DNA from: an uncultured Pelagibacteraceae bacterium
GTDB taxonomy: Bacteria; Pseudomonadota; Alphaproteobacteria; Pelagibacterales; Pelagibacteraceae
Direction: 5' to 3'
DNA: 64,000 nt
Assembly: GCA_902580445.1 (NCBI GenBank)
Contig: CACHKQ010000002.1
Location: 38,784 to 102,783 of the forward strand
The notes beneath the pieces are model-generated. The model was not told the origin of the DNA, did no database searches, and saw only the letters and a program-made list of their open reading frames with translations. The translations under genes and the position numbers were made by a program. Of this stretch, positions 1-64,000 are shown piece by piece (positions within the stretch are counted from its first letter, which is position 1; each line of letters starts with the position of its first letter).

Positions 1-1633
<1,633 letters not shown>

Positions 1634-1663
1634 GAAAACTCCTTTAATTTATAATAATGAGGA

Positions 1664-1691
1664 ATATGGTATGTATTTAAAATATTTCAAG
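1664..1691 (-). promoter_or_regulatory. Putative RpoH (sigma-32) heat-shock promoter of groESL
   Basis: The minus strand reads CTTGAA, a 16-base spacer, then CCATAT, about 30 bases before the groES start. This fits the sigma-32 pattern CTTGAA / CCCCATNT. No CIRCE inverted repeat, the site of the HrcA repressor, is visible. Heat-shock control by RpoH is therefore inferred. Confidence 0.6.
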
Positions 1692-1734
1692 TCTATGATA
1701 AAAAAAAAACGGTCGAAAAAACGTTGAATTTCCT

Positions 1735-2547
1735 ATGAAAATTAAAAAATTAGATCATTTGTCAAGAATATATAATGAATATGATGCATTTTTAATCGAT
1801 TTATGGGGTGTAATGCATAATGGAATTAAACTTTACTCTTCAGCTTTAGAGGTCATTCAAAAATTAGATGAGAATAAAAAAAAAATTATTTTTCTCTCAA
1901 ATGCGCCCAGACCCAACAATAAAGTTAGAGAATTTCTGAAGAAATTAAATATGGAAGAGAAATTCTTAAAAAATATATTTACATCGGGAGAAGCAGCTAG
2001 AAATTCTTTAAAAGAAGAAAAATTTGGTAAAAAGTTTTTTCATTTAGGACCACCAAGAGATCAATCTTTATTTTTTGAGTTTAAAGAAAATAAAACTACT
2101 CTTGAAAATTGTGATTTTATTTTATGTACAGGTTTACTTGATGAAGAGGAGGAAAATTTAAGATTTTATGAAAATTTGCTTAAAAATTTTAAAAATAAAA
2201 AATTTATCTGTACTAATCCTGATCTAACTGTACATAGAGGATCGGAAGAGGAATATTGTGCAGGAAAAATTGCACAAGTTTTTGAAAGTATAGGGGGCAG
2301 TGTAATATATTTTGGAAAACCGCATAAAGAAGTTTACCTTTCTTGTTTGGATATGAGTCAAAAAACATTAGTAATTGGTGACAACCTTAAAACAGATATT
2401 AAAGGTGCAAACAATATGAAATTAGACTCTATATTTATTACCGGCGGCGTTCATAAAGATAAAGCTGTAAATGAAAAATTTATTAATGATTTATTAAAAC
2501 AAAATGAAGTAGAATCTAATTTTTTCCAAAAAGAGTTAACTTGGTAA
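1735..2547 (+). CDS. HAD-superfamily class IIA hydrolase
   Basis: This is a 270-residue cytosolic phosphatase-like protein. The nucleophile motif is DLWGVMHNG near residue 22. Motif II lies in FLSNAPRP near residue 54, and the acidic motif GDNLKTDIKGA is near residue 220. Motif and length fit the class IIA HAD subgroup that includes NagD and pyridoxal-phosphatase-like enzymes. The substrate cannot be read from the sequence. The gene abuts ribF with no gap (TAA then ATG) and looks co-transcribed with ribF and ileS. It is divergent from groES. Confidence 0.85.
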   Translation: MKIKKLDHLSRIYNEYDAFLIDLWGVMHNGIKLYSSALEVIQKLDENKKKIIFLSNAPRPNNKVREFLKKLNMEEKFLKNIFTSGEAARNSLKEEKFGKKFFHLGPPRDQSLFFEFKENKTTLENCDFILCTGLLDEEEENLRFYENLLKNFKNKKFICTNPDLTVHRGSEEEYCAGKIAQVFESIGGSVIYFGKPHKEVYLSCLDMSQKTLVIGDNLKTDIKGANNMKLDSIFITGGVHKDKAVNEKFINDLLKQNEVESNFFQKELTW

Positions 2548-3456
2548 ATGAAAATCTATAAAAATTTTAAAATAGAAAAAAAATTTCAAAATTCTGCAAT
2601 TGCTATCGGAAATTTTGATGGTTTTCATTTGGGTCACCAGAAGGTAATCAATCAAGGTAAACTTATTGCAAAAAAATATAATTTAAACTTTGGCCTTTTA
2701 GTGTTTCACCCTTTACCAATAATGTTTTTTAATAAAAAATTAAAAAATTATAGAATCGACTCATTAAATCAAAAGATTTTATCATCAAAAAAATATGGAT
2801 TAGATTTTTTAATTATTAAAAAGTTCAACAAAAAATTTTCAAATATTTCGTCTGAAAATTTTATTAGAGAAATTGTTTATAAAAAACTCAAGGTAAAATT
2901 AATTTTTATAAGTAAAAATTTTAGGTTTGGAAAAAATAGAGCTGGTGACATTAAATTATTGAAAAAAAGAGAGATTTTTTTTAAATATAAAACACAAACA
3001 ATAACACCCTTAAATAAAAAAAACTTAACAGTTTCATCGACATTAATTCGGAATAAAATTAAAAACGGTAAAATAGAATATGCCAACAAGCTTCTAGGAA
3101 GATCTTGGACAATAGAAGGCAAGGTTCAAAGAGGCGACAGAAGAGGAAGAACTATTGGTTTTCCAACGTGTAATATTGATATAAAGAATTATATAGTTCC
3201 TAAACTTGGAGTATATTCAGCAAAAATTCTTATAGGTAATAAAACCAAAAAAAAAGGTATTGTAAATGTTGGATATAGACCAACATTTGGAAAGAAGAAA
3301 TTAATTCTTGAGGCTCATATTTTTAGCTTTAATAAAAATTTATATGATAAAAGAATTAAAATAATGCTAATTAAATTTATACGAGGTGAAAAAAGATTTA
3401 AAAGTATATTAGAATTAAAAAAACAGATCAAAAAAGATATAAAAAATGCAAAGTAA
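2548..3456 (+). CDS. ribF: Bifunctional riboflavin kinase / FMN adenylyltransferase
   Basis: RibF converts riboflavin to FMN and then FAD. The N-terminal adenylyltransferase domain carries GNFDGFHLGHQ near residue 22. The C-terminal flavokinase domain starts near residue 185 with GKVQRGDRRGRTIGFPTCN. The length of 302 residues is normal. The gene starts immediately after the HAD stop codon and is followed five bases later by ileS. The order ribF-ileS(-lspA) is very widely conserved in Proteobacteria, which matters for judging the ileS break downstream. Confidence 0.96.
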   Translation: MKIYKNFKIEKKFQNSAIAIGNFDGFHLGHQKVINQGKLIAKKYNLNFGLLVFHPLPIMFFNKKLKNYRIDSLNQKILSSKKYGLDFLIIKKFNKKFSNISSENFIREIVYKKLKVKLIFISKNFRFGKNRAGDIKLLKKREIFFKYKTQTITPLNKKNLTVSSTLIRNKIKNGKIEYANKLLGRSWTIEGKVQRGDRRGRTIGFPTCNIDIKNYIVPKLGVYSAKILIGNKTKKKGIVNVGYRPTFGKKKLILEAHIFSFNKNLYDKRIKIMLIKFIRGEKRFKSILELKKQIKKDIKNAK

Positions 3457-3461
3457 ATAAC

Positions 3462-5438
3462 ATGGCTGAAAATAATTTAAATCTTCCCAAAACATCATTC
3501 TCTATGAAGGCAAATCTGCCTTCCAAGGAACCAAAAATATTAGAAACTTGGGACAAAATTAAACTTTACGAGAGATTAAGAAAAAAGTCAGAAGGTAAAA
3601 CCAAGTTCGTTCTTCACGATGGCCCCCCTTATGCTAACGGGCACATACATATGGGAACAGCACTTAATAAAATTTTGAAAGACATTATTATAAAATTTCA
3701 TCAAATGGATGATAAGGATTCAATATATGTTCCAGGATGGGATTGTCATGGCTTACCGATAGAATGGAAAATTGAGGAACAATATAAAAAAAGAAAAAAG
3801 AATAAAGATGAAATACCTATAAAAGATTTTAGGAAAGAGTGTAGAGAATTTGCAGAGAAGTGGATTGTAATACATAAAAAAGAATTTAAAAGATTAGGTG
3901 TAATAGGTGATTGGGAAAATTATTATTCCACAATGAGTTATGATGCAGAGGCACAAATTGTAAGAGAACTAGGGAAATTTCTTAAAGAAGGAAGTCTTTA
4001 TAGAGGCTTTAAGCCAGTATTATGGTCAACAGTTGAAAAGACAGCTTTAGCAGATGCAGAAGTAGAATATAGAGATCATAAATCAAATACTATTTACGCA
4101 AGTTTTAATGTAAAAAAATCTGATAAAGATTATTTAAAGAATACATCTATTATTATTTGGACTACAACGCCATGGACAATACCAGCAAATAAAGCATTAG
4201 CTTATAATAAAGATATTGATTATGTAGTTTTAGATATTGGTAAAAATAAAATTGTTGTTGCTGAAAAATTGATTAATTCAGTTATCGAAAGTTGTGATTT
4301 AGGAAAACATAAAGTTTTGAAAACTTTTAAAGGAAGCGAGTTCAAAAATACTTTATGTTCTCATCCATTTAAAAATTTAGGTTATGAGCATGATGTACCA
4401 ATGTTAGACGCTAATTTTGTTACTTTAGACCAGGGTACAGGAATAGTTCATTGTGCCCCTAGCCATGGACCTGATGATTTTAATTTGTGTTTAAAACATG
4501 GAATGAAAGCAATCGAAACAGTCAATAATGATGGTCTTTATACAAAAAATATACCAATCTTCGAGGGAACCCATGTATTTAAAGCAGATGAAATTATTAT
4601 TAAAAATTTAAAAGAGCAAAATAATCTTTTGGGGAACGGCAGTTTGTTACATAGCTATCCTCATTCATGGAGGTCAAAAGCACCATTAGTTCATAGAGCT
4701 ACTCCACAGTGGTTTATATCAATGGAAAGTCATAAACTAAGAAAAAAAGCAATTGAATCAATTGATAAAACAATATTTTTCCCTGAAAAAGGTAAAGCCA
4801 GAATCAGATCAATGATCGAAACAAGGCCTGACTGGTGTATTTCAAGGCAACGTTCTTGGGGAGTTCCTTTACCAATTTTTATTGATAAAAAAACTAATGA
4901 ACCTTTAAGAGATCCTGAGGTAATAGAAAATATTGCAAAGATTTATGAGAAAGAGGGATCAGACTGTTGGTTTCATGATGATCCACAAAGGTTTCTTGGA
5001 AAAAAATATAATAAAGAAAATTATATAAAATCAAATGACATAGTTGAGGTTTGGTTTGATAGTGGATCAACACATTCATTTGTCTTGGAAAAAAGAAAAG
5101 ATTTAAAATGGCCAGCATCAATGTATTTAGAAGGCTCTGACCAACACAGAGGTTGGTTTCACTCCTCTCTTTTAGAGTCTTGCGGAACTAGGGGTAGAGC
5201 TCCTTTTGATAGTATACTTTCACATGGCTTTGTAGTGGATGGCAAAGGGATGAAAATGTCAAAATCCGCAGGCAATATTATTTCACCTGACGATATTTTG
5301 AAAAAATATGGTGCTGATATACTTAGGCTTTGGGTTGCTTCTTCAGACTATGCGGAGGATTTAAGAATAGATCATACAATATTAGAACAACATGCTGAGT
5401 CTTATAGGAAAATAAGAAATACTAATAGACGGAGGTAA
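3462..5438 (+). pseudogene. ileS: Isoleucyl-tRNA synthetase, truncated at a rearrangement junction
   Basis: This is a class I aminoacyl-tRNA synthetase for Ile-tRNA. The N-terminal catalytic part is intact, with the HIGH-type motif PPYANGHIHMG near residue 55, the CP1 editing domain (WTTTPWTIPANKAL) and KMSKSAGN near residue 605. Homology ends at [10 protein letters not shown] near residue 653. Four unrelated residues and a stop follow. The family is about 900-950 residues long, so the anticodon-binding C-terminal region is missing. Sequence from about 5416 onward is uvrC in another frame, so this is a junction and not a simple frameshift. As read here the enzyme could not function, although the gene is essential. 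An artefact or an unresolved inversion is likely. Confidence 0.9.
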
Positions 5439-5850
5439 AGGTCAGTATTCCGTAAGTAGAGAAACCCTTAATGACCTTGGTCTTCACGAATTACCTATTA
5501 TTGCAATTGCAAAAGGCAAAAACAGAAATGCGGGGGAAGAAACTTTTTTTCATCAAAATAAAGTTATTAAATTTAAAAAAAATGACCCTACTCTATTCTT
5601 TTTACAAAGGCTCAGAGATGAAGCCCACAGATTTGCTATAAGTACTCACAGAGCGAAAAGAAGAAAAAATCTCAGTAAATCATTACTTGATCAAATCTCC
5701 GGAATAGGTAGAAGTAGAAAAAGGGCTTTACTTCATCATTTTGGTTCTGCAAAATCAGTGGAGTCTGCAAGTTTTGAAGATTTAAAATCGGTAGAGGGCA
5801 TTGAAGAAAAAGTTGCAAAAAAAATTCATGATTTTTTTCATGAAGACTAA
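5416..5850 (+). pseudogene. uvrC: UvrC excinuclease subunit, 3' fragment only
   Basis: The frame is open from 5416 to the TAA at 5848-5850 and encodes about 144 residues that begin [14 protein letters not shown]. UvrC makes both incisions in nucleotide excision repair. The fragment keeps the end of the C-terminal RNase H-like nuclease domain (IDGGKGQ and [10 protein letters not shown], with catalytic Asp and His) and the C-terminal helix-hairpin-helix region ([20 protein letters not shown], then [12 protein letters not shown]). The GIY-YIG nuclease, the UvrB-binding region and any start codon are absent. The family is about 600 residues long. It lies directly before pgsA, the usual order in many Proteobacteria, so this side of the junction keeps native context. 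It was missed by the ORF track because it has no start. Confidence 0.9.
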
Positions 5851-5856
5851 TTGATT

Positions 5857-6426
5857 ATGAAAATACCAAACATTTTAACTATTGGAAGGATAATTATTGT
5901 TCCAATATTTGTTTTATCATTTTTTATACCTGGTGTAGTTGGTGACCTGGTACCTTTTTTTCTTTTTGTTTTAGCAAGTTTTACCGATTATTTAGACGGT
6001 CTCTTAGCAAGGTTATATAAAGAAGAGTCTAAGTTGGGAGAGCTTTTGGACCCAATCGCTGACAAAATTTTGGTTGCAGCAGCTTTGGTGCTATTAATTA
6101 TGAATGGCATAATTAAAAATTATGAGGTGATAGCTGCTATTGTTATTTTAACAAGAGAAATTATCATATCTGGACTAAGAGAATTTTTAGCTAAAGAAAA
6201 TGATACTTCGCTTCCAGTTTCAGGTCTTTCTAAATTTAAAACTTTTATACAAATGTTTAGTATCGCACTTCTGCTTACAGGCGATACAGGAAATAAAATT
6301 ATTAATTTTCAGGACTATAATGCACAAACGATTGGAATCGTGCTTCTTTGGGTGTCTGCTTTTTTAACAATCTATACTGGATATCATTATTTAAAAAAGG
6401 GAATTAATAAAGTTATAAGTGATTAA
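5857..6426 (+). CDS. pgsA: CDP-diacylglycerol-glycerol-3-phosphate 3-phosphatidyltransferase
   Basis: PgsA is a membrane enzyme that makes phosphatidylglycerophosphate, the committed step to phosphatidylglycerol. The CDP-alcohol phosphotransferase signature is clear: DYLDGLLAR followed by GELLDPIADK. Several hydrophobic helices fit a polytopic protein of about 189 residues. The ORF track starts at a TTG at 5851. The ATG two codons later (MKIPNILTIGRI) is the better start. The gene sits six bases after the uvrC fragment and converges on the next gene with a 4-base overlap. Confidence 0.95.
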   Translation: MKIPNILTIGRIIIVPIFVLSFFIPGVVGDLVPFFLFVLASFTDYLDGLLARLYKEESKLGELLDPIADKILVAAALVLLIMNGIIKNYEVIAAIVILTREIIISGLREFLAKENDTSLPVSGLSKFKTFIQMFSIALLLTGDTGNKIINFQDYNAQTIGIVLLWVSAFLTIYTGYHYLKKGINKVISD

Positions 6427-7730
6427 TTATAAGTTTTTTTTTTTGATAAAGTTATTATAACAGCTATCAACATAAAAATAAAGGTTGCTGTGGATGTCGT
6501 AAAAAAACTTCCAGATGTTCTGATTGGAAAAATCTCAGAAATAAAAATGAAAATAAATGGAACTAAAATTATATTTGCCGATTTTTTAGATTTTAAAAAA
6601 TAATTTTTTATTAGTGAATTATAAATTGTTAAAATAAAAATTAAACAAGATATTATCAAACCAATTAAGCCTATATCAGTTAATATTTCCAAATAATAAT
6701 TATGTGGATGCGAATTACAAGTTGTTCTTTCATTGTGACTAAGAATTTTTCTTTTAGGGCAATTATGCCTAAACGATTTAATTCCACCCCCAATATATTT
6801 ATTCATCATCCATGTCCCATAAAAAGTTTTCATTTCCTGATAATACGGGGGTATTTTTTTTTCTGGAATCTTTGACGATTTAGTTATATTTTCCACAATG
6901 AAAACATTAATCATTCCAGTACTATTAACTAAAAAACTGTCAAAACTATCTTTTACTACTGAATTATTTTTATAAATTGTAAAAAAAATACTAGTAACTA
7001 CAATTAATGAAATAGGAATATATTTACGAGTCTTATTTTCAAAAAGTAGTATTAAAAATATCGATAACAAGAATAATACTAATGGCATTCTATTTCCACT
7101 TAGAATAATTGCTGTCATGTAAATTAAAAAAAGAAGAGATAGAATCAAACTCAAATAAGTTTTTTTAAATTTAAAAAAAGGTAAAACAAAAATACTGAAT
7201 AAAGAAAATTTGTGTATGTACCCTCCGGCAATCAACTCGTCTCCAAAAGGACCAGAAAGTTTCGAGGGATGAAGCGGTTTCAAACCAAACATGTCTACAG
7301 AAAAAGTAAACTGATAAAAAATATCTAAACTTACGAATAAAGTACAAATTAAACTGGAGATAAAAAACCATTTAAAGTTAATTAAATCATTTCCAACTAA
7401 ACATCTTAAAATAAAATATAATAATAGATACCTGAAAAATAATATTGATTTTATTAAAATTGACTTATCATGATCGCCTGATAATAACTCGATTGTATTA
7501 ACAATAGCTGAGAAAAGTGAAAAAACAAAAAAAAATAAAATTATTTTGTCTATAAATAATAATTTAGTTTTAAAAACCTTCCTGTTGTAAACAATCAATG
7601 AAAAAATAATCAAAAGAAAAATGTTTAAATTTATGGCAAAATTACCGACAATATAACTTAAGGGAATTAGGCTAAATAATATATTTAAAATTATATTATG
7701 GTTTTTGTTATTAAATTTTAAATTAGCCAT
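6423..7730 (-). CDS. O-antigen ligase / Wzy-like polytopic membrane protein
   Basis: This protein has about 435 residues and roughly ten or more hydrophobic segments. A long periplasmic-type loop contains HPHNYYLEILTDIGLIGL, the hallmark of the O-antigen ligase/polymerase (WaaL/Wzy) family. It probably joins or polymerises surface glycans at the outer face of the inner membrane. The acceptor cannot be told from sequence. The ORF track uses a GTG at 7754; the ATG at 7730 (MANLKFNNKN) is preferred here. Together with the adjoining glycosyltransferase it forms a small envelope-sugar island between pgsA and ilvE. Confidence 0.75.
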   Translation of the reverse strand: MANLKFNNKNHNIILNILFSLIPLSYIVGNFAINLNIFLLIIFSLIVYNRKVFKTKLLFIDKIILFFFVFSLFSAIVNTIELLSGDHDKSILIKSILFFRYLLLYFILRCLVGNDLINFKWFFISSLICTLFVSLDIFYQFTFSVDMFGLKPLHPSKLSGPFGDELIAGGYIHKFSLFSIFVLPFFKFKKTYLSLILSLLFLIYMTAIILSGNRMPLVLFLLSIFLILLFENKTRKYIPISLIVVTSIFFTIYKNNSVVKDSFDSFLVNSTGMINVFIVENITKSSKIPEKKIPPYYQEMKTFYGTWMMNKYIGGGIKSFRHNCPKRKILSHNERTTCNSHPHNYYLEILTDIGLIGLIISCLIFILTIYNSLIKNYFLKSKKSANIILVPFIFIFISEIFPIRTSGSFFTTSTATFIFMLIAVIITLSKKKTYN

Positions 7731-7799
7731 TAACTTTTTTAAGCCAAGAAGCACTTTTCATCAATAATAATTTAATCTATATTCTCAATTAACCAATAT

Positions 7800-8513
7800 A
7801 TGTTGAGCATTATAATACCACTTCGTGACGAAATAGATAATTTAAAAATTATAAAAGATAATTTTAATAAAAATCTTAAAAATATTAACTTTGAGGTAAT
7901 ATTAGTAAATGACTTCAGTTCCGATGAAACATTTCAAAAAGCAAACGAAATAGTAAAAGGAAGTAAAAACTTTAAAGTATTTGATAATAAAAAAAGGGGG
8001 TTGGGAGGTGCTATAAATTTAGGAATTGAAAAAACAGTTGGAGATTATATTTGTATTATGATGGCGGATTTATCTGATGATTTTAATGATTTGAAAAATT
8101 ATTATTTTAAAATTAAGGATAATAATTTAGATGCTGTTTTTGGATCAAGATTTACTAGAAAGTCTAAGGTAATTGATTATCCTTTTAAGAAACTAATACT
8201 TAATAGAATTTTTAATATAGTTGTACAAATTTTATTTTTGAACAAGTACAATGATTACACAAACGCATTTAAAATTTATAATGCAAAGGTTTTAAAAAAT
8301 ATGCTCCCATTTGTTTCTGAGAGTTTTAATATATTTTTAGAAATCCCACTAAAAATAATTTCAAGAAAACATTCATATGAAATTACTTCCATAAATTGGT
8401 ATAATAGAAAATTGGGAACAGCAAAATTTAATATTAAAGAACTGAGGGCAAAATACTTATTTACACTAATTTATTGTTTTGTAGAAAAAGTATTGCTCAA
8501 TAAAAAAAAATAA
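7800..8513 (+). CDS. Family 2 glycosyltransferase
   Basis: This is a 237-residue GT-A-fold glycosyltransferase. It opens with LSIIIPLRDEIDNL, followed by the nucleotide-sugar Asp in VNDFSSDE and a metal-binding acidic motif in MMADLSDD near residue 88. The overall look is that of dolichyl/undecaprenyl-phosphate sugar transferases (DPM1-like), but without a C-terminal membrane domain. Donor and acceptor sugars are unknown. It is divergent from the O-antigen-ligase-like gene, with 69 bases between the two ATGs, and ends five bases before the convergent ilvE. Confidence 0.8.
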   Translation: MLSIIIPLRDEIDNLKIIKDNFNKNLKNINFEVILVNDFSSDETFQKANEIVKGSKNFKVFDNKKRGLGGAINLGIEKTVGDYICIMMADLSDDFNDLKNYYFKIKDNNLDAVFGSRFTRKSKVIDYPFKKLILNRIFNIVVQILFLNKYNDYTNAFKIYNAKVLKNMLPFVSESFNIFLEIPLKIISRKHSYEITSINWYNRKLGTAKFNIKELRAKYLFTLIYCFVEKVLLNKKK

Positions 8514-8518
8514 ATAGA

Positions 8519-9406
8519 TCAAGCTGCAAATTTTTTTCTTACAAGTTTCTGATAATTTTCTGATAAGTCTTTAATGGTTTCGCAAACTTTAAAATTAAAC
8601 TTATCTATTACTGAAACAGGTGTTATCTCAGCTGCGGTTCCGGTTAAAAAGCAACCCACAAAACCTGACATTTCCTCTGGCTTTATTTTTCTTTCTATGA
8701 TTTTAATCCCTTTTGATTGGGCTATTTTAATAACACATCTTCTAGTAATTCCATCCAAAAAAGAGTCTGGGATAGGGGTGTGTAATACACCGGAGTTATC
8801 TTTAAAAAAAATATTTGCCCCAGTAGCCTCAGCTATGTTTCCTTCATGATCTAACATTAGCGAGTCTGTGTAGCCTTTACTTTCTGCCTCATGTTTTGAA
8901 AGTGTGCATATCATATACAATCCTGCTGCTTTAGTGTCCCAAGGAACAGAGTTAGGATGAGGTCTTCTCCAAGAAGATATATTTAATTTTATACCATTAA
9001 GTTTTAATTTTGGATCAAAATACGAACCCCACTCCCATGCGGCGACAGCAACGTGAATTTTATTTTTTTGTGCAGAGATTGCCATCATTTCACTTCCCCT
9101 CCAAACAACTGGTCTTACATATCCATCGTTTACTTTTTGAAATAAAATAGTTTCTTTGCAAGCATCATTAATTTCTTTTTCACTGTAAGGTATTTTGATT
9201 CCCATTCTATTTGCTGAATAGAAAAGTCTTTTTGTGTGTTCCTCAAGTTTAAAGATTTCGCCATTATAAACTCGCTCACCCTCAAATACACAACTTGCAT
9301 AGTGTAAGCCATGATTAAGTAAATGAACTTTTGCATCCTTCCAATCGACCATATTAGAATTATACCAAATTTTTCCAGTTCTTTTATCGTAGGGAATATT
9401 TTCCAT
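8519..9406 (-). CDS. ilvE: Branched-chain amino acid aminotransferase
   Basis: IlvE is a PLP-dependent transaminase of fold type IV, acting in the last step of Ile, Leu and Val synthesis. The PLP lysine lies in VPWDTKAAGLY near residue 158. The phosphate-binding region is EGNIAEATGANIFF, and the C-terminal loop is GCFLTGTAAEITPV. Its 295 residues are full length. The ATG at 9406 faces the divergent MarR-type gene across 77 bases. Confidence 0.95.
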   Translation of the reverse strand: MENIPYDKRTGKIWYNSNMVDWKDAKVHLLNHGLHYASCVFEGERVYNGEIFKLEEHTKRLFYSANRMGIKIPYSEKEINDACKETILFQKVNDGYVRPVVWRGSEMMAISAQKNKIHVAVAAWEWGSYFDPKLKLNGIKLNISSWRRPHPNSVPWDTKAAGLYMICTLSKHEAESKGYTDSLMLDHEGNIAEATGANIFFKDNSGVLHTPIPDSFLDGITRRCVIKIAQSKGIKIIERKIKPEEMSGFVGCFLTGTAAEITPVSVIDKFNFKVCETIKDLSENYQKLVRKKFAA

Positions 9407-9431
9407 TAATTTAAATTAAATAATTTTTTAC

Positions 9432-9456
9432 TAACAAAAAAGTATATTTGTTGTTA
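9432..9456. promoter_or_regulatory. Palindrome in the ilvE/marR divergent spacer, candidate MarR operator
   Basis: TAACAA and TTGTTA bracket a 25-base dyad, with an inner AACAAA-8-TTTGTT register. It sits about midway in the 77-base spacer, a position and size suited to a dimeric MarR-type repressor. AT-rich DNA throws up such dyads by chance, so support is modest. Confidence 0.3.
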
Positions 9457-9483
9457 AAATAAGTCAATATATCTGACCAAAAA

Positions 9484-9927
9484 ATGAAAGAACTTCTTTA
9501 TTTAAAGGATGATCAAATCAAAGATTGCATTCAATTACTTCTGTATGCGTATAGAGAAACATTCTCGGATCCAAAAGATATTTTAAAAAAAAACTCTTTG
9601 GGGGCAGCTCATCACAGAACACTTCATTTAATCGAGAGAAACGAAGGTATAAGCGTTAATGAACTATTAATTAAACTAAAAATTACAAAACAGAGTCTTA
9701 ATAGAGTGCTTCAAGATTTAAAAAGAATGAAGATTATTAAACAAGTTAAGGATAATACTGACTCAAGAAGAAAACTTTTATACTTGGATCAAGGTGGTAA
9801 AAAATTTTATAACGAGATATTTCAATCACAAAAAAAACGTATTTTTAATGCGCTTAAAAATTCAGATTCAGATTCTGTTATAAAATTTAAACAAGTTTTG
9901 GAAAAAATAATTAATGGAAAAAAATAA
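9484..9927 (+). CDS. MarR-family transcriptional regulator (PetP-like)
   Basis: This is a 147-residue winged-helix DNA-binding regulator. The recognition helix-turn-helix is in ISVNELLIKLKITKQSLNRVLQDLKR (residues about 58-83), followed by a wing with DSRRKLLYLDQGG. It overlaps the response regulator by 14 bases, giving translational coupling. In Rhodobacter the petP-petR pair (MarR type plus OmpR type) lies beside petABC. The same pairing here, with petABC about 7 kb away, suggests this is the PetP homologue. The target is unproven; self-regulation through the palindrome upstream is plausible. Confidence 0.85.
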   Translation: MKELLYLKDDQIKDCIQLLLYAYRETFSDPKDILKKNSLGAAHHRTLHLIERNEGISVNELLIKLKITKQSLNRVLQDLKRMKIIKQVKDNTDSRRKLLYLDQGGKKFYNEIFQSQKKRIFNALKNSDSDSVIKFKQVLEKIINGKK

Positions 9928-10591
9928 ATATCATATATTAGTCGTTGATGACGATGACAAAATTAAAGAATTAATTAAACAGTTTTTAGTTGAAAAAGGT
10001 TTAATTGTTTCAACAGCTTCTAATGCAACTGAGGCAAAGGAAAAGATTGAGTTTTTTAATTTTAATTTAATAGTTCTTGACGTAATGATGCCAGGACAGA
10101 GTGGTTATGAATTGACTAAAGAATTAAAGTCTTCAAAAAATATACCTATAATACTTTTAACTGCAAAAGGAGAGGCTGAAAATAGAATACACGGTTTGGA
10201 AATTGGAGCAGATGATTATTTAGGAAAACCATTTGAACCAAAAGAACTTCTTTTGAGAATTAAAAATATTATTAAATCCAATTCAATGGAAAATTTATTA
10301 GACGAGAATAAAATTGGTGAAGCTGAATTGAATTTAAATAAAATGACAATTAGGTTAAATCAAAAAGTTAAAAAAATTAATTTAGCTGAAAAAAATATAT
10401 TACTGAAAATGCTATCTTCGCCTGGTAAAATATTTTCTAGGACAGAAATTGGGAAGATATCAAAGATATCACAGGAAAGATCTATAGACGTTATGATAAC
10501 TAGATTAAGAAAAAAAATTGAACTTGATCCAAAAAATCCTAAATTTTTACAAACAATAAGAGGTTCTGGGTATGTCCTTTGGATTAAATAA
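9914..10591 (+). CDS. OmpR-family response regulator (PetR-like)
   Basis: This is a 225-residue two-component output protein. The receiver domain shows the acidic pair VVDDDDK near residue 12, the phospho-acceptor in LIVLDVMMPGQSGYE near residue 60, and Lys in DYLGKPFEP near residue 108. The C-terminal winged helix ends with RTIRGSGYVL, typical of OmpR/PhoB proteins. It overlaps the histidine kinase by 20 bases, so the two are an obvious cognate pair. By position after the MarR gene it resembles PetR. Confidence 0.93.
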   Translation: MEKNKYHILVVDDDDKIKELIKQFLVEKGLIVSTASNATEAKEKIEFFNFNLIVLDVMMPGQSGYELTKELKSSKNIPIILLTAKGEAENRIHGLEIGADDYLGKPFEPKELLLRIKNIIKSNSMENLLDENKIGEAELNLNKMTIRLNQKVKKINLAEKNILLKMLSSPGKIFSRTEIGKISKISQERSIDVMITRLRKKIELDPKNPKFLQTIRGSGYVLWIK

Positions 10592-11891
10592 CTTATTAAA
10601 AAAAATTTTACCTAAAAGATTATTTTATAGAGCATTAATTATTGTTGCTGCTCCAATTATAATTTTACAATTAACAATTTCGATAGTTTTTTTTGATAGT
10701 ATTTGGATTAAAGCAAATAAGGGTATGACCAAATCTCTTGTGGGTGAAGTCAAAACATTATTTGACTCTTTAAATTCGGCAGATACTGATACAGTTATAT
10801 TTTTAACAAATTTATATAAAAAAAATTTTGATTTTGTAATTAATATAAAAAAATCAGAAAGCTTGCCAACTACAAAATCAGACAGACGTTTCAGTCCAAT
10901 GGATAGATCACTTAGAAGAGAGTTAAAACCCATATTTGGAAATAATTATTGGTTTGATACTGTAACTTTTATAGATCTTGTTGATCTTAGAATTGGAACT
11001 AATGATCAAATAATTCAAATCTTTTTTCCAAAAAGCAAAATTGCTCCATCATCTGTAAGGGTCTTTGTGTTATGGATAACTCTGCCTTCATTAATTTTAA
11101 TTCTTATTGCAATTCTCTTTTTGAGAAATCAAACTCGACCGATAGTAAAGTTGTCAAAAGCTGCAGAGAGATTTGGAAGAGGTGAAAAGGTTGATGATCT
11201 GAGACCATCAGGTGCATCTGAAATTAGAAAAGCCACAATAGAATTTGATAAAATGATGAAAAGGATTAACAAACATTTAAATCAACGATCTGAGATGCTG
11301 TCAGGTATAAGCCATGACTTAAGAACTCCTTTAACTAGACTAAAATTACAATTAGCTATGACTGATAAAAAAGACAATTCAAAGAAAATGGCTTCTGACA
11401 TCGATGAAATGGAAAAAATGCTTAATGATTATCTTCAATATGCAAAGTCACAATCTGAGGAAGATTATGTTGAAATACATATAAATGAATTAGTTTTAGA
11501 TATATTAAGAAATTTCGACAGTTCTAAATATGAATGTAAAATTATTGAAAAAGTTAAAATATATGGAAGAAAAAATTTATTAAGAAGGAGTTTATCAAAC
11601 ATAGTGGAAAATGGTCTTTCCTACGGGGATAAAATTTATGTCGAGATAAAAAAATCTGTTGGAAACGCAATTGTGACAATTCAGGATAATGGTCCAGGTC
11701 TCCCAAAAAAAGAATACGAAAATGTTTTTAAACCTTTTTACAGAGTAGATAAAAGTAGAAGTTTAAATAGATCTGGTGTTGGTCTGGGACTTTCTATATC
11801 CCAGGATATAGTAAAGTCACATGGAGGTAACATTTCGTTATCTGAAAGTAAGTTTAAGGGTTTAGCAGTTAAGGTCTCTTTACCGTTTTAG
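10572..11891 (+). CDS. EnvZ-like sensor histidine kinase
   Basis: This is a 439-residue inner-membrane kinase. It has a transmembrane helix near residues 19-40, a periplasmic loop of about 120 residues, a second helix near residues 160-182, a HAMP region (RPIVKLSKAAERFGRGE), the H-box SGISHDLRTPLTRLKLQL near residue 247, an N-box (RRSLSNIVENGLSYG), and G-boxes DNGPGLP and GVGLGLSI. It presumably phosphorylates the adjoining OmpR-type regulator. The signal is unknown. Its 3' end overlaps the convergent ubiK gene by 12 bases. Confidence 0.92.
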   Translation: MSFGLNNLLKKILPKRLFYRALIIVAAPIIILQLTISIVFFDSIWIKANKGMTKSLVGEVKTLFDSLNSADTDTVIFLTNLYKKNFDFVINIKKSESLPTTKSDRRFSPMDRSLRRELKPIFGNNYWFDTVTFIDLVDLRIGTNDQIIQIFFPKSKIAPSSVRVFVLWITLPSLILILIAILFLRNQTRPIVKLSKAAERFGRGEKVDDLRPSGASEIRKATIEFDKMMKRINKHLNQRSEMLSGISHDLRTPLTRLKLQLAMTDKKDNSKKMASDIDEMEKMLNDYLQYAKSQSEEDYVEIHINELVLDILRNFDSSKYECKIIEKVKIYGRKNLLRRSLSNIVENGLSYGDKIYVEIKKSVGNAIVTIQDNGPGLPKKEYENVFKPFYRVDKSRSLNRSGVGLGLSISQDIVKSHGGNISLSESKFKGLAVKVSLPF

Positions 11892-12116
11892 TTTTTTTTG
11901 TTTTTTTTTTAATTCATTAATTTCTTTTTGTTGTTTTTCAATAATTTTTTTTAAGATTATAAATTCATTTTTTGTAACCAAATCTAGTTTACTCACAAAG
12001 TCTTCTTTTTTAAATTTTAAAGATGTTGCAATCTCTTTTCTTAAATCTTTAGAAGTAATAAGACCTGCTTCAATAAAACCTGATATCATTTTGAGAATTT
12101 TTTGAGAATTATTCAT
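11880..12116 (-). CDS. ubiK: UbiK / BMFP-domain accessory factor
   Basis: This is a 78-residue protein of the YqiC/UbiK (BMFP) family. An amphipathic N-terminal helix is followed by a Lys/Glu-rich C-terminal coiled coil (KKIIEKQQKEINELKKKQKK). In enterobacteria UbiK is an accessory factor of aerobic ubiquinone synthesis. Assignment rests on length, helix plus coiled-coil layout and the MISGFIEAGLITSKDLRKEI segment. It is convergent with, and overlaps, the kinase gene. Confidence 0.65.
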   Translation of the reverse strand: MNNSQKILKMISGFIEAGLITSKDLRKEIATSLKFKKEDFVSKLDLVTKNEFIILKKIIEKQQKEINELKKKQKKLKR

Positions 12117-12169
12117 AATTTTACTTTAAATTATAAGTAATTTAATTTCAATTGTGATAAATTTAACAA

Positions 12170-12961
12170 ATGGTTAATAATTTGAATCCGGTTCTGATCG
12201 ATTTAGGAGTTATCAAAATTCATTGGTATTCTCTGGCATATATATTTGGCATATTAATTGGCTGGTGGTATGGGAGATTTTTAATTAAAAAAAAAGTTAG
12301 ATTTATCGATCAAGAAAATTATATAAAAAATTTTGATGATTTAATTTCTTACATAATTATTGGCGTAATTATTGGTGGAAGATTGGGATATGTAATATTT
12401 TATAATCCTTTATATTTTATTAAAAACCCTATTGAAATTTTTAAATTATGGGAAGGTGGAATGTCTTTTCACGGAGGATTAATAGGTGTTATTGTAAGCA
12501 CCTATATTTTTTCAAAACTCAAAAAACTTAATTACAAAATATATTTTGATCTAATTTGCTGTGTGGCGCCTATTGGAATTTTTTTGGGGAGAGTTGCAAA
12601 TTTTATAAACAGTGAACTTTATGGGACACCCACAGAAAAACCTTGGGGAGTTATTTTTCCGAAAATTGATAATTTAACTAGACACCCCTCACAACTCTAT
12701 GAGGCATTTTTAGAGGGAATTATTTTATTCATATTAATAAATTTTTTATTCTTAAAAAAGAAATTAAATTACGGGATAATATCTTTCATATTTTTAATTT
12801 CATACAGTTTTTTTAGAATTTTAGTTGAACAATTTAGAGAGCCTGACAAACATATTGGATATATTTTTAATTTTATGAGTCTTGGTTCTTTACTAAGTAT
12901 TGCTATGATAATTTTTGCTTTTATATTTGTTTCAAAAATTAACTCAAATGAAAAAAATTAA
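12170..12961 (+). CDS. lgt: Prolipoprotein diacylglyceryl transferase
   Basis: Lgt attaches diacylglycerol from phosphatidylglycerol to the lipobox Cys of prolipoproteins. It is a 263-residue polytopic membrane protein. Signatures are HGGLIG near residue 102, the Lgt motif GRVANFINSELYG near residue 140 and RHPSQLYEAFLEG near residue 172. lspA, the next enzyme in the pathway, is partly present at the far end of the window. The gene overlaps the following methyltransferase by 14 bases. Confidence 0.97.
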   Translation: MVNNLNPVLIDLGVIKIHWYSLAYIFGILIGWWYGRFLIKKKVRFIDQENYIKNFDDLISYIIIGVIIGGRLGYVIFYNPLYFIKNPIEIFKLWEGGMSFHGGLIGVIVSTYIFSKLKKLNYKIYFDLICCVAPIGIFLGRVANFINSELYGTPTEKPWGVIFPKIDNLTRHPSQLYEAFLEGIILFILINFLFLKKKLNYGIISFIFLISYSFFRILVEQFREPDKHIGYIFNFMSLGSLLSIAMIIFAFIFVSKINSNEKN

Positions 12962-14012
12962 TAAATTATTTTTAAAAAAAAAATCAATGCCATTGGATTC
13001 TTTTTTGGATAAAGTTCTTTACGACAGAGATTTTGGTTATTATCAAAAGAAAAATCCTTTTGGAGAAAAAGGAGATTTTATAACTGCTCCAAATATTTCT
13101 AATCTTTTTGGAGAAATGATAACTATTTGGTTAGTGAGTTTTTGGGAAAAATTGAGAAAACCAAAAAAAATTAATTTCATTGAAATGGGTCCAGGTAACG
13201 GAGATCTTTGTTTATCGATTTTACAAACATTAAAAAATTTTCCTCAAGTTTATAAATCTGTAAATATAATTCTTTATGAAAGAAGTGAAACATTAAAAAA
13301 AATACAGAAAAAAAGAATTAACACACAAAAAGTAAAATGGATTAAAAATTTAAAGCTAATTAAAGATGGGCCTGTTATATTTTTTGGAAATGAATTTTTA
13401 GATGCTCTACCTATAAAACAGTTTAAGAAAGTAAACGGAAAATTATTTGAAAAATACGTGGAAATTAATAAAAAAAATAATGTAAATTTTTTTTTTAGGA
13501 AATCTATCAAAAAACCAATAGCAAAACTAAAAAATTTTGAAGCTATAAAAAACAATATTATAATAGAATATCCAGAACATGGATTTAAGGAATTAAATGA
13601 GGTATGCAAAAAGATCAGACAATTAAATGGTGGTGCTCTTTTTATTGATTATGGATATATAAAAGAGCACAATTTTGATACGCTTCAATCAGTTAAAAAA
13701 CACAAATTTAACGATATTCTGCAAAACGTTAGTGAGGCTGATATTACTTCTTTAGTAAATTTTAATTTATACAAGGAATATTTTAATATGAAAAATTTAT
13801 GTGTAGATAAAATCATTTCTCAAAGTGAATTTCTTCAAAAACTGGGGATTATGGAAAGGTATAAAATATTATGTAATAAGTTAGATAATAATGAAAAATC
13901 AAATTTATATGGCAGAATAAGAAGGCTTATTCATCCTAAAATGATGGGAGAAAATTTCAAAGTTATTTTTGCAAAAAATAAAAAATGTAGTTTCACTATA
14001 GACCTAAACTAA
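12948..14012 (+). CDS. MidA/NDUFAF7-like SAM-dependent methyltransferase (DUF185)
   Basis: This is a class I methyltransferase of about 354 residues. The N-terminal DRDFGYYQKKNPFGEKGDFITAPN and the SAM-binding EMGPGNGDL are diagnostic of the MidA/NDUFAF7 family. The mitochondrial member methylates an arginine in complex I subunit NDUFS2; the bacterial substrate is less clear. The ORF track starts at 12915, but the ATG at 12948 (MKKINKLFLKKKS) fits better. The downstream gene starts inside its stop codon (TAATG). Confidence 0.85.
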   Translation: MKKINKLFLKKKSMPLDSFLDKVLYDRDFGYYQKKNPFGEKGDFITAPNISNLFGEMITIWLVSFWEKLRKPKKINFIEMGPGNGDLCLSILQTLKNFPQVYKSVNIILYERSETLKKIQKKRINTQKVKWIKNLKLIKDGPVIFFGNEFLDALPIKQFKKVNGKLFEKYVEINKKNNVNFFFRKSIKKPIAKLKNFEAIKNNIIIEYPEHGFKELNEVCKKIRQLNGGALFIDYGYIKEHNFDTLQSVKKHKFNDILQNVSEADITSLVNFNLYKEYFNMKNLCVDKIISQSEFLQKLGIMERYKILCNKLDNNEKSNLYGRIRRLIHPKMMGENFKVIFAKNKKCSFTIDLN

Positions 14013-14776
14013 TGTTTTATTCAAAAAATTTAATGAGTGAAGTTAATGTAAAACATTGCTTCTTCTCAAGAAAAAATGGCGTCTCCAAAGGAATATATGA
14101 AAGTTTAAATTGTGGTATTGGAAGTAAAGATGACATTAATAATGTTAAAAAAAATTTGGAGATAGTTTCTAAAAATTTCAATATCCAAAGTAGTAAATTG
14201 GCACTAATGAATCAGACTCATAGTAATAAAGTTATATTTATTAAGGATTTAAATAATTTAAAAAGATTTGATTGTGACGCCTTATTGACAAGTAATGACG
14301 ACATTGCTCTTTGCGTATTAACTGCAGATTGTGCGCCAATATTAATTTACGAAACCAAAAAAAAAATAGTGGGATGCATACATGCTGGTTGGAAGGGAGC
14401 ATTTTTTGGTATTATTGAAAATACGATATTAAAATTGTCAGAAATAGGTGGAGATAAAAATAAATTAGCTGTAACTGTAGGGCCTTGTATATCTCAAAAT
14501 AATTATGAAGTTAAAAAAGGTTTTTATTCAAATTTTATGTCTCAGTCTAAACAAAACGAAAAATTCTTTGAAGAAATGGGAAATGAGAAATTTAGATTCA
14601 ATTTACGAGCATATATAAATAAAAAATTTCAAGATTTAGGTGTTCAAACGATTGATAATATTGCAGTGGATAGTTTTGCCTCTGAGAACGAATATTTTAG
14701 CCATAGAAGGGCCAAAAAGTTAGGTCAAGATGACTACGGAAGATGTATATCAGCAATTAGAAAAATTACTTTATAA
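14012..14776 (+). CDS. pgeF: Purine nucleoside phosphorylase-like YfiH/PgeF protein
   Basis: This is a 254-residue protein of the multicopper-polyphenol-oxidoreductase-like YfiH family. The family is now linked to purine nucleoside metabolism and to editing of peptidoglycan precursors. Visible motifs are NQTHSNKV near residue 68, the zinc-ligand segment LTADCAPIL near residue 106, and HAGWKGAFFG near residue 127. The C-terminal part ends with SHRRAKKLGQDDYGRCISAI. The start overlaps the previous stop by one base, so it is co-translated with the methyltransferase. Confidence 0.9.
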   Translation: MFYSKNLMSEVNVKHCFFSRKNGVSKGIYESLNCGIGSKDDINNVKKNLEIVSKNFNIQSSKLALMNQTHSNKVIFIKDLNNLKRFDCDALLTSNDDIALCVLTADCAPILIYETKKKIVGCIHAGWKGAFFGIIENTILKLSEIGGDKNKLAVTVGPCISQNNYEVKKGFYSNFMSQSKQNEKFFEEMGNEKFRFNLRAYINKKFQDLGVQTIDNIAVDSFASENEYFSHRRAKKLGQDDYGRCISAIRKITL

Positions 14777-14782
14777 AATTAA

Positions 14783-14811
14783 TTGAAAATTTGACTCATT
14801 GGATGTATAGA
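14783..14811 (+). promoter_or_regulatory. Putative sigma-70 promoter of prs
   Basis: TTGAAA, a 17-base spacer and TATAGA lie in the 46-base gap before prs. Spacing is ideal. The transcript would start only about five to eight bases before the ATG, giving a very short leader. Confidence 0.4.
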
Positions 14812-14822
14812 TAGTTTTCCTA

Positions 14823-15755
14823 ATGAAAATTTTATCAGGAACAAGCAACCCTTCATTAAGCAAAAGTATCAGTAAACAGCTTAAGCTTAAATTAATTAAC
14901 ACAAATATCAAAAATTTTTCAGATGGAGAAATATATGTTGAGATTAATGAAAATATAAGGGGAAATAGTGTATTTGTAGTTCAATCTACATCTACCCCAG
15001 CAAATGATAATTTGATGGAATTACTCTTATGTATAGATGCCTTAAAAAGATCGTCGGCCAAAAGCGTTACAGCAGTAATTCCATATTTTGGTTACGCAAG
15101 GCAAGATAGAAAAGTTGTACCTAGAACTTCAATTTCTGCAAAGGTAGTATCAAACTTAATTACAAAAGCAGGTGCTAATAGAATTGTGACAGTAGATTTA
15201 CATGCTGGTCAGATTCAAGGTTTTTTTGACATGCCAGTAGATAATTTATTTACAACTCCTTTATTTGCAAGATATATAAAAAAAAATATTAAAAGCAAAA
15301 ATTTAATATGTGTGTCTCCTGATGCAGGTGGAATTGAAAGAACAAGAGGTTTGGCGAAAAAAATAAATGCTGACTTGGCGATTATAGATAAAAGGAGACC
15401 GCAAGCTGGAAAGTCTCAAGTTATGAATGTTATTGGTGAAATAAAAAATAAAAATTGTATAATTGTGGATGATATTATTGATAGTGGGGGGACAATAGTA
15501 AATGCTGTTGAAGCCTTAATTAAAAAAGGAGCTAAGGATGTCCATGTTTTCGTAACGCATGCTGTTCTTAGCGGAGATGCAGTAAATAAAATTAAAAAGT
15601 CTAAAATAAAAAAATTAATTATTACTGATACTATAGATAATAGTAGAAGAATAAAAAATGTTGGTAAAATACAAGTATTATCAATTGCACCTCTTATGGC
15701 AGAAGCAATAAAAAGGATTTCAAACTCTACATCTGTGTCAGATCTCTTTAATTAA
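14823..15755 (+). CDS. prs: Ribose-phosphate pyrophosphokinase
   Basis: Prs makes PRPP from ribose-5-phosphate and ATP for nucleotide, His and Trp synthesis. At 310 residues it is full length. It opens with ILSGTSNPSLSKSISKQL. Motifs include DGEIYVEINENIRG, YFGYARQDRK near residue 95, VDLHAGQIQGFFD near residue 128 and the PRPP-binding loop IVDDIIDSGGTIV near residue 217. It sits upstream of rplY, pth and ychF on the same strand. Confidence 0.98.
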   Translation: MKILSGTSNPSLSKSISKQLKLKLINTNIKNFSDGEIYVEINENIRGNSVFVVQSTSTPANDNLMELLLCIDALKRSSAKSVTAVIPYFGYARQDRKVVPRTSISAKVVSNLITKAGANRIVTVDLHAGQIQGFFDMPVDNLFTTPLFARYIKKNIKSKNLICVSPDAGGIERTRGLAKKINADLAIIDKRRPQAGKSQVMNVIGEIKNKNCIIVDDIIDSGGTIVNAVEALIKKGAKDVHVFVTHAVLSGDAVNKIKKSKIKKLIITDTIDNSRRIKNVGKIQVLSIAPLMAEAIKRISNSTSVSDLFN

Positions 15756-15798
15756 ACCCTTGTTTTATTCTAAAGTTGGGGTAAATTGGCTCATTCAA

Positions 15799-16551
15799 AT
15801 GACAAATAATTTAAAGGCCACTAAGAGAGAAACAAAAACTAAAGGCCAAATAAATATTTTAAGATCAAAAGGTTTTATACCAGCTATTTTATATGGCGGT
15901 AAAAGTCCGAATTTAAAATTAAGTATAAGTGAAAAATTTGTTGATGAAGTTTTAAGAACGGAAAATTTTTTGTCTACAGTGATAGATCTTGATATTGATG
16001 GAAAGAAAGAAAAAGTAATTCCTCGAGACGTTAGTTATCATGTTACGTCGGATAAACCTACTCACATTGATTTTATGCGAATTGTTCAAGGTTCAAATAT
16101 CATTTTAGAAATCCCAGTTAGATTTAAAAACAATGATCAGTGTAGCGGTCTTAAAAAAGGCGGCGTTTTAAATATTGTAAGAAGAAAAATTGAACTAAAA
16201 TGTCAGGCAGAAAGTATACCTGAAAATATTGATGTAGATTTAGCTGGTTTAGATATTGGTACAAGTATAAGAATATCTTCTGTTACACTTCCTCAAAATG
16301 CAGAATTAACAATTACAGATAGAGATTTTGTGGTGGCCACAATAGCTGCACCGACAATTGTAAAAGAACCTGAAAAACCAGCTGAAGAAACTGCTGCTGA
16401 AGGGGAAGGTGGTCAAGAGACTTCTGCTGAGGGTGCAGATACAACAACGGCAGGTAAAGAAGGTGAAGCTTCTAAGAAAGACGATAAAGGCAAAGACCCT
16501 GCACCAGATAAAAAACAGTCTGGTGAGAAAAAAACTCCTGATAAAAAATAA
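15799..16551 (+). CDS. rplY: 50S ribosomal protein L25/Ctc with long charged tail
   Basis: This is the 5S-rRNA-binding ribosomal protein of the TL5/Ctc type. An N-terminal L25 domain (RSKGFIPAILYGGK) is followed by a beta-domain (SDKPTHIDFMRI). The last 65 or so residues are a low-complexity tail rich in Glu, Lys, Ala, Thr and Pro (EETAAEGEGGQETSAEG, then KKDDKGKDPAPDKK). The ORF track begins at a TTG at 15760; the conserved start is the ATG at 15799 (MTNNLKATKRETK). rplY-pth-ychF is a common bacterial order. Confidence 0.93.
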   Translation: MTNNLKATKRETKTKGQINILRSKGFIPAILYGGKSPNLKLSISEKFVDEVLRTENFLSTVIDLDIDGKKEKVIPRDVSYHVTSDKPTHIDFMRIVQGSNIILEIPVRFKNNDQCSGLKKGGVLNIVRRKIELKCQAESIPENIDVDLAGLDIGTSIRISSVTLPQNAELTITDRDFVVATIAAPTIVKEPEKPAEETAAEGEGGQETSAEGADTTTAGKEGEASKKDDKGKDPAPDKKQSGEKKTPDKK

Positions 16552-16557
16552 ATATTT

Positions 16558-17130
16558 ATGCTTTTGCTTGTAGGTTTAGGAAACCCCGGTCCGAATAATA
16601 CAAACAATAGACATAATATTGGTTTTAAAATTATAGATGCAATAAACTCTGAATTTAGTCTGTCAAAACAAAAACCTAAATTTAAAGGGCTTTTAACAAC
16701 TGGAAATATTCAAGATAAAAAAGTTTATGCGATTAAACCATTAACTTTTATGAACAATTCTGGAGTTTGTATCAAAGAACTTATTGATTATTTTAAAATT
16801 GATGCAAAAAATGTAATAGTTTTTCATGACGATTTAGATATAGACCTAGGAAAAGTAAAAGCTAAATTTGGTGGAACTAGTGCGGGTCATAATGGTATTG
16901 AATCTATTGATAAATTTATTGGTAAAGATTATTCAAGAGTAAGAATTGGAATTGGTCGACCTGAACAAAAAAGTAAAGTTAACAATCATGTCTTAGAAGA
17001 TTTTAATGAAAATGAAGAAGATAGAATTAAAGATATTACTAAAAATATTGTTAAATTAATTCCGGCTTTAATTAACAAAGAAATGGATTTATTTTCAAGT
17101 AAGGTAAACCAGAATTTGAATGGGATTTAA
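16558..17130 (+). CDS. pth: Peptidyl-tRNA hydrolase
   Basis: Pth recycles peptidyl-tRNAs released from stalled ribosomes. It has 190 residues. Signatures are LLVGLGNPGPNNTNNRHNIGF at the N-terminus, with the catalytic His in that segment, KPLTFMNNSG near residue 60, and FHDDLDIDLGKVKAKFGGTSAGHNGI near residue 84. It is six bases after rplY and overlaps ychF by 11 bases. Confidence 0.97.
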   Translation: MLLLVGLGNPGPNNTNNRHNIGFKIIDAINSEFSLSKQKPKFKGLLTTGNIQDKKVYAIKPLTFMNNSGVCIKELIDYFKIDAKNVIVFHDDLDIDLGKVKAKFGGTSAGHNGIESIDKFIGKDYSRVRIGIGRPEQKSKVNNHVLEDFNENEEDRIKDITKNIVKLIPALINKEMDLFSSKVNQNLNGI

Positions 17131-18193
17131 GTGTGGTATCGTTGGATTGCCTAATGTTGGTAAATCTACATTGTTTAATGCTTTAACTTCATCAAAAAAC
17201 GCACAAGCAGAAAACTTTCCATTTTGTACTATCGATCCAAACATAGGTATAGTAGATGTTCCAGATACTCGTTTAAACAATCTATCAGTAATTTCAAAAT
17301 CTAGTAAAAAAATTAATGCAAATATAACATTTGTTGATATCGCTGGACTTGTTAAAGGCGCATCAAAAGGTGAAGGTTTAGGAAATAAATTTCTTTCACA
17401 TATTAGGGAGGTAGATGCAATAGTTCACCTAGTAAGATGCTTTGACTCGGAAAATATACAGCATGTAAATAAAAGGATTGATCCTATAAATGATTTGGAG
17501 ACGATAAAAACTGAAATATTGCTTGCTGATATTAAGCAAATAGAGAAGAAACTCGAAAAAAATGCAAAAAAAAAATTAACTGAAAAACAAATTAAATTGC
17601 TAAATGAAATTTTAGCTCGACTCAATGAAGCTAAATCTTTTGATATAAGTTATGATTCGGAAAGTAAAAAATTTCTTACAGAAATCGGGCTTATATCAAA
17701 CAAACCATATATTATCGTATGTAATGTCGATGAGCAGAGTGTGAGGGATGGAAATAATTATACAAAGCTTTTAAAAGAAAAGTATTCAAATCAAAAATTT
17801 GTTTCTATTTGTGCTGATATAGAGAGCCAAATAATAGACCTTAAGCCTGATGAAAGAGAAAATTACATGAAAAATATAGGTTTGGAAAAAACTGGTTTAG
17901 ATAAACTGATTACATCTGGATACGATTTGCTCAATTTAAATACTTTTTTTACCTCTGGTCCTAAAGAAACAAGAGCTTGGACTATTAAAAAAAATACTGC
18001 AGCTCAAAAAGCAGCAGGAGTAATACATAGTGACTTTGAAAAAAATTTTATAAGGGCAGAAGTAGTATCTTATGATGACTTTAAGAAATATGGAAGCTTT
18101 GAAAAAGCAAAAGAAAATGGAAAATTAAGAGTAGAAGGTAAAAATTATTTTGTTAATGATGGTGATGTTTTAATTTTCAGGGTCAATCCTTGA
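17120..18193 (+). CDS. ychF: Ribosome-binding ATPase YchF
   Basis: This is an Obg-family P-loop protein of 357 residues that prefers ATP. It has the Walker A motif GLPNVGKSTLFNAL near residue 8, the switch DIAGLVKGASKGEGLG, NVDE in place of the NKxD guanine motif, and a C-terminal TGS domain ending [13 protein letters not shown]. It overlaps pth at its start. Its last 24 bases overlap the convergent petC gene. Confidence 0.96.
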   Translation: MGFKCGIVGLPNVGKSTLFNALTSSKNAQAENFPFCTIDPNIGIVDVPDTRLNNLSVISKSSKKINANITFVDIAGLVKGASKGEGLGNKFLSHIREVDAIVHLVRCFDSENIQHVNKRIDPINDLETIKTEILLADIKQIEKKLEKNAKKKLTEKQIKLLNEILARLNEAKSFDISYDSESKKFLTEIGLISNKPYIIVCNVDEQSVRDGNNYTKLLKEKYSNQKFVSICADIESQIIDLKPDERENYMKNIGLEKTGLDKLITSGYDLLNLNTFFTSGPKETRAWTIKKNTAAQKAAGVIHSDFEKNFIRAEVVSYDDFKKYGSFEKAKENGKLRVEGKNYFVNDGDVLIFRVNP

Positions 18194-18961
18194 CCATAGT
18201 CTACGCATACTAAAATATACCAAGGTAGATAAAATTATTAGAAAAATCACAACTTTAAATCCTAATTTATGTCGTGTTTCCAAATGAGGTTCGGCTGACC
18301 AGGTAAGGAAAGTTGTAACATCTTTTGCCATTTGAGACTGAGTTGCTTTTGTTCCATCGGCATAAGAAACTAGATCGTCTGCAAGTGGATTTGACATTTT
18401 AATCTTGTTACCGTCCATGTATTTGTTGTAGTAGACCCCGTCCTCTAATTGAAAATCAGCAGGTGGTTCTGTATAGCCCATTAAAACTGCATAAATATAG
18501 TCAGCGCCGCCCTTACGTGCTTTTACTAAAACCGACATATCTGGTGGATAAGCTCCGCCATTAGCTGCGGTCGCAGCCTCAATATTTGGATAGGGCGATA
18601 CAAATTTGTCAGAAGGTCTTCCTGGTCTTGTGAACATTTCTCCATCACTATTTGGACCATCGGTTACTTCAAAATTAGCTGCTATTGCTTTTACTTGCTC
18701 AACAGAAAATTCTGGTCCGCCTTTTTCACCAAGGTTTCTATAACTTAAAAGGTTCATAGAATGACATGATGCGCAAACCTCGGTATAAACTTGATATCCT
18801 CTTTGTAAAGCGCTTCTATCAAATGTTCCCGTTATTCCTTTAAAGCTCCAATCATATTTTGGAATTTTCATCTCTTCGGCGTATGAAAAATTTGTAATAA
18901 TAAAAAAGAATAATAGAAAGCTTAGAGAAGATCTTTTAAATTTACACATCTCTTTTGTCAC
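18170..18961 (-). CDS. petC: Cytochrome c1 of the bc1 complex
   Basis: This is the haem c subunit of ubiquinol:cytochrome c oxidoreductase. A signal peptide ([19 protein letters not shown]) is followed by the haem-binding [14 protein letters not shown] near residue 63. A likely Met ligand region precedes the C-terminal membrane anchor ([20 protein letters not shown]). At 263 residues it is complete. Its start overlaps petB by 20 bases. Its 3' end overlaps ychF by 24 bases. Confidence 0.97.
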
Positions 18962-20201
18962 TTTTGATAAACTCTGCTTTAGGCATTCCTGTTAAAACTG
19001 GCTCTGTTATACTTAGAGGGAGTGGTTGAGTTTTTTCAATTCTACTAAGTAATGGCAATACTACTAAAAAATGAGCAAAATAATAAATAGTGCCAACTCT
19101 AGCCACGAAAAGATATAAGCCCTCAGCTGGCATAGCGCCTACATAACCAAGCGCTAAAACATCAACTACAAGAACCCAGAAAAATATTTTGTTTAGAGGC
19201 CTAAAAACAGACGATCTTACTTTGCTACTATCAAGCCACGGTAATACCATCAAAATAAAAATTGATCCAAACATTAAAATAACTCCACCAAGCTTATCTG
19301 GTACTGAACGCAAAATAGCATAAAAAGGTAATAGGTACCATTCGGGTACGATATGTTTAGGTGTGACTAATGGATTGGCCTGGATGTAGTTATCGCTATG
19401 ACCAAGAACATTGGGTGCAAAAAATATGAAACCTGAAAAAATTATTAGAAAAATTAATAAAGCAAATAAATCTTTAATTGTTATATATGGATGAAAAGGA
19501 ACAGTGTCTTTTGATGGTTTTTTAACATCAATTCCTATCGGGTTATTATTCCCGGGCACATGTAAAGCCCAGATATGCAAAATAACTAAACCTAGAATTA
19601 AAAAAGGGAATAAATAATGTAAACTAAAAAATCTTGTTAAAGTTGGGTTATCAACTGAGTAACCCCCCCACAACCACGTAGTAATACTTTCTCCAACTAA
19701 AGGTATAGCACTAAACAAATTTGTAATTACTGTTGCTCCCCAAAAACTCATTTGGCCCCATGGTAATACGTAGCCCATGAAAGCTGTAGCCATCATAAGT
19801 AGATATATTATCATTCCAAGTATCCAAATAACTTCTCTTGGTGATTTGTATGACCCGTAAAACAATGATCTGAATATATGGATATAAACTGCTAAAAAAA
19901 ACATTGAAGCGCCATTACTGTGTATGTAACGGATTAACCATCCGTAGTTTACGTCTCTCATGATATGCTCCACACTATTAAATGCTAAATCTGCGTGGGC
20001 CACATAATGCATTGCTAATACGAGTCCGGTTATAATTTGTGACAATAAACAAAAAGTTAATATACCGCCAAATGTCCACCAATAGTTCAAGTTCTTTGGC
20101 GTTGGGTAATCTGTTAGATGAGAAGCTAAAGACAAAAGTGGCAGTCTATCGTTAAACCACTTTCCGAATTTTGATTTAGGAGTATATGTGTGATCACTCA
20201 T
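18942..20201 (-). CDS. petB: Cytochrome b of the bc1 complex
   Basis: This is the 419-residue polytopic subunit that carries haems bL and bH and both quinone sites. Haem-ligand His pairs are in [16 protein letters not shown] / [20 protein letters not shown] and [20 protein letters not shown]. The quinol-oxidation-site motif [16 protein letters not shown] is present. About eight transmembrane helices can be seen. It is the middle gene of petA-petB-petC. Confidence 0.98.
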
Positions 20202-20207
20202 TTAAAA

Positions 20208-20723
20208 TTATCCAATCCTAATTGTATTTTCATCAACAAAAGCATACTTTGGAATTTCCATATTTGTTGGGGCCGGACCTTTTCTAATCCTGCCTGATGT
20301 ATCGTAATGAGATCCATGACAAGGACAAAACCATCCATTGTATTCCCCTTTATCAGAAAGAGGTACGCACCCAAGATGAGAACAAATTCCCATCATAACT
20401 AACCACTCTGCTTTTTTAACTCTATCTTCATCTTTTTCAGGATGTTTTAGATCATCTAAACTTACTGATTGTGCTTCGGAAATTTCTGAGTCTGTTCTCC
20501 TCTTTATAAAGACTGGCTTCCCTCTCCACAAAACCGTAATTGATTTTCCTGGTTCAATTTGGCTTATATCTACCTCTGTTGTCGCCAATGCTTTAACTGA
20601 ACTATCTGGATTCATCTGATCGATAAAAGGCCAAATAGTTGCACCCAAACCAACTGCACCGACCGTGTAACTAGCGGTAAAAAGAAAATCTCTCCTGTTA
20701 TTTTTTTTTTCTGAGTCGCTCAT
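20208..20723 (-). CDS. petA: Rieske iron-sulfur protein of the bc1 complex
   Basis: PetA is the [2Fe-2S] subunit that passes electrons from quinol to cytochrome c1. Cluster motifs CSHLGC and CPCHGSHYD lie near residues 115 and 135. The N-terminus has a twin-arginine-like segment (NNRRDFLFTASYTVGAVG), so Tat export with an uncleaved anchor is expected. The ORF track starts 25 codons too early at 20798; the ATG at 20723 (MSDSEKKNNRR) is the family start. It is the first gene of petABC. Confidence 0.96.
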   Translation of the reverse strand: MSDSEKKNNRRDFLFTASYTVGAVGLGATIWPFIDQMNPDSSVKALATTEVDISQIEPGKSITVLWRGKPVFIKRRTDSEISEAQSVSLDDLKHPEKDEDRVKKAEWLVMMGICSHLGCVPLSDKGEYNGWFCPCHGSHYDTSGRIRKGPAPTNMEIPKYAFVDENTIRIG

Positions 20724-20789
20724 AAAGTTAAAATAATATTGCTTTTTATTATAAAATAGGGTTATTTTAAAGGGTTGCCAGAGGCCAGA

Positions 20790-20818
20790 ATGACACACAA
20801 ATTGAATTAAGTTGTCAA
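20790..20818 (-). promoter_or_regulatory. Putative promoter of petABC
   Basis: On the minus strand TTGACA, 17 bases, then TGTCAT lie about 65 bases upstream of the petA ATG. The -35 is perfect; the -10 matches 4 of 6. The 130-base spacer with hemF, one of the longest in the window, must also hold the divergent hemF promoter. Confidence 0.4.
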
Positions 20819-20853
20819 AATTGACTAGTTATAAACACCGAAAATAATTTTTT

Positions 20854-21705
20854 ATGGAAATAAGTCAGGAAATAGAAAAAAAACTAGTAAGTCAATGGTT
20901 TGCCTTTTTACAACGTAAAATATTAGAAGAATTTCAAAATCTTGAACTAGAATTTTCTAAAAAAAAAAGATTAAAAGTAAAATATTTTAGAAAAAATATT
21001 TGGAGAAAAGATAACCCCCAAGATGGCGGAGGACAATATTATATTTTAAAAAATGGTCAAATTTTTGATCAAGTTGGAATTAATCATTCTACGGTCCAGG
21101 GTAAATTTCAGAAGAATTATAAATCTAATATTCCTGGAACTAAAAAAAATCAATCCTATTGGGCGTCAGGTATATCGGTTGTAGCACATATGAAAAATCC
21201 CAATATCCCAGCAATTCATTTTAACACAAGATTTGTTATTACATCTAAAAGATGGTTCGGCGGAGGTATGGATGTTACGCCAAGCAATAAAGATTTTAAT
21301 GAGAAGAAATTTGTTCACAAAAATCTTAAATTCGTGTGTGATAACAATAAAAAAAATTATAAAAATTACAAAAAATGGTGTGATGATTATTTTTACATAA
21401 AACATCTGGGGGAAACTAGGGGAATTGGGGGAATTTTTTTTGATTACCTTTACAAAGATTGGGTAAAAAATTTTAAATTTATAAGAGATGTAGGAATTTG
21501 TTTTGTCGAGATAACTAAAACAATTGTGGAAAAGAAAAAATTCTTAAGATGGACTAAAAAACAAAAAGGTGATCAACTAATTAAAAGAGGTAAGTATGTG
21601 GAATTTAATTTACTTTATGACAGAGGAACTAAATTTGGATTAAATACTGGTGGTAATATTGATGCAATATTTATGTCATTACCACCTAATGCGAGATGGA
21701 AATAA
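20854..21705 (+). CDS. hemF: Oxygen-dependent coproporphyrinogen III oxidase
   Basis: HemF performs the aerobic oxidative decarboxylation of coproporphyrinogen III in haem synthesis. It has 283 residues. Conserved stretches are AHMKNPNIPAIHFNTRF near residue 110, WFGGGMDVTPS near residue 130, and the C-terminal KRGKYVEFNLLYDRGTKFGL. It is divergent from petABC, whose b and c1 subunits need haem. Its stop overlaps the greA start (TAATG). Confidence 0.97.
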   Translation: MEISQEIEKKLVSQWFAFLQRKILEEFQNLELEFSKKKRLKVKYFRKNIWRKDNPQDGGGQYYILKNGQIFDQVGINHSTVQGKFQKNYKSNIPGTKKNQSYWASGISVVAHMKNPNIPAIHFNTRFVITSKRWFGGGMDVTPSNKDFNEKKFVHKNLKFVCDNNKKNYKNYKKWCDDYFYIKHLGETRGIGGIFFDYLYKDWVKNFKFIRDVGICFVEITKTIVEKKKFLRWTKKQKGDQLIKRGKYVEFNLLYDRGTKFGLNTGGNIDAIFMSLPPNARWK

Positions 21706-22181
21706 TGGAAAAAGAACCAATTACAATTGAAGGATTAAAAAAACTTAAAAATGAATTGGAGGATTTAAAAAATAATAAAAGACCTAAAATAGTTGCGGCT
21801 ATTGCAGAAGCACGAGGTCATGGAGATTTAAAAGAAAATGCAGAATATCATGCAGCTAAAGAACAGCAGGGTCATGTTGAAACAAGAATTTTGCAGATAA
21901 ATGATTTAATTGCCAGAGCCAATGTCATCGATGTTACAAAAGTTGAAAATGATGGAAAAGTTATTTTTGGATCTACGGTAAGTGTTAAAGATTTAGAAAA
22001 TAATAAAAAAATTTCTTTTAAAATTGTTGGGCGAGATGAAGCGGATGTTAAAAAAAATTTAGTTTATTTTAGATCGCCCGTGGGAAAATCTTTAATAGGA
22101 AAAAAGGTTAAGGAATCTTTAATCGTGAATACCCCGTCAGGTGAAAAAAATTACGAAATATTAGAAGTTAAATATATTTAG
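21705..22181 (+). CDS. greA: Transcription elongation factor GreA
   Basis: GreA binds the RNA polymerase secondary channel and rescues backtracked complexes by stimulating transcript cleavage. The N-terminal coiled coil carries EARGHGDLKENAEYHAAKE, including the acidic tip. The C-terminal domain ends SGEKNYEILEVKYI. It is about 158 residues from the ATG at 21705, nine bases after the ORF-track start. It ends directly against the convergent cca stop codon. Confidence 0.97.
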   Translation: MEKEPITIEGLKKLKNELEDLKNNKRPKIVAAIAEARGHGDLKENAEYHAAKEQQGHVETRILQINDLIARANVIDVTKVENDGKVIFGSTVSVKDLENNKKISFKIVGRDEADVKKNLVYFRSPVGKSLIGKKVKESLIVNTPSGEKNYEILEVKYI

Positions 22182-23426
22182 TTAATTATATTTTTTAATA
22201 AGATTATTTAAATCTTCCTCTTTTAAATTAAAATCGTTTTCTATCCAAACTTTTTCAACTTTTTTAAGTATTTCTCCAATTTTTCTTCCACTTTTAAAAC
22301 CTTTATTAATTAAATATTCTCCGTTTAATGGAAATTCCGGTACTCTTAGGTTTGTGATTTCTTTAATAAGATCATCAACTTTTTTTAGGTTATTTGGCTT
22401 TATCACAGCGTAATAAAATTTTGTTAAAGATATCATTTTTTCTTTATTGTGAAAAAAAACATTTTTTTTTAGATCTTTTAAAAAAAAATTTCTATTTTTT
22501 TTGGCTTCATAAAAATACTTATGCAAAAAATTTAGATACTCTTTTAAAAAATTTGAAGTTTTATATTTATGTACAAAATAATTATGATTTTCACTTTGGT
22601 CTATTAATAATAGAGCCAAAACTAAATTATGTTCTAACATTATATATTTTTTAATTTCTCTGTTTTCTAAAGTATTTAATCTGTTCAAATATTTAAATTC
22701 AGGAAAAATTACATCAAAAATTTCTTTCAATTCATCATTTGATACCAGTTCACTTAAATTATCGAGCTTTGTAATTTTTATAATTTCAGAAAAAATTCTC
22801 TCTTTTGAAAGTTTGAGTATTCCTGGAATATTTTTCTTTATTATTTTAATAGTATCTTTGTCCTTTTCGAAATTTTTATATTGAATTGAAAATCTCAAAA
22901 ATCTTATAATTCTTAAATAATCCTCTTCTATACGTTCTTGAGGATTTCCAATAAATTTGATTTTTTTATCTTTTAGATCCTTCCTGCCATTATGTGGATC
23001 AAATAATTTTCCATTTTGATCCAAATAAATTGCATTAATTGTAAAATCTCTTCTATTTGAATCTTTTTCCCAACTATTTGTGAATGAGACTTTTGCATGC
23101 CTACCATCTGAAGAAACGTCCTCTCTTAAAGTAGTTATTTCAAAAATTTCTTTATCTTGTTGTAAAGTTAGGGTGCCGTGATCGATACCGGTTTTTAAAA
23201 CTTTAAAACTTGTATTTGCAAGTTTTTTTATTACTTCGCCTGGAGTTAGTGTAGTTGCTAAATCTATATCTCCAATTTGTTCATTGTTTAAATAATTTCT
23301 AACACAACCCCCAACCAGCATCACATTATTTTCATTTTTGCTATTAAGACGTAGAAATATCTCTTTAATCTTTTTATCTTTATAAAAGGGAAATAAAAAA
23401 TTTTTTATATTATCAACAAATGGCAT
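22182..23426 (-). CDS. cca: CCA-adding enzyme / poly(A) polymerase family nucleotidyltransferase
   Basis: This class II nucleotidyltransferase adds or repairs tRNA CCA ends, or adds poly(A). The head domain shows LVGGCVRNYL near residue 38, the metal-binding GDIDLATTLTP near residue 53, and RRDFTINAIYLD. Residues about 165-245 form the RNA-binding neck (ERIEEDYLRIIRFLRFS). About 414 residues. The ORF-track start lies inside the tRNA gene; the ATG at 23426 is the first usable one, only five bases from the tRNA-Gln 3' end. CCA versus poly(A) specificity is not decidable by eye. Confidence 0.88.
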   Translation of the reverse strand: MPFVDNIKNFLFPFYKDKKIKEIFLRLNSKNENNVMLVGGCVRNYLNNEQIGDIDLATTLTPGEVIKKLANTSFKVLKTGIDHGTLTLQQDKEIFEITTLREDVSSDGRHAKVSFTNSWEKDSNRRDFTINAIYLDQNGKLFDPHNGRKDLKDKKIKFIGNPQERIEEDYLRIIRFLRFSIQYKNFEKDKDTIKIIKKNIPGILKLSKERIFSEIIKITKLDNLSELVSNDELKEIFDVIFPEFKYLNRLNTLENREIKKYIMLEHNLVLALLLIDQSENHNYFVHKYKTSNFLKEYLNFLHKYFYEAKKNRNFFLKDLKKNVFFHNKEKMISLTKFYYAVIKPNNLKKVDDLIKEITNLRVPEFPLNGEYLINKGFKSGRKIGEILKKVEKVWIENDFNLKEEDLNNLIKKYN

Positions 23427-23431
23427 ATTAT

Positions 23432-23505
23432 TGGCTGGGGCGCTAGGATTCGAACCTAGGATGGTGGTACCAAAAACCACTGCCTTACCGCTTGGCTACG
23501 CCCCA
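23432..23505 (-). tRNA. tRNA-Gln (anticodon TTG)
   Basis: The 74-nt minus-strand gene TGGGGCG...CGCCCCA-G-CCA folds into a cloverleaf. The 7-bp acceptor stem is TGGGGCG/CGCCCCA, the anticodon arm is GTGGT-TTTTGGT-ACCAC with anticodon TTG, and the T arm is CTAGG-TTCGAAT-CCTAG. The CCA end is encoded. It lies 33 bases after ispE and five bases before cca, all on the same strand. Confidence 0.96.
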
Positions 23506-23538
23506 AAGTTTTTTTTGATATATCATAAAAAAACACAT

Positions 23539-24396
23539 TTAAATAGTTCTAGAGAGCACACACCAAAATTTTGGAAATCTCTTTTTTATTAATTTTAAGC
23601 CAAGTAATGCATCTTTTTTATTTAAAAATAAGCCAAAACAAGCCGATCCTGAACCCGTAATTCTCGAAAACTCACATTTTTTTAATAAAGATAATTCTTT
23701 TAAAACCTTTTTAATTATGGGAAATCTGGAAATAATTACACTTTCGAGTGAGTTAGTTTCAGACTTTAATTTATCGACCATTTTCAATTTCGAAATCCTA
23801 TTAAAAATATTTAATTTTTTAATTTTATCGTATTTCCTAAATTTGCTATAAATATCTTTAGTTGAACTTTTTTTAAATGGATAAACTATTAATAAATAAA
23901 AATTGTGTTTAAACTTTAAATTTTCAATTTTAAGGAAATTTTCTTGAATAATTTTATTGCTTTTGAAAAATATTTTGAAATCTGAACCAAGATATCTTGC
24001 AAAATAATTAATATCGTTATCTATTATTTTACGCTTTTTATAAAAATATTTAATTATTGTTGCAGCATTACTTGAACCTCCGCCAAGTCCAGAGAAGACT
24101 GGTATATTTTTTTTTATTTTTATTTCGTAATTTGACCTATTATTTATAATGTTTTTTTTTCTCAAAAAATATAAACTTTTCAATGCAGAATTATTTTCAA
24201 GTTTAATATTTTTTTTAAATTTTCCTGTAAATTTGAATTTATCTTTTTGTCCGTTTATTTTTTTTATTACTATCTGATCATGGAGATTGGTCAAAAAAAT
24301 TATAGACTGAATATCATGATATTCATGGTTGATTTTTTTGCCTATTTTTAGCGATAAATTAATTTTAGCTGGTGATTTTAAAAATGCTTTAACCAT
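23539..24396 (-). CDS. ispE: 4-diphosphocytidyl-2-C-methyl-D-erythritol kinase
   Basis: IspE is a GHMP-family kinase of the MEP pathway to IPP and DMAPP. It has 285 residues. The ATP-binding motif PVFSGLGGGSSNAATI is near residue 93, the N-terminal SPAKINLSLKI is typical, and the C-terminal motif ITGSGSACFG is present. ispH, the last MEP-pathway enzyme, lies in the retinal-gene run further on. It is probably in one transcript with the upstream TPR gene and the tRNA-Gln/cca genes. Confidence 0.95.
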   Translation of the reverse strand: MVKAFLKSPAKINLSLKIGKKINHEYHDIQSIIFLTNLHDQIVIKKINGQKDKFKFTGKFKKNIKLENNSALKSLYFLRKKNIINNRSNYEIKIKKNIPVFSGLGGGSSNAATIIKYFYKKRKIIDNDINYFARYLGSDFKIFFKSNKIIQENFLKIENLKFKHNFYLLIVYPFKKSSTKDIYSKFRKYDKIKKLNIFNRISKLKMVDKLKSETNSLESVIISRFPIIKKVLKELSLLKKCEFSRITGSGSACFGLFLNKKDALLGLKLIKKRFPKFWCVLSRTI

Positions 24397-24409
24397 AATG
24401 CTATAATTA

Positions 24410-26107
24410 TTAAATATTTTCTAAACCAAATAAAATTTTTCTTTTGATCTTTTTCTTTAGTTTATCTTCTGCTTCAAACTCTAAAGCATTATTCCAATAA
24501 TACCTTGCTTGAATTTTATTATCATTCATCCATAGACAATCTGCGAAATGATCATTAATCACCGGGTCTCTTGGCATTAGCATTATTGCAATTTGAAGAT
24601 ATTTTTTTGCTTCTGAAAAATTCTTGGTTTTAAAAAGAGCCCAGCCAAGCGAGTCAGTGATGTACCCATTATTTTTTTTAAGGTCATTAGCCTCTCTTAG
24701 CATTTTTAATGCCTTTTCAATGTTTTGATTTTTTTCAATCCAACTATAAGCTAGATAATTCATTACATAGGGTTCTTTGGGTTTAACCCTCAACGACTCA
24801 ATTAAATCTTTTTCACCAAGCTTCCACTTGTCACTTCGTTCATAAGCCATTCCCCTTCTCTCTAAAACTTCAGGATACAAATTATTTGTTTGATCAATTT
24901 TCAACAAAATATTTGAATACAGATTTATTGCTTCACCATAATTTTCATTGCTTTTTAAAAAGTTTGCCAAATCAAATGTTTCTGAAATACTTGCGTCTAA
25001 AGTTTTGTAGATCTGATTTAAAAATTTGCTTGAATTAGGTTCATTTTTTTTATTCATAATTAATGCTATTTGTTTAGCAGAGTACCACTTATATACGGAT
25101 CCATTTTCGTACATTTGTTTGTAAATCTTTTTAGCCTGATTGTGTTTATCTAAATTATTAAAATTTTCTGCCAATAAAGCATTGTATGATTTGAATTTAG
25201 GATTTAAAAATTTTGCAATATTTATATAAAAATTTGAAAGTTTATAATCTTCTTGGGAAGAAAGAACATTGGCCAGTATATAAAAAAGTTCAGCTATTAT
25301 ATGAGTACTATTATTACAATTAAAAATATTTTTATTTACTTCTCCACTAATTAAAATTTTTTTAAACTGATTAATTAATAAATTAGAGGGAAATTTTTCT
25401 GATGCTGATCTAATTAGATTTATTGCATCTTTTTCTTGATTATTATTATAAAAGTAATTTGATACAAAAAAATGGTATCTTGAGAAATTCAACTTATCAT
25501 TATTTATAACTTTCATAAACTCATTTGCTGTATTGTCTAATTTAAGGAAACAATTACCAAAACTTTTTTGTATAATAGTTAAATTTTCGAATGCAGGATT
25601 TGAGAAATTAAGAAGGCTCAGATCATCTTCATTTTGAGTATTTGAAATTTTTGACCATGCAGATAATGAATTTTGTAAAATTTCAGGTACTAAATTACGA
25701 TTATTTGAAAGTTTAAGTTTGTCAAAATAATTTTTGGACTTTACGAAGTTATTAGATTTAAAATGATATATTCCTAAAAAAAGATCAGAGTTAAAATTTG
25801 ATTGGTCGATTTTTTCTAATTTTTTAGAATATTTATATGCCTCTTGATATTTTTCAAGATTTACCAATGATTGAATACGCATTGATGAATATTTTTCGTT
25901 TGTAGTTTTTCCTTTGTCCATTTTTTGAAAAAAAACTTGTGATTTTTCATAATCAAAATTGTCAAAAGAAATTATCCCAGAAAAATAATTTGAGATATAT
26001 TTATCGTCTTGATTGAATTCTAATATTTTTGCTAAGGCAGAATTGAATATACCTATAAAAATAAAAGTGTATAGTAAAGTCTTCCAAAAAAGTTTAAATT
26101 TGTTCAT
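24410..26107 (-). CDS. TPR-repeat protein, exported
   Basis: This is a 565-residue protein with a signal-peptide-like start (LLYTFIFIGIFNSALA) and many helical TPR-like repeats. The best repeats are C-terminal: YVMNYLAYSWIEKNQNIEKAL, YITDSLGWALFKTKNFSEAK and VINDHFADCLWMNDNKIQAR. This C-terminal pattern is shared by alphaproteobacterial periplasmic TPR proteins next to ispE. A scaffold role in the envelope is likely. No specific function can be given. Its ATG is only 12 bases from the divergent uracil-DNA glycosylase gene. Confidence 0.8.
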   Translation of the reverse strand: MNKFKLFWKTLLYTFIFIGIFNSALAKILEFNQDDKYISNYFSGIISFDNFDYEKSQVFFQKMDKGKTTNEKYSSMRIQSLVNLEKYQEAYKYSKKLEKIDQSNFNSDLFLGIYHFKSNNFVKSKNYFDKLKLSNNRNLVPEILQNSLSAWSKISNTQNEDDLSLLNFSNPAFENLTIIQKSFGNCFLKLDNTANEFMKVINNDKLNFSRYHFFVSNYFYNNNQEKDAINLIRSASEKFPSNLLINQFKKILISGEVNKNIFNCNNSTHIIAELFYILANVLSSQEDYKLSNFYINIAKFLNPKFKSYNALLAENFNNLDKHNQAKKIYKQMYENGSVYKWYSAKQIALIMNKKNEPNSSKFLNQIYKTLDASISETFDLANFLKSNENYGEAINLYSNILLKIDQTNNLYPEVLERRGMAYERSDKWKLGEKDLIESLRVKPKEPYVMNYLAYSWIEKNQNIEKALKMLREANDLKKNNGYITDSLGWALFKTKNFSEAKKYLQIAIMLMPRDPVINDHFADCLWMNDNKIQARYYWNNALEFEAEDKLKKKIKRKILFGLENI

Positions 26108-26119
26108 AATTTTAAGAGC

Positions 26120-26836
26120 ATGAAAAATAAATTAATTATTAAAAATACTAAAAGTAAGTTTTATCACAAACTGTTAAATAATGAAGTGGTTTACGACAAA
26201 AAACCATTAAAAAGATATAAACAAAATATCACATCGATGCATTCAAAAGATAAATTTAAAAATCTAGATTTATTAAAAAATAAAATTAATTCTATTAAAA
26301 ATTGTGAACTTAAGAATAGTGCGCAACAAATTGTATTTTCAGATGGTAATCCAGATGCAAAAGTAATGATAATCGGAGAAGGTCCAGGTGCAAATGAAGA
26401 CAAGGAAGGTAAGCCTTTTGTAGGAAGAGCTGGAAAACTTTTGGATAAAATGCTTCAAGCTATAAAACTTAGCAGAAATAATGTTTATATCTCTAATGTC
26501 GTAAATTTTAGACCTCCTTTGAATAGAAGGCCAACCGATGCAGAAATAAACAGATACCTACCTTTTCTAACCAATCATATAGAAATAATAAGTCCTAAAA
26601 TTCTTTTGCTATTAGGTAGTACAGCTTTAAATGCATTGGTTGGAAATGAAATCGTAATTTCTAAAGCTAGAGGAAAATGGATAAAAAAGAAAATAGGCAA
26701 AATAAACACCGAGGTTATTGCATCATTCCATCCCGCATTTTTAATGAGACAGCCAGAGCAAAAAAAATATGCTTGGGAAGATTTAAAAATGGTAAGAAAA
26801 AAAATATCTGATTTAAAGATTAAATTAAATGGCTAG
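26120..26836 (+). CDS. Uracil-DNA glycosylase, family 4-like
   Basis: This base-excision-repair enzyme removes uracil from DNA. Motif A is GEGPGANEDKEGKPFVGRAG near residue 92; the C-terminal motif is SFHPAFLMRQP near residue 205. It has 238 residues, with a poorly conserved Lys-rich N-terminal 70 residues. The four Cys that bind [4Fe-4S] in classical family 4 enzymes are mostly replaced: NFRPP stands for KCRPP, and only the Cys of KNCELK aligns. It overlaps rnhB by eight bases. Confidence 0.88.
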   Translation: MKNKLIIKNTKSKFYHKLLNNEVVYDKKPLKRYKQNITSMHSKDKFKNLDLLKNKINSIKNCELKNSAQQIVFSDGNPDAKVMIIGEGPGANEDKEGKPFVGRAGKLLDKMLQAIKLSRNNVYISNVVNFRPPLNRRPTDAEINRYLPFLTNHIEIISPKILLLLGSTALNALVGNEIVISKARGKWIKKKIGKINTEVIASFHPAFLMRQPEQKKYAWEDLKMVRKKISDLKIKLNG

Positions 26837-27398
26837 TAAAATTTTTGCAGGTGTCGACGAAGTTGGAAGAGGTTGTTTGGCTGGTCCAGTTATTTCTTGT
26901 GCTGTCATTTTAAAAAAAAATATAGACAAAAAAATTCTGAAGGATTCAAAAACTATTTCTTTTAAAGATAGATTAAAAATTGCTGAACATATAAAAAAAA
27001 ACTCTTGGTACGCTATTGGTTCTGCTTCTGTTAAAGAAATAGATAAGTATAATATTTTTAATGCTTCGTTACTTTCGATGGAAAGAGCTGCAAAAAAACT
27101 TAAAAGAAAACCGCATATTTTTCTCATCGATGGAACACATGCGCCTAAAAAATTAAAGAATTCAAAAACAGTAATTAAGGGTGACCAAAAAATTAAGTGT
27201 ATTTCAGCAGCCTCTATTGTGGCAAAGGTTTACAGAGATCTTTATATGATAAAATTAGGAAATAAATTTCCTCAATATAAATGGCATAAAAATTTTGGTT
27301 ACGGTACTGATCAACATTTGGGTGCACTGAAAAAATTTGGTATTACAAATTTTCATAGAAAAAGTTATAAGCCTGTACACAACATATTGTCTAGATAG
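26829..27398 (+). CDS. rnhB: Ribonuclease HII
   Basis: RNase HII removes RNA from RNA-DNA hybrids, including single misincorporated ribonucleotides. The N-terminal GVDEVGRGCLAGPV holds the catalytic Asp-Glu. ILKDSKTISFKDR and FLIDGTHAP contribute further conserved residues, and the C-terminal HKNFGYGTDQH is typical. It has 189 residues. ccrM follows on the same strand, a common alphaproteobacterial pairing. Confidence 0.97.
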   Translation: MASKIFAGVDEVGRGCLAGPVISCAVILKKNIDKKILKDSKTISFKDRLKIAEHIKKNSWYAIGSASVKEIDKYNIFNASLLSMERAAKKLKRKPHIFLIDGTHAPKKLKNSKTVIKGDQKIKCISAASIVAKVYRDLYMIKLGNKFPQYKWHKNFGYGTDQHLGALKKFGITNFHRKSYKPVHNILSR

Positions 27399-27417
27399 AT
27401 TTCTCTAACACACAATA

Positions 27418-27454
27418 GACTCCAAAAGTTAAAAAAAAAATTGACGGTGGATTC
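27418..27454 (+). promoter_or_regulatory. ccrM upstream region with two GANTC sites
   Basis: GACTC (27418-27422) and GATTC (27450-27454) lie in the 78-base spacer before ccrM, and a third, GACTC (27510-27514), lies just inside the gene. GANTC is the CcrM target. A possible promoter, TTGACG-17-TTGAAT, spans 27441-27469 and contains the second site in its spacer. An inverted repeat ATTCAA/TTGAAT follows. Methylation feedback on ccrM is inferred from Caulobacter. Confidence 0.45.
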
Positions 27455-27476
27455 AATTTCGGGTTGAATTGAATAA

Positions 27477-28544
27477 ATGACGAAAATTATTAACAAGATA
27501 GAAAATGGAGACTCCATTGAAATTTTAAAGAGAATTCCAGATAAAAGTTTCGATTTGGTTTTTGCAGACCCTCCCTACAATATGCAAATTGGTGAAAAGC
27601 TTACAAGACCTGATGACAGCAAGGTAGATGGAGTTAATGATAAATGGGATCAATTTTCAAGCTTTGAACATTATGATAAATTTTCTAAATCTTGGCTGAA
27701 GGAATGTAAAAGGGTTCTTAAAGATAATGGTTCTATGTGGGTGATAGGAACTTATCATAATATTTTTAGACTAGGTTACCATATTCAAAATTTGAATTAC
27801 TGGATATTAAATGATGTCATTTGGAGAAAAAATAATCCGATGCCTAACTTTAAAGGCACTCGATTTACAAATGCACATGAAACTTTAATTTGGGCATCAA
27901 AAAATAAAAAATCAAGATATACATTTAATTACCAATCTTTAAAATGTTTGAATGATGATTTACAAATGAGGTCGGATTGGATACTTCCAATTTGTAACGG
28001 TAAAGAAAGATTAAAAAAAGATGGTAAGAAGATTCACTCAACACAAAAACCTGAAGCGTTATTACATAGAATAATATTGGCTACAACAAATAAAGGCGAT
28101 TCCATATTTGACCCCTTCCTAGGTACTGGAACTACAGCTGTTGTTGCAAAAAAATTAGGTCGAAAGTATTTTGGTGTAGAAAAAGATAAAAAATATTTTC
28201 AAGCAGCAAAACAAAGAATTAATAAAACGTTGGAAATTAAGGATGATTATCTTGACATTCTTCCAAATAATAAGTCTAAACCAAGAGTTCCGTTTGGATC
28301 GTTAATTGAAATGGGATTAATAAAACCTGGAACTACTCTTTTTGACGTAAAAAAGAGGTATAATGCTAAAATAATGGTTGATGGAAGTTTAAAGTGTCAA
28401 AAAGCTGAGGGATCAATCCATAAAGTGGCTGCAAAAATTATTGGAGCTGAAAGCTGCAACGGTTGGACTTATTGGCATTATATTTCGGGAAATGACCTTA
28501 AGCCAATTGATAATTTAAGGGAAAAGTTAAGACCTTCTTCTTAA
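27477..28544 (+). CDS. ccrM: CcrM-type adenine DNA methyltransferase (GANTC)
   Basis: This is a beta-class N6-adenine methyltransferase that in alphaproteobacteria methylates GANTC and marks cell-cycle stage. The catalytic DPPYNMQIG is near residue 31. The SAM-binding FDPFLGTGTTAVVAKKLGRKY is near residue 218. An extra C-terminal domain of about 85 residues (VPFGSLIEMGLIKPGTTLF, then SLKCQKAEGSIHKVA) is the DNA-recognition domain typical of CcrM. It has 355 residues. It is a solitary methylase: no restriction gene lies nearby. Confidence 0.95.
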   Translation: MTKIINKIENGDSIEILKRIPDKSFDLVFADPPYNMQIGEKLTRPDDSKVDGVNDKWDQFSSFEHYDKFSKSWLKECKRVLKDNGSMWVIGTYHNIFRLGYHIQNLNYWILNDVIWRKNNPMPNFKGTRFTNAHETLIWASKNKKSRYTFNYQSLKCLNDDLQMRSDWILPICNGKERLKKDGKKIHSTQKPEALLHRIILATTNKGDSIFDPFLGTGTTAVVAKKLGRKYFGVEKDKKYFQAAKQRINKTLEIKDDYLDILPNNKSKPRVPFGSLIEMGLIKPGTTLFDVKKRYNAKIMVDGSLKCQKAEGSIHKVAAKIIGAESCNGWTYWHYISGNDLKPIDNLREKLRPSS

Positions 28545-29677
28545 ATAGTTTTGTAAATACTTCCTAGGTACTTGTTTAAAAATTTTTCTTTTTTTGTAAT
28601 TTTTTTTAATAGAAAATTTCTCGCTTTTACCATTAACGGATTTGATAAATGAAAAGAAAAATAATTTAATTTTGACCTGCTATTGATAAGTTTAGTTTTC
28701 TCAAGCCGTTTTTTAAAGTAAAGATTTTGGACTGCTTTACTATCTTTAGAGAGTAAATTAAATAACTCATATGCGGCCTCAATAGATTGTGAAGCTCCTT
28801 GTGCCATAGTGGGATGAAAAGTATAAAATGCATCACCTAAATAAAATAAATTTTCATAAATTGATTTCGATGGTTTTTTGCTAGTATATATAGGCCAAGA
28901 CTCTAAATTTCCTTTAAATAAATTTTCTAAATTTTTGTTCTGTGAAAGTATTTCTTTTTGGATTAGTGCTCTAGCATCTATATTTGTTTTTAATTTTTGC
29001 CTAATTATCGTAACTATATTTAATTTCCTATCTTTATTAACTGGATAAATAACAATATGAGCATTTTTTAGCATTATAAGAGATATACTTTTTTCCTCGT
29101 AAATAAAATCTTGTGTAGATTGAAGCAGTGTTCTTATTGCAATTGAACCACTATAACTTGGATTATTATTTTTATTTTCGATAACTGATTTTGTATTTGA
29201 AAAAACACCATCTGAGACAACAATATAATCTACTAAATCATTGGTATTATCTTTAAAATTAATTAAAAGTTTTTCTTTAATTTTTGAAACTTTTTTTATT
29301 TCTTTTCCAAAGCGAATATTATTTGCGAATAAATTACTTTTTAAAAATTCTATTAATGTTGATCTTCTTAAAGTTGTATATTTTATTTTTTCAGAATTAA
29401 AATTAGACAAATCTAAATTACAAATTTTTTTATCATCCCCAGAATAAAAATTTAACACCAATGGATTAAATAAATTATTATTATTTATATTTAAAAAACC
29501 AATTTTATTTAAAATGGATATACTATTAGGCGCTAGTTGAATTCCATAGCCTTCCTCCAAGCTTAGAATTTTTTCTTTTTCGTAAACCATTATTTCAAAG
29601 TTCGAATTTGCTTTAAAGAGATTCGCAATAGTGAGACCAGCGATGCCAGACCCTATTATAGCAATTTTTTTTTTCAT
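28541..29677 (-). CDS. FAD-dependent monooxygenase (UbiH/salicylate-hydroxylase-like)
   Basis: This is a 378-residue flavoprotein hydroxylase. It has a Rossmann GSGIAGLTIANLF at the N-terminus, a DG motif (VVSDGVFSNTKSV) near residue 155, and the FAD ribityl motif GDAFYTFHPTMAQGASQSIEAAYEL near residue 280. It could act in ubiquinone ring hydroxylation or on an aromatic substrate; sequence alone does not decide. The usual GDAAH is altered to GDAFYTFHP. Its start overlaps the mutY stop by one base; its end overlaps the convergent ccrM by four bases. Confidence 0.8.
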   Translation of the reverse strand: MKKKIAIIGSGIAGLTIANLFKANSNFEIMVYEKEKILSLEEGYGIQLAPNSISILNKIGFLNINNNNLFNPLVLNFYSGDDKKICNLDLSNFNSEKIKYTTLRRSTLIEFLKSNLFANNIRFGKEIKKVSKIKEKLLINFKDNTNDLVDYIVVSDGVFSNTKSVIENKNNNPSYSGSIAIRTLLQSTQDFIYEEKSISLIMLKNAHIVIYPVNKDRKLNIVTIIRQKLKTNIDARALIQKEILSQNKNLENLFKGNLESWPIYTSKKPSKSIYENLFYLGDAFYTFHPTMAQGASQSIEAAYELFNLLSKDSKAVQNLYFKKRLEKTKLINSRSKLNYFSFHLSNPLMVKARNFLLKKITKKEKFLNKYLGSIYKTI

Positions 29678-30678
29678 TAATATAAGTTTTCTAATCGTCT
29701 AAATATTTTTTTAGTAAATGTGGGTATAAATTCTTTTTTATCATATAACGAATACCAACTTAAGTCTTTTGGAATCTTGCGTGAAAATTTATAATACAAA
29801 TCTATATTTAGTGTTTTGTTAGAAATCGAATTTCTATAATTACATAAAAAATTCCAGTTTTTTATTTTTTGTTTATTTATTTTTTCTTTAATGATGGGAA
29901 GATTGCAGTTTTTTAGAAAACCTAAATCATTTTTATTTGTTAAACCAATTTGTTTGTTATTATTTATATAACAAAAAATACTATAACTTTTTTTACTAAA
30001 ATTAATTGGTGAAGTTAATTTATTTTTTGTATTAGATTTTTTGAATTTACAAAATTTTTTAAAAATACAGATATTACAATGAGGGTCTTTTGGTTTGCAA
30101 ACAAGAGATCCAAACTCCATTATAGCTTCAACAAAATCTGAGTTTCTTTTTGAATAAAATAATTTTTTTCTGTTTTTTGTTACAAATTTTTCAAAATTTA
30201 TTTTGTTTTCTCTTTTGTTAATAAGTCTGGAGAAGATTCTTTTAACATTGCCGTCTAGGGCAATTCTGGGCTGGTTATAAACGAGTCCCAATAATGCATT
30301 TCCAGTATAATCACCAATACCTGGAAGCTTTTTAAGCTCAGATAAAGTTTTTGGTAAAATTGAATTTTTTTCTTTAATTATAATTTTAGAAGTCGCTAAT
30401 AAGTGCCTGGCTCTTCTGTAATATCCTAATCCTTCCCAGTATTTAAGAATTTGTTTCTCATTAGTTTTGGAGAGTTTTTTAAGTGTTGAGATTTTGTTTG
30501 TGAATCTTAAAAAATAAGGAATTACAGTTTTAACTTGTGTTTGTTGCAGCATAAACTCACTCAACAATCTATAGTATAGCTTTTTTGGTGAATGAAATGG
30601 TACACGCCAAGGTAATGCGCGCTTATTATTATCATACCAACTAATTATTTTTTTTGATAAATTAAACTTTAAATGCAT
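29677..30678 (-). CDS. mutY: A/G-specific adenine glycosylase
   Basis: MutY removes adenine mispaired with 8-oxoguanine. The N-terminal helix-hairpin-helix domain shows ALPWR, the catalytic EFMLQQTQVKTVIPYF near residue 38, and LPGIGDYTGNALLG near residue 116. The [4Fe-4S] cluster Cys are present (CKPKDPHCNICIFKKFC). A shortened NUDIX-like C-terminal domain follows. The start at 30678 (MHLKFNLSKK) is preferred over the ORF-track 30720. The ATG shares the palindrome ATGCAT with the divergent dciA start. Confidence 0.93.
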   Translation of the reverse strand: MHLKFNLSKKIISWYDNNKRALPWRVPFHSPKKLYYRLLSEFMLQQTQVKTVIPYFLRFTNKISTLKKLSKTNEKQILKYWEGLGYYRRARHLLATSKIIIKEKNSILPKTLSELKKLPGIGDYTGNALLGLVYNQPRIALDGNVKRIFSRLINKRENKINFEKFVTKNRKKLFYSKRNSDFVEAIMEFGSLVCKPKDPHCNICIFKKFCKFKKSNTKNKLTSPINFSKKSYSIFCYINNNKQIGLTNKNDLGFLKNCNLPIIKEKINKQKIKNWNFLCNYRNSISNKTLNIDLYYKFSRKIPKDLSWYSLYDKKEFIPTFTKKIFRRLENLY

Positions 30679-31161
30679 AGTAAAAAAAATTATAATAATA
30701 AAAGTGCCTTCTCTATTCAAGGATTAAGGCCTATGTCTAAAACTCTTCCTAATGGTCTAAAAACAATTTTAAAAAAAGGTGGATACAACTACGCTTCGAT
30801 AATCAATAACTGGTCAGATTTAGTTGGAAAACAAATATCTGATATTTGTTATCCAAAATCAATTAAAACTGGAAAAGAATTAAAAGATGGAATTCTTCAT
30901 TTGAATGTTTTTCATGGTGATCAGCTTTTAATAGAATATAATAAATCAAAAATCATAGACAGAATAAATGTTTTTTTTGGATATAAATTTGTAAAAGATA
31001 TTAAAATATTTTTAATTAAAGAAAAAATTGATCCTAAAAAAAATATAAATTTTACAAACAATAAAAATTCTAAGTATCAAAAAAAATTGGAAAAGATACA
31101 AAATCCTGAGTTAAAGAAAAAAATCAACAATTTGATAAATGCATTTAATAACAAAAAATAA
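30673..31161 (+). CDS. dciA: DUF721 / DciA-like protein
   Basis: This is a 162-residue protein of the DUF721 family, whose best-known member, DciA, helps load the replicative helicase. Conserved features are RPMSKTLPNGLKTILKKGG near residues 18-38 and INNWSDLVGKQISD near residue 48, followed by a Lys/Asn-rich tail. It starts head-to-head with mutY, sharing the ATGCAT bases, and is followed two bases later by dsbA. It is the first gene of a plus-strand run to 43.75 kb. Confidence 0.7.
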   Translation: MHSKKNYNNKSAFSIQGLRPMSKTLPNGLKTILKKGGYNYASIINNWSDLVGKQISDICYPKSIKTGKELKDGILHLNVFHGDQLLIEYNKSKIIDRINVFFGYKFVKDIKIFLIKEKIDPKKNINFTNNKNSKYQKKLEKIQNPELKKKINNLINAFNNKK

Positions 31162-31162
31162 A

Positions 31163-31771
31163 ATGAAAATTAAATATATTGGGTATATTACTATTTTTTT
31201 TTTAACAATATTATCCTTATCTAATGTCAATTCTAATGCTTTGAAGATAGATAAAAAAGTTTATGCTGGAAGCAAAGATGCTAAAGTAACGGTAAAAGTA
31301 TTTTCTTCCTTGACTTGTCCATATTGTGCTGATTTTCATAAAAATGTTTTTATTAAATTAAAAAAAGAATTCATAGATTCAAACTATGTTCGATTCGAGC
31401 ACCATAGTTTCCCTTTAGATTTGGCCGCTTTGAATGCAGAAAAAATTTTAAGATGTGTAACTGATCACAAAAAAAGAATAGCTCTTTTAGATGAAATTTA
31501 TGAAAAACAAGAAGAATGGGCCTCGGGAAATGATATTAACAACATTAACTCCAAATTGTCAAAAATCGCAAAGAAATATGATTTAAATGATGATAGAATA
31601 AAAAATTGCTTAATAAACGAAAATTTAGAAAATGAAATATTAGAAATTAGAATAAATGGAAGCAAAAAATACTCTATTCAATCTACTCCCACAATTTTTA
31701 TAAATGAAAAAAAATATGATGGTAAGCATGACTATAATTTATTTAAGAAAGAAATAGAAAAACAATTATAA
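31163..31771 (+). CDS. DsbA-family thiol:disulfide oxidoreductase
   Basis: This is a periplasmic thioredoxin-fold oxidoreductase of about 202 residues. It has a signal peptide (YIGYITIFFLTILSLSNVNSNA), the active site SLTCPYCADFHK near residue 49, and a cis-Pro loop in QSTPTIFINEKKY near residue 178. The ATG at 31163 is preferred over the ORF-track start at 31139. DsbA-like disulfide donation or exchange in the periplasm is likely; the partner is unknown. It sits three bases before smc. Confidence 0.9.
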   Translation: MKIKYIGYITIFFLTILSLSNVNSNALKIDKKVYAGSKDAKVTVKVFSSLTCPYCADFHKNVFIKLKKEFIDSNYVRFEHHSFPLDLAALNAEKILRCVTDHKKRIALLDEIYEKQEEWASGNDINNINSKLSKIAKKYDLNDDRIKNCLINENLENEILEIRINGSKKYSIQSTPTIFINEKKYDGKHDYNLFKKEIEKQL

Positions 31772-31774
31772 ATT

Positions 31775-34354
31775 ATGAATTTTAAAAAATTGGAATTAAT
31801 CGGCTTTAAATCTTTCTTTGATAAAACTACTTTTTTTATTCAAGACGGTTTGACGGGGATAGTCGGGCCTAATGGGTGTGGTAAATCAAATATTGTTGAG
31901 TCTTTACGATGGTGTATGGGGGAAACATCTGCAAAAAGTATGCGAGGATCTGGTATGGAAGATATAATATTTTCAGGAACATCCAATAAACCAGCAAAAA
32001 ATATATCAGAAGTAATAATTACAATAGATAATTCACAAAAAGAGGGTCCTGGAAAATATTTGAATATTGAAGAAATAGTAATCAAAAGGAAAATTGAACG
32101 TGAAAAAGGTTCAAAATATTTTATTAATGAAAAAGAAGTAAGAGCAAAAGATGTTCAGACTTTTTTTGCTGACCTATCCACTGGAGCTCACTCACCATCG
32201 ATAATAAGTCAGGGGAAAATTGGAATGATTGTTACAGCAAAACCACAAGAGAGAAAATCAGTTTTAGAGGAGGCTGCGGGAATTTCTGGGATACACATTA
32301 GAAGGCATGAGGCTGAGACAAGATTAAATGCTGCAGAAAACAATCTTAAAAGAGCTGATGAATTAAAAAAACAACAAGAGAAACAACTTGAAAACTTAAA
32401 AAAGCAAGCCGAGGAAGCTACGAGATATAGGGAAATATCTGAAAAAATAAAAATGGTCGAAGCAGGACTTTTTTATTTGAAACTTCAGGAAATTGAAAAT
32501 GAAACTTCTCAAGTAAAAGTTAAGCTTTCAGCGATTGATAATGAAGTTAATTCTGTAAAAAAAGATATTGAGCATAATAAAGAATTAGTGGAGGAAGAAA
32601 GTAAAAAACTTGAGCCATTGAAGGATAAAAAAATTGAAAATTCTTCCTCAATTCAAAAAATTAATTTAGAGATTTCAAATTTAAATGAGGAAGAAAAAAG
32701 AGTTAAAGATTTAAATATAAAATTATTAAATAATATTAAAACTATCCAATCAGACCTGGAGAGGGAAAAAAGTATATCGCTAGATGCATCATTAAATGAA
32801 AAGAGAATTTTAGAAGAAAAAAATGAACTTTTAAAAACCGAAAGACAATTATTCGACATTGAAAAAAAATCAGAGATAGATCTAGATTTAACAAGAAGTG
32901 AACTTAAAGATCATCAGATTAAACTTGATGATTTTTTAGAAAAAAAACTGGAGTCTGTTGACCTAAAAGAACAGCTTAAAATTTTTATTAAAATTGATGA
33001 AATAAATAAATCTGTAATAAGGAGTTTAGAGGACTCTAGATTAGATGAGGCGAACTCAGGATTAGAAAAAATTAATGAAATTTTACAAAATCAGATAAAA
33101 AATATTGAAGTTATAGATAGGAATGATTTGAGTATAAATGTAAAAGGACTTATTGAGAATATAACACTGTCGCAAGAGAGATATGCATCCTCATTTGGTA
33201 AAAACCAAACAATTAGAAGTGACTCTATAAAAAGAAAGGAAAGAATTAAAAATATTGATCAAGAATTAGAAAATTGGAAAGATCTAAAAGTTAATTCTGA
33301 AAAAATGATACTGGAGTTGAGTAATAGAGTTAAAAAAGTTGAATTAGAGTTAGATGAAAACCAAAAGAATCCTGAGCAAATTGCAATTAATAAAGGACAG
33401 AATATCCAAAAACTTGAAAATACTGAAAAACAAAATAATGATTTAGAAATAGAAATAGAAAAAGTTGAAGCAAATTATATCGAAGCCAATAACAAGCTGC
33501 AGGATATAGAGGAAAAATCCGTTGTTTTAAGAGAAAATAAAGCCAGACAAGAAGCTACGATAGAGGGAATTGATCAAAGAAAAATGGATCTTATATATTT
33601 AGTTAAGAATGAATTAAAATTAGAAAATATAAACAATTTATTGTCTGTTTCTGATTTAAACGAATTGCCCAAACCTCCATCTGTAAAAGAACAAGAAGAT
33701 AAGCTGAATAAACTCAAAAAAGATAGAGAGTCTTTAGGTTCTGTTAACTTGAGGGCAGATGTAGAAACTGAAAAATATAGAGCAACTATAAAAAAAATGG
33801 AAGATGATAGAACTGATCTTGTATCTGCAATAGTTAAATTAAAATCTAGTATTAATGAGTTAAATCAGAGGGGCAGAGAAAGACTCTTAGATGCGTTTAA
33901 TAAAGTAAATAGAAAGTTTAATGAGGTTTTTACAAAGCTCTTTAACGGAGGGAATGCTAAGCTCGAACTAGTAGACTCGGATGATCCTTTAGAAGCTGGA
34001 TTAGAAATGTTAGTTTCGCCACCAGGAAAAAGGTTGCAATCAATAACTCTTTTGTCTGGTGGAGAACAGGCTTTAACAGCTATTTCACTTATATTTGCAA
34101 TTTTTTTAACTAATCCTTCACCTATATGTATTTTAGATGAAGTTGATGCACCTTTAGACGATGCAAACGTAACAAGGTTTTGTTCGTTGCTAGATCAGCT
34201 TATTTCAATTACTAAAACCAAGTTTATAATAATAACTCACCATGCTTTAACTATGTCAAAAATGAACAGGCTTTACGGTGTAACAATGCCTGAAAAAGGT
34301 ATAAGTAAACTTGTGGCTGTCGATTTACAACGGGCAGAAGAATTAGTTGCTTAA
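31775..34354 (+). CDS. smc: SMC chromosome-segregation ATPase, short form
   Basis: This is a structural-maintenance-of-chromosomes ATPase. The N-terminal GFKSFFDKT and Walker A GPNGCGKSNIVESLRW are at residues about 12-47. Long coiled coils span roughly 165-690. The C-terminal ABC signature LLSGGEQALTAISL and Walker B PICILDEVDAPLDDANV are near residues 760-800. It is 859 residues long, against about 1,150 for typical bacterial SMC. The globular hinge domain, usually in the middle, is not visible. The ATPase head is intact. Confidence 0.93.
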   Translation: MNFKKLELIGFKSFFDKTTFFIQDGLTGIVGPNGCGKSNIVESLRWCMGETSAKSMRGSGMEDIIFSGTSNKPAKNISEVIITIDNSQKEGPGKYLNIEEIVIKRKIEREKGSKYFINEKEVRAKDVQTFFADLSTGAHSPSIISQGKIGMIVTAKPQERKSVLEEAAGISGIHIRRHEAETRLNAAENNLKRADELKKQQEKQLENLKKQAEEATRYREISEKIKMVEAGLFYLKLQEIENETSQVKVKLSAIDNEVNSVKKDIEHNKELVEEESKKLEPLKDKKIENSSSIQKINLEISNLNEEEKRVKDLNIKLLNNIKTIQSDLEREKSISLDASLNEKRILEEKNELLKTERQLFDIEKKSEIDLDLTRSELKDHQIKLDDFLEKKLESVDLKEQLKIFIKIDEINKSVIRSLEDSRLDEANSGLEKINEILQNQIKNIEVIDRNDLSINVKGLIENITLSQERYASSFGKNQTIRSDSIKRKERIKNIDQELENWKDLKVNSEKMILELSNRVKKVELELDENQKNPEQIAINKGQNIQKLENTEKQNNDLEIEIEKVEANYIEANNKLQDIEEKSVVLRENKARQEATIEGIDQRKMDLIYLVKNELKLENINNLLSVSDLNELPKPPSVKEQEDKLNKLKKDRESLGSVNLRADVETEKYRATIKKMEDDRTDLVSAIVKLKSSINELNQRGRERLLDAFNKVNRKFNEVFTKLFNGGNAKLELVDSDDPLEAGLEMLVSPPGKRLQSITLLSGGEQALTAISLIFAIFLTNPSPICILDEVDAPLDDANVTRFCSLLDQLISITKTKFIIITHHALTMSKMNRLYGVTMPEKGISKLVAVDLQRAEELVA

Positions 34355-34363
34355 AATTTTCTC

Positions 34364-34651
34364 ATGAGCGACTTAGAGGATTTAAAAACTCGCCTTAAAA
34401 TTGCAAAATCAAAATTGCAAAAAGATAAAACTCAAAATGCAGATAAAAAGGGTATTTTTCTTGGGAATGCATTTAAATTGGGAACAGAGTTAGTCGCAGC
34501 CGTTATTGTTGGGACAATTATTGGGTTTATTTTAGATAATTGGTTTGGTACTAAACCAATATTAATTATAGTATTTTTCTTTTTTGGGGCTGTTGCTGGT
34601 ATTACAAACGTTATTAAAGCAGCAAGAAAAATGCAAAAGGATATAAAATAA
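34364..34651 (+). CDS. atpI: ATP synthase protein I
   Basis: This 95-residue assembly factor has two membrane helices (LGTELVAAVIVGTIIGFILDNWFG and PILIIVFFFFGAVAGITNVI). The family is linked to c-ring assembly or to ion homeostasis of the synthase. It is the first gene of the F0 operon, nine bases after smc. Its stop overlaps the atpB ATG by one base (TAATG). Confidence 0.9.
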   Translation: MSDLEDLKTRLKIAKSKLQKDKTQNADKKGIFLGNAFKLGTELVAAVIVGTIIGFILDNWFGTKPILIIVFFFFGAVAGITNVIKAARKMQKDIK

Positions 34652-35385
34652 TGGCAACAAATCCGATGGAACAATTTGAAGTTCATAAAATTGGTCCTGA
34701 AATAGAAATCTCAGGAATAAATTTATCATTCACAAATTCAAGTCTTTTCATGGTTATAAGTGCTGTATTAATTTTAATTTTACTACTATTTGGAACCAGA
34801 GAAAAAAAATTAATTCCAGGGAAAATACAATTGATTTCAGAAATGCTGTATAATTTTATTTCAAAAATGATAAGCGACACAGCCGGTAAAAAAGCTAAAC
34901 CCTTTTTTCCATTTATTTTTAGTTTGTTCGTTTTTATACTCTTTTGTAATATGGTGGGCATGTTACCCTACTCTTTCACTGTCACCAGCCATATAATAGT
35001 AACTCTGACATTTGCTTTGTTTATATTTATTGGTGTTACGATACTTGGGTTTGTAATGCATGGATTTAAATATTTAAAAATTTTCGTACCAAGTGGTGTT
35101 CCAATAGTTTTATTACCAATAATTAGTATCATAGAAATAATTTCATATCTTAGTAGGCCTATAAGTCTATCAGTTAGACTTTTTGCTAATATGATGGCTG
35201 GACACACAATGTTAAAAGTTTTTGGGGGGTTTGTGATTAGTCTTGGTTTAATTGGAGGTTGGCTTCCTTTAAGTTTTTCGGTTGCTTTAACAGGTTTAGA
35301 AATTTTAGTTGCTTTTTTACAAGCTTATGTATTTGCAATTTTAACATGCATTTATTTAAATGATGCATTGAATTTACATCACTAA
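34651..35385 (+). CDS. atpB: ATP synthase F0 subunit a
   Basis: Subunit a provides the half-channels for proton entry and exit. It has 244 residues and about five to six transmembrane helices. The critical Arg lies in SRPISLSVRLFANMMAGH near residue 175. The N-terminal PMEQFEVHKIGPEI matches alphaproteobacterial subunit a. It is followed by atpE after a strong ribosome site. Confidence 0.98.
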   Translation: MATNPMEQFEVHKIGPEIEISGINLSFTNSSLFMVISAVLILILLLFGTREKKLIPGKIQLISEMLYNFISKMISDTAGKKAKPFFPFIFSLFVFILFCNMVGMLPYSFTVTSHIIVTLTFALFIFIGVTILGFVMHGFKYLKIFVPSGVPIVLLPIISIIEIISYLSRPISLSVRLFANMMAGHTMLKVFGGFVISLGLIGGWLPLSFSVALTGLEILVAFLQAYVFAILTCIYLNDALNLHH

Positions 35386-35394
35386 CAATAAAAA

Positions 35395-35400
35395 AGGAGG
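35395..35400 (+). promoter_or_regulatory. Strong ribosome binding site of atpE
   Basis: AGGAGG lies five bases before the atpE ATG. It is the most complete Shine-Dalgarno in the window, where most genes show none. High translation of subunit c fits its multi-copy ring. Confidence 0.8.
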
Positions 35401-35404
35401 AAAC

Positions 35405-35632
35405 ATGGAACTAGAAGCAGCAAAAATGATCGGCGCAGGTCTTGCCGCAATTGCTTTAGCTGGTGCTGGGGTTGGTATTGGAATAATTTTTGGAAATTAT
35501 CTATCCGGTGCAATGAGAAATCCATCTGCAGCTCAAAAACAATTTCCAAATTTGCTTTTGGGATTTGCATTAGCTGAGGCCACTGGTCTTTTTGGATTAG
35601 TAGTGGCTTTAATCATACTTTTCGCCTTTTAA
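35405..35632 (+). CDS. atpE: ATP synthase F0 subunit c
   Basis: This is the proteolipid that forms the rotor ring. The 75-residue hairpin has two helices joined by GAMRNPSAAQKQ. The ion-binding carboxylate is Glu58 in GFALAEATGLFGL. The absence of the polar Na+-coordinating partners suggests proton specificity, which is inference. It lies in atpI-B-E-F'-F. Confidence 0.98.
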   Translation: MELEAAKMIGAGLAAIALAGAGVGIGIIFGNYLSGAMRNPSAAQKQFPNLLLGFALAEATGLFGLVVALIILFAF

Positions 35633-35647
35633 TTTAATTAAAAAAGT

Positions 35648-36220
35648 ATGAAAAAGTTATTTGCTTTAATTATTTTTCTCTTATTTTTAGAGAAAAATCT
35701 TTATTCGGCTGAGGCAGGTATGCCTCAGCTTGACCCTGAGTATTGGCCGTCACAAGTATTTTGGCTTATAATTATTTTTTTAACAATTTACATCTTAATA
35801 TCAAAAATTTTTATTCCAAAAATAAAAGGCAGCATTGATTTAAGGGAAGATAAAATTAGAAAAGATTTAGAAGATGCAAAGACTTTTAAGGAACAAGCAG
35901 AATTAAAATTAAATGAGTATAATAGTTTGATGGAAACTGCAAAAATCGATGTTAAGAAAATCATTTCAAAAAGTAGACAAAAACTAAATGAAGATATGCA
36001 AATAAAAAAAGATGAGGCTCAAAAAAAAATTGATGCAGAAATTTTAAACGCTGAAACCGAGATTAAAAAATTTAAAAAAGATTCTTTCAATAAGATAAAA
36101 TCAATTTCGGAAGATATCACATCAAATTTGGTAAAGGATATATTTGGAGAAGATCTTAATAAAAGTAGTGTTGAAGCTTCAGTTCAACAAACAATTAAAG
36201 AATATCAAAAGGGTAAATAA
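35648..36220 (+). CDS. ATP synthase F0 subunit b'
   Basis: This is one of the two peripheral-stalk subunits. It has 190 residues. A signal-like hydrophobic segment at residues 3-19 precedes a membrane helix (SQVFWLIIIFLTIYILISKIFIP) and then a long charged helix for the stalk. The b' type is characteristic of alphaproteobacteria and phototrophs. It abuts atpF with no gap. Confidence 0.9.
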   Translation: MKKLFALIIFLLFLEKNLYSAEAGMPQLDPEYWPSQVFWLIIIFLTIYILISKIFIPKIKGSIDLREDKIRKDLEDAKTFKEQAELKLNEYNSLMETAKIDVKKIISKSRQKLNEDMQIKKDEAQKKIDAEILNAETEIKKFKKDSFNKIKSISEDITSNLVKDIFGEDLNKSSVEASVQQTIKEYQKGK

Positions 36221-36715
36221 ATGATAGATGCAACATTTTGGGTAGCAATATCTTTCTTGCTTTTTGTGGTTTTACTTTTTTACCTAAAAGTTCCACAAAA
36301 AATTGACCAGTCATTAAATGAAAGTATAAAAGGTATTAAAAGTGAAATTGAGCATGCAGAGAAATTAAAAGATGAAGCCAAAAATATTTTAAGTAATTAT
36401 GATACTAAAATTAGTAAATCTAAGACAGAAATTAAAAAAATGTTAGAAGATGCCGAAAAACAAGCAGAGCAAAATATAATCAAAACAAACAAAGAATTTC
36501 ATGAAATTATTGAAAATAGAAAAAAAACGGCAGAAGATAAAATTAAACAAATGAAATTACAGGCTATCAAAGATATGAAAAATTTATCGGTAGATATAGC
36601 TGTGAACTCTGTTGAGAAAATCATAAAAAATTCTATAGATAAGAAAAAGCTTGATAAAATTTATATTTCAAGCATCGATGAGGCAAAAAAAATTTTAAAA
36701 AACAAATCAATCTAG
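36221..36715 (+). CDS. atpF: ATP synthase F0 subunit b
   Basis: This is the second peripheral-stalk subunit, 164 residues. One N-terminal membrane helix (FWVAISFLLFVVLLFYLKVP) is followed by a long amphipathic coiled-coil region. It forms a heterodimer with b'. The F1 genes are not in this window, as expected for a split F0/F1 arrangement. crtI starts only 16 bases downstream. Confidence 0.93.
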   Translation: MIDATFWVAISFLLFVVLLFYLKVPQKIDQSLNESIKGIKSEIEHAEKLKDEAKNILSNYDTKISKSKTEIKKMLEDAEKQAEQNIIKTNKEFHEIIENRKKTAEDKIKQMKLQAIKDMKNLSVDIAVNSVEKIIKNSIDKKKLDKIYISSIDEAKKILKNKSI

Positions 36716-36731
36716 CGTAATATCCTAACTA

Positions 36732-38198
36732 ATGGCAAAAAAAGTTATTGTTGTAGGATCTGGATTCGGTGGTTTAGCTTCAGCTCTTAGATTAAGAGCA
36801 AAAGGTTATGATGTAACTCTAGTTGAAAAACATCCTGACTTGGGTGGAAGAGCTAGAGTTTTTAAAAAAGGTAGCTTTATTTACGACGGTGGACCAACAG
36901 TAATAACTGCCCCATATCTTTTTGAGGAATTATTTTCATTATTTAATAAAAAAATTTCTGATTACGTAAAAATAGTACCACTCAATTTATGGTATCGTTT
37001 TGTTTTTAATGATGGACGAACTTTCAATTATTCAGGCAATGAAGATTCAATGGAAAAGGAAATAAGAAAATTTTCTGAAAAGGACCTAGAGGGATATAAG
37101 AATTTAGTCAAGTTTACTGAAAAAATTTTTGATAAAGGTTTTACTGAATTATCTGATAAACCTTTTAACAACTTGTCTTTTATGATCAAGCAGATACCTG
37201 CTTTGTTGAATTTAAAAAGTTACAAATCTGTTTATGGATTAGTTTCAAATTATATTTCGAATGAAGAGTTAAGAAGAGTTTTTAGTATGCATCCTCTTCT
37301 GGTGGGAGGAAACCCGTTCACAACTACTTCAATTTATACCCTTATTTTATTTTTAGAAAAAAAATGGGGTATTCACTATTCAATGGGTGGTACGGGAAGT
37401 GTTGTAAAAGCACTTGAAAAATTAATGAATGAAGAAGGTATTAAGGTAATTAAAGATGCAGAAGTTACAGAAATAATTTCATCTAACAAAATAGTTAAAT
37501 CTGTAAAAATCAATAGCTCTAAAATTATCAATTGTGATTATGTTGTTTGTAATTCTGATCCACCGAATGTATATAAAAATTTAATTAAATCTGAAAATAA
37601 TTATAATTTTATTTTTAAACAAAAAATAAAAAGAATGGATTATTCGATGGGACTATTTGTTTATTATTTTGGATCAAAAAAGCAATATAAAGATGTTGCT
37701 CATCATACAATTTATTTTGGAAAATCTTATAAAAAACATTTAGAGAAAATATTTGAAAAAAAAATTCTATCAGATGATATAAGTTATTATTTACATCGAC
37801 CTTCTGCTACAGATCCTGATATGGCGCCAAATGGTCAGGATGCTTTTTACGTCCTGGTTCCAGTTCCTAATAATTTATCAAAGATTAATTGGTCAAATGA
37901 AGGTGAGAAATTTAAAAATTTAGTTTTAGATAAAATGGATAAGTCAGTTTTACCGGGTATTAAAAAAAATGTTGTTAGTGATTTTTATCTCACACCAGAT
38001 TATTTTGAAAAAGATTTATCTACACTACATGGCTCAGGATTTTCTATACAACCAAAGTTTTCACAATCAGCGTACTTTAGATTTCATAATCAATCTGAGA
38101 TTTTTAATAATTTATATTTTGTTGGTGCCGGAACTCATCCTGGTGCAGGAATGCCAGGTGTAATTTCTTCAGCTAAGGTTTTAGATAAAATTTTATGA
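36732..38198 (+). CDS. crtI: Phytoene desaturase
   Basis: CrtI is an FAD enzyme that desaturates phytoene to lycopene. It has 488 residues. The N-terminal dinucleotide fold is VVGSGFGGLASALRLRAKGY. DLGGRARVFKKGSFIYDGGPTVI follows near residue 37. The C-terminal bacterial CrtI signature is FVGAGTHPGAGMPGV near residue 465. It overlaps crtB by four bases and sits 16 bases after atpF with no evident promoter. Confidence 0.96.
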   Translation: MAKKVIVVGSGFGGLASALRLRAKGYDVTLVEKHPDLGGRARVFKKGSFIYDGGPTVITAPYLFEELFSLFNKKISDYVKIVPLNLWYRFVFNDGRTFNYSGNEDSMEKEIRKFSEKDLEGYKNLVKFTEKIFDKGFTELSDKPFNNLSFMIKQIPALLNLKSYKSVYGLVSNYISNEELRRVFSMHPLLVGGNPFTTTSIYTLILFLEKKWGIHYSMGGTGSVVKALEKLMNEEGIKVIKDAEVTEIISSNKIVKSVKINSSKIINCDYVVCNSDPPNVYKNLIKSENNYNFIFKQKIKRMDYSMGLFVYYFGSKKQYKDVAHHTIYFGKSYKKHLEKIFEKKILSDDISYYLHRPSATDPDMAPNGQDAFYVLVPVPNNLSKINWSNEGEKFKNLVLDKMDKSVLPGIKKNVVSDFYLTPDYFEKDLSTLHGSGFSIQPKFSQSAYFRFHNQSEIFNNLYFVGAGTHPGAGMPGVISSAKVLDKIL

Positions 38199-39061
38199 TG
38201 GCTACAAAAAACTATTTATCTATTTACGCAAAATCATTTAATTGGTCAGGATTTTTTTTACCAAAAAATATTTATGTAAAATGTTCTAAATTATACGATT
38301 TTTGTAGAACAGTAGATAATATTGCAGATCAGGAAGCTAATTTAGATTACAAAAAAAAAGAAATAATAAAATTTAGAACTAATTTTGAAAATAAAGATTT
38401 TAAAAATGAAATAATAAAAAATATGTGGGAATTAATGGATGAATTTAACATATCTAAGAAAATAGTAGATGACTTATTTGATGGTGTAGAGTCAGATATA
38501 AAGGAAGAAGTTAAGATTAAAAATGAGAAAGAACTATTTGTTTATTCATATAGAGTTGCTGGAACTGTTGGTTTGATGATGGCAAAAATTTTTAATATAA
38601 AAAAAAAAGATACTCTTCAAAGAGCAGTATATCTTGGAATCGCTATGCAATTAACAAATATTGCAAGAGACGTTGTTGAAGATGAAAAAAAAAATAGAGT
38701 TTATTTAATCAATTACTCAAAAGATAAATTAATAAATATTAAAAAAATTATTTATACTGCTGACATATTCTATAATAGTTCCTTTATAGGTATCAAAGAT
38801 ATTCCTTTAAGTTGCCGTTTTTCAATAATTGTAGCTAGAAGAGTTTATAGGCAAATTGGAAAAAAAATATTTAATATAAAAGATTTAAGTACCTATAAAA
38901 GTGCTGGAAAAATTTATGTTTCAAGTTTTGGGAAAGTCGTACAAACAATTTTTTCTTTATTAGATTTAATAATACTTCCTTTTTTAAAACCAAGAAAAAT
39001 TGAACAAGAATATGAATATAATTTAATTAATGAGGATATTTCTTTAAATGAAAGAATTTGA
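38195..39061 (+). CDS. crtB: Phytoene synthase
   Basis: CrtB condenses two GGPP into phytoene. It has 288 residues and both Asp-rich prenyl-diphosphate sites: YDFCRTVDNIADQE near residue 34 and IARDVVEDEKKNRVYL near residue 155. Its ATG overlaps crtI, and its 3' end overlaps crtY by 14 bases. GGPP synthase (crtE) is not in the window. Confidence 0.96.
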   Translation: MMATKNYLSIYAKSFNWSGFFLPKNIYVKCSKLYDFCRTVDNIADQEANLDYKKKEIIKFRTNFENKDFKNEIIKNMWELMDEFNISKKIVDDLFDGVESDIKEEVKIKNEKELFVYSYRVAGTVGLMMAKIFNIKKKDTLQRAVYLGIAMQLTNIARDVVEDEKKNRVYLINYSKDKLINIKKIIYTADIFYNSSFIGIKDIPLSCRFSIIVARRVYRQIGKKIFNIKDLSTYKSAGKIYVSSFGKVVQTIFSLLDLIILPFLKPRKIEQEYEYNLINEDISLNERI

Positions 39062-40109
39062 TTACGTAATTATTGGAGGAGGATGCGCGGGATTATCCTT
39101 GGCATATGAATTGGATCTTCATCAAAAACTTAGTAGTAAAACACTCGCAATTATCGAGCCACGGAAAGAATATTTAAGAGATAAAACTTGGTCTTTTTGG
39201 AAAGTAAGTCCTCACAATTTCGAAGATTGTGTTAGGAAAAATTGGAAAGAATTTTCAATAAAGAAACCATCAAGTTCAAAAGTTATTAGATGTGATAATT
39301 TTCCTTATCAGAGTATTGATAGCGGACTTTTCTATAATAAAATTATTAATAAATTAAATAAAAATAAAAATATAGAGTTTTTCAAAAATATAAGTGATTT
39401 AAATATTAAAAATTCTTTTATATTTAACAGTGTTCCTTCATTAAGAAATACTAGCTCAAATCTTTGGCAACATTTTTATGGTGTTGAAATTGAAACTAAT
39501 GAAGATTTTTTTGATGATGGAATTGTTGATTTAATGGATTTTAATTGTGATCAAAGAAATAGTGTTCATTTTTTTTATGTTCTTCCATTTGCAAAAAATA
39601 AGGCAATGATTGAGACTACATGGCTATCTAAACAAGATTTATCTCTTAAAGATTATGAATCTCAAATTAAAAATTATATTAATAGTTTAGGCATTAAAAA
39701 TTATAAAATAAATTTTAAAGAGGAAGGGGCTATTCCTCTTTTTTATCCTGACAATACAGGAGAAAAAAATAAAATTAATATTGGTACAGCTGGAGGTATG
39801 ACCCGTTTAAGTACAGGTTACACTTTTTTAAATATTCAAGACCATAGTAAATTTATAAGAAAGAATTTAAGTAATATAGAGAAAGCTCGTAAATTTGAGT
39901 TAAAAATAAAATATAAATTTTTGGATAAAATATTTTTGAAAGTTTTAGAGAGAAATCCAGAAAAAATGCCTAATATATTTTATAAAATATTTAATGGATA
40001 TACAGACTCAACCATAAAGTTTTTATCAAATAAAAGTAGCATTATTGAGGATATATTAATAATTTTAAAAATGCCAAAGTGGATATTTCTGAAATCACTT
40101 TTTAATTAA
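39048..40109 (+). CDS. crtY: Lycopene beta-cyclase
   Basis: CrtY cyclises lycopene to beta-carotene. It has 353 residues. The N-terminal FAD fold is DYVIIGGGCAGLSLAYEL. Typical CrtY segments are RDKTWSFWKV near residue 43 and GGMTRLSTGYTFLNIQ near residue 248. It is followed two bases later by blh, which cleaves the product. Confidence 0.93.
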   Translation: MKEFDYVIIGGGCAGLSLAYELDLHQKLSSKTLAIIEPRKEYLRDKTWSFWKVSPHNFEDCVRKNWKEFSIKKPSSSKVIRCDNFPYQSIDSGLFYNKIINKLNKNKNIEFFKNISDLNIKNSFIFNSVPSLRNTSSNLWQHFYGVEIETNEDFFDDGIVDLMDFNCDQRNSVHFFYVLPFAKNKAMIETTWLSKQDLSLKDYESQIKNYINSLGIKNYKINFKEEGAIPLFYPDNTGEKNKINIGTAGGMTRLSTGYTFLNIQDHSKFIRKNLSNIEKARKFELKIKYKFLDKIFLKVLERNPEKMPNIFYKIFNGYTDSTIKFLSNKSSIIEDILIILKMPKWIFLKSLFN

Positions 40110-40110
40110 A

Positions 40111-41052
40111 ATGATAAAAAAAATTTACGGTAAACATACATTTTATTTTAGTATTTTTGCAATTACATTATCGGTTACCGCTTTACTCTTTGGTAATAAA
40201 ATAGAAGCTTCAAATGAATTGATGATTTCATTTATATGTTTATTTTTGATTTTATCAATAGGTATATCTCATGGTGCGATGGATAATTATAAGGCAAAAA
40301 AATTGTTGGAGATTTATAAAAAGAAGAATAAGTCAATTTTTTTTATTATATATATATCAATTTCATTAATGATAATTTTACTATGGAGTTTATATCCCTC
40401 TGTCACTTTGTTAATATTTTTAATTATCGCCTCTTATCATTTTGGTAGAGAGGATACTTCATTCTTGCATCAAAATAATTATTATGTTGATCAAGCACTT
40501 TATTTAATCAAGGGTTCGTTAATTGTATTTGCGCCATTATTTTTTCATATTGACGAAACTATTGAAATTTTCGATACGTTACTAATAAGTGACAATATTC
40601 TTATTTATATTAAAAAAGAACATTGGATTATAAATGTGTGTTTAGGTTTTTGTATCTTTGGTTATCTTTATTTTGTTAACAAAAATAAATATGAAGATTT
40701 TGAAGTTTTGTTTTTGGATATGTTATCTATTCTTATTCTAAATTACGTTTTTAATCCATTAATTGCTTTTACAATTTATTTCTGTTTCCTTCATTCAATT
40801 AGGCACATCATATCAATATCTCATGAACTTAACGGTGATAACTTTAATTTAGGTCTAAAGGCTTTTGCCAAAAAAGCCTTACCATTAACTATTATTACTG
40901 CAGTATTATATTTATTAGCTACAGTTTTTCTCTCAAACTTTTATGGCCTTAACGATGTGATAATAAAAGTAATATTTATTGGTTTGGCGTCACTAACATT
41001 TCCGCATATATTGCTTGAATATTTATTAGAAATAAATGAAAAAAAAAATTAA
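40111..41052 (+). CDS. blh: Beta-carotene 15,15'-dioxygenase (Brp/Blh family)
   Basis: Blh is a membrane enzyme that cleaves beta-carotene into two retinals, the chromophore of proteorhodopsin. It has 313 residues and about eight hydrophobic helices. The iron-binding His motifs lie in GISHGAMDNYKAKK near residue 50, ASYHFGREDTS near residue 110, and FLHSIRHIISISHEL near residue 228. Its 3' end overlaps ispH by 17 bases. Confidence 0.93.
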   Translation: MIKKIYGKHTFYFSIFAITLSVTALLFGNKIEASNELMISFICLFLILSIGISHGAMDNYKAKKLLEIYKKKNKSIFFIIYISISLMIILLWSLYPSVTLLIFLIIASYHFGREDTSFLHQNNYYVDQALYLIKGSLIVFAPLFFHIDETIEIFDTLLISDNILIYIKKEHWIINVCLGFCIFGYLYFVNKNKYEDFEVLFLDMLSILILNYVFNPLIAFTIYFCFLHSIRHIISISHELNGDNFNLGLKAFAKKALPLTIITAVLYLLATVFLSNFYGLNDVIIKVIFIGLASLTFPHILLEYLLEINEKKN

Positions 41053-41971
41053 AATTTTTTTAGCAGCACCAAGGGGATTTTGCGCTGGTGTAGATAGAGC
41101 AATAGAAATAGTTAAAAAGACCCTCAATAAGTACGGTAGCCCAGTTTATGTGAGACACGAAATTGTGCATAACAAAAATGTTGTAGAAAATCTAAAAAAT
41201 TTAGGTGCTATATTTGTTGAGGAAATTTCCGAAATTAAAGATAAATCTAGACCAGTTATATTTTCAGCTCATGGAGTTGCTAAGAAAGTTCCTGAGGAGG
41301 CGAAACTTGAAAAAATTTTCTATATTGATGCTACATGTCCTCTTGTTTCAAAAGTACATAGAGAAACAGAACAATTGCATAAAAAAGGTTTTGATATCGT
41401 TTTAATAGGTCATAAAAATCATCCAGAGGTTATTGGAACAATGGGACAACTTCCAAAAGGATCTATTAAATTAATTGAAAAAAAAGAGGAAGTTGAAAAT
41501 TTAAATTTTTCAAAACCTTTGGCATATGTAACTCAAACTACTTTGTCTGTAGATGATACTAAAGAAATAATAGATGCTTTAAAAATTAAGTTTCCTGAAA
41601 TTAAGGGTCCAGTTAAAGAGGATATTTGCTATGCAACAACTAATAGGCAAGCGGCAGTAAAGAAAATTGCTCCTAATTGCGAAATGTTTTTTGTAATTGG
41701 TAGCAGAAACTCTTCAAATTCTGCTAGATTAGTTGAGGTTGCAAAAAAGTCAGGTTGTAAGAATTCCGAGCTAATTTTTTATGGAAAAAATGCACCCTTA
41801 GACAAAATTAAAAGTTGCAAAACTATTGGTCTATCATCTGGAGCATCTGCACCTGAGGAGTTGGTTCAAAATTTTATTTCTGAAATTAAAAATGACATGG
41901 ATGTATCAATTGAAGAAGTAGTAACAGCTAATGAAAAAGTTGTATTTAAATTACCCAAAGAATTAAATTAA
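41036..41971 (+). CDS. ispH: 4-hydroxy-3-methylbut-2-enyl diphosphate reductase
   Basis: IspH makes IPP and DMAPP in the last MEP-pathway step. Its [4Fe-4S] Cys are seen in PRGFCAGVDRAIEI, YIDATCPLVSKVH and KEDICYATTNRQAAV. It has 311 residues. Its overlap with blh couples isoprenoid precursor supply to retinal synthesis. thrB begins directly after its stop codon. Confidence 0.97.
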   Translation: MKKKIKIFLAAPRGFCAGVDRAIEIVKKTLNKYGSPVYVRHEIVHNKNVVENLKNLGAIFVEEISEIKDKSRPVIFSAHGVAKKVPEEAKLEKIFYIDATCPLVSKVHRETEQLHKKGFDIVLIGHKNHPEVIGTMGQLPKGSIKLIEKKEEVENLNFSKPLAYVTQTTLSVDDTKEIIDALKIKFPEIKGPVKEDICYATTNRQAAVKKIAPNCEMFFVIGSRNSSNSARLVEVAKKSGCKNSELIFYGKNAPLDKIKSCKTIGLSSGASAPEELVQNFISEIKNDMDVSIEEVVTANEKVVFKLPKELN

Positions 41972-42940
41972 ATGGCTATTTATACTAAACTTAGTAAAGA
42001 AAAAATTGTTTCAATTATTTCAAATTATAATTTAGGTAAAATGAAAAAATTTGAAGGTATTAAAGAAGGCATAGAAAATACAAATTACTTAGTAGAAACT
42101 GACAAGGGAAAATTTATTTTAACAATTTACGAAAAAAGGGTGAATAATGATGATTTACCATTTTTTTCAAAATTAATGCTAGAGCTTAGCAATAAAAATT
42201 TTATTTGTCCAAAACCTATTTTAAATAAAAATAACAAATATATTAATGATCTTGATGCTAAAAAGTTTATGTTAGTTAGTTATTTAGAGGGAAAATCAAA
42301 AACAAATCTATCGCCGAATGATTGTAATTCAGTTGGAAAACAAGCTGCAAGAATGCATGAAATTACAAAAAATTTTAATTTTAAAAGAAATAATGATCTT
42401 TCTGTTGATTCATGGAGAAAAATTTTTAATCAAGTAAAAGACAAATGTAATAGTATTCATCCTGATCTTCCAAAATTAATTGAAACAAATTTAAAAGATG
42501 TAGAAAAAGGTTGGCCAGAAGATTTACCTAAAGGTATAATACATGCAGATCTTTTTCATGATAATATTTTTTTTAAAAATGATAATTTTTCGGGTTTCAT
42601 AGATTTTTATTTTTCATGTAATGATTTTTATGCATTAGAAATTGCAATATGTTTTAATGCCTTATGTTTTGATGGTATTAACGAAAATTTAAGCTTTAAT
42701 GTGACAAAAGCAAAAAAGTTTTTTGATGGTTACAACGAAATAAGAAAAATATCTAATGATGAAAAAAAATATATCAAAGTACTATCTCAAGGAGCTGCAT
42801 TAAGATTTCTTCTAACAAGAGTATTTGATTCTATTAATATGGTTGATGGTGCTATTGTAAAAATTAAAGATCCAATTGAATATTTAAAACGTTTAGAGTT
42901 TCATAAAAATTCAAAAAATTTTGAAGACTACGTAGTTTAA
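41972..42940 (+). CDS. thrB: Homoserine kinase (APH/choline-kinase fold)
   Basis: ThrB phosphorylates homoserine in threonine synthesis. This is the alphaproteobacterial type with an aminoglycoside-phosphotransferase fold, not the GHMP type. Motifs: GIENTNYLVETDKGKFILTIYEKR near residues 30-54, the catalytic GIIHADLFHDNIFF near residue 187, and FIDFYFSCNDFYALEI. It has 322 residues. thrC lies 1.3 kb away on the other strand. Confidence 0.92.
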   Translation: MAIYTKLSKEKIVSIISNYNLGKMKKFEGIKEGIENTNYLVETDKGKFILTIYEKRVNNDDLPFFSKLMLELSNKNFICPKPILNKNNKYINDLDAKKFMLVSYLEGKSKTNLSPNDCNSVGKQAARMHEITKNFNFKRNNDLSVDSWRKIFNQVKDKCNSIHPDLPKLIETNLKDVEKGWPEDLPKGIIHADLFHDNIFFKNDNFSGFIDFYFSCNDFYALEIAICFNALCFDGINENLSFNVTKAKKFFDGYNEIRKISNDEKKYIKVLSQGAALRFLLTRVFDSINMVDGAIVKIKDPIEYLKRLEFHKNSKNFEDYVV

Positions 42941-42941
42941 A

Positions 42942-43370
42942 ATGAGATATAAAATTTATACAGATGGTGCATGTTCGGGAAACCCAGGTCCTGGCGGTTG
43001 GGCAGCCATAATATTAGTGGATGATAAAATTAAAAATGAAATCTCAGGAAGAGAAAATAGTACAACAAATAATAAAATGGAGCTTTTAGCGCCAATTAAA
43101 GCAATTCAAAAATTAAAAAAGAAATCAGAAATTTCAATTTATACAGACTCGACATATGTGCGAGATGGGATAACAACGTGGATTAAAAAATGGGAAAAAA
43201 ATGGTTGGAAAACTGCATCTAAAAAACCTGTAAAAAATAAAGACCTATGGAAAAAATTAAAAGATTTATCATCAAAACATTCTATCAAGTGGATTTGGGT
43301 TAAAGGGCATGCTCACAATAAATATAATAATATTGTTGATGAACTAGCACAAGGAGCTATAAGAAGATAA
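42942..43370 (+). CDS. rnhA: Ribonuclease HI
   Basis: RNase HI cleaves RNA in RNA-DNA hybrids. It has 142 residues. The catalytic Asp is in YTDGACSGNPGPGGW, Glu in NNKMELLAPI, Asp in IYTDSTYVRDGI and the His region in WVKGHAHNKYNN. It lies between thrB and the rhodanese gene with gaps of 0-1 bases. Confidence 0.98.
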   Translation: MRYKIYTDGACSGNPGPGGWAAIILVDDKIKNEISGRENSTTNNKMELLAPIKAIQKLKKKSEISIYTDSTYVRDGITTWIKKWEKNGWKTASKKPVKNKDLWKKLKDLSSKHSIKWIWVKGHAHNKYNNIVDELAQGAIRR

Positions 43371-43751
43371 ATGATTAAACAAATACCAAGTAACAAAATT
43401 CAAGACTTTGTAAAAGAAAACCCAAAAAGTGTTTTGTTAGACGTAAGAACAAAAGAAGAATGGGATCAAATTGGAAAACCAGATGGCGATAAAATTGGGA
43501 TTAAAACATATTTTTTATCTTCGCAATTTAAAGGAAGAATTATTAATGAAAATTTTACAAAAGAATTCGAAAACTTAAATATTGATAAAAATTGTGAAGT
43601 TCTTGTAATGTGTGGGTCAGGTAATAGATCTCAGAGAGCAGCAGAATTATTAACTGAAAAAGGTTTTAAATGCTCGAATGTTTCTGATGGGTTTAGAGGA
43701 GACGGCGAAGAAAAAATTGGCTGGAAAAATAACCAGCTTCCGACTAAATAA
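43371..43751 (+). CDS. Single-domain rhodanese-like protein
   Basis: This is a 126-residue rhodanese fold. DVRTKEEWDQIG near residue 23 is typical. The active-site loop is VMCGSGNRSQRAAELL, with the catalytic Cys near residue 83. Sulfur transfer from thiosulfate or persulfides is the likely role; the physiological acceptor is unknown. It is the last gene of the plus-strand run, with its stop directly against the convergent peroxiredoxin stop. Confidence 0.88.
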   Translation: MIKQIPSNKIQDFVKENPKSVLLDVRTKEEWDQIGKPDGDKIGIKTYFLSSQFKGRIINENFTKEFENLNIDKNCEVLVMCGSGNRSQRAAELLTEKGFKCSNVSDGFRGDGEEKIGWKNNQLPTK

Positions 43752-44240
43752 TTAAATTTTACTTAAAAAATTTTCTGCTGCAGATAATTCACACATTGCG
43801 GTTTCTTTTTCTTCTTCAAATTTTTTAACAATTTCGTTTTCAACCAGCATTGTGTATCTGTTTGATCTTATACCTAGACCTTTCTCTGATTTATCTACTT
43901 CAGCACCAATGGCTTTAGTAAAGTTGAGAAAGGGGTCCCCTATCATAAAAATTTTTTCACCTACACCTTGATTTTCGCCCCATGCTTTCATTACGTTTGG
44001 ATCATTCACAGCAACACATACTATTTTGGATACTCCCTTTTTCTTAGCGGTGTCATAATTTTTTACATATCCTGGCAAATGAATTGCAGAACAAGTTTTT
44101 GTGAATGCTCCTGGCACACCCAGAAGTACAATTTTTTGATTTTTAAAAATATCGCTTGTACCAATTTTTTTTACTTCATTTTTTTGGTTTAAATAAAAAA
44201 ATTCAGAAACTGGTAGTTTATCTCCAACCTTAATTTTCAT
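43752..44240 (-). CDS. Peroxiredoxin, Prx5 subfamily
   Basis: This is a thiol peroxidase of 162 residues that reduces H2O2 and alkyl hydroperoxides. The peroxidatic Cys is in VPGAFTKTCSAIHLPGYV near residue 50, the Prx5 pattern. NDPNVMKAWG and GLGIRSNRYTMLVE are further family markers. Its start overlaps the thrC stop by four bases, placing it at the tail of the cox-thrC minus-strand run. Confidence 0.93.
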   Translation of the reverse strand: MKIKVGDKLPVSEFFYLNQKNEVKKIGTSDIFKNQKIVLLGVPGAFTKTCSAIHLPGYVKNYDTAKKKGVSKIVCVAVNDPNVMKAWGENQGVGEKIFMIGDPFLNFTKAIGAEVDKSEKGLGIRSNRYTMLVENEIVKKFEEEKETAMCELSAAENFLSKI

Positions 44241-45613
44241 TTAATCTTTTCTAAAATATAACTTTTTACATCAGAAATATTATTTTCTAAAATATCATAT
44301 TTTTCTTTTTTATTTAATATATTACTTAATTTATTTGGCATCTTAACTTCTCTACTTGTCGCTATTTTAATCGTTTCCAAAAATTTATAAGGATGCGCTG
44401 TGCCTAGTATCAAGGTTTCAGGATCTAAGTTAAATTTTTTTGATGCACCCACAGCGGTTGCAGTATGCGGATCAATTATAAAATCAAGTTTATCTGATAT
44501 ATTTTTTATGATTTCTAAAGTTTCTTTATCACTCACTTTATAAGCACAGAAATCTTTTTTTATAGTTTTTTTTTGTTCTTCATCTAAACTGAAAGATCCA
44601 TTTGAGGAAAGCTCAGACATTAAACTAGAAACTTTTTTATCATCATTTTTTACAATATCAAAGAGAAGTCGCTCAAAATTACTAGCAATTTGAACATCCA
44701 TACTTGGTGACAACGACTGTCTTACCTTGCTGGGTTTATACTCTCCTAAATTAATTGCTCTTTCCAAAATATTATTTTCATTTGTAGCTACGATTAATTT
44801 TTCAATTGGAAGTCCCATTTTTTTTGCCATATAACCAGCAAAAACATCTCCGAAATTTCCAGTTGGAACTGAAAAGTTGATTTTTTTGTTTTTAAATTTA
44901 AATGCTGAGTAAAAATAGTAAACAATTTGACAAACTATTCTTGCCCAATTAATAGAATTTACACCTGACATATTAATTTTTTCTCTAAAACTATTTTCTG
45001 AAAACATTTCTTTAACAATTTTTTGACAATCATCGAATGATCCTTTTATTGCTACGTTATAAATATTATCTGAACCTATCGTTGTCATAATTTTTCTTTG
45101 AATTTTAGATATTTTGTTATCAGGATGTAAAACAAAAACATTAATATTTTTTCTATTATTTAATGCTGCGATTGCAGCTGATCCAGTATCTCCAGAAGTT
45201 GCGACTATTATATTAACAGTTTTATTAGCCGAAACTTTTAGTTCATCATACAAGTTGCCAAGAACCTGCATGGCAATATCCTTAAAAGCTAATGTTGGTC
45301 CGTGATAAAGTTCCACTAAATTAATATCCCCAATTTTATTTATTTTAATTACTTCTTCACTAGAAAAACTTTTATAGGATTTTTGAATAAGATTTTTTAA
45401 ATTTGTTTTTGTTATATCAGATGAACAAAAATTAAAAATTATTTCAGTTGCTAATTCTATATAAGATAACTTGCTAAGTTTTTTTATTTCATCTTCATTA
45501 TAAATTTTAATATTTTTGGGAACAAATAGACCTCCATCAGGTGCTAAACCCCTTAGAAATATATCTTTAAAACTATAACTTTGATTTTTATTTCTTGTAC
45601 TAATGTATTCCAC
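44237..45613 (-). CDS. thrC: Threonine synthase
   Basis: ThrC is a PLP enzyme that converts O-phosphohomoserine to threonine. It has 458 residues. The N-terminal GLAPDGGLFVPK is typical, and the PLP Lys lies in GPTLAFKDIAMQVL near residue 113. VATSGDTGSAAIAAL and VPTGNFGDVFAGY are cofactor-binding segments. It starts with GTG that overlaps the TAG of the preceding 57-residue ORF by one base, so it is coupled to the cox assembly genes. Confidence 0.96.
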   Translation of the reverse strand: MEYISTRNKNQSYSFKDIFLRGLAPDGGLFVPKNIKIYNEDEIKKLSKLSYIELATEIIFNFCSSDITKTNLKNLIQKSYKSFSSEEVIKINKIGDINLVELYHGPTLAFKDIAMQVLGNLYDELKVSANKTVNIIVATSGDTGSAAIAALNNRKNINVFVLHPDNKISKIQRKIMTTIGSDNIYNVAIKGSFDDCQKIVKEMFSENSFREKINMSGVNSINWARIVCQIVYYFYSAFKFKNKKINFSVPTGNFGDVFAGYMAKKMGLPIEKLIVATNENNILERAINLGEYKPSKVRQSLSPSMDVQIASNFERLLFDIVKNDDKKVSSLMSELSSNGSFSLDEEQKKTIKKDFCAYKVSDKETLEIIKNISDKLDFIIDPHTATAVGASKKFNLDPETLILGTAHPYKFLETIKIATSREVKMPNKLSNILNKKEKYDILENNISDVKSYILEKIK

Positions 45614-45786
45614 TAATTAGACGATTTCTGTCCTTCTTTAAAATATTTTTTCCAGGACGAATTTAATAATCCTAATAAGATAAATGAAAGCACTATGATT
45701 AATAAGGCATTTTGACCACCTGAAGTTTCAGATATACAAACAGCACACATAGTTAAGACTTCAGAATTTAAACTATTAATAATCAT
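45613..45786 (-). CDS. 57-residue single-pass membrane protein with CxxC, between ctaG and thrC
   Basis: This ORF is too short for the track but well supported by position. Its ATG overlaps the ctaG stop (ATGA) and its TAG overlaps the thrC GTG. The protein reads MIINSLNSEV, then MCAVCISETSGGQ, a hydrophobic helix (ALLIIVLSFILLGLL) and a Lys-rich tail, so it is probably a small inner-membrane protein. The CAVC pair before the helix would face the periplasm by the positive-inside rule. I do not recognise the family. A role in oxidase assembly or copper handling is inferred from context only. Confidence 0.6.
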   Translation of the reverse strand: MIINSLNSEVLTMCAVCISETSGGQNALLIIVLSFILLGLLNSSWKKYFKEGQKSSN

Positions 45787-46229
45787 TTTTTAAAATAAAC
45801 AAATTGAATTATAGCTTCTTTTATATTCTTTGTCACATTTGGGTCAACTAATAAAACCAACGCGTATTTTTCTTTTTCCCCTCCTTTTAAAGTTTGTTTC
45901 TCGTAACAAAAACAGTTCATTTTAGTCATGTAGTCTTTCAGTTCAGGAGGGTAAACCTGAAAAGTAGCCATTGCAGATATACTTTTTTTACTTAAATTTT
46001 CTACTGAATAATTAATTGTTTGCACTTCACCAGGTTTTAAAATTATATTTTTCTTTTCTGTCTCAAATTTAAAGGGTAAATCACTATGAACACTTGTAAT
46101 TAATTTTGTTGGGATTAACTGACTATTGCTAATTTCTCCTCTAAGAAAAACATAAGAAGTAATTATAAGTATAACTAATAAGCTTATTAAAACAGAAATG
46201 AACTTTTTGTTTTTAGGCAAATTTATCAA
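45783..46229 (-). CDS. ctaG: CtaG/Cox11-family cytochrome c oxidase assembly protein, atypically short
   Basis: Cox11/CtaG delivers copper to the CuB site of oxidase subunit I. It has 148 residues. An N-terminal membrane helix (FISVLISLLVILIITSYVFL) is followed by the immunoglobulin-like domain, with PFKFETEKKNIILKPGE and the copper-binding CFCYEKQTLKGGE near residue 106. The usual PLYxxFCxxTGxxGT segment after the helix, which carries another conserved Cys, is absent. It overlaps ctaB by 17 bases. Confidence 0.88.
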   Translation of the reverse strand: MINLPKNKKFISVLISLLVILIITSYVFLRGEISNSQLIPTKLITSVHSDLPFKFETEKKNIILKPGEVQTINYSVENLSKKSISAMATFQVYPPELKDYMTKMNCFCYEKQTLKGGEKEKYALVLLVDPNVTKNIKEAIIQFVYFKK

Positions 46230-47127
46230 CTAGGATTGAAATGAAAATTGCAAATAAATAAAGAATTGAGAAAGCAAAAATTTGTTTTGAAATACTCTTT
46301 TCAGATTTTTTATCTTTCGTTTTCAATAGTTTATAACAAATAAATATATAGTATGCGCTTAAAGGAAAAGAAAAAAACAAATATATTATACCTAAAAATT
46401 CTAAATAGTATGGAGCAACAGCCACTGGAAATAATAAAATTGAATACACAAATATATTTTTCTTTGTAGTTTCTACTCCTGATGTAACTGGTAACATTGG
46501 TATATTTGCTTTTTTGTAATCTTCTGACTTAAAAAGGCTTAAGGCCCAAAAATGTGATGGGGTCCAAACAAAAATTATTAAAAAAAGAATAATTGGTTCA
46601 ATAGAAATACCGCCTGTAGCTATCGCCCATCCAATAACAGGAGGCAAAGCTCCTGCTGCTCCACCAATAACAATATTTTGTGGTGTCTTCCTTTTGAGCC
46701 AAATAGTATAAACGAAAACATAAAACAAAATTGTTAGAGCAAGTAATGCGGCTGCCATAACGTTTGAAAAAAAATATAAAGCTCCGACTGATAAAAAAGA
46801 AGATACAATACCAAAAATAAGCGCCTCATTTTTAGTTAGCTTTCCGGTTGGAATTGGTCTTAAGCAAGTTCTAGACATAACTTTATCGACATCAGCTTCA
46901 TACCAACAATTTAGGGAACCGGCTGCACCAGATCCAAGTGCAACAGCTGTAATTGATAAGATCGCGTATAAGTAATCTACACTTTTGTATGGAGCAATTA
47001 GGAAACCAACAACACATGTAAAAATAGCTAGAGACATAACTCTTGGCTTCATTAATTCGAATAAAGCTTTAATGTAGTGAATACTATCGAATTTAAATTC
47101 TCTGGCTTTTGTATCTGTATTAAACAA
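46213..47127 (-). CDS. ctaB: Protohaem IX farnesyltransferase
   Basis: CtaB (CyoE/Cox10) converts haem b to haem O, the precursor of haem A for the oxidase. It is a UbiA-superfamily membrane protein of 304 residues with eight to nine helices. The first Asp-rich motif is in NCWYEADVDKVMSRTCLRPIPTG near residue 75. The second region is FVWTPSHFWALSLFKSEDYKKANIPM. It lies in the cox operon between subunit IV and ctaG. Confidence 0.96.
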   Translation of the reverse strand: MFNTDTKAREFKFDSIHYIKALFELMKPRVMSLAIFTCVVGFLIAPYKSVDYLYAILSITAVALGSGAAGSLNCWYEADVDKVMSRTCLRPIPTGKLTKNEALIFGIVSSFLSVGALYFFSNVMAAALLALTILFYVFVYTIWLKRKTPQNIVIGGAAGALPPVIGWAIATGGISIEPIILFLIIFVWTPSHFWALSLFKSEDYKKANIPMLPVTSGVETTKKNIFVYSILLFPVAVAPYYLEFLGIIYLFFSFPLSAYYIFICYKLLKTKDKKSEKSISKQIFAFSILYLFAIFISILVDKFA

Positions 47128-47145
47128 TTGAAATCCTATTATTAA

Positions 47146-47496
47146 TTATTCACCTAAGACAAAATAAATAAGCCTTGTAAAGACAGTGTACTTACCTTCT
47201 GCAACCATCAAACCTACAAAACATGCTATTGCGGTCATTGGCCATAACAAAACATTTACAAGCGCGTAACGTTCCCAAAACAGGTGCATAAAAAAAGCCA
47301 TGATCAAACCTGCTTTTAAAAACATAAAGAATAAAATTAGAGACCATCTTAAAAGACCTTGAAATTGGTACCAGTCAACCATGTAGGAAAAAAAACTAAG
47401 AACAAATAGTAGGCCCCATATCCATAGGTATATTCCAATCTTATGGGTTGTTGCTGGTTTCTCTTTATTTTTGTTTACTTCTGTATTTTCATTCAT
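47146..47496 (-). CDS. Cytochrome c oxidase subunit IV-type protein
   Basis: This is a 116-residue protein with three hydrophobic helices (IGIYLWIWGLLFVLSFFSYMV, WSLILFFMFLKAGLIMAFFMHLFWE, VLLWPMTAIACFVGLMVAEG). FLKAGLIMAFFMHL is typical of prokaryotic subunit IV (COX4_pro/CyoD-like). It is a small structural subunit of the haem-copper oxidase. It lies between a subunit III gene and ctaB. Confidence 0.85.
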   Translation of the reverse strand: MNENTEVNKNKEKPATTHKIGIYLWIWGLLFVLSFFSYMVDWYQFQGLLRWSLILFFMFLKAGLIMAFFMHLFWERYALVNVLLWPMTAIACFVGLMVAEGKYTVFTRLIYFVLGE

Positions 47497-47505
47497 TGTA
47501 AAACC

Positions 47506-48210
47506 TTACCAAAGATAGAAGAATGCGAAAATAAAAACCCAAACTAAATCCACAAAGTGCCAGTAAAGACCTAATATTTCAATAGAAACATAGTCTGATT
47601 TCATTGTTGTAAAAAATCCACGTTTACCTGTATCAAAGTCTCCTCTGTAAACTTTTCTAGCAAAAATAAAAAGAAATATTACACCTATCGAGACATGGGT
47701 ACCGTGAAAACCAGTTATCATGAAAAAGTAAGATCCAAATTGACCAGCACCAAAAGGATTTGACCATGGTCTCACACCCTCATGTATTAGTTTAGACCAC
47801 TCAAAAGCTTGCATTCCAACAAAAATTAATCCACCGATGGCTGTGGCGAGAATAAGACGACCACACATTTTTCTATTTTTTTCATAACCATATTTTACTG
47901 CTAAAGCCATAGTTCCGCTGCTAGTGATAAGTACAAAAGTCATTATAGCTATTAGAAGCAGTGGTACCGGCACTCCCATAAAATCAAGTGAAAACACGTG
48001 ACTAGTATTGGGCCAATCAACAACAGTTGAGGCTCTTCCCTTCATGTAAGAAATTAAAAAGCAGCTAAATATAAAAGTATCGCTCAATAGGAATATCCAC
48101 ATCATTGCTTTACCCCATTGTACACCTTTAAAAGCAGTTTGGTCTGAACCTAAGTCATTAGGAACACTTTTCCAACCTTTAGGTAGATTATCTAATGATG
48201 AGTCTGACAT
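47506..48210 (-). CDS. Cytochrome c oxidase subunit III (second copy)
   Basis: This is a 234-residue haem-copper oxidase subunit III. Signature stretches are ITGFHGTHVSIGVIFLFIF near residue 165 and LGLYWHFVDLVWVFIFAFFYLW at the C-terminus. It is the longer and more canonical of two adjacent subunit III genes. The layout resembles the coxMNOP oxidase of Bradyrhizobium, which also has two subunit III-like proteins. Confidence 0.93.
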   Translation of the reverse strand: MSDSSLDNLPKGWKSVPNDLGSDQTAFKGVQWGKAMMWIFLLSDTFIFSCFLISYMKGRASTVVDWPNTSHVFSLDFMGVPVPLLLIAIMTFVLITSSGTMALAVKYGYEKNRKMCGRLILATAIGGLIFVGMQAFEWSKLIHEGVRPWSNPFGAGQFGSYFFMITGFHGTHVSIGVIFLFIFARKVYRGDFDTGKRGFFTTMKSDYVSIEILGLYWHFVDLVWVFIFAFFYLW

Positions 48211-48222
48211 AATCAGTTTTCC

Positions 48223-48855
48223 TTAACTTGATAACATTAATCCAAAAAGCACTAACCAAACAGCTAATAAAAAATGCCAGTAAACTGCACAAATATCAAT
48301 TAAATTATTAATTTCTTCTTTCTTTAGACTTTTTTTTATGAATTTTGAAGTAGTTTTTCCCCAAAAATATATCCCGCCAATAATGTGAAGAGCATGAATT
48401 GTTGTGAATAAATAAAAAAATGCATTAGCAACATTGCTAGTAGCATAATACCCGGTGTTCATTAGTTGATACCACACTATAAGCTGACCAATCAAAAAAG
48501 AATATGCTAGGAAGCCTACAAAATACAAACCATTTTTAGTCTTATCAAAAAATTCGTTTTTTGCATATTTTGTTGTTTGATGAAAAACCAAACTGCTTAT
48601 TACTAAAATTCCTGTATTAAACCAAAGAAGCCAAGGCTCTGGCATATTTCTCCAGTCGTGTACGAGCATTCGGTCAGAGTATGCAACTATAAATAATGAA
48701 AAAAGAACTGTACTTGCGGCCATTAAAGTTCTTAGACCTAGTTTTTGTTTCGTTAAGTTAACAGTTTGGCCTTGATGCTCGTTATCAGCTTCTATTTGAT
48801 CTTGTTCCCAAGGCTTTTCGGTTAGTAATTGAAATATAGATTTTTTCTTGCTCAC
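48223..48855 (-). CDS. Cytochrome c oxidase subunit III-like protein (first copy)
   Basis: This is a 210-residue subunit III-family protein with about five helices, including TTIHALHIIGGIYFWG near residue 150 and DICAVYWHFLLAVWLVLFGLM at the C-terminus. It is more divergent than its neighbour. Translation starts at a GTG that overlaps the ctaD stop (GTGA), so it is coupled to subunit I. Confidence 0.9.
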   Translation of the reverse strand: MSKKKSIFQLLTEKPWEQDQIEADNEHQGQTVNLTKQKLGLRTLMAASTVLFSLFIVAYSDRMLVHDWRNMPEPWLLWFNTGILVISSLVFHQTTKYAKNEFFDKTKNGLYFVGFLAYSFLIGQLIVWYQLMNTGYYATSNVANAFFYLFTTIHALHIIGGIYFWGKTTSKFIKKSLKKEEINNLIDICAVYWHFLLAVWLVLFGLMLSS

Positions 48856-50681
48856 GTCTTCTCAACTTTCGCTCCTATAATTTCACTTGGAGGTTGGTTT
48901 TGCGGTATATAATCTTCTTTTGCACCTGGCACACTAAAGTCGTAAGGCCATCTGTAAACTTTTGGAGGTTCTTTGCCCCAATTACCATGTTCAGGAGGCA
49001 TTTGTGGAGTTTGCCACTCTAGAGAGTTAGCTTTCCACGGATTTTTTTCTGCTTTCTTCCCGAGTCTAGCACTTGCAAATAAATTGTATAAGAACAATAA
49101 TTGTGCAGCCCCAACTATTAAAACTGCAATAGTAATGAATTTATTTAAAAGCAATGTTGATACATCGATATACGGACTATCATAGATTTCATAGTATCTT
49201 CTCGGTACACCGACGAAACCTTGATAATGCATTGGAAAATAAATAGCGTATGAACCTATAAAGGTAATCCAAAAATGAATTTTTCCTAAAGTTTCATTCA
49301 TCATTCTACCAGTAACTAACGGATACCAGTGGTAAATAGCTCCAAAGACAACAAGTATAGGGGCAATACCCATAACCATATGGAAATGAGCTACAACAAA
49401 ATAAGTATCAGATAAAGGAACGTCTACCGTTACATTTCCTAAAAATAAACCAGTTAATCCCCCATTTAAAAAAGTTACAATAAAACCAAGAGAAAATAAC
49501 ATAGGAAGAGATAAAACTATATTTCCTCTCCATAAAGTTAAAATCCAATTATAAACTTTAATAGCTGTTGGAACTGCAATAATTAATGTTGTTGTTGCAA
49601 AAAAGAATCCAAACCAAGGGTTCATTCCACTTACGTACATGTGATGAGCCCAAACAAAAAAGCTTAAAGCACCAATCCCTACTATAGCCCAAACCATCAT
49701 TCTATAACCAAAAATAGTTTTTCTTGAGTGGACTGATAACAAATCTGAAACAATACCAAAAGCTGGTAGTGCAACTATATAAACTTCTGGATGGCCAAAG
49801 AACCAGAATAAGTGCTGGAATAGAATTGGACTTCCGCCTTCATGAGTTAATGTTTCTCCCAAAGAAACCATAGCTGGCATGAAGAAGCTTGTTCCTAGCA
49901 AACTGTCTAGTGTCATCATTAAACATCCAACTAATAAAGCTGGAAATGCAAACATCGCAAGAACAGTTGCAGTAAAAATTCCCCAAATTGTTAAAGGCAA
50001 TCTCATTAAAGTCATGCCTCTAGCTCTCAATTGTAAAACAGTTATGATGTAATTTAATCCACCCATTGTGAAACCAGCCACAAATAATATGAGTGAAATT
50101 AACATCAGTATTATTCCACCATTATAACCAGGTGTTCCAGCTGTGATTGCTTGTGGAGGATAAAGTGTCCAGCCTGCTCCGGTGGGCCCTCCAGGAACAA
50201 AAAAGCTTGCTAATAAAACTACAACTGCAACAACAAATGCCCAGTAGCTAAGCATGTTCACGTATGGAAATGCCATGTCTCTTGCTCCACACATCAGCGG
50301 TATTAATAAATTTCCAAATCCTCCCAGAAATAGTGCAGTTAATAGATATACTACCATTATCATTCCGTGCATCGTCACAAATTGATAATAAGAAGAAGGT
50401 TCAAGCCAACCAAGTCCTGGCCAAGCCAACTGAATTCTCATTAACCATGATAAAACTAATCCTAAAAGTCCTGTTCCTATTGCCGTTAAAGCGTATTGAA
50501 TTCCAATATATTTTGCGTCTTGTGAAAAAACGTATGTAGTCCACCAACTATGTGAATGATAAAGTTCCTGATCAGGTAATTCAGCATCTGGAACTGCATC
50601 TATATCTGGTGTTGACACAGATGATGCATCGCCTGCATAATCTGATTTAGCTTCTAATTTATGTTCGTATTCATCTGACAT
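48852..50681 (-). CDS. ctaD: Cytochrome c oxidase subunit I
   Basis: This is the catalytic subunit with haem a and the haem a3-CuB site. It has about 609 residues and 12 or more helices. FGHPEVYIVALPAFG near residue 290 carries the His-Tyr pair of the CuB site. VWAHHMYVSGMNPW holds the other CuB His residues. VVAHFHMVMG binds the haems. An extra charged N-terminal stretch of about 40 residues (SDEYEHKLEAKSDYAG) precedes the core. The ATG at 50681 is preferred over the TTG at 50687. Confidence 0.97.
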   Translation of the reverse strand: MSDEYEHKLEAKSDYAGDASSVSTPDIDAVPDAELPDQELYHSHSWWTTYVFSQDAKYIGIQYALTAIGTGLLGLVLSWLMRIQLAWPGLGWLEPSSYYQFVTMHGMIMVVYLLTALFLGGFGNLLIPLMCGARDMAFPYVNMLSYWAFVVAVVVLLASFFVPGGPTGAGWTLYPPQAITAGTPGYNGGIILMLISLILFVAGFTMGGLNYIITVLQLRARGMTLMRLPLTIWGIFTATVLAMFAFPALLVGCLMMTLDSLLGTSFFMPAMVSLGETLTHEGGSPILFQHLFWFFGHPEVYIVALPAFGIVSDLLSVHSRKTIFGYRMMVWAIVGIGALSFFVWAHHMYVSGMNPWFGFFFATTTLIIAVPTAIKVYNWILTLWRGNIVLSLPMLFSLGFIVTFLNGGLTGLFLGNVTVDVPLSDTYFVVAHFHMVMGIAPILVVFGAIYHWYPLVTGRMMNETLGKIHFWITFIGSYAIYFPMHYQGFVGVPRRYYEIYDSPYIDVSTLLLNKFITIAVLIVGAAQLLFLYNLFASARLGKKAEKNPWKANSLEWQTPQMPPEHGNWGKEPPKVYRWPYDFSVPGAKEDYIPQNQPPSEIIGAKVEKT

Positions 50682-50699
50682 AATCAATCGTTTTATAGT

Positions 50700-51536
50700 T
50701 TATTTATCCTTTTTTACTAGCTGCAAATTGTCATTTTTTCGATTTTTTGCTAACATTTTCTCAAAAGTTATTTGTTTTGCCTCCCATTTTTTATATTCTT
50801 TTTCTTCATCAACAATAACTCTACCTCTCATGGCATAATGTCCCGTTCCACAATATTCGGCACATAAGACTTCGAAATCCCCTACTCTGGTTGGGGTCAG
50901 CCAATAGTAAGTTACAATACCAGGTACCATGTCCATTTTACCTCTAAATTGAGGTACATAAAAATTATGTAAAACATCTATGGTTCTTAATTCAAATTTT
51001 ACTGGCCGGTCTTTCAATACGTGGAGTTCTTGAGCATCAACTAATAGATCATCTTTACCGTTCGGATCTTCTAAAATTAATCCAAAAGGGTTTTCGTCAT
51101 TAATATATTTGATATCAGTTTTTCCAAGTATATTATCTTCACCTGGGAGTCTATATTTCCAGCCCCACTGATAAGCAAACACCTCTACTTTATACGCGTC
51201 CTTTGGAACTGTAACATATTGATTCCAAACAACTAGTCCAGGAGCTAATAATGCTGCAACACCAATTGCGGTTGCCCAAGTTAATCTACTCTCTAATTTT
51301 TTATCTTCAGGTTTGTACTCAGCTCTTCTATCTTTTTTATAACTGTACTTCCAAACGCAGTAAGCAACAAAAAAGCATATAGCTATAAATACTGCTCCGG
51401 TAATCCAAAATGTCAAAAGTATAGTATCATCCATGTTGCCCCAATTGGAAGCTACTTCTGTCCACCACCATGGTGACCAAAAGTGGAAAGCTACAGAGCC
51501 AATTGTTATTAAGAATATACTTAAAGCAACTATCAT
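50700..51536 (-). CDS. ctaC: Cytochrome c oxidase subunit II
   Basis: Subunit II carries the CuA centre that accepts electrons from cytochrome c. It has 278 residues and two N-terminal transmembrane helices. The periplasmic cupredoxin domain includes QWGWKYRLPG near residue 125, HNFYVPQFRGKMDMVPG near residue 190, and the CuA ligands CAEYCGTGHYAMRG near residue 222. A Lys-rich tail follows. It lies one base after the small leading membrane protein. Confidence 0.96.
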   Translation of the reverse strand: MIVALSIFLITIGSVAFHFWSPWWWTEVASNWGNMDDTILLTFWITGAVFIAICFFVAYCVWKYSYKKDRRAEYKPEDKKLESRLTWATAIGVAALLAPGLVVWNQYVTVPKDAYKVEVFAYQWGWKYRLPGEDNILGKTDIKYINDENPFGLILEDPNGKDDLLVDAQELHVLKDRPVKFELRTIDVLHNFYVPQFRGKMDMVPGIVTYYWLTPTRVGDFEVLCAEYCGTGHYAMRGRVIVDEEKEYKKWEAKQITFEKMLAKNRKNDNLQLVKKDK

Positions 51537-51537
51537 T

Positions 51538-51798
51538 TTATGCGTTTGAAATAATAAAAATTCCTATGAGAACAATCCCTGCAATTAAAACATGATTACC
51601 CAAATCTATTAGTCCAAGCTTTTTATTTTTTGGGTCAATCAAATCTTTCCATTTAAAAGGAACTGATTTTCTTTTTACTGCTATCTCAGCTTCGTTTTCA
51701 TTTTTTTCTAGTCTAAGAGAAACTGAAAAGAAAACGAAATAAATAAATAGTACTAAAAATACTACCAATCCAAGTAATAGTGCATAAGCTGTGCTCAT
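51538..51798 (-). CDS. 86-residue two-helix membrane protein at head of cox operon
   Basis: This is an 86-residue protein with membrane helices at residues about 5-28 (ALLLGLVVFLVLFIYFVFF) and 67-84 (HVLIAGIVLIGIFIISNA), and a charged middle (KNENEAEIAVKRKSVPFKWKD). I do not recognise the family. It is the first gene of the cox operon, one base before ctaC, so an accessory subunit or assembly role is likely but unproven. Confidence 0.75.
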   Translation of the reverse strand: MSTAYALLLGLVVFLVLFIYFVFFSVSLRLEKNENEAEIAVKRKSVPFKWKDLIDPKNKKLGLIDLGNHVLIAGIVLIGIFIISNA

Positions 51799-51814
51799 AA
51801 TTTAATTAATTAAT

Positions 51815-51828
51815 ACTATATATATAGT
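51815..51828. promoter_or_regulatory. Perfect 14-base palindrome upstream of the cox operon
   Basis: ACTATATATATAGT lies 17-30 bases before the first cox-operon ATG, in the 100-base spacer to rsmE. A second, looser inverted repeat (TTGC/GCAA at 51852-51868) lies further upstream. They could be operator or promoter elements, but AT-rich palindromes arise readily by chance. Confidence 0.25.
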
Positions 51829-51898
51829 CTATATGCATGTTTAATAAGGTTTTGCGACACTTTTGCAAGGTTTAAATCTCACCAAATTTAGAGGATAT

Positions 51899-52618
51899 TT
51901 AGTTGTTTTCCAAGTTGAAATTTAAAATTGTTGTTGATGCAATTGCCGCTGTCTCTGCACGTAAAATATTCTTACCTAAAGTGATAGATATTACATTTTT
52001 ATAATTGGTTATAAACTGCCTCTCTTCTTCTGAGAAATCACCTTCTGGCCCAATTAAAATACAAATTGGATTTTTTTTGGATAATTTATTATATAAATCT
52101 TTTGACTGAGAATTAATATCACAAAAAACAATTTTGCCATCGTCAGGAAAATTTTTAATAAATTTATCTAGCATCTGTAATTCTTGAATTTTAGGCACCG
52201 TTATACGATTAGACTGCTCACAAGCTTCGGTTATAATCTTTTCTGTCCTTTTAATATTAATTTCTCTAACAACACTTCTTTCACATAATAACGGAATGAA
52301 TTTTTGAACTCCCAATTCTGTAGTTTTTTGTATCATCAAGTCTTGAGGAACTTTTTTAATTGGTGAAAAAGCTAACCAAATATTTTTTTCATTAGACAAG
52401 GTTCTTGATAGTTTTTCAACTTTAAATTCTGTAAAAATTTTTCCTTGATCTAGAATTTTTACATCCCACTCACCGTCTTGTGAATTAAAAAGTGAAATTT
52501 TATCTCCAGCTTTTAATCTCATTACATTCTTTGTATAATGAGATTGTTTTTCAGAAAGTCTTGAAATAGTACCTGTTTTTAATTTGTTTGAATAAAAAAG
52601 TCTTGCTTTTGATGCCAT
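51899..52618 (-). CDS. rsmE: 16S rRNA m3U1498 methyltransferase
   Basis: RsmE is a SPOUT-class methyltransferase of the small ribosomal subunit. It has 239 residues. The SAM-binding knot shows ICILIGPEGDFSEEE near residue 185 and ISITLGKNILRAETAAI near residue 210. An N-terminal PUA-like part includes NVMRLKAGDKISLF. It is divergent from the oxidoreductase gene across 21 bases. Confidence 0.95.
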   Translation of the reverse strand: MASKARLFYSNKLKTGTISRLSEKQSHYTKNVMRLKAGDKISLFNSQDGEWDVKILDQGKIFTEFKVEKLSRTLSNEKNIWLAFSPIKKVPQDLMIQKTTELGVQKFIPLLCERSVVREINIKRTEKIITEACEQSNRITVPKIQELQMLDKFIKNFPDDGKIVFCDINSQSKDLYNKLSKKNPICILIGPEGDFSEEERQFITNYKNVISITLGKNILRAETAAIASTTILNFNLENN

Positions 52619-52639
52619 GAAGAATTTATATAAGTTAGG

Positions 52640-53617
52640 ATGGCAAAATCAATTATAATTACTAAGCATGGTGGTCCAGAAGTTTTAGAATTAAAGGATA
52701 TAAATGTTGGTTCGCCTGGTCCTGAAGAAATTAAAATCAAAAATTTAGCTATTGGTTTAAATTTTATTGATACTTATCACAGATCTGGACTATATAAATT
52801 AAAGTTACCATCAGGTATTGGAATGGAGGGAGCTGGTATTGTTCAAGAAATTGGTTCCTCAGTTAAAAATTTAAACAAGGGTGATAGAGTAACTTACTCT
52901 CAGTTGCCATTAGGATCTTACTCTAACGAAAGGATTATCCCTGAAAAAATTGCAGTTAAAATACCAGAAGGGGTAAGCGATAAAGTTGCTGCGAGTATAA
53001 TGACAAAAGGTTTAACTTCACATTATCTTTTATTTAAAACTTATAAAGCAAAAGCTGGAGAGTTAATTTTATTTCATGCTGCTGCAGGTGGAGTTGGTCA
53101 GGTTTTTTGTCAATGGGCAAAAAGCATAGGTTGTAGAGTTATTGGAACTGTAGGATCAGACAGTAAAATTGATATTGCAAAAGAAAATGGATGTGAATTT
53201 GTTATAAATTACAATAAAGAAGATTTTGATAAAAAAGTTCTTGAGATAACCGGTAATAAGGGTGTCGGAGTAGTTTATGATGGTGTTGGAAAAAAAACTT
53301 TTGAAAAATCTATTAATTGTTTAAAGCCAATGGGTATGATGATTTCTTTTGGAAACGCATCTGGTGCTCTTGATCCTATAGATGTAAAAAAATATATAGC
53401 TCATAAAAGTTTATTTTTTACAAGACCAGGATTAGCCCATTATGGAGCAGGAAGAGCGGCTCTTGAGGAAGGTGCTAGTGCTCTTTTTGAACAAATTAAA
53501 TTCGGAAAAATTAAAATTAATATTTTTAAAGAATACAAACTTTCTGAAGCAAAAAAAGCCCATGAAGATCTTGAGGGAAGAAAAATTTTAGGTCCAGCTG
53601 TATTAATACCAAATTAA
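52640..53617 (+). CDS. NADPH:quinone reductase-like zinc-free MDR oxidoreductase
   Basis: This is a 325-residue medium-chain dehydrogenase/reductase. GLNFIDTYHRSGLYKLKLPSG near residue 38 and the nucleotide-binding AAAGGVGQVFCQWAKSIGCRVIG near residue 150 place it in the quinone oxidoreductase (Qor) group. No structural zinc Cys cluster is seen. It probably reduces quinones or reactive carbonyls with NADPH. It is followed three bases later by a DUF1289 gene. Confidence 0.88.
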   Translation: MAKSIIITKHGGPEVLELKDINVGSPGPEEIKIKNLAIGLNFIDTYHRSGLYKLKLPSGIGMEGAGIVQEIGSSVKNLNKGDRVTYSQLPLGSYSNERIIPEKIAVKIPEGVSDKVAASIMTKGLTSHYLLFKTYKAKAGELILFHAAAGGVGQVFCQWAKSIGCRVIGTVGSDSKIDIAKENGCEFVINYNKEDFDKKVLEITGNKGVGVVYDGVGKKTFEKSINCLKPMGMMISFGNASGALDPIDVKKYIAHKSLFFTRPGLAHYGAGRAALEEGASALFEQIKFGKIKINIFKEYKLSEAKKAHEDLEGRKILGPAVLIPN

Positions 53618-53620
53618 ATT

Positions 53621-53878
53621 ATGAAATTCATAAGTCCTTGTATAAGTATATGTAAAAGTGATCCTAAAACTGGTTTTTGTTACGGATGTGCAAGAACAGA
53701 TGAAGAAAAAAAAGTTTGGAAAAATCCAGAAACAACGAATTCTTGGAAAAAAGAAAACTTGATTATTCTAAGAAAAAGAATGAGTGAAACTCAGCTAAAA
53801 ACTTTTAATAAGTCTTATAATGAAAAAATTGAGTTTGGAAAAATGGTTTACACTAAAGAACTAAAGAAAGAACCATAA
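53621..53878 (+). CDS. DUF1289 protein
   Basis: This is an 85-residue protein with four conserved Cys in ISPCISICKSDPKTGFCYGCARTDEE, the DUF1289 pattern, probably binding a metal ion. The WKNPETTNSWKKENL part follows. Function is unknown. Its last 18 bases overlap the convergent twin-helix membrane gene. Confidence 0.85.
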   Translation: MKFISPCISICKSDPKTGFCYGCARTDEEKKVWKNPETTNSWKKENLIILRKRMSETQLKTFNKSYNEKIEFGKMVYTKELKKEP

Positions 53879-54052
53879 AACTATCCCTACAAAAGCTAAA
53901 ATTAATATTAATATTCTCACCCCAAACAAATATCTTTTTAAATTTTTTGAGTCCTCTATTTCTTTGCTTTTACCTGCGCCAATTCTGATTACAAAATAAA
54001 AAACAATTAATAGAATTAATACAATTATAAGTATTACCGGTTTAGAAAACAT
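53861..54052 (-). CDS. Twin-transmembrane 63-residue protein
   Basis: Two helices (PVILIIVLILLIVFYFVIRIG and LFGVRILILILAFVGIVLWFF) are joined by a short charged loop (GKSKEIEDSKNLKRY). Small twin-helix proteins of this layout are common in alphaproteobacteria. No function is known. Its start overlaps the end of the preceding 55-residue ORF by 11 bases, and its end overlaps the convergent DUF1289 gene. Confidence 0.65.
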   Translation of the reverse strand: MFSKPVILIIVLILLIVFYFVIRIGAGKSKEIEDSKNLKRYLFGVRILILILAFVGIVLWFFL

Positions 54053-54209
54053 TATTTTTATTATAGTATTCTAAAACTAAGTTATTTTCAAAACTTTTAA
54101 TCGAGGAAGATTTTGATGTCATTATTATCGGCAAAAATAGACCGAGAGCATAAAGAAGAATTATTATTATTGCAGCAATTATAAAAGCTCTAATGGCATT
54201 GATTTTCAT
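54042..54209 (-). CDS. 55-residue single-pass membrane protein
   Basis: This ORF is below the track cut-off. It has an ATG at 54209, three bases after the DUF2721 stop codon, and overlaps the twin-helix gene by 11 bases. An N-terminal hydrophobic helix (AFIIAAIIIILLYALGLFLPII) is followed by a polar tail (SKSSSIKSFENN). It fills an otherwise empty 160-base gap. I do not recognise a family. Confidence 0.5.
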   Translation of the reverse strand: MKINAIRAFIIAAIIIILLYALGLFLPIIMTSKSSSIKSFENNLVLEYYNKNNVF

Positions 54210-54212
54210 TTG

Positions 54213-54617
54213 TTAATCCTTGTCAATTTTCATATCTGATAGATGTAATTTAAGAGCATTCGTTGAAAGAAAAATTTCAAAAAGAAACAAAAGAATTGAA
54301 ACAATCATCGAAATACAACATGAGGCAAATATCAATCTTGCTATAAAAATTGCGTCTAAATACAAACCAAGAACAGTGGACATATTAAATAAGAACCCCA
54401 AACTAGCTGCTCCAATAGAAAATTTTAAATAATTAATTCTTTGATTAAGATTTTTAAGCTGTTTTTCCCACTCGGGTGGTATGTGCTTTTCAAAAACATA
54501 TTCATCATGAAGTTTCCTAATAAGGGCACTAAGTGTGTGAAACCTATTGCTATAAACTGCCATAATAAGTGGTATGGCAGGAAACATTAATGCTGTTACA
54601 GTGTAGTCTATATTCAT
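54213..54617 (-). CDS. DUF2721 membrane protein
   Basis: This is a 134-residue protein. The N-terminal helix with PAIPLIMAVYSNRFHTLSALIR is followed by two further helices (LKFSIGAASLGFLFNMSTVLGLYL and LIFASCCISMIVSILLFLFEI). This layout and SNRFHTLSALIR match the DUF2721 family, of unknown function. It is the first gene of a three-gene minus-strand cluster of small membrane proteins. Confidence 0.8.
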   Translation of the reverse strand: MNIDYTVTALMFPAIPLIMAVYSNRFHTLSALIRKLHDEYVFEKHIPPEWEKQLKNLNQRINYLKFSIGAASLGFLFNMSTVLGLYLDAIFIARLIFASCCISMIVSILLFLFEIFLSTNALKLHLSDMKIDKD

Positions 54618-54668
54618 TTCGAATCGAATTGATTATGTATTTACTGTTTGGTATTTACAAGAAGAATA

Positions 54669-55544
54669 ATGTCTTTTCATATTAAAAACTTCATAAATGT
54701 TACAAGATTAAACAAACCAATTGGCTACTTATTATTATTTTGGCCATGTGCATGCGGCTTATCTTTAGCAAATTATTTTGCACAAGATTTAATTACCTTT
54801 TTTTATTATCTTTTTTTATTTTTCAGTGGTTCAGTTCTTATGCGAAGTGCTGGGTGCATTGTAAATGATATTATCGATGAAAAAATAGATAAAAAGATTT
54901 CAAGAACAAGTTTAAGACCAATTGCATCTGGGTCTTTGAACAAAAAACTAGCATGGTTTTATGTTTTAGTTTTGTGTTCTTTAGCATTTTTTGTATTAAT
55001 TCAATTTAATTTCTTAACCATTTTATTAGGAATTTTTTCAATGATATTTGCTTTTACCTATCCTTTTATGAAGCGCATAACATACTGGCCACAATTATTT
55101 TTGGGTTTTACTTTTAATTGGGGGATCATAATGGCCTGGACATCTATGAATAATAGCATTAGTTACTTGCCTTTTATACTTTATTTTGGAGCCATATTTT
55201 GGACATTAGGATATGACACCATTTATGGATTACAGGATGCATCAGAAGATGAAATAATAGGGGTTAAATCTACTGCAATTAAATTTAAAAAAAATCTTAA
55301 CCTTTTTATAATAAGTTGTTATTTAATTAGTTCAGTTCTGATTACTTACGTGTTTTTAAATATAGAGAAAAGTTTTTTTATAATATTTTTATTTTTATTT
55401 ATGCTTAGTCTGTTTTATCAAATTAAAATATATAGCCCTAAAAAACCTGATAGATGTCTGAAGGCTTTTAAATTTAATAACTTTTCTGGATTTTTACTTT
55501 TTATATCTTTTTTTATAATCTCAATAAAAAATTTATGGAATTAA
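54669..55544 (+). CDS. ubiA: 4-hydroxybenzoate polyprenyltransferase
   Basis: UbiA attaches the polyprenyl tail to 4-hydroxybenzoate in ubiquinone synthesis. It has about 291 residues and eight to nine helices. The Asp-rich motifs are NDIIDEKIDKKISRTSLRP near residue 65 and YDTIYGLQDASEDEIIGVKS near residue 185. The ATG at 54669 (MSFHIKNFINVTRLNKP) is preferred over the ORF-track start at 54648. It overlaps the msbA start by 10 bases. Confidence 0.95.
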   Translation: MSFHIKNFINVTRLNKPIGYLLLFWPCACGLSLANYFAQDLITFFYYLFLFFSGSVLMRSAGCIVNDIIDEKIDKKISRTSLRPIASGSLNKKLAWFYVLVLCSLAFFVLIQFNFLTILLGIFSMIFAFTYPFMKRITYWPQLFLGFTFNWGIIMAWTSMNNSISYLPFILYFGAIFWTLGYDTIYGLQDASEDEIIGVKSTAIKFKKNLNLFIISCYLISSVLITYVFLNIEKSFFIIFLFLFMLSLFYQIKIYSPKKPDRCLKAFKFNNFSGFLLFISFFIISIKNLWN

Positions 55545-57277
55545 AGGAAATAATATTTTACCTCAAAAGACTATACCGAAACTATGTGAAAGAACATATG
55601 TGGAGGGTATTTTCGGCTGCTATACTTTCTCTGGTAGTCGCTGGAACAACGTCAGCTATAGCTTGGCTTCTTGATCCTGCAGTTAAGAAGATCTTTATTG
55701 AAAATGATAGAACATTTGCAATCTTAATTCCTATTTCAATAATTATAGTTTTTACTGCTAAAGGTTTGTCTTTATATTTTGCAAGACTTTTAATTATAGT
55801 CCTAGGGTATCGAGTAATAGAAAAACTTCAAGGCCAAATGGCTGGTCATATTTTATTATCTGATACGCAAAGTTTAGAGACAAAACATTCTGGTAAATAC
55901 ATATCAAGTTTTTTATATGATGTGGGTCAAATTCAAGGATTGATAAGCACCGGGGTTCTCAATCTTATGAAAGATTCTTTGACGCTAATAACTTTGCTAT
56001 GTGTAATGTTTTATCAAAATTGGAAATTGGCGCTTTTCTCAATTATTATGATGCCATTAGCTGCGTTCTTTGCAAAATCCCTAGGTAAAAGAATGGGTAA
56101 GGCAACCACACAAAGTGCAATATCTGTAGGTAATTTCACTATGATTCTTACTGAAATTTTAAAGGGCTCAAAAATAATAAAAATATATCAAAGAGAAGAT
56201 ATTGAAGAAAAAAAGTCTAAAGATGCAATTAGAGACTTAACAGAAAAACAAATAAAGATTGGCACTGTTTTAATTAGAGCTACGCCAATAATGGAAACAC
56301 TTACTGGCATAATGATTGCAGGATTTATATTTTTTGCAGGTATTTTAATATCAACAGGGGAAATAGGCATAAACAATTTTTTTTCTTTTTTAGCAGCTAT
56401 GATGTTGTCCTATCAACCAATTAGATCTCTCGCTACCTTAAATATGAGTGTATACCAGGGCAGTGCTGCAGCCAAAAGGATTTTTAAAATAATTGATGAA
56501 ACAATCCAAATTAAAAATAATGAAAAACTCCCAGAAATTGAAATTAAAAAGGCTAACATAAAATTTAAAGATGTAAGTTTCCAATACAAAACTGGAAAAG
56601 ATAGTGCTGTTAAAAATATTAATTTGGATGTTGAGGGCGAAAAAATTACAGCTTTGGTTGGTCATAGTGGTGCAGGAAAAAGTACAGTGATGAACTTAAT
56701 ACCAAGATTTTATCAACAACAAATGGGTGAAATTTTTATTGATGATCAGGATATAAGGAAAGTTTCATTAAAATCGTTAAGAAATAAAATTTCTTTAGTG
56801 AGTCAGGATATTATTTTATTTGATGATACAGTCGAGAATAACATAAAGTATGCAAAATTTGATGCAAACGAAAATGAAATAAGAAATGCATGTAAATTAG
56901 CGGCAGCTGACGATTTTATAATGGAATTGCCTGAAAAATATAAAACTATTATTGGAGAAAATGGAGTAAGACTTTCTGGGGGGCAAAAACAAAGGTTGTC
57001 CATTGCAAGAGCAATATTAAAAAATTCTCCAATAATTTTATTGGATGAAGCTACATCATCTTTAGACACTGACTCTGAAGAAAAAGTTCAAAATGCAATA
57101 TTTAACTTAACAAAAAATAAGACCACGCTAGTTATTGCTCATAGACTATCTACAATTAAGAAAGCGGATAGTATTATTGTAATGAAAGATGGAAATATTG
57201 TAGGAACCGGAAAACATGATGAGCTTTTATTGAAATCGAAAGATTATGAAAATCTTTATAGCAAGCAAGTAATTTAA
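55535..57277 (+). CDS. msbA: MsbA-type lipid A export ABC transporter
   Basis: This is a half-size ABC exporter, 580 residues. An N-terminal six-helix membrane domain occupies about residues 20-315. The nucleotide-binding domain has Walker A GHSGAGKSTVMNLIP near residue 375, signature LSGGQKQRLSIARAIL, and Walker B PIILLDEATSSLDTDSE, then the H-loop VIAHRLSTI. The position ahead of waaA, lpxK and lpxL supports lipid A-core flipping across the inner membrane. Confidence 0.92.
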   Translation: MELKEIIFYLKRLYRNYVKEHMWRVFSAAILSLVVAGTTSAIAWLLDPAVKKIFIENDRTFAILIPISIIIVFTAKGLSLYFARLLIIVLGYRVIEKLQGQMAGHILLSDTQSLETKHSGKYISSFLYDVGQIQGLISTGVLNLMKDSLTLITLLCVMFYQNWKLALFSIIMMPLAAFFAKSLGKRMGKATTQSAISVGNFTMILTEILKGSKIIKIYQREDIEEKKSKDAIRDLTEKQIKIGTVLIRATPIMETLTGIMIAGFIFFAGILISTGEIGINNFFSFLAAMMLSYQPIRSLATLNMSVYQGSAAAKRIFKIIDETIQIKNNEKLPEIEIKKANIKFKDVSFQYKTGKDSAVKNINLDVEGEKITALVGHSGAGKSTVMNLIPRFYQQQMGEIFIDDQDIRKVSLKSLRNKISLVSQDIILFDDTVENNIKYAKFDANENEIRNACKLAAADDFIMELPEKYKTIIGENGVRLSGGQKQRLSIARAILKNSPIILLDEATSSLDTDSEEKVQNAIFNLTKNKTTLVIAHRLSTIKKADSIIVMKDGNIVGTGKHDELLLKSKDYENLYSKQVI

Positions 57278-57283
57278 AATAAA

Positions 57284-58552
57284 ATGTTAAAAGTTCTTTA
57301 CAGTTTTTTAATAATTCTTTTTTATTTACCCTATTCAGTTTTTATATTTTATAGAAAAATTATTAATAAAGAACATACAACTAAATTCAAAGAAAAAATT
57401 TTGCCTAAAAAAATAGTTAGACCAGAGGGTTATTTGTTTTGGTTTCATGCTGCAAGTATAGGCGAATTAAATAGCATTTTCCCAATAATTGATTTTTTCT
57501 TAAACAAAGATAAAAAATTAAACTTTTTGATTACTACTGTAACATTAAGCTCCTATAATCTATTTAAAAAAAAATATGGAAAAAATAATAATGTTTTTCA
57601 TCAATTCCTGCCATACGACTCTAATATTTTAATTAATAATTTTTTCAGAGATTGGAAGCCAAATGTTATTACATTTGTGGATTCTGAGATTTGGCCAAAC
57701 TTTTTTTTAAAAATAAAAAAAAATAATTTACCTTTGATATTGCTGAACGCAAGATTAACTAAAAAAACTTTTAAAAGATGGAAAATTTTCAAAACTTTTG
57801 CCTCTGAAATATTTAGTTCTATTAAAGTTTCTATTTGCTCGAATAAAGAAACTGTAGATCATTTAGCTTATTTTAATTTAAAAAATGTTAAATATTTTGG
57901 AAATATTAAATTTTGCTCAAATTTACAAAATATAAATTCAGGGAAAAATTTTAAAGTTAATATTGAAGAAAATAACAAAATTTGGTGTGCAATTAGTACT
58001 CATCCAGATGAGGAAATCTTCTGTGCAGAGGTGCATGAAATTTTAAAAAAAACCTATAAAAAAGTAAAAACAATTATTGTTCCAAGGCATATTAATCGTA
58101 TCAAAGATATATACTTTGTTATGAATAATATGGGACTTAAAACTCAAATTAAAAATGAAAACGATAGTATCGATGAAAATTCTGAAATTATACTCATAAA
58201 TTATTATGGTTCTATTTTTAAATATTATGAAAATTTTAAGCAAATATTTATTGGAAAATCTATATTGAAAAAATTTAAAAATGATGGAGGCCAAAACCCA
58301 ATTGATGCAGCTAGGATGGGATGCCTGATTTACCATGGACCTTATGTGTCAAATTTTAGAGATATTTATGAATACTTAGATAATGAAAATATTTCAAACT
58401 ATATAGATAATAAAAATATTTTGGCAGAAAAATTAATTAAAAATTTTAATTCTAATTTAACGAAAGATAAGAAAAAAATAGAAAAACTAAATAATTATAG
58501 TAATGAAATATTTCACAAAGTAATAAAAGAATATGAAAATATTATTACATGA
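57284..58552 (+). CDS. waaA: 3-deoxy-D-manno-octulosonic acid transferase
   Basis: WaaA (KdtA) adds Kdo to the lipid A precursor. It has 422 residues. A membrane-proximal N-terminus is followed by GYLFWFHAASIGELNSIFP near residue 46, the GT-B N-domain. The C-terminal part has ISTHPDEEIFCAEVH near residue 236 and GGQNPIDAARMGCLIYHGP near residue 335. It overlaps lpxK by four bases. Confidence 0.94.
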   Translation: MLKVLYSFLIILFYLPYSVFIFYRKIINKEHTTKFKEKILPKKIVRPEGYLFWFHAASIGELNSIFPIIDFFLNKDKKLNFLITTVTLSSYNLFKKKYGKNNNVFHQFLPYDSNILINNFFRDWKPNVITFVDSEIWPNFFLKIKKNNLPLILLNARLTKKTFKRWKIFKTFASEIFSSIKVSICSNKETVDHLAYFNLKNVKYFGNIKFCSNLQNINSGKNFKVNIEENNKIWCAISTHPDEEIFCAEVHEILKKTYKKVKTIIVPRHINRIKDIYFVMNNMGLKTQIKNENDSIDENSEIILINYYGSIFKYYENFKQIFIGKSILKKFKNDGGQNPIDAARMGCLIYHGPYVSNFRDIYEYLDNENISNYIDNKNILAEKLIKNFNSNLTKDKKKIEKLNNYSNEIFHKVIKEYENIIT

Positions 58553-59478
58553 AATTAATTAAACCAAAATTTTGGGATAAAAAAAATTTGGGGTTATTCT
58601 CATTAACATTGCTTCCATTTTCTTTTATTTATATTGTTATAGTAAATATTTACAAATTTTTTCAAAAGAAAAAAAAATACTCTGTTCCCGTCATATGTGT
58701 TGGCAATATTTATATTGGGGGAACTGGGAAAACGCCAATATGTATTAAATTAAAAAATTTGTTAGATGAAAAAAGATTGCCAATAATTATAAAGAAAGAA
58801 TATAAAAATCAAAAAGATGAAATTGAACTTTTGAAAAAATATTCAAAATTATTAGTTTGTGAAAAAAGAGCCAAAGGGATTGAGACTGCAATTGAAAAAA
58901 AATTTGATACAATTATTTTAGATGATGGCTTCCAAGACAATAGTATAATAAAAGATTTAAATATTTTGTGTTTCAATAATAACCAACAAATTGGTAACGG
59001 CCAAGTTTTACCTGCAGGGCCTCTGCGTGAAACATTATCCTCTCTGAAAACTGCAAATATAATTATGGTGAATGGAGAAAAAAATATTGAATTTGAATTA
59101 AAATTAAAAAAATATAACAATGAATTAAAGTTTTTTTACTTTAATTATAATTTAAAGAAATTTGAAGAATTTAAAAATAGAAAGTTAATTGCTTTTGCGG
59201 GAATAGGTAATTCTATTAATTTTTTTAATACACTTAAGGATAATCGATTAAATGTTATAAAGGAAATTACATTTCCAGATCATTATGACTATTCTGATAA
59301 TGATTTGGAAAATTTGTTGAAAATAGAGTCTCAAAATAAAGCTAAACTGATTACTACAGAAAAAGATTTTTTGCGGATGGACCCTCTGAAAAGAAGGCGT
59401 TTTGGATTTGTAACGATCAATGTAAATATAGTAGATGAAAATAATTTAATGGCTGAGGTTAATAAAATCTTTAAATGA
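58549..59478 (+). CDS. lpxK: Tetraacyldisaccharide 4'-kinase
   Basis: LpxK phosphorylates the 4' position of the lipid A precursor. It has 309 residues. An N-terminal membrane helix is followed by the P-loop GNIYIGGTGKTPICIKL near residue 52, LDDGFQDNSI near residue 123, and the C-terminal ITTEKDFLRM. It overlaps waaA and lpxL by four bases each, so all three are translationally coupled. Confidence 0.95.
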   Translation: MKLIKPKFWDKKNLGLFSLTLLPFSFIYIVIVNIYKFFQKKKKYSVPVICVGNIYIGGTGKTPICIKLKNLLDEKRLPIIIKKEYKNQKDEIELLKKYSKLLVCEKRAKGIETAIEKKFDTIILDDGFQDNSIIKDLNILCFNNNQQIGNGQVLPAGPLRETLSSLKTANIIMVNGEKNIEFELKLKKYNNELKFFYFNYNLKKFEEFKNRKLIAFAGIGNSINFFNTLKDNRLNVIKEITFPDHYDYSDNDLENLLKIESQNKAKLITTEKDFLRMDPLKRRRFGFVTINVNIVDENNLMAEVNKIFK

Positions 59479-60350
59479 AAATTTTAAAATATTTAATAGA
59501 AGCTATCTTTATATATGTATTATTTTTTTTATTTAGAATTTTAGGTATAAATTTAAGCAGAAAGTTTTCATCTTTTTTACTGGTTAGATTTGGTTTTCTT
59601 TTTAGAAAAAAAGAAACTATTAAAAATAATATTTTAAAAGTCTTTAAACAATATTCGGATATAGAAATTGATGAATTAATAAAAAAAATGTGGTTTAACT
59701 ACGGTTTAACTTTTGCAGAGTATGTATTCCTAGATAAATTTAGATTTGATAAACTCCCTAAAAGTCATATTGAAATTTCTGGTGAAGAAATTTTAGTTAA
59801 AGTTAAAAAAGCAGGTAAACCAGTAATTTTTATTTCTGCACATTTAGCAAACTTTGAGATAATGGCAATGGAATTGGAAAAAAAAAATATAAATCTCGCA
59901 GCCATTTATAGACCTCTTAACAATTTTTTTTTAAATCCTTTCATGGTCTATCTAAGAAAAAAATATCTTTGCAAAAAACAAGTTAAAAAAGGTTTAATGG
60001 GAACAAGAGAAACTATAAATTATATTAAAAATAATAATAGTATTGCATTAATGGTTGATCAAAGAGTTGGGGAGTCAGAAAGATATCCGTTTTTTGGTAT
60101 ACCCGCTCATACAACAACTATACCAGCACAATTAGCTTTAAAATATGATTTAGAGATAATTCCTATTTTTTTAGAAAGAAAGGAAGAAAATTTTTTTAAA
60201 ATGGAAATACAGCAACCAATAAATTATGAAAAAACCCTAAATTCTGATGAGGACAAAAAAAATATCACCATTGAAATTAACAGAATTATCGAACAAATGA
60301 TTTTAAAAAATCCTACTCAATGGATTTGGACCCATTCTAGATGGAAGTAA
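59475..60350 (+). CDS. lpxL: Lipid A biosynthesis acyltransferase (LpxL/HtrB family)
   Basis: This is a membrane-anchored acyltransferase adding a secondary acyl chain to Kdo-lipid A. It has 291 residues. An N-terminal helix precedes ISAHLANFEIMAMEL near residue 115; the H-x4 acidic pair is HLANFE. MVDQRVGESERYPFFG near residue 194 and the C-terminal QWIWTHSRWK are typical. It ends two bases before the convergent DUF2093 gene. Confidence 0.93.
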   Translation: MKILKYLIEAIFIYVLFFLFRILGINLSRKFSSFLLVRFGFLFRKKETIKNNILKVFKQYSDIEIDELIKKMWFNYGLTFAEYVFLDKFRFDKLPKSHIEISGEEILVKVKKAGKPVIFISAHLANFEIMAMELEKKNINLAAIYRPLNNFFLNPFMVYLRKKYLCKKQVKKGLMGTRETINYIKNNNSIALMVDQRVGESERYPFFGIPAHTTTIPAQLALKYDLEIIPIFLERKEENFFKMEIQQPINYEKTLNSDEDKKNITIEINRIIEQMILKNPTQWIWTHSRWK

Positions 60351-60352
60351 GA

Positions 60353-60550
60353 TTATTTTTTTTGTATTTGATCAATTTTTTTTTTAACTTCTCTGGGAGA
60401 ATAGTATGCCTCTTGAAGTTCAACATTCCAATAAGTTAGTTCATTAAGCGGAATTTTTTTTCCAGAAATTGCACAAATAACGTAATCACCTTTTTCAACA
60501 ATTTCAAAATTGTTAGGATGAAATTTAAGTTTTGCTTTATTTCCGTTCAT
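60353..60550 (-). CDS. DUF2093 protein
   Basis: This is a 65-residue protein of the alphaproteobacterial DUF2093 family. AKLKFHPNNFEIVEKGDYVICAISGKKIPLNEL and LTYWNVELQEAYYSP are the conserved parts. Function is unknown. It is transcribed against lpxL and divergently from purD across 27 bases. Confidence 0.85.
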   Translation of the reverse strand: MNGNKAKLKFHPNNFEIVEKGDYVICAISGKKIPLNELTYWNVELQEAYYSPREVKKKIDQIQKK

Positions 60551-60577
60551 GTTAATTTGAAATAAGATTTACATTAT

Positions 60578-61846
60578 ATGAATTTATTAGTTATAGGAAG
60601 TGGTGGAAGAGAACATGCAATTTGCTATAAATTGAGACAATCTAACAGAGTAAATGAATTATTTTGCTTACCTGGAAATGCAGGTACAAAAAAAATTGCA
60701 AGAAATATAAATCAAGATATTTCAAATTTTGAGGAAATTTATAAAATCATAAAGCAAAATAAAGTTGATATCGTTATTATTGGTCCAGAGGAACCTCTGG
60801 TGAATGGTATAACTGATTTCTTAAATGAAAAATCAGTAAAGGTTTTAGGTCCAAGCAAATTTGCAGCTCAATTAGAAGGTTCCAAAGCTTTTATGAAAAA
60901 TTTATGTAAAAAAAATAATATTCCAACTGCTGATTTTGGTGTTTTTGATGAATTTGACGTGGCTTTAGACTTTATTCAAAAATCTAAAATTCCTATTGTT
61001 GTTAAGGCTGACGGTCTTGCCGCAGGAAAAGGTGTTTTAATTTGTAATTCAAAAGAAGAAGCAATAATTGAAACTAAAAAAATTCTTAATGGAAAATTTA
61101 AATCATCAAAAAAAGTAGTACTAGAGGAATTTTTAGAAGGTGAAGAATTAAGCTATTTTGTTTTGGTTGACAAAAATTCTTATAGTTTTTTTGGATCCGC
61201 ACAGGATCATAAAAAAGTTGGTGAGGGAGATACTGGGTTAAATACTGGAGGTATGGGTGCCTACTCTCCAGCAAAAAATTTGACAGAAGATTTGGATTCT
61301 AAAATAAAAAATAAAATAATAGAACCAACACTTAAGGCGATGAAAACTCTCGGATATCCTTATACCGGTTTTCTATATGCAGGTTTGATGATTAAGAACG
61401 GTGAACCCTATTTGATAGAGTACAATATTAGAATGGGAGATCCTGAATGCCAAGTGCTAATGATGAAATTAAAAACAGACTTATTGAGTATAATTGAAGC
61501 AACTACAAATAATAATTTGAGTAAATTAAAAATTGAGTGGGATAATAAAAAATGTATTACAATTGTTTTATGCGCAAGAGGATATCCTGGAGAATATGTA
61601 AAAGATAAAGAGATTAAAAATTTATCAAAAATTCATTTAGATAAAAATAATCAAATATTTCATGCTGGAACTTACGAGATAGACGGTAAAATATTTTCGA
61701 AAGGTGGCAGAGTTTTAAATGTAACTTCCTCAAGTGATGACCTTAGAGAGGCTAGAAATAGTTCTTTATCAAACCTAAAAAAAATCGACTGGGATAGTGG
61801 TTTTTTTAGAAAAGATATTGGTTGGAAAGCTATCAAAAAAAAATGA
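60578..61846 (+). CDS. purD: Phosphoribosylamine-glycine ligase
   Basis: PurD is the second enzyme of purine synthesis. It has 422 residues and an ATP-grasp fold. It opens with NLLVIGSGGREHAICYKL. IIGPEEPLVNGI, VVKADGLAAGKGVLI near residue 146, and GGMGAYSPAKNL near residue 222 are signatures. EYNIRMGDPECQ holds metal-binding residues. Its TGA overlaps the rsmD ATG (ATGA). Confidence 0.98.
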   Translation: MNLLVIGSGGREHAICYKLRQSNRVNELFCLPGNAGTKKIARNINQDISNFEEIYKIIKQNKVDIVIIGPEEPLVNGITDFLNEKSVKVLGPSKFAAQLEGSKAFMKNLCKKNNIPTADFGVFDEFDVALDFIQKSKIPIVVKADGLAAGKGVLICNSKEEAIIETKKILNGKFKSSKKVVLEEFLEGEELSYFVLVDKNSYSFFGSAQDHKKVGEGDTGLNTGGMGAYSPAKNLTEDLDSKIKNKIIEPTLKAMKTLGYPYTGFLYAGLMIKNGEPYLIEYNIRMGDPECQVLMMKLKTDLLSIIEATTNNNLSKLKIEWDNKKCITIVLCARGYPGEYVKDKEIKNLSKIHLDKNNQIFHAGTYEIDGKIFSKGGRVLNVTSSSDDLREARNSSLSNLKKIDWDSGFFRKDIGWKAIKKK

Positions 61847-62412
61847 GGATCATTGGTGGTAAATTAAAGAATAAAAAGATTAATTTCCCTAAAAATATTA
61901 AAACAAGACCACTAAAAGACAATGTAAGAGAGAATATTTTTAATATACTTTTGCACTCTAATATTATTGATATAAATTTTGAAAGTATAAATGTGCTTGA
62001 TCTTTATGCTGGATCAGGATCTTTTGGAATAGAGTGTCTATCAAGAGGTGCATCAAATGTAATTTTTGTTGAGAAAGACCTAAATGCACTAATTAATTTA
62101 AAAAAAAATATTAATAATATTAATTTATCAAAAAATTCTAAAATTATATCAAAGGATATTAATTTATTCTTTAACGACATAAATTTGAAAGATAATAAAA
62201 AATTCAACATAATTTTCTTTGATCCACCTTACACAGATAAGAGTTTTATAAATTATTTGAAAGTAATAAAAGAAAAAGATCTTTTAGATAAAAAACATAT
62301 TTTAATAATACATAGGGAGGTAAAGTCTAATGATAATTTAGAAGGATATTTAAATATTATTGAAAACAGAATTTATGGTCGATCTCAAATTTTTTTTGGA
62401 AGAATTTTTTAG
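61843..62412 (+). CDS. rsmD: 16S rRNA m2G966 methyltransferase
   Basis: RsmD methylates G966 of 16S rRNA. It has about 189 residues. The N-terminal RIIGGKLKNKKI is typical. The SAM motif VLDLYAGSGSFGIECLSRGA is near residue 48, and the catalytic FFDPPYTDKS near residue 125. The ATG at 61843 overlaps the purD stop and is preferred over the ORF-track start at 61822. It converges on pgi with a four-base overlap. Confidence 0.95.
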   Translation: MRIIGGKLKNKKINFPKNIKTRPLKDNVRENIFNILLHSNIIDINFESINVLDLYAGSGSFGIECLSRGASNVIFVEKDLNALINLKKNINNINLSKNSKIISKDINLFFNDINLKDNKKFNIIFFDPPYTDKSFINYLKVIKEKDLLDKKHILIIHREVKSNDNLEGYLNIIENRIYGRSQIFFGRIF

Positions 62413-63530
62413 ATCAAAAACTTTTTTGTTAAAATTTTAACTTTTTCGACCGCAGGTTGGTCAAACGCATTTACTTTCATTAATTTTGCCATATATATAG
62501 TTTCAAATATAAACAAAAGAAATAGGTCTGCTATGGTTTTTTCATCGAATGCATTTATTTTAAATTCTCTATACGGAATTTTGCATGTTTTTAAAACTTC
62601 TATGAATGCTTTTTTTTGTGAATTTTTAATGTGATCATAGCTTTTTTTATTTAAAAACTTAACTTTTTCCCCGAAGATTTTGGAATTAAATTTAAAATAA
62701 TTTTTTTGTTTAGAACTAAAAACATAAAAAAATTTATCTTTTGGCCCATCTAAATATAATTGCATCAAACTGTGATGATCTTTTGGTGCATTAGAAATAA
62801 TTGGGATAAATCCCTTTTTGTTTTTTCCCAAACTTTCTGCTAAAAGTTGTTGGGACCAAAATAAAAAGTCGTCCAATTGAGGAACATAATTAAAAAATAC
62901 TAATGCTTTAATTTTTTTTTGATATAATTTTTTTGTATTTTTTTTAGAAATAATAAAATTTTTTTTATTTTTGTAAAACTGTAAAAGTTTTTTTTTAATT
63001 TTATATGGGTTAAGACCCATTAGATAAGCTGGAACCATACCTACTTCAGAAAAAATTGAGTAACGTCCACCAATATTATGGTTATGTTTTATAAAAAAAT
63101 AATCTTTTTTTTTGGCCAGATTAAATAAAGTATTATTTTTTTTTTCTGATATTATAATCACATTATTTTTTTTTAAATAATTTTTATAATATCCAGTATT
63201 AAGTATAGTTTCGGTAGTATTTCCAGATTTCGAAATAATTATAAATAAAAATTTTGATGGATTTTTTTTTATATCTATACTTTTTAATAATTTAAAATCA
63301 AGGTTGTCTATAAATATAAAATTTTTTTTTATTTTGTGCTTAAGAAAGGAGTACAAAGCTTTTGATCCAAGAATGGAACCACCCATTCCTATTATTACAA
63401 CTGTTTTGAATTTTTTAAACTTTTTGATCTTATTAAAATTAAAATTATTACTTTTTTTGGCACTTAAAGATCTCAACAAGCTCGGATTTTTGTTCAAAAT
63501 CTTATCCTTAAAATTATCTGTTTTAATCAT
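62409..63530 (-). CDS. pgi: Glucose-6-phosphate isomerase, short form
   Basis: Pgi interconverts glucose-6-phosphate and fructose-6-phosphate. It has two SIS subdomains: IGMGGSILGSKALYSFL near residue 47, ISKSGNTTETILNTGYYK near residue 98, GGRYSIFSEVGMVPAYLMG near residue 153, and the C-terminal AFDQPAVEKVKILT with the catalytic Lys region. At 373 residues it is much shorter than the 540-550 of most bacterial Pgi. The N-terminal region before the first SIS motif is only about 45 residues. Confidence 0.88.
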   Translation of the reverse strand: MIKTDNFKDKILNKNPSLLRSLSAKKSNNFNFNKIKKFKKFKTVVIIGMGGSILGSKALYSFLKHKIKKNFIFIDNLDFKLLKSIDIKKNPSKFLFIIISKSGNTTETILNTGYYKNYLKKNNVIIISEKKNNTLFNLAKKKDYFFIKHNHNIGGRYSIFSEVGMVPAYLMGLNPYKIKKKLLQFYKNKKNFIISKKNTKKLYQKKIKALVFFNYVPQLDDFLFWSQQLLAESLGKNKKGFIPIISNAPKDHHSLMQLYLDGPKDKFFYVFSSKQKNYFKFNSKIFGEKVKFLNKKSYDHIKNSQKKAFIEVLKTCKIPYREFKINAFDEKTIADLFLLFIFETIYMAKLMKVNAFDQPAVEKVKILTKKFLI

Positions 63531-63531
63531 T

Positions 63532-63837
63532 TTAAGGTTTTTTTCTTAATTCTCTTAAAATCATATTTTCTAAATTTGACGATGCCTCTGAACTTGAATT
63601 TGAATTGTTCGCACTACTTATTGCAGCTTCTAAAGATGAGTTAACATCTTTTGTTTTTTTAGATTTTGGAATTGGTAAATTATCATAGTCTGGTGGTAAT
63701 ATAAGTGGATCCTTCTTCTTTATTAAAAATTCGTCAGTTGTCTTTTTTTTTTGACCAGTTACTGCATCCCTAAAATTGGTACATCCATTTAATCCTATAA
63801 AAATTATAATAATAAAAATTATTTTTAAATATTTCAT
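63532..63837 (-). CDS. DUF3035 lipoprotein
   Basis: This is a 101-residue predicted lipoprotein. The signal peptide ends with the lipobox LNGC (Cys19). TTDEFLIKKKDPLILPPDYDNLP is the DUF3035 core, followed by a Ser/Asn-rich tail. In alphaproteobacteria this family lies directly after lspA, as here: its ATG overlaps the lspA stop (ATGA). Function is unknown. Confidence 0.85.
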   Translation of the reverse strand: MKYLKIIFIIIIFIGLNGCTNFRDAVTGQKKKTTDEFLIKKKDPLILPPDYDNLPIPKSKKTKDVNSSLEAAISSANNSNSSSEASSNLENMILRELRKKP

Positions 63838-64000
63838 GTGTTTTTTTTTAATACAAATTCTTTTATAACCATAGCAAAAATACCAAGAGAAATAAAAATG
63901 TCTGCAAAATTAAAGGTAAACCAATGCATGTTTCCTACATGAAAATCTATAAAATCAGGAACAGCGAAATATGTAAGCCTGTCATAAACATTTCCTACGG
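63834..64000 (-). CDS. lspA: Lipoprotein signal peptidase LspA, 5' part outside window
   Basis: About 54 C-terminal residues are present. LspA is a membrane aspartyl protease that removes the signal peptide after Lgt has acted. Both catalytic Asp regions are visible: GNVYDRL and FNFADIFISLG, with VPDFIDFHVG between. It precedes the DUF3035 gene with an ATGA overlap. ileS normally lies immediately upstream of lspA, so sequence just beyond the window edge on this strand should be informative. It was missed by the ORF track because it lacks a start inside the window. Confidence 0.93.
   Translation of the reverse strand, partial: VGNVYDRLTYFAVPDFIDFHVGNMHWFTFNFADIFISLGIFAMVIKEFVLKKNT

Follow-up and report, generated by a model that had tools for sequence, protein, structure and literature searches.

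Does the gene order in the 64,000-nt stretch of DNA analysed here (the window) record a large inversion in the chromosome of a SAR11-type bacterium, or does it reflect how the sequence was made? A sequence-only reading had placed lspA in inverted orientation 58 kb from ileS and called this the signature of a large inversion. The placement holds, with the 5′ part of ileS on the plus strand and lspA on the minus strand at the end of the window, and in the sequence data the DNA between them is reversed as one block. As a property of the chromosome, however, the inversion is unsupported, since only one junction is present in the data, an essential single-copy gene is cut, the arrangement is unique, the join has the form of a chimera of multiple displacement amplification (MDA) and contigs end near both breakpoints. 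We estimate a probability of about 90% that the join between ileS and uvrC is an MDA chimera retained by the assembler and absent from the organism itself.

The left side of the window matches what had been read from the sequence, with ribF and the 5′ part of ileS at 2.5–5.4 kb on the plus strand. ribF (2548–3456) occupies its usual place upstream of ileS and is collinear with two related genomes, G024 and G016. The ileS part (3462–5423) encodes residues 1–653 of 914, as counted on the intact G024 protein, and keeps the catalytic and editing domains; the Pfam domain Anticodon_1, which spans residues 684–838 of intact IleS, is absent from the truncated protein. IleS homology ends at about position 5423 (residue 653), and the hybrid frame continues to a stop at 5438. 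From about 5418 on, the sequence is that of the 3′ end of uvrC, in a different frame from ileS, and is read to a stop before pgsA (5851). This uvrC part (5424–5850, plus strand, about residues 469–611 of 611) has no start, and its 5′ part is absent from the assembly. It is followed by a gene for a pgsA-like CDP-alcohol phosphatidyltransferase (5851–6426, plus strand), the normal downstream neighbour of uvrC. Isoleucyl-tRNA synthetase is essential. Searches across all 35 contigs of the 82% complete assembly (E ≤ 10) returned no match to the C-terminal 256 residues of IleS, and none in any of these contigs to the first 468 residues of UvrC.

The other end of the window carries, on the minus strand, lspA together with its usual DUF3035 partner, again in agreement with the earlier reading. 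The DUF3035 lipoprotein-like gene lies at 63532–63837 and the 3′ part of lspA at 63834–63998. The latter comprises the last 54 codons, which match Peptidase_A8 (E = 6e-13) at profile positions 94–141 of 142, and is cut by the contig end at 64000: the window covers bases 38,784–102,783 of contig C2, which is 102,783 bp long, and position 64000 is the exact last base of that contig (position 102783 of 102783). The sequence-only reading had predicted the ileS 3′ and uvrC 5′ parts just past this point, where the contig stops. The remainder of lspA was sought across all contigs of the genome and was not found.

BLAST comparisons with G024 and G016 align the contig in one orientation up to position 5423 and in the opposite orientation for 5423–64000. 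The reversed block (5424–64000) corresponds to C1:182188–242442 in G024 and to C1:270039–211370 in G016. G024 is the closest relative, and contig C2 is 92–97% identical to its contig C1 over most of its length. On G024, the breakpoints fall at 243,537 in ileS and 182,188 in uvrC, enclosing a block of about 61 kb, and the last base of the window corresponds to 242,442, leaving 1,095 bp to the point where a second junction would be expected. In a comparison of the whole 35-contig assembly with G024 (984 kb), every contig with a match was collinear except C2, whose flip at window position 5423 was the single within-contig change of orientation; additional flips, which would mark an assembly with many chimeras, were sought in all contigs against G024 and none was seen. 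Local differences from G024 also occur on this contig. Within the collinear block, about 0.4 kb at 43349–43763 replaces about 2.0 kb at G024 C1:220160–222203, a small strain-specific insertion or deletion. To the left of the window, about 11.6 kb of C2 (approximately 10036–21609 of the contig) has 68% or no similarity to G024 and 95% to G016, a similarity pattern that would fit the exchange of a variable island between strains.

Gene order in related genomes shows what the uninterrupted arrangement looks like. The 16 relatives in which ileS and uvrC share a contig (G002, G004, G007, G016, G018, G023, G024, G026, G029, G030, G031, G032, G034, G035 and G036 from the family, and G050 from a sister family) all carry the two genes intact and in convergent orientation, including the single-contig genomes G032 and G034. 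The interval between the two genes within the family is 53–61 kb. Flipping the block between the breakpoints restores ileS and uvrC, as had been predicted, and the resulting geometry matches the order in all 16. Among the close relatives compared, ileS is intact or interrupted solely by a contig end or a frameshift, and the same is true of uvrC. The single ileS frameshifts lie near A-rich runs, at about 3600–3680 on the minus strand of G020:C3 (locus L021) and at about 1495–1541 of G019:C5 (locus L033), and probably reflect small indel errors in the draft assemblies. At 101 of 109 other ileS loci, lspA follows the ileS C-terminus on the same strand; seven of the remaining loci have the C-terminus but no lspA, and in the last one the contig ends within ileS. 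A 39-mer spanning the junction, searched with 3 mismatches allowed among 397 family genomes, is found in this genome only and in none of the 396 others.

The join itself lies at 5418–5423 on the plus strand, at a putative microhomology of AATACT. Around it, ileS reads ..AAGAAATACT/TTC.. and the uvrC of the nearest relatives reads ..TTAATACT/AATAGACGG.. The ileS of relatives continues as ..AAAATAAGAAATACT TTC AGA.., and the window as ..AAAATAAGAAATACT AATAGACGGAGG.. The nearest relatives of the uvrC 3′ part (loci L137, L136, L135, L134, L132 and L138; 91–92%) have ..GA(T/C)TT(A/G)ATACTAATAGA(C/T)GG.. The run common to ileS and uvrC at the join is thus AATACT, reduced to 5 nt in L136, giving 5–6 nt with the uvrC side read from relatives. 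For this base composition, the chance that a random join would share a run of at least 6 nt is about 0.3%, and of at least 5 nt about 1%. A run of 5–6 nt is too short to have confused an assembler, so a DNA molecule carrying the ileS/uvrC join was probably sequenced. Its length suffices for priming synthesis by phi29 polymerase. Beyond this short shared run, there is no inverted repeat or mobile element at the join, and a search within the assembly for duplicated or inverted copies, such as hairpin-type chimeras leave, found none near it.

What kind of DNA was sequenced is suggested by the assembly, a SAR11-type genome of 847,299 bp in 35 contigs, 82% complete and with an estimated contamination of 0.05%. 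Its smallest contig is 2,001 bp. This fits the 2-kb cut-off of a published pipeline that trims 100 bp from each contig end and keeps only contigs of more than 2,000 bp (PMC5519541), and points to a single-amplified genome (SAG); we infer that the assembly stems from the SAG of a SAR11 cell. Under such a cut-off, a separate 1.1-kb ileS 3′ fragment would be discarded, so that the absence of an ileS 3′ piece is no proof that the cell was without it.

The ends of the contigs bear on the same question. A chimeric edge that consumed the 5′ side of ileS would be expected to leave contig ends near the breakpoints. Contig C2 stops 1,095 bp away from the ileS breakpoint; contig C9, which lies beyond uvrC, stops at G024 179,801, a distance of 2,387 bp from the uvrC breakpoint. 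Among covered positions in this region, about 6% and about 14% are as near to a contig end as 1,095 bp and 2,387 bp, respectively. An unmatched tail in contig C15 was considered as a second misjoin and rejected, as it has the expected G024 sequence on both flanks and is a small insertion of predicted genes. That region of this genome (G000:C15 14366–16822, locus L121) contains an insertion of about 1.5 kb and more unmatched sequence, absent at the same place in G024. Its open reading frames, on both strands, are methyltransferase-like in the appearance of their sequence.

The form of the join is that of a known artefact. MDA chimeras, formed by the phi29 polymerase in single-cell genomes, are inverted joins in 85% of cases, are mostly primed at 2–21 nt of complementarity and arise about once in every 22 kb of amplified DNA (Lasken and Stockwell 2007, PMC1855051). 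The ileS/uvrC join resembles them in bringing together segments of the same genome in inverted orientation at a short microhomology (5–6 nt, on the basis of the uvrC of relatives), in presenting a single junction with the sequence beside it missing, and in occurring in one assembly only, with the genes intact in relatives. It differs in that its segments lie about 61 kb apart: inverted chimeras with segments more than 10 kb apart are a minority class, at 69 of 475 chimeras and 69 of 406 inverted joins, and complementarity is less frequent over long distances (34.8%) (PMC1855051). This spacing, not the commonest for MDA inversions, counts against an MDA chimera. Favouring an artefact over biology are an IleS without its anticodon-binding domain and without a second copy, contig ends near both breakpoints, the signs of a SAG, and the lack of any other genome with the join.

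We therefore infer that MDA made the join, and the course of events can be proposed as follows. During amplification, a displaced 3′ end would have halted in ileS (at ..GAAATACT) and annealed, by pairing over about 6 nt (AATACT), to single-stranded DNA from the uvrC region, convergent with ileS and about 61 kb away. Extension of the annealed end would have yielded a chimera of the ileS 5′ part and the uvrC 3′ part. The assembler may then have taken this chimeric edge, traversed the normal block between uvrC and ileS backwards and halted in lspA, about 1.1 kb before ileS sequence that had already been used.

The most serious competitor is a true inversion of about 61 kb in the chromosome that broke both ileS and uvrC, with the reciprocal junction of uvrC 5′ and ileS 3′ parts lying in a 3.5-kb gap between the ends of C2 and C9. 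The orientation of the block is exactly what one inversion predicts, C2 and C9 would meet end to end across that one gap, and a gap at this place is not improbable, with about 21% of the homologous G024 contig uncovered. Such an event should nevertheless be lethal, because it would break the only copy of ileS and take away the anticodon-binding domain; none of the 396 other family genomes has it, the order is kept in 16 relatives, and the join offers 5–6 nt and neither an inverted repeat nor a mobile element. Natural bacterial inversions, which occur between inverted repeats, rRNA operons or insertion elements, likewise reverse the gene order of a block as a unit. Here, by contrast, the breakpoints are without inverted homology, one junction is seen, the break disrupts an essential gene and the arrangement is not found in any relative. 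Of the features of a true inversion, the reversed block is found, whereas intact essential genes and breakpoint repeats or mobile elements are not. We regard a real inversion as very unlikely. The version of it in which the inversion did leave an IleS without its anticodon-binding domain, either in a dying mutant or in a cell whose unsequenced 18% holds another ileS, is a little harder still to credit.

The remaining explanations place the fault elsewhere. An assembler might have misjoined the contig at a repeat common to ileS and uvrC with no chimeric DNA molecule involved, and a draft assembly of 35 contigs is a setting for such errors; but only about 6 nt are common to the two sites, far under any assembler word length, no long repeat lies there, and the join needs a physical read across it, which makes a pure misjoin highly improbable. 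The idea that the right block came from another cell or strain, through contamination or a cross-strain chimera, is scarcely credible. Nothing specific speaks for it beyond an identity to G016 of 85.7% in the block against 95% in the left part, and G016 itself diverges from G024 in the block; both sides of the join are 92–97% identical to G024, contamination is estimated at 0.05%, and the block occurs only once in the assembly.

An MDA chimera thus being the favoured reading, the artefact would be an ordinary one, and the locus is of value as a caution only. It provides a worked example of the signs of an amplification chimera: a one-sided junction, microhomology, a cut essential gene, contig ends close to both breakpoints and uniqueness among close relatives. 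For the organism, the likeliest arrangement of the real chromosome is the ordinary ribF-ileS-lspA-...-pgsA-uvrC, in which neither ileS nor uvrC is broken, and a literal reading of the contig would falsely credit its species with an inversion, an ileS/uvrC fusion and the loss of ileS and uvrC.
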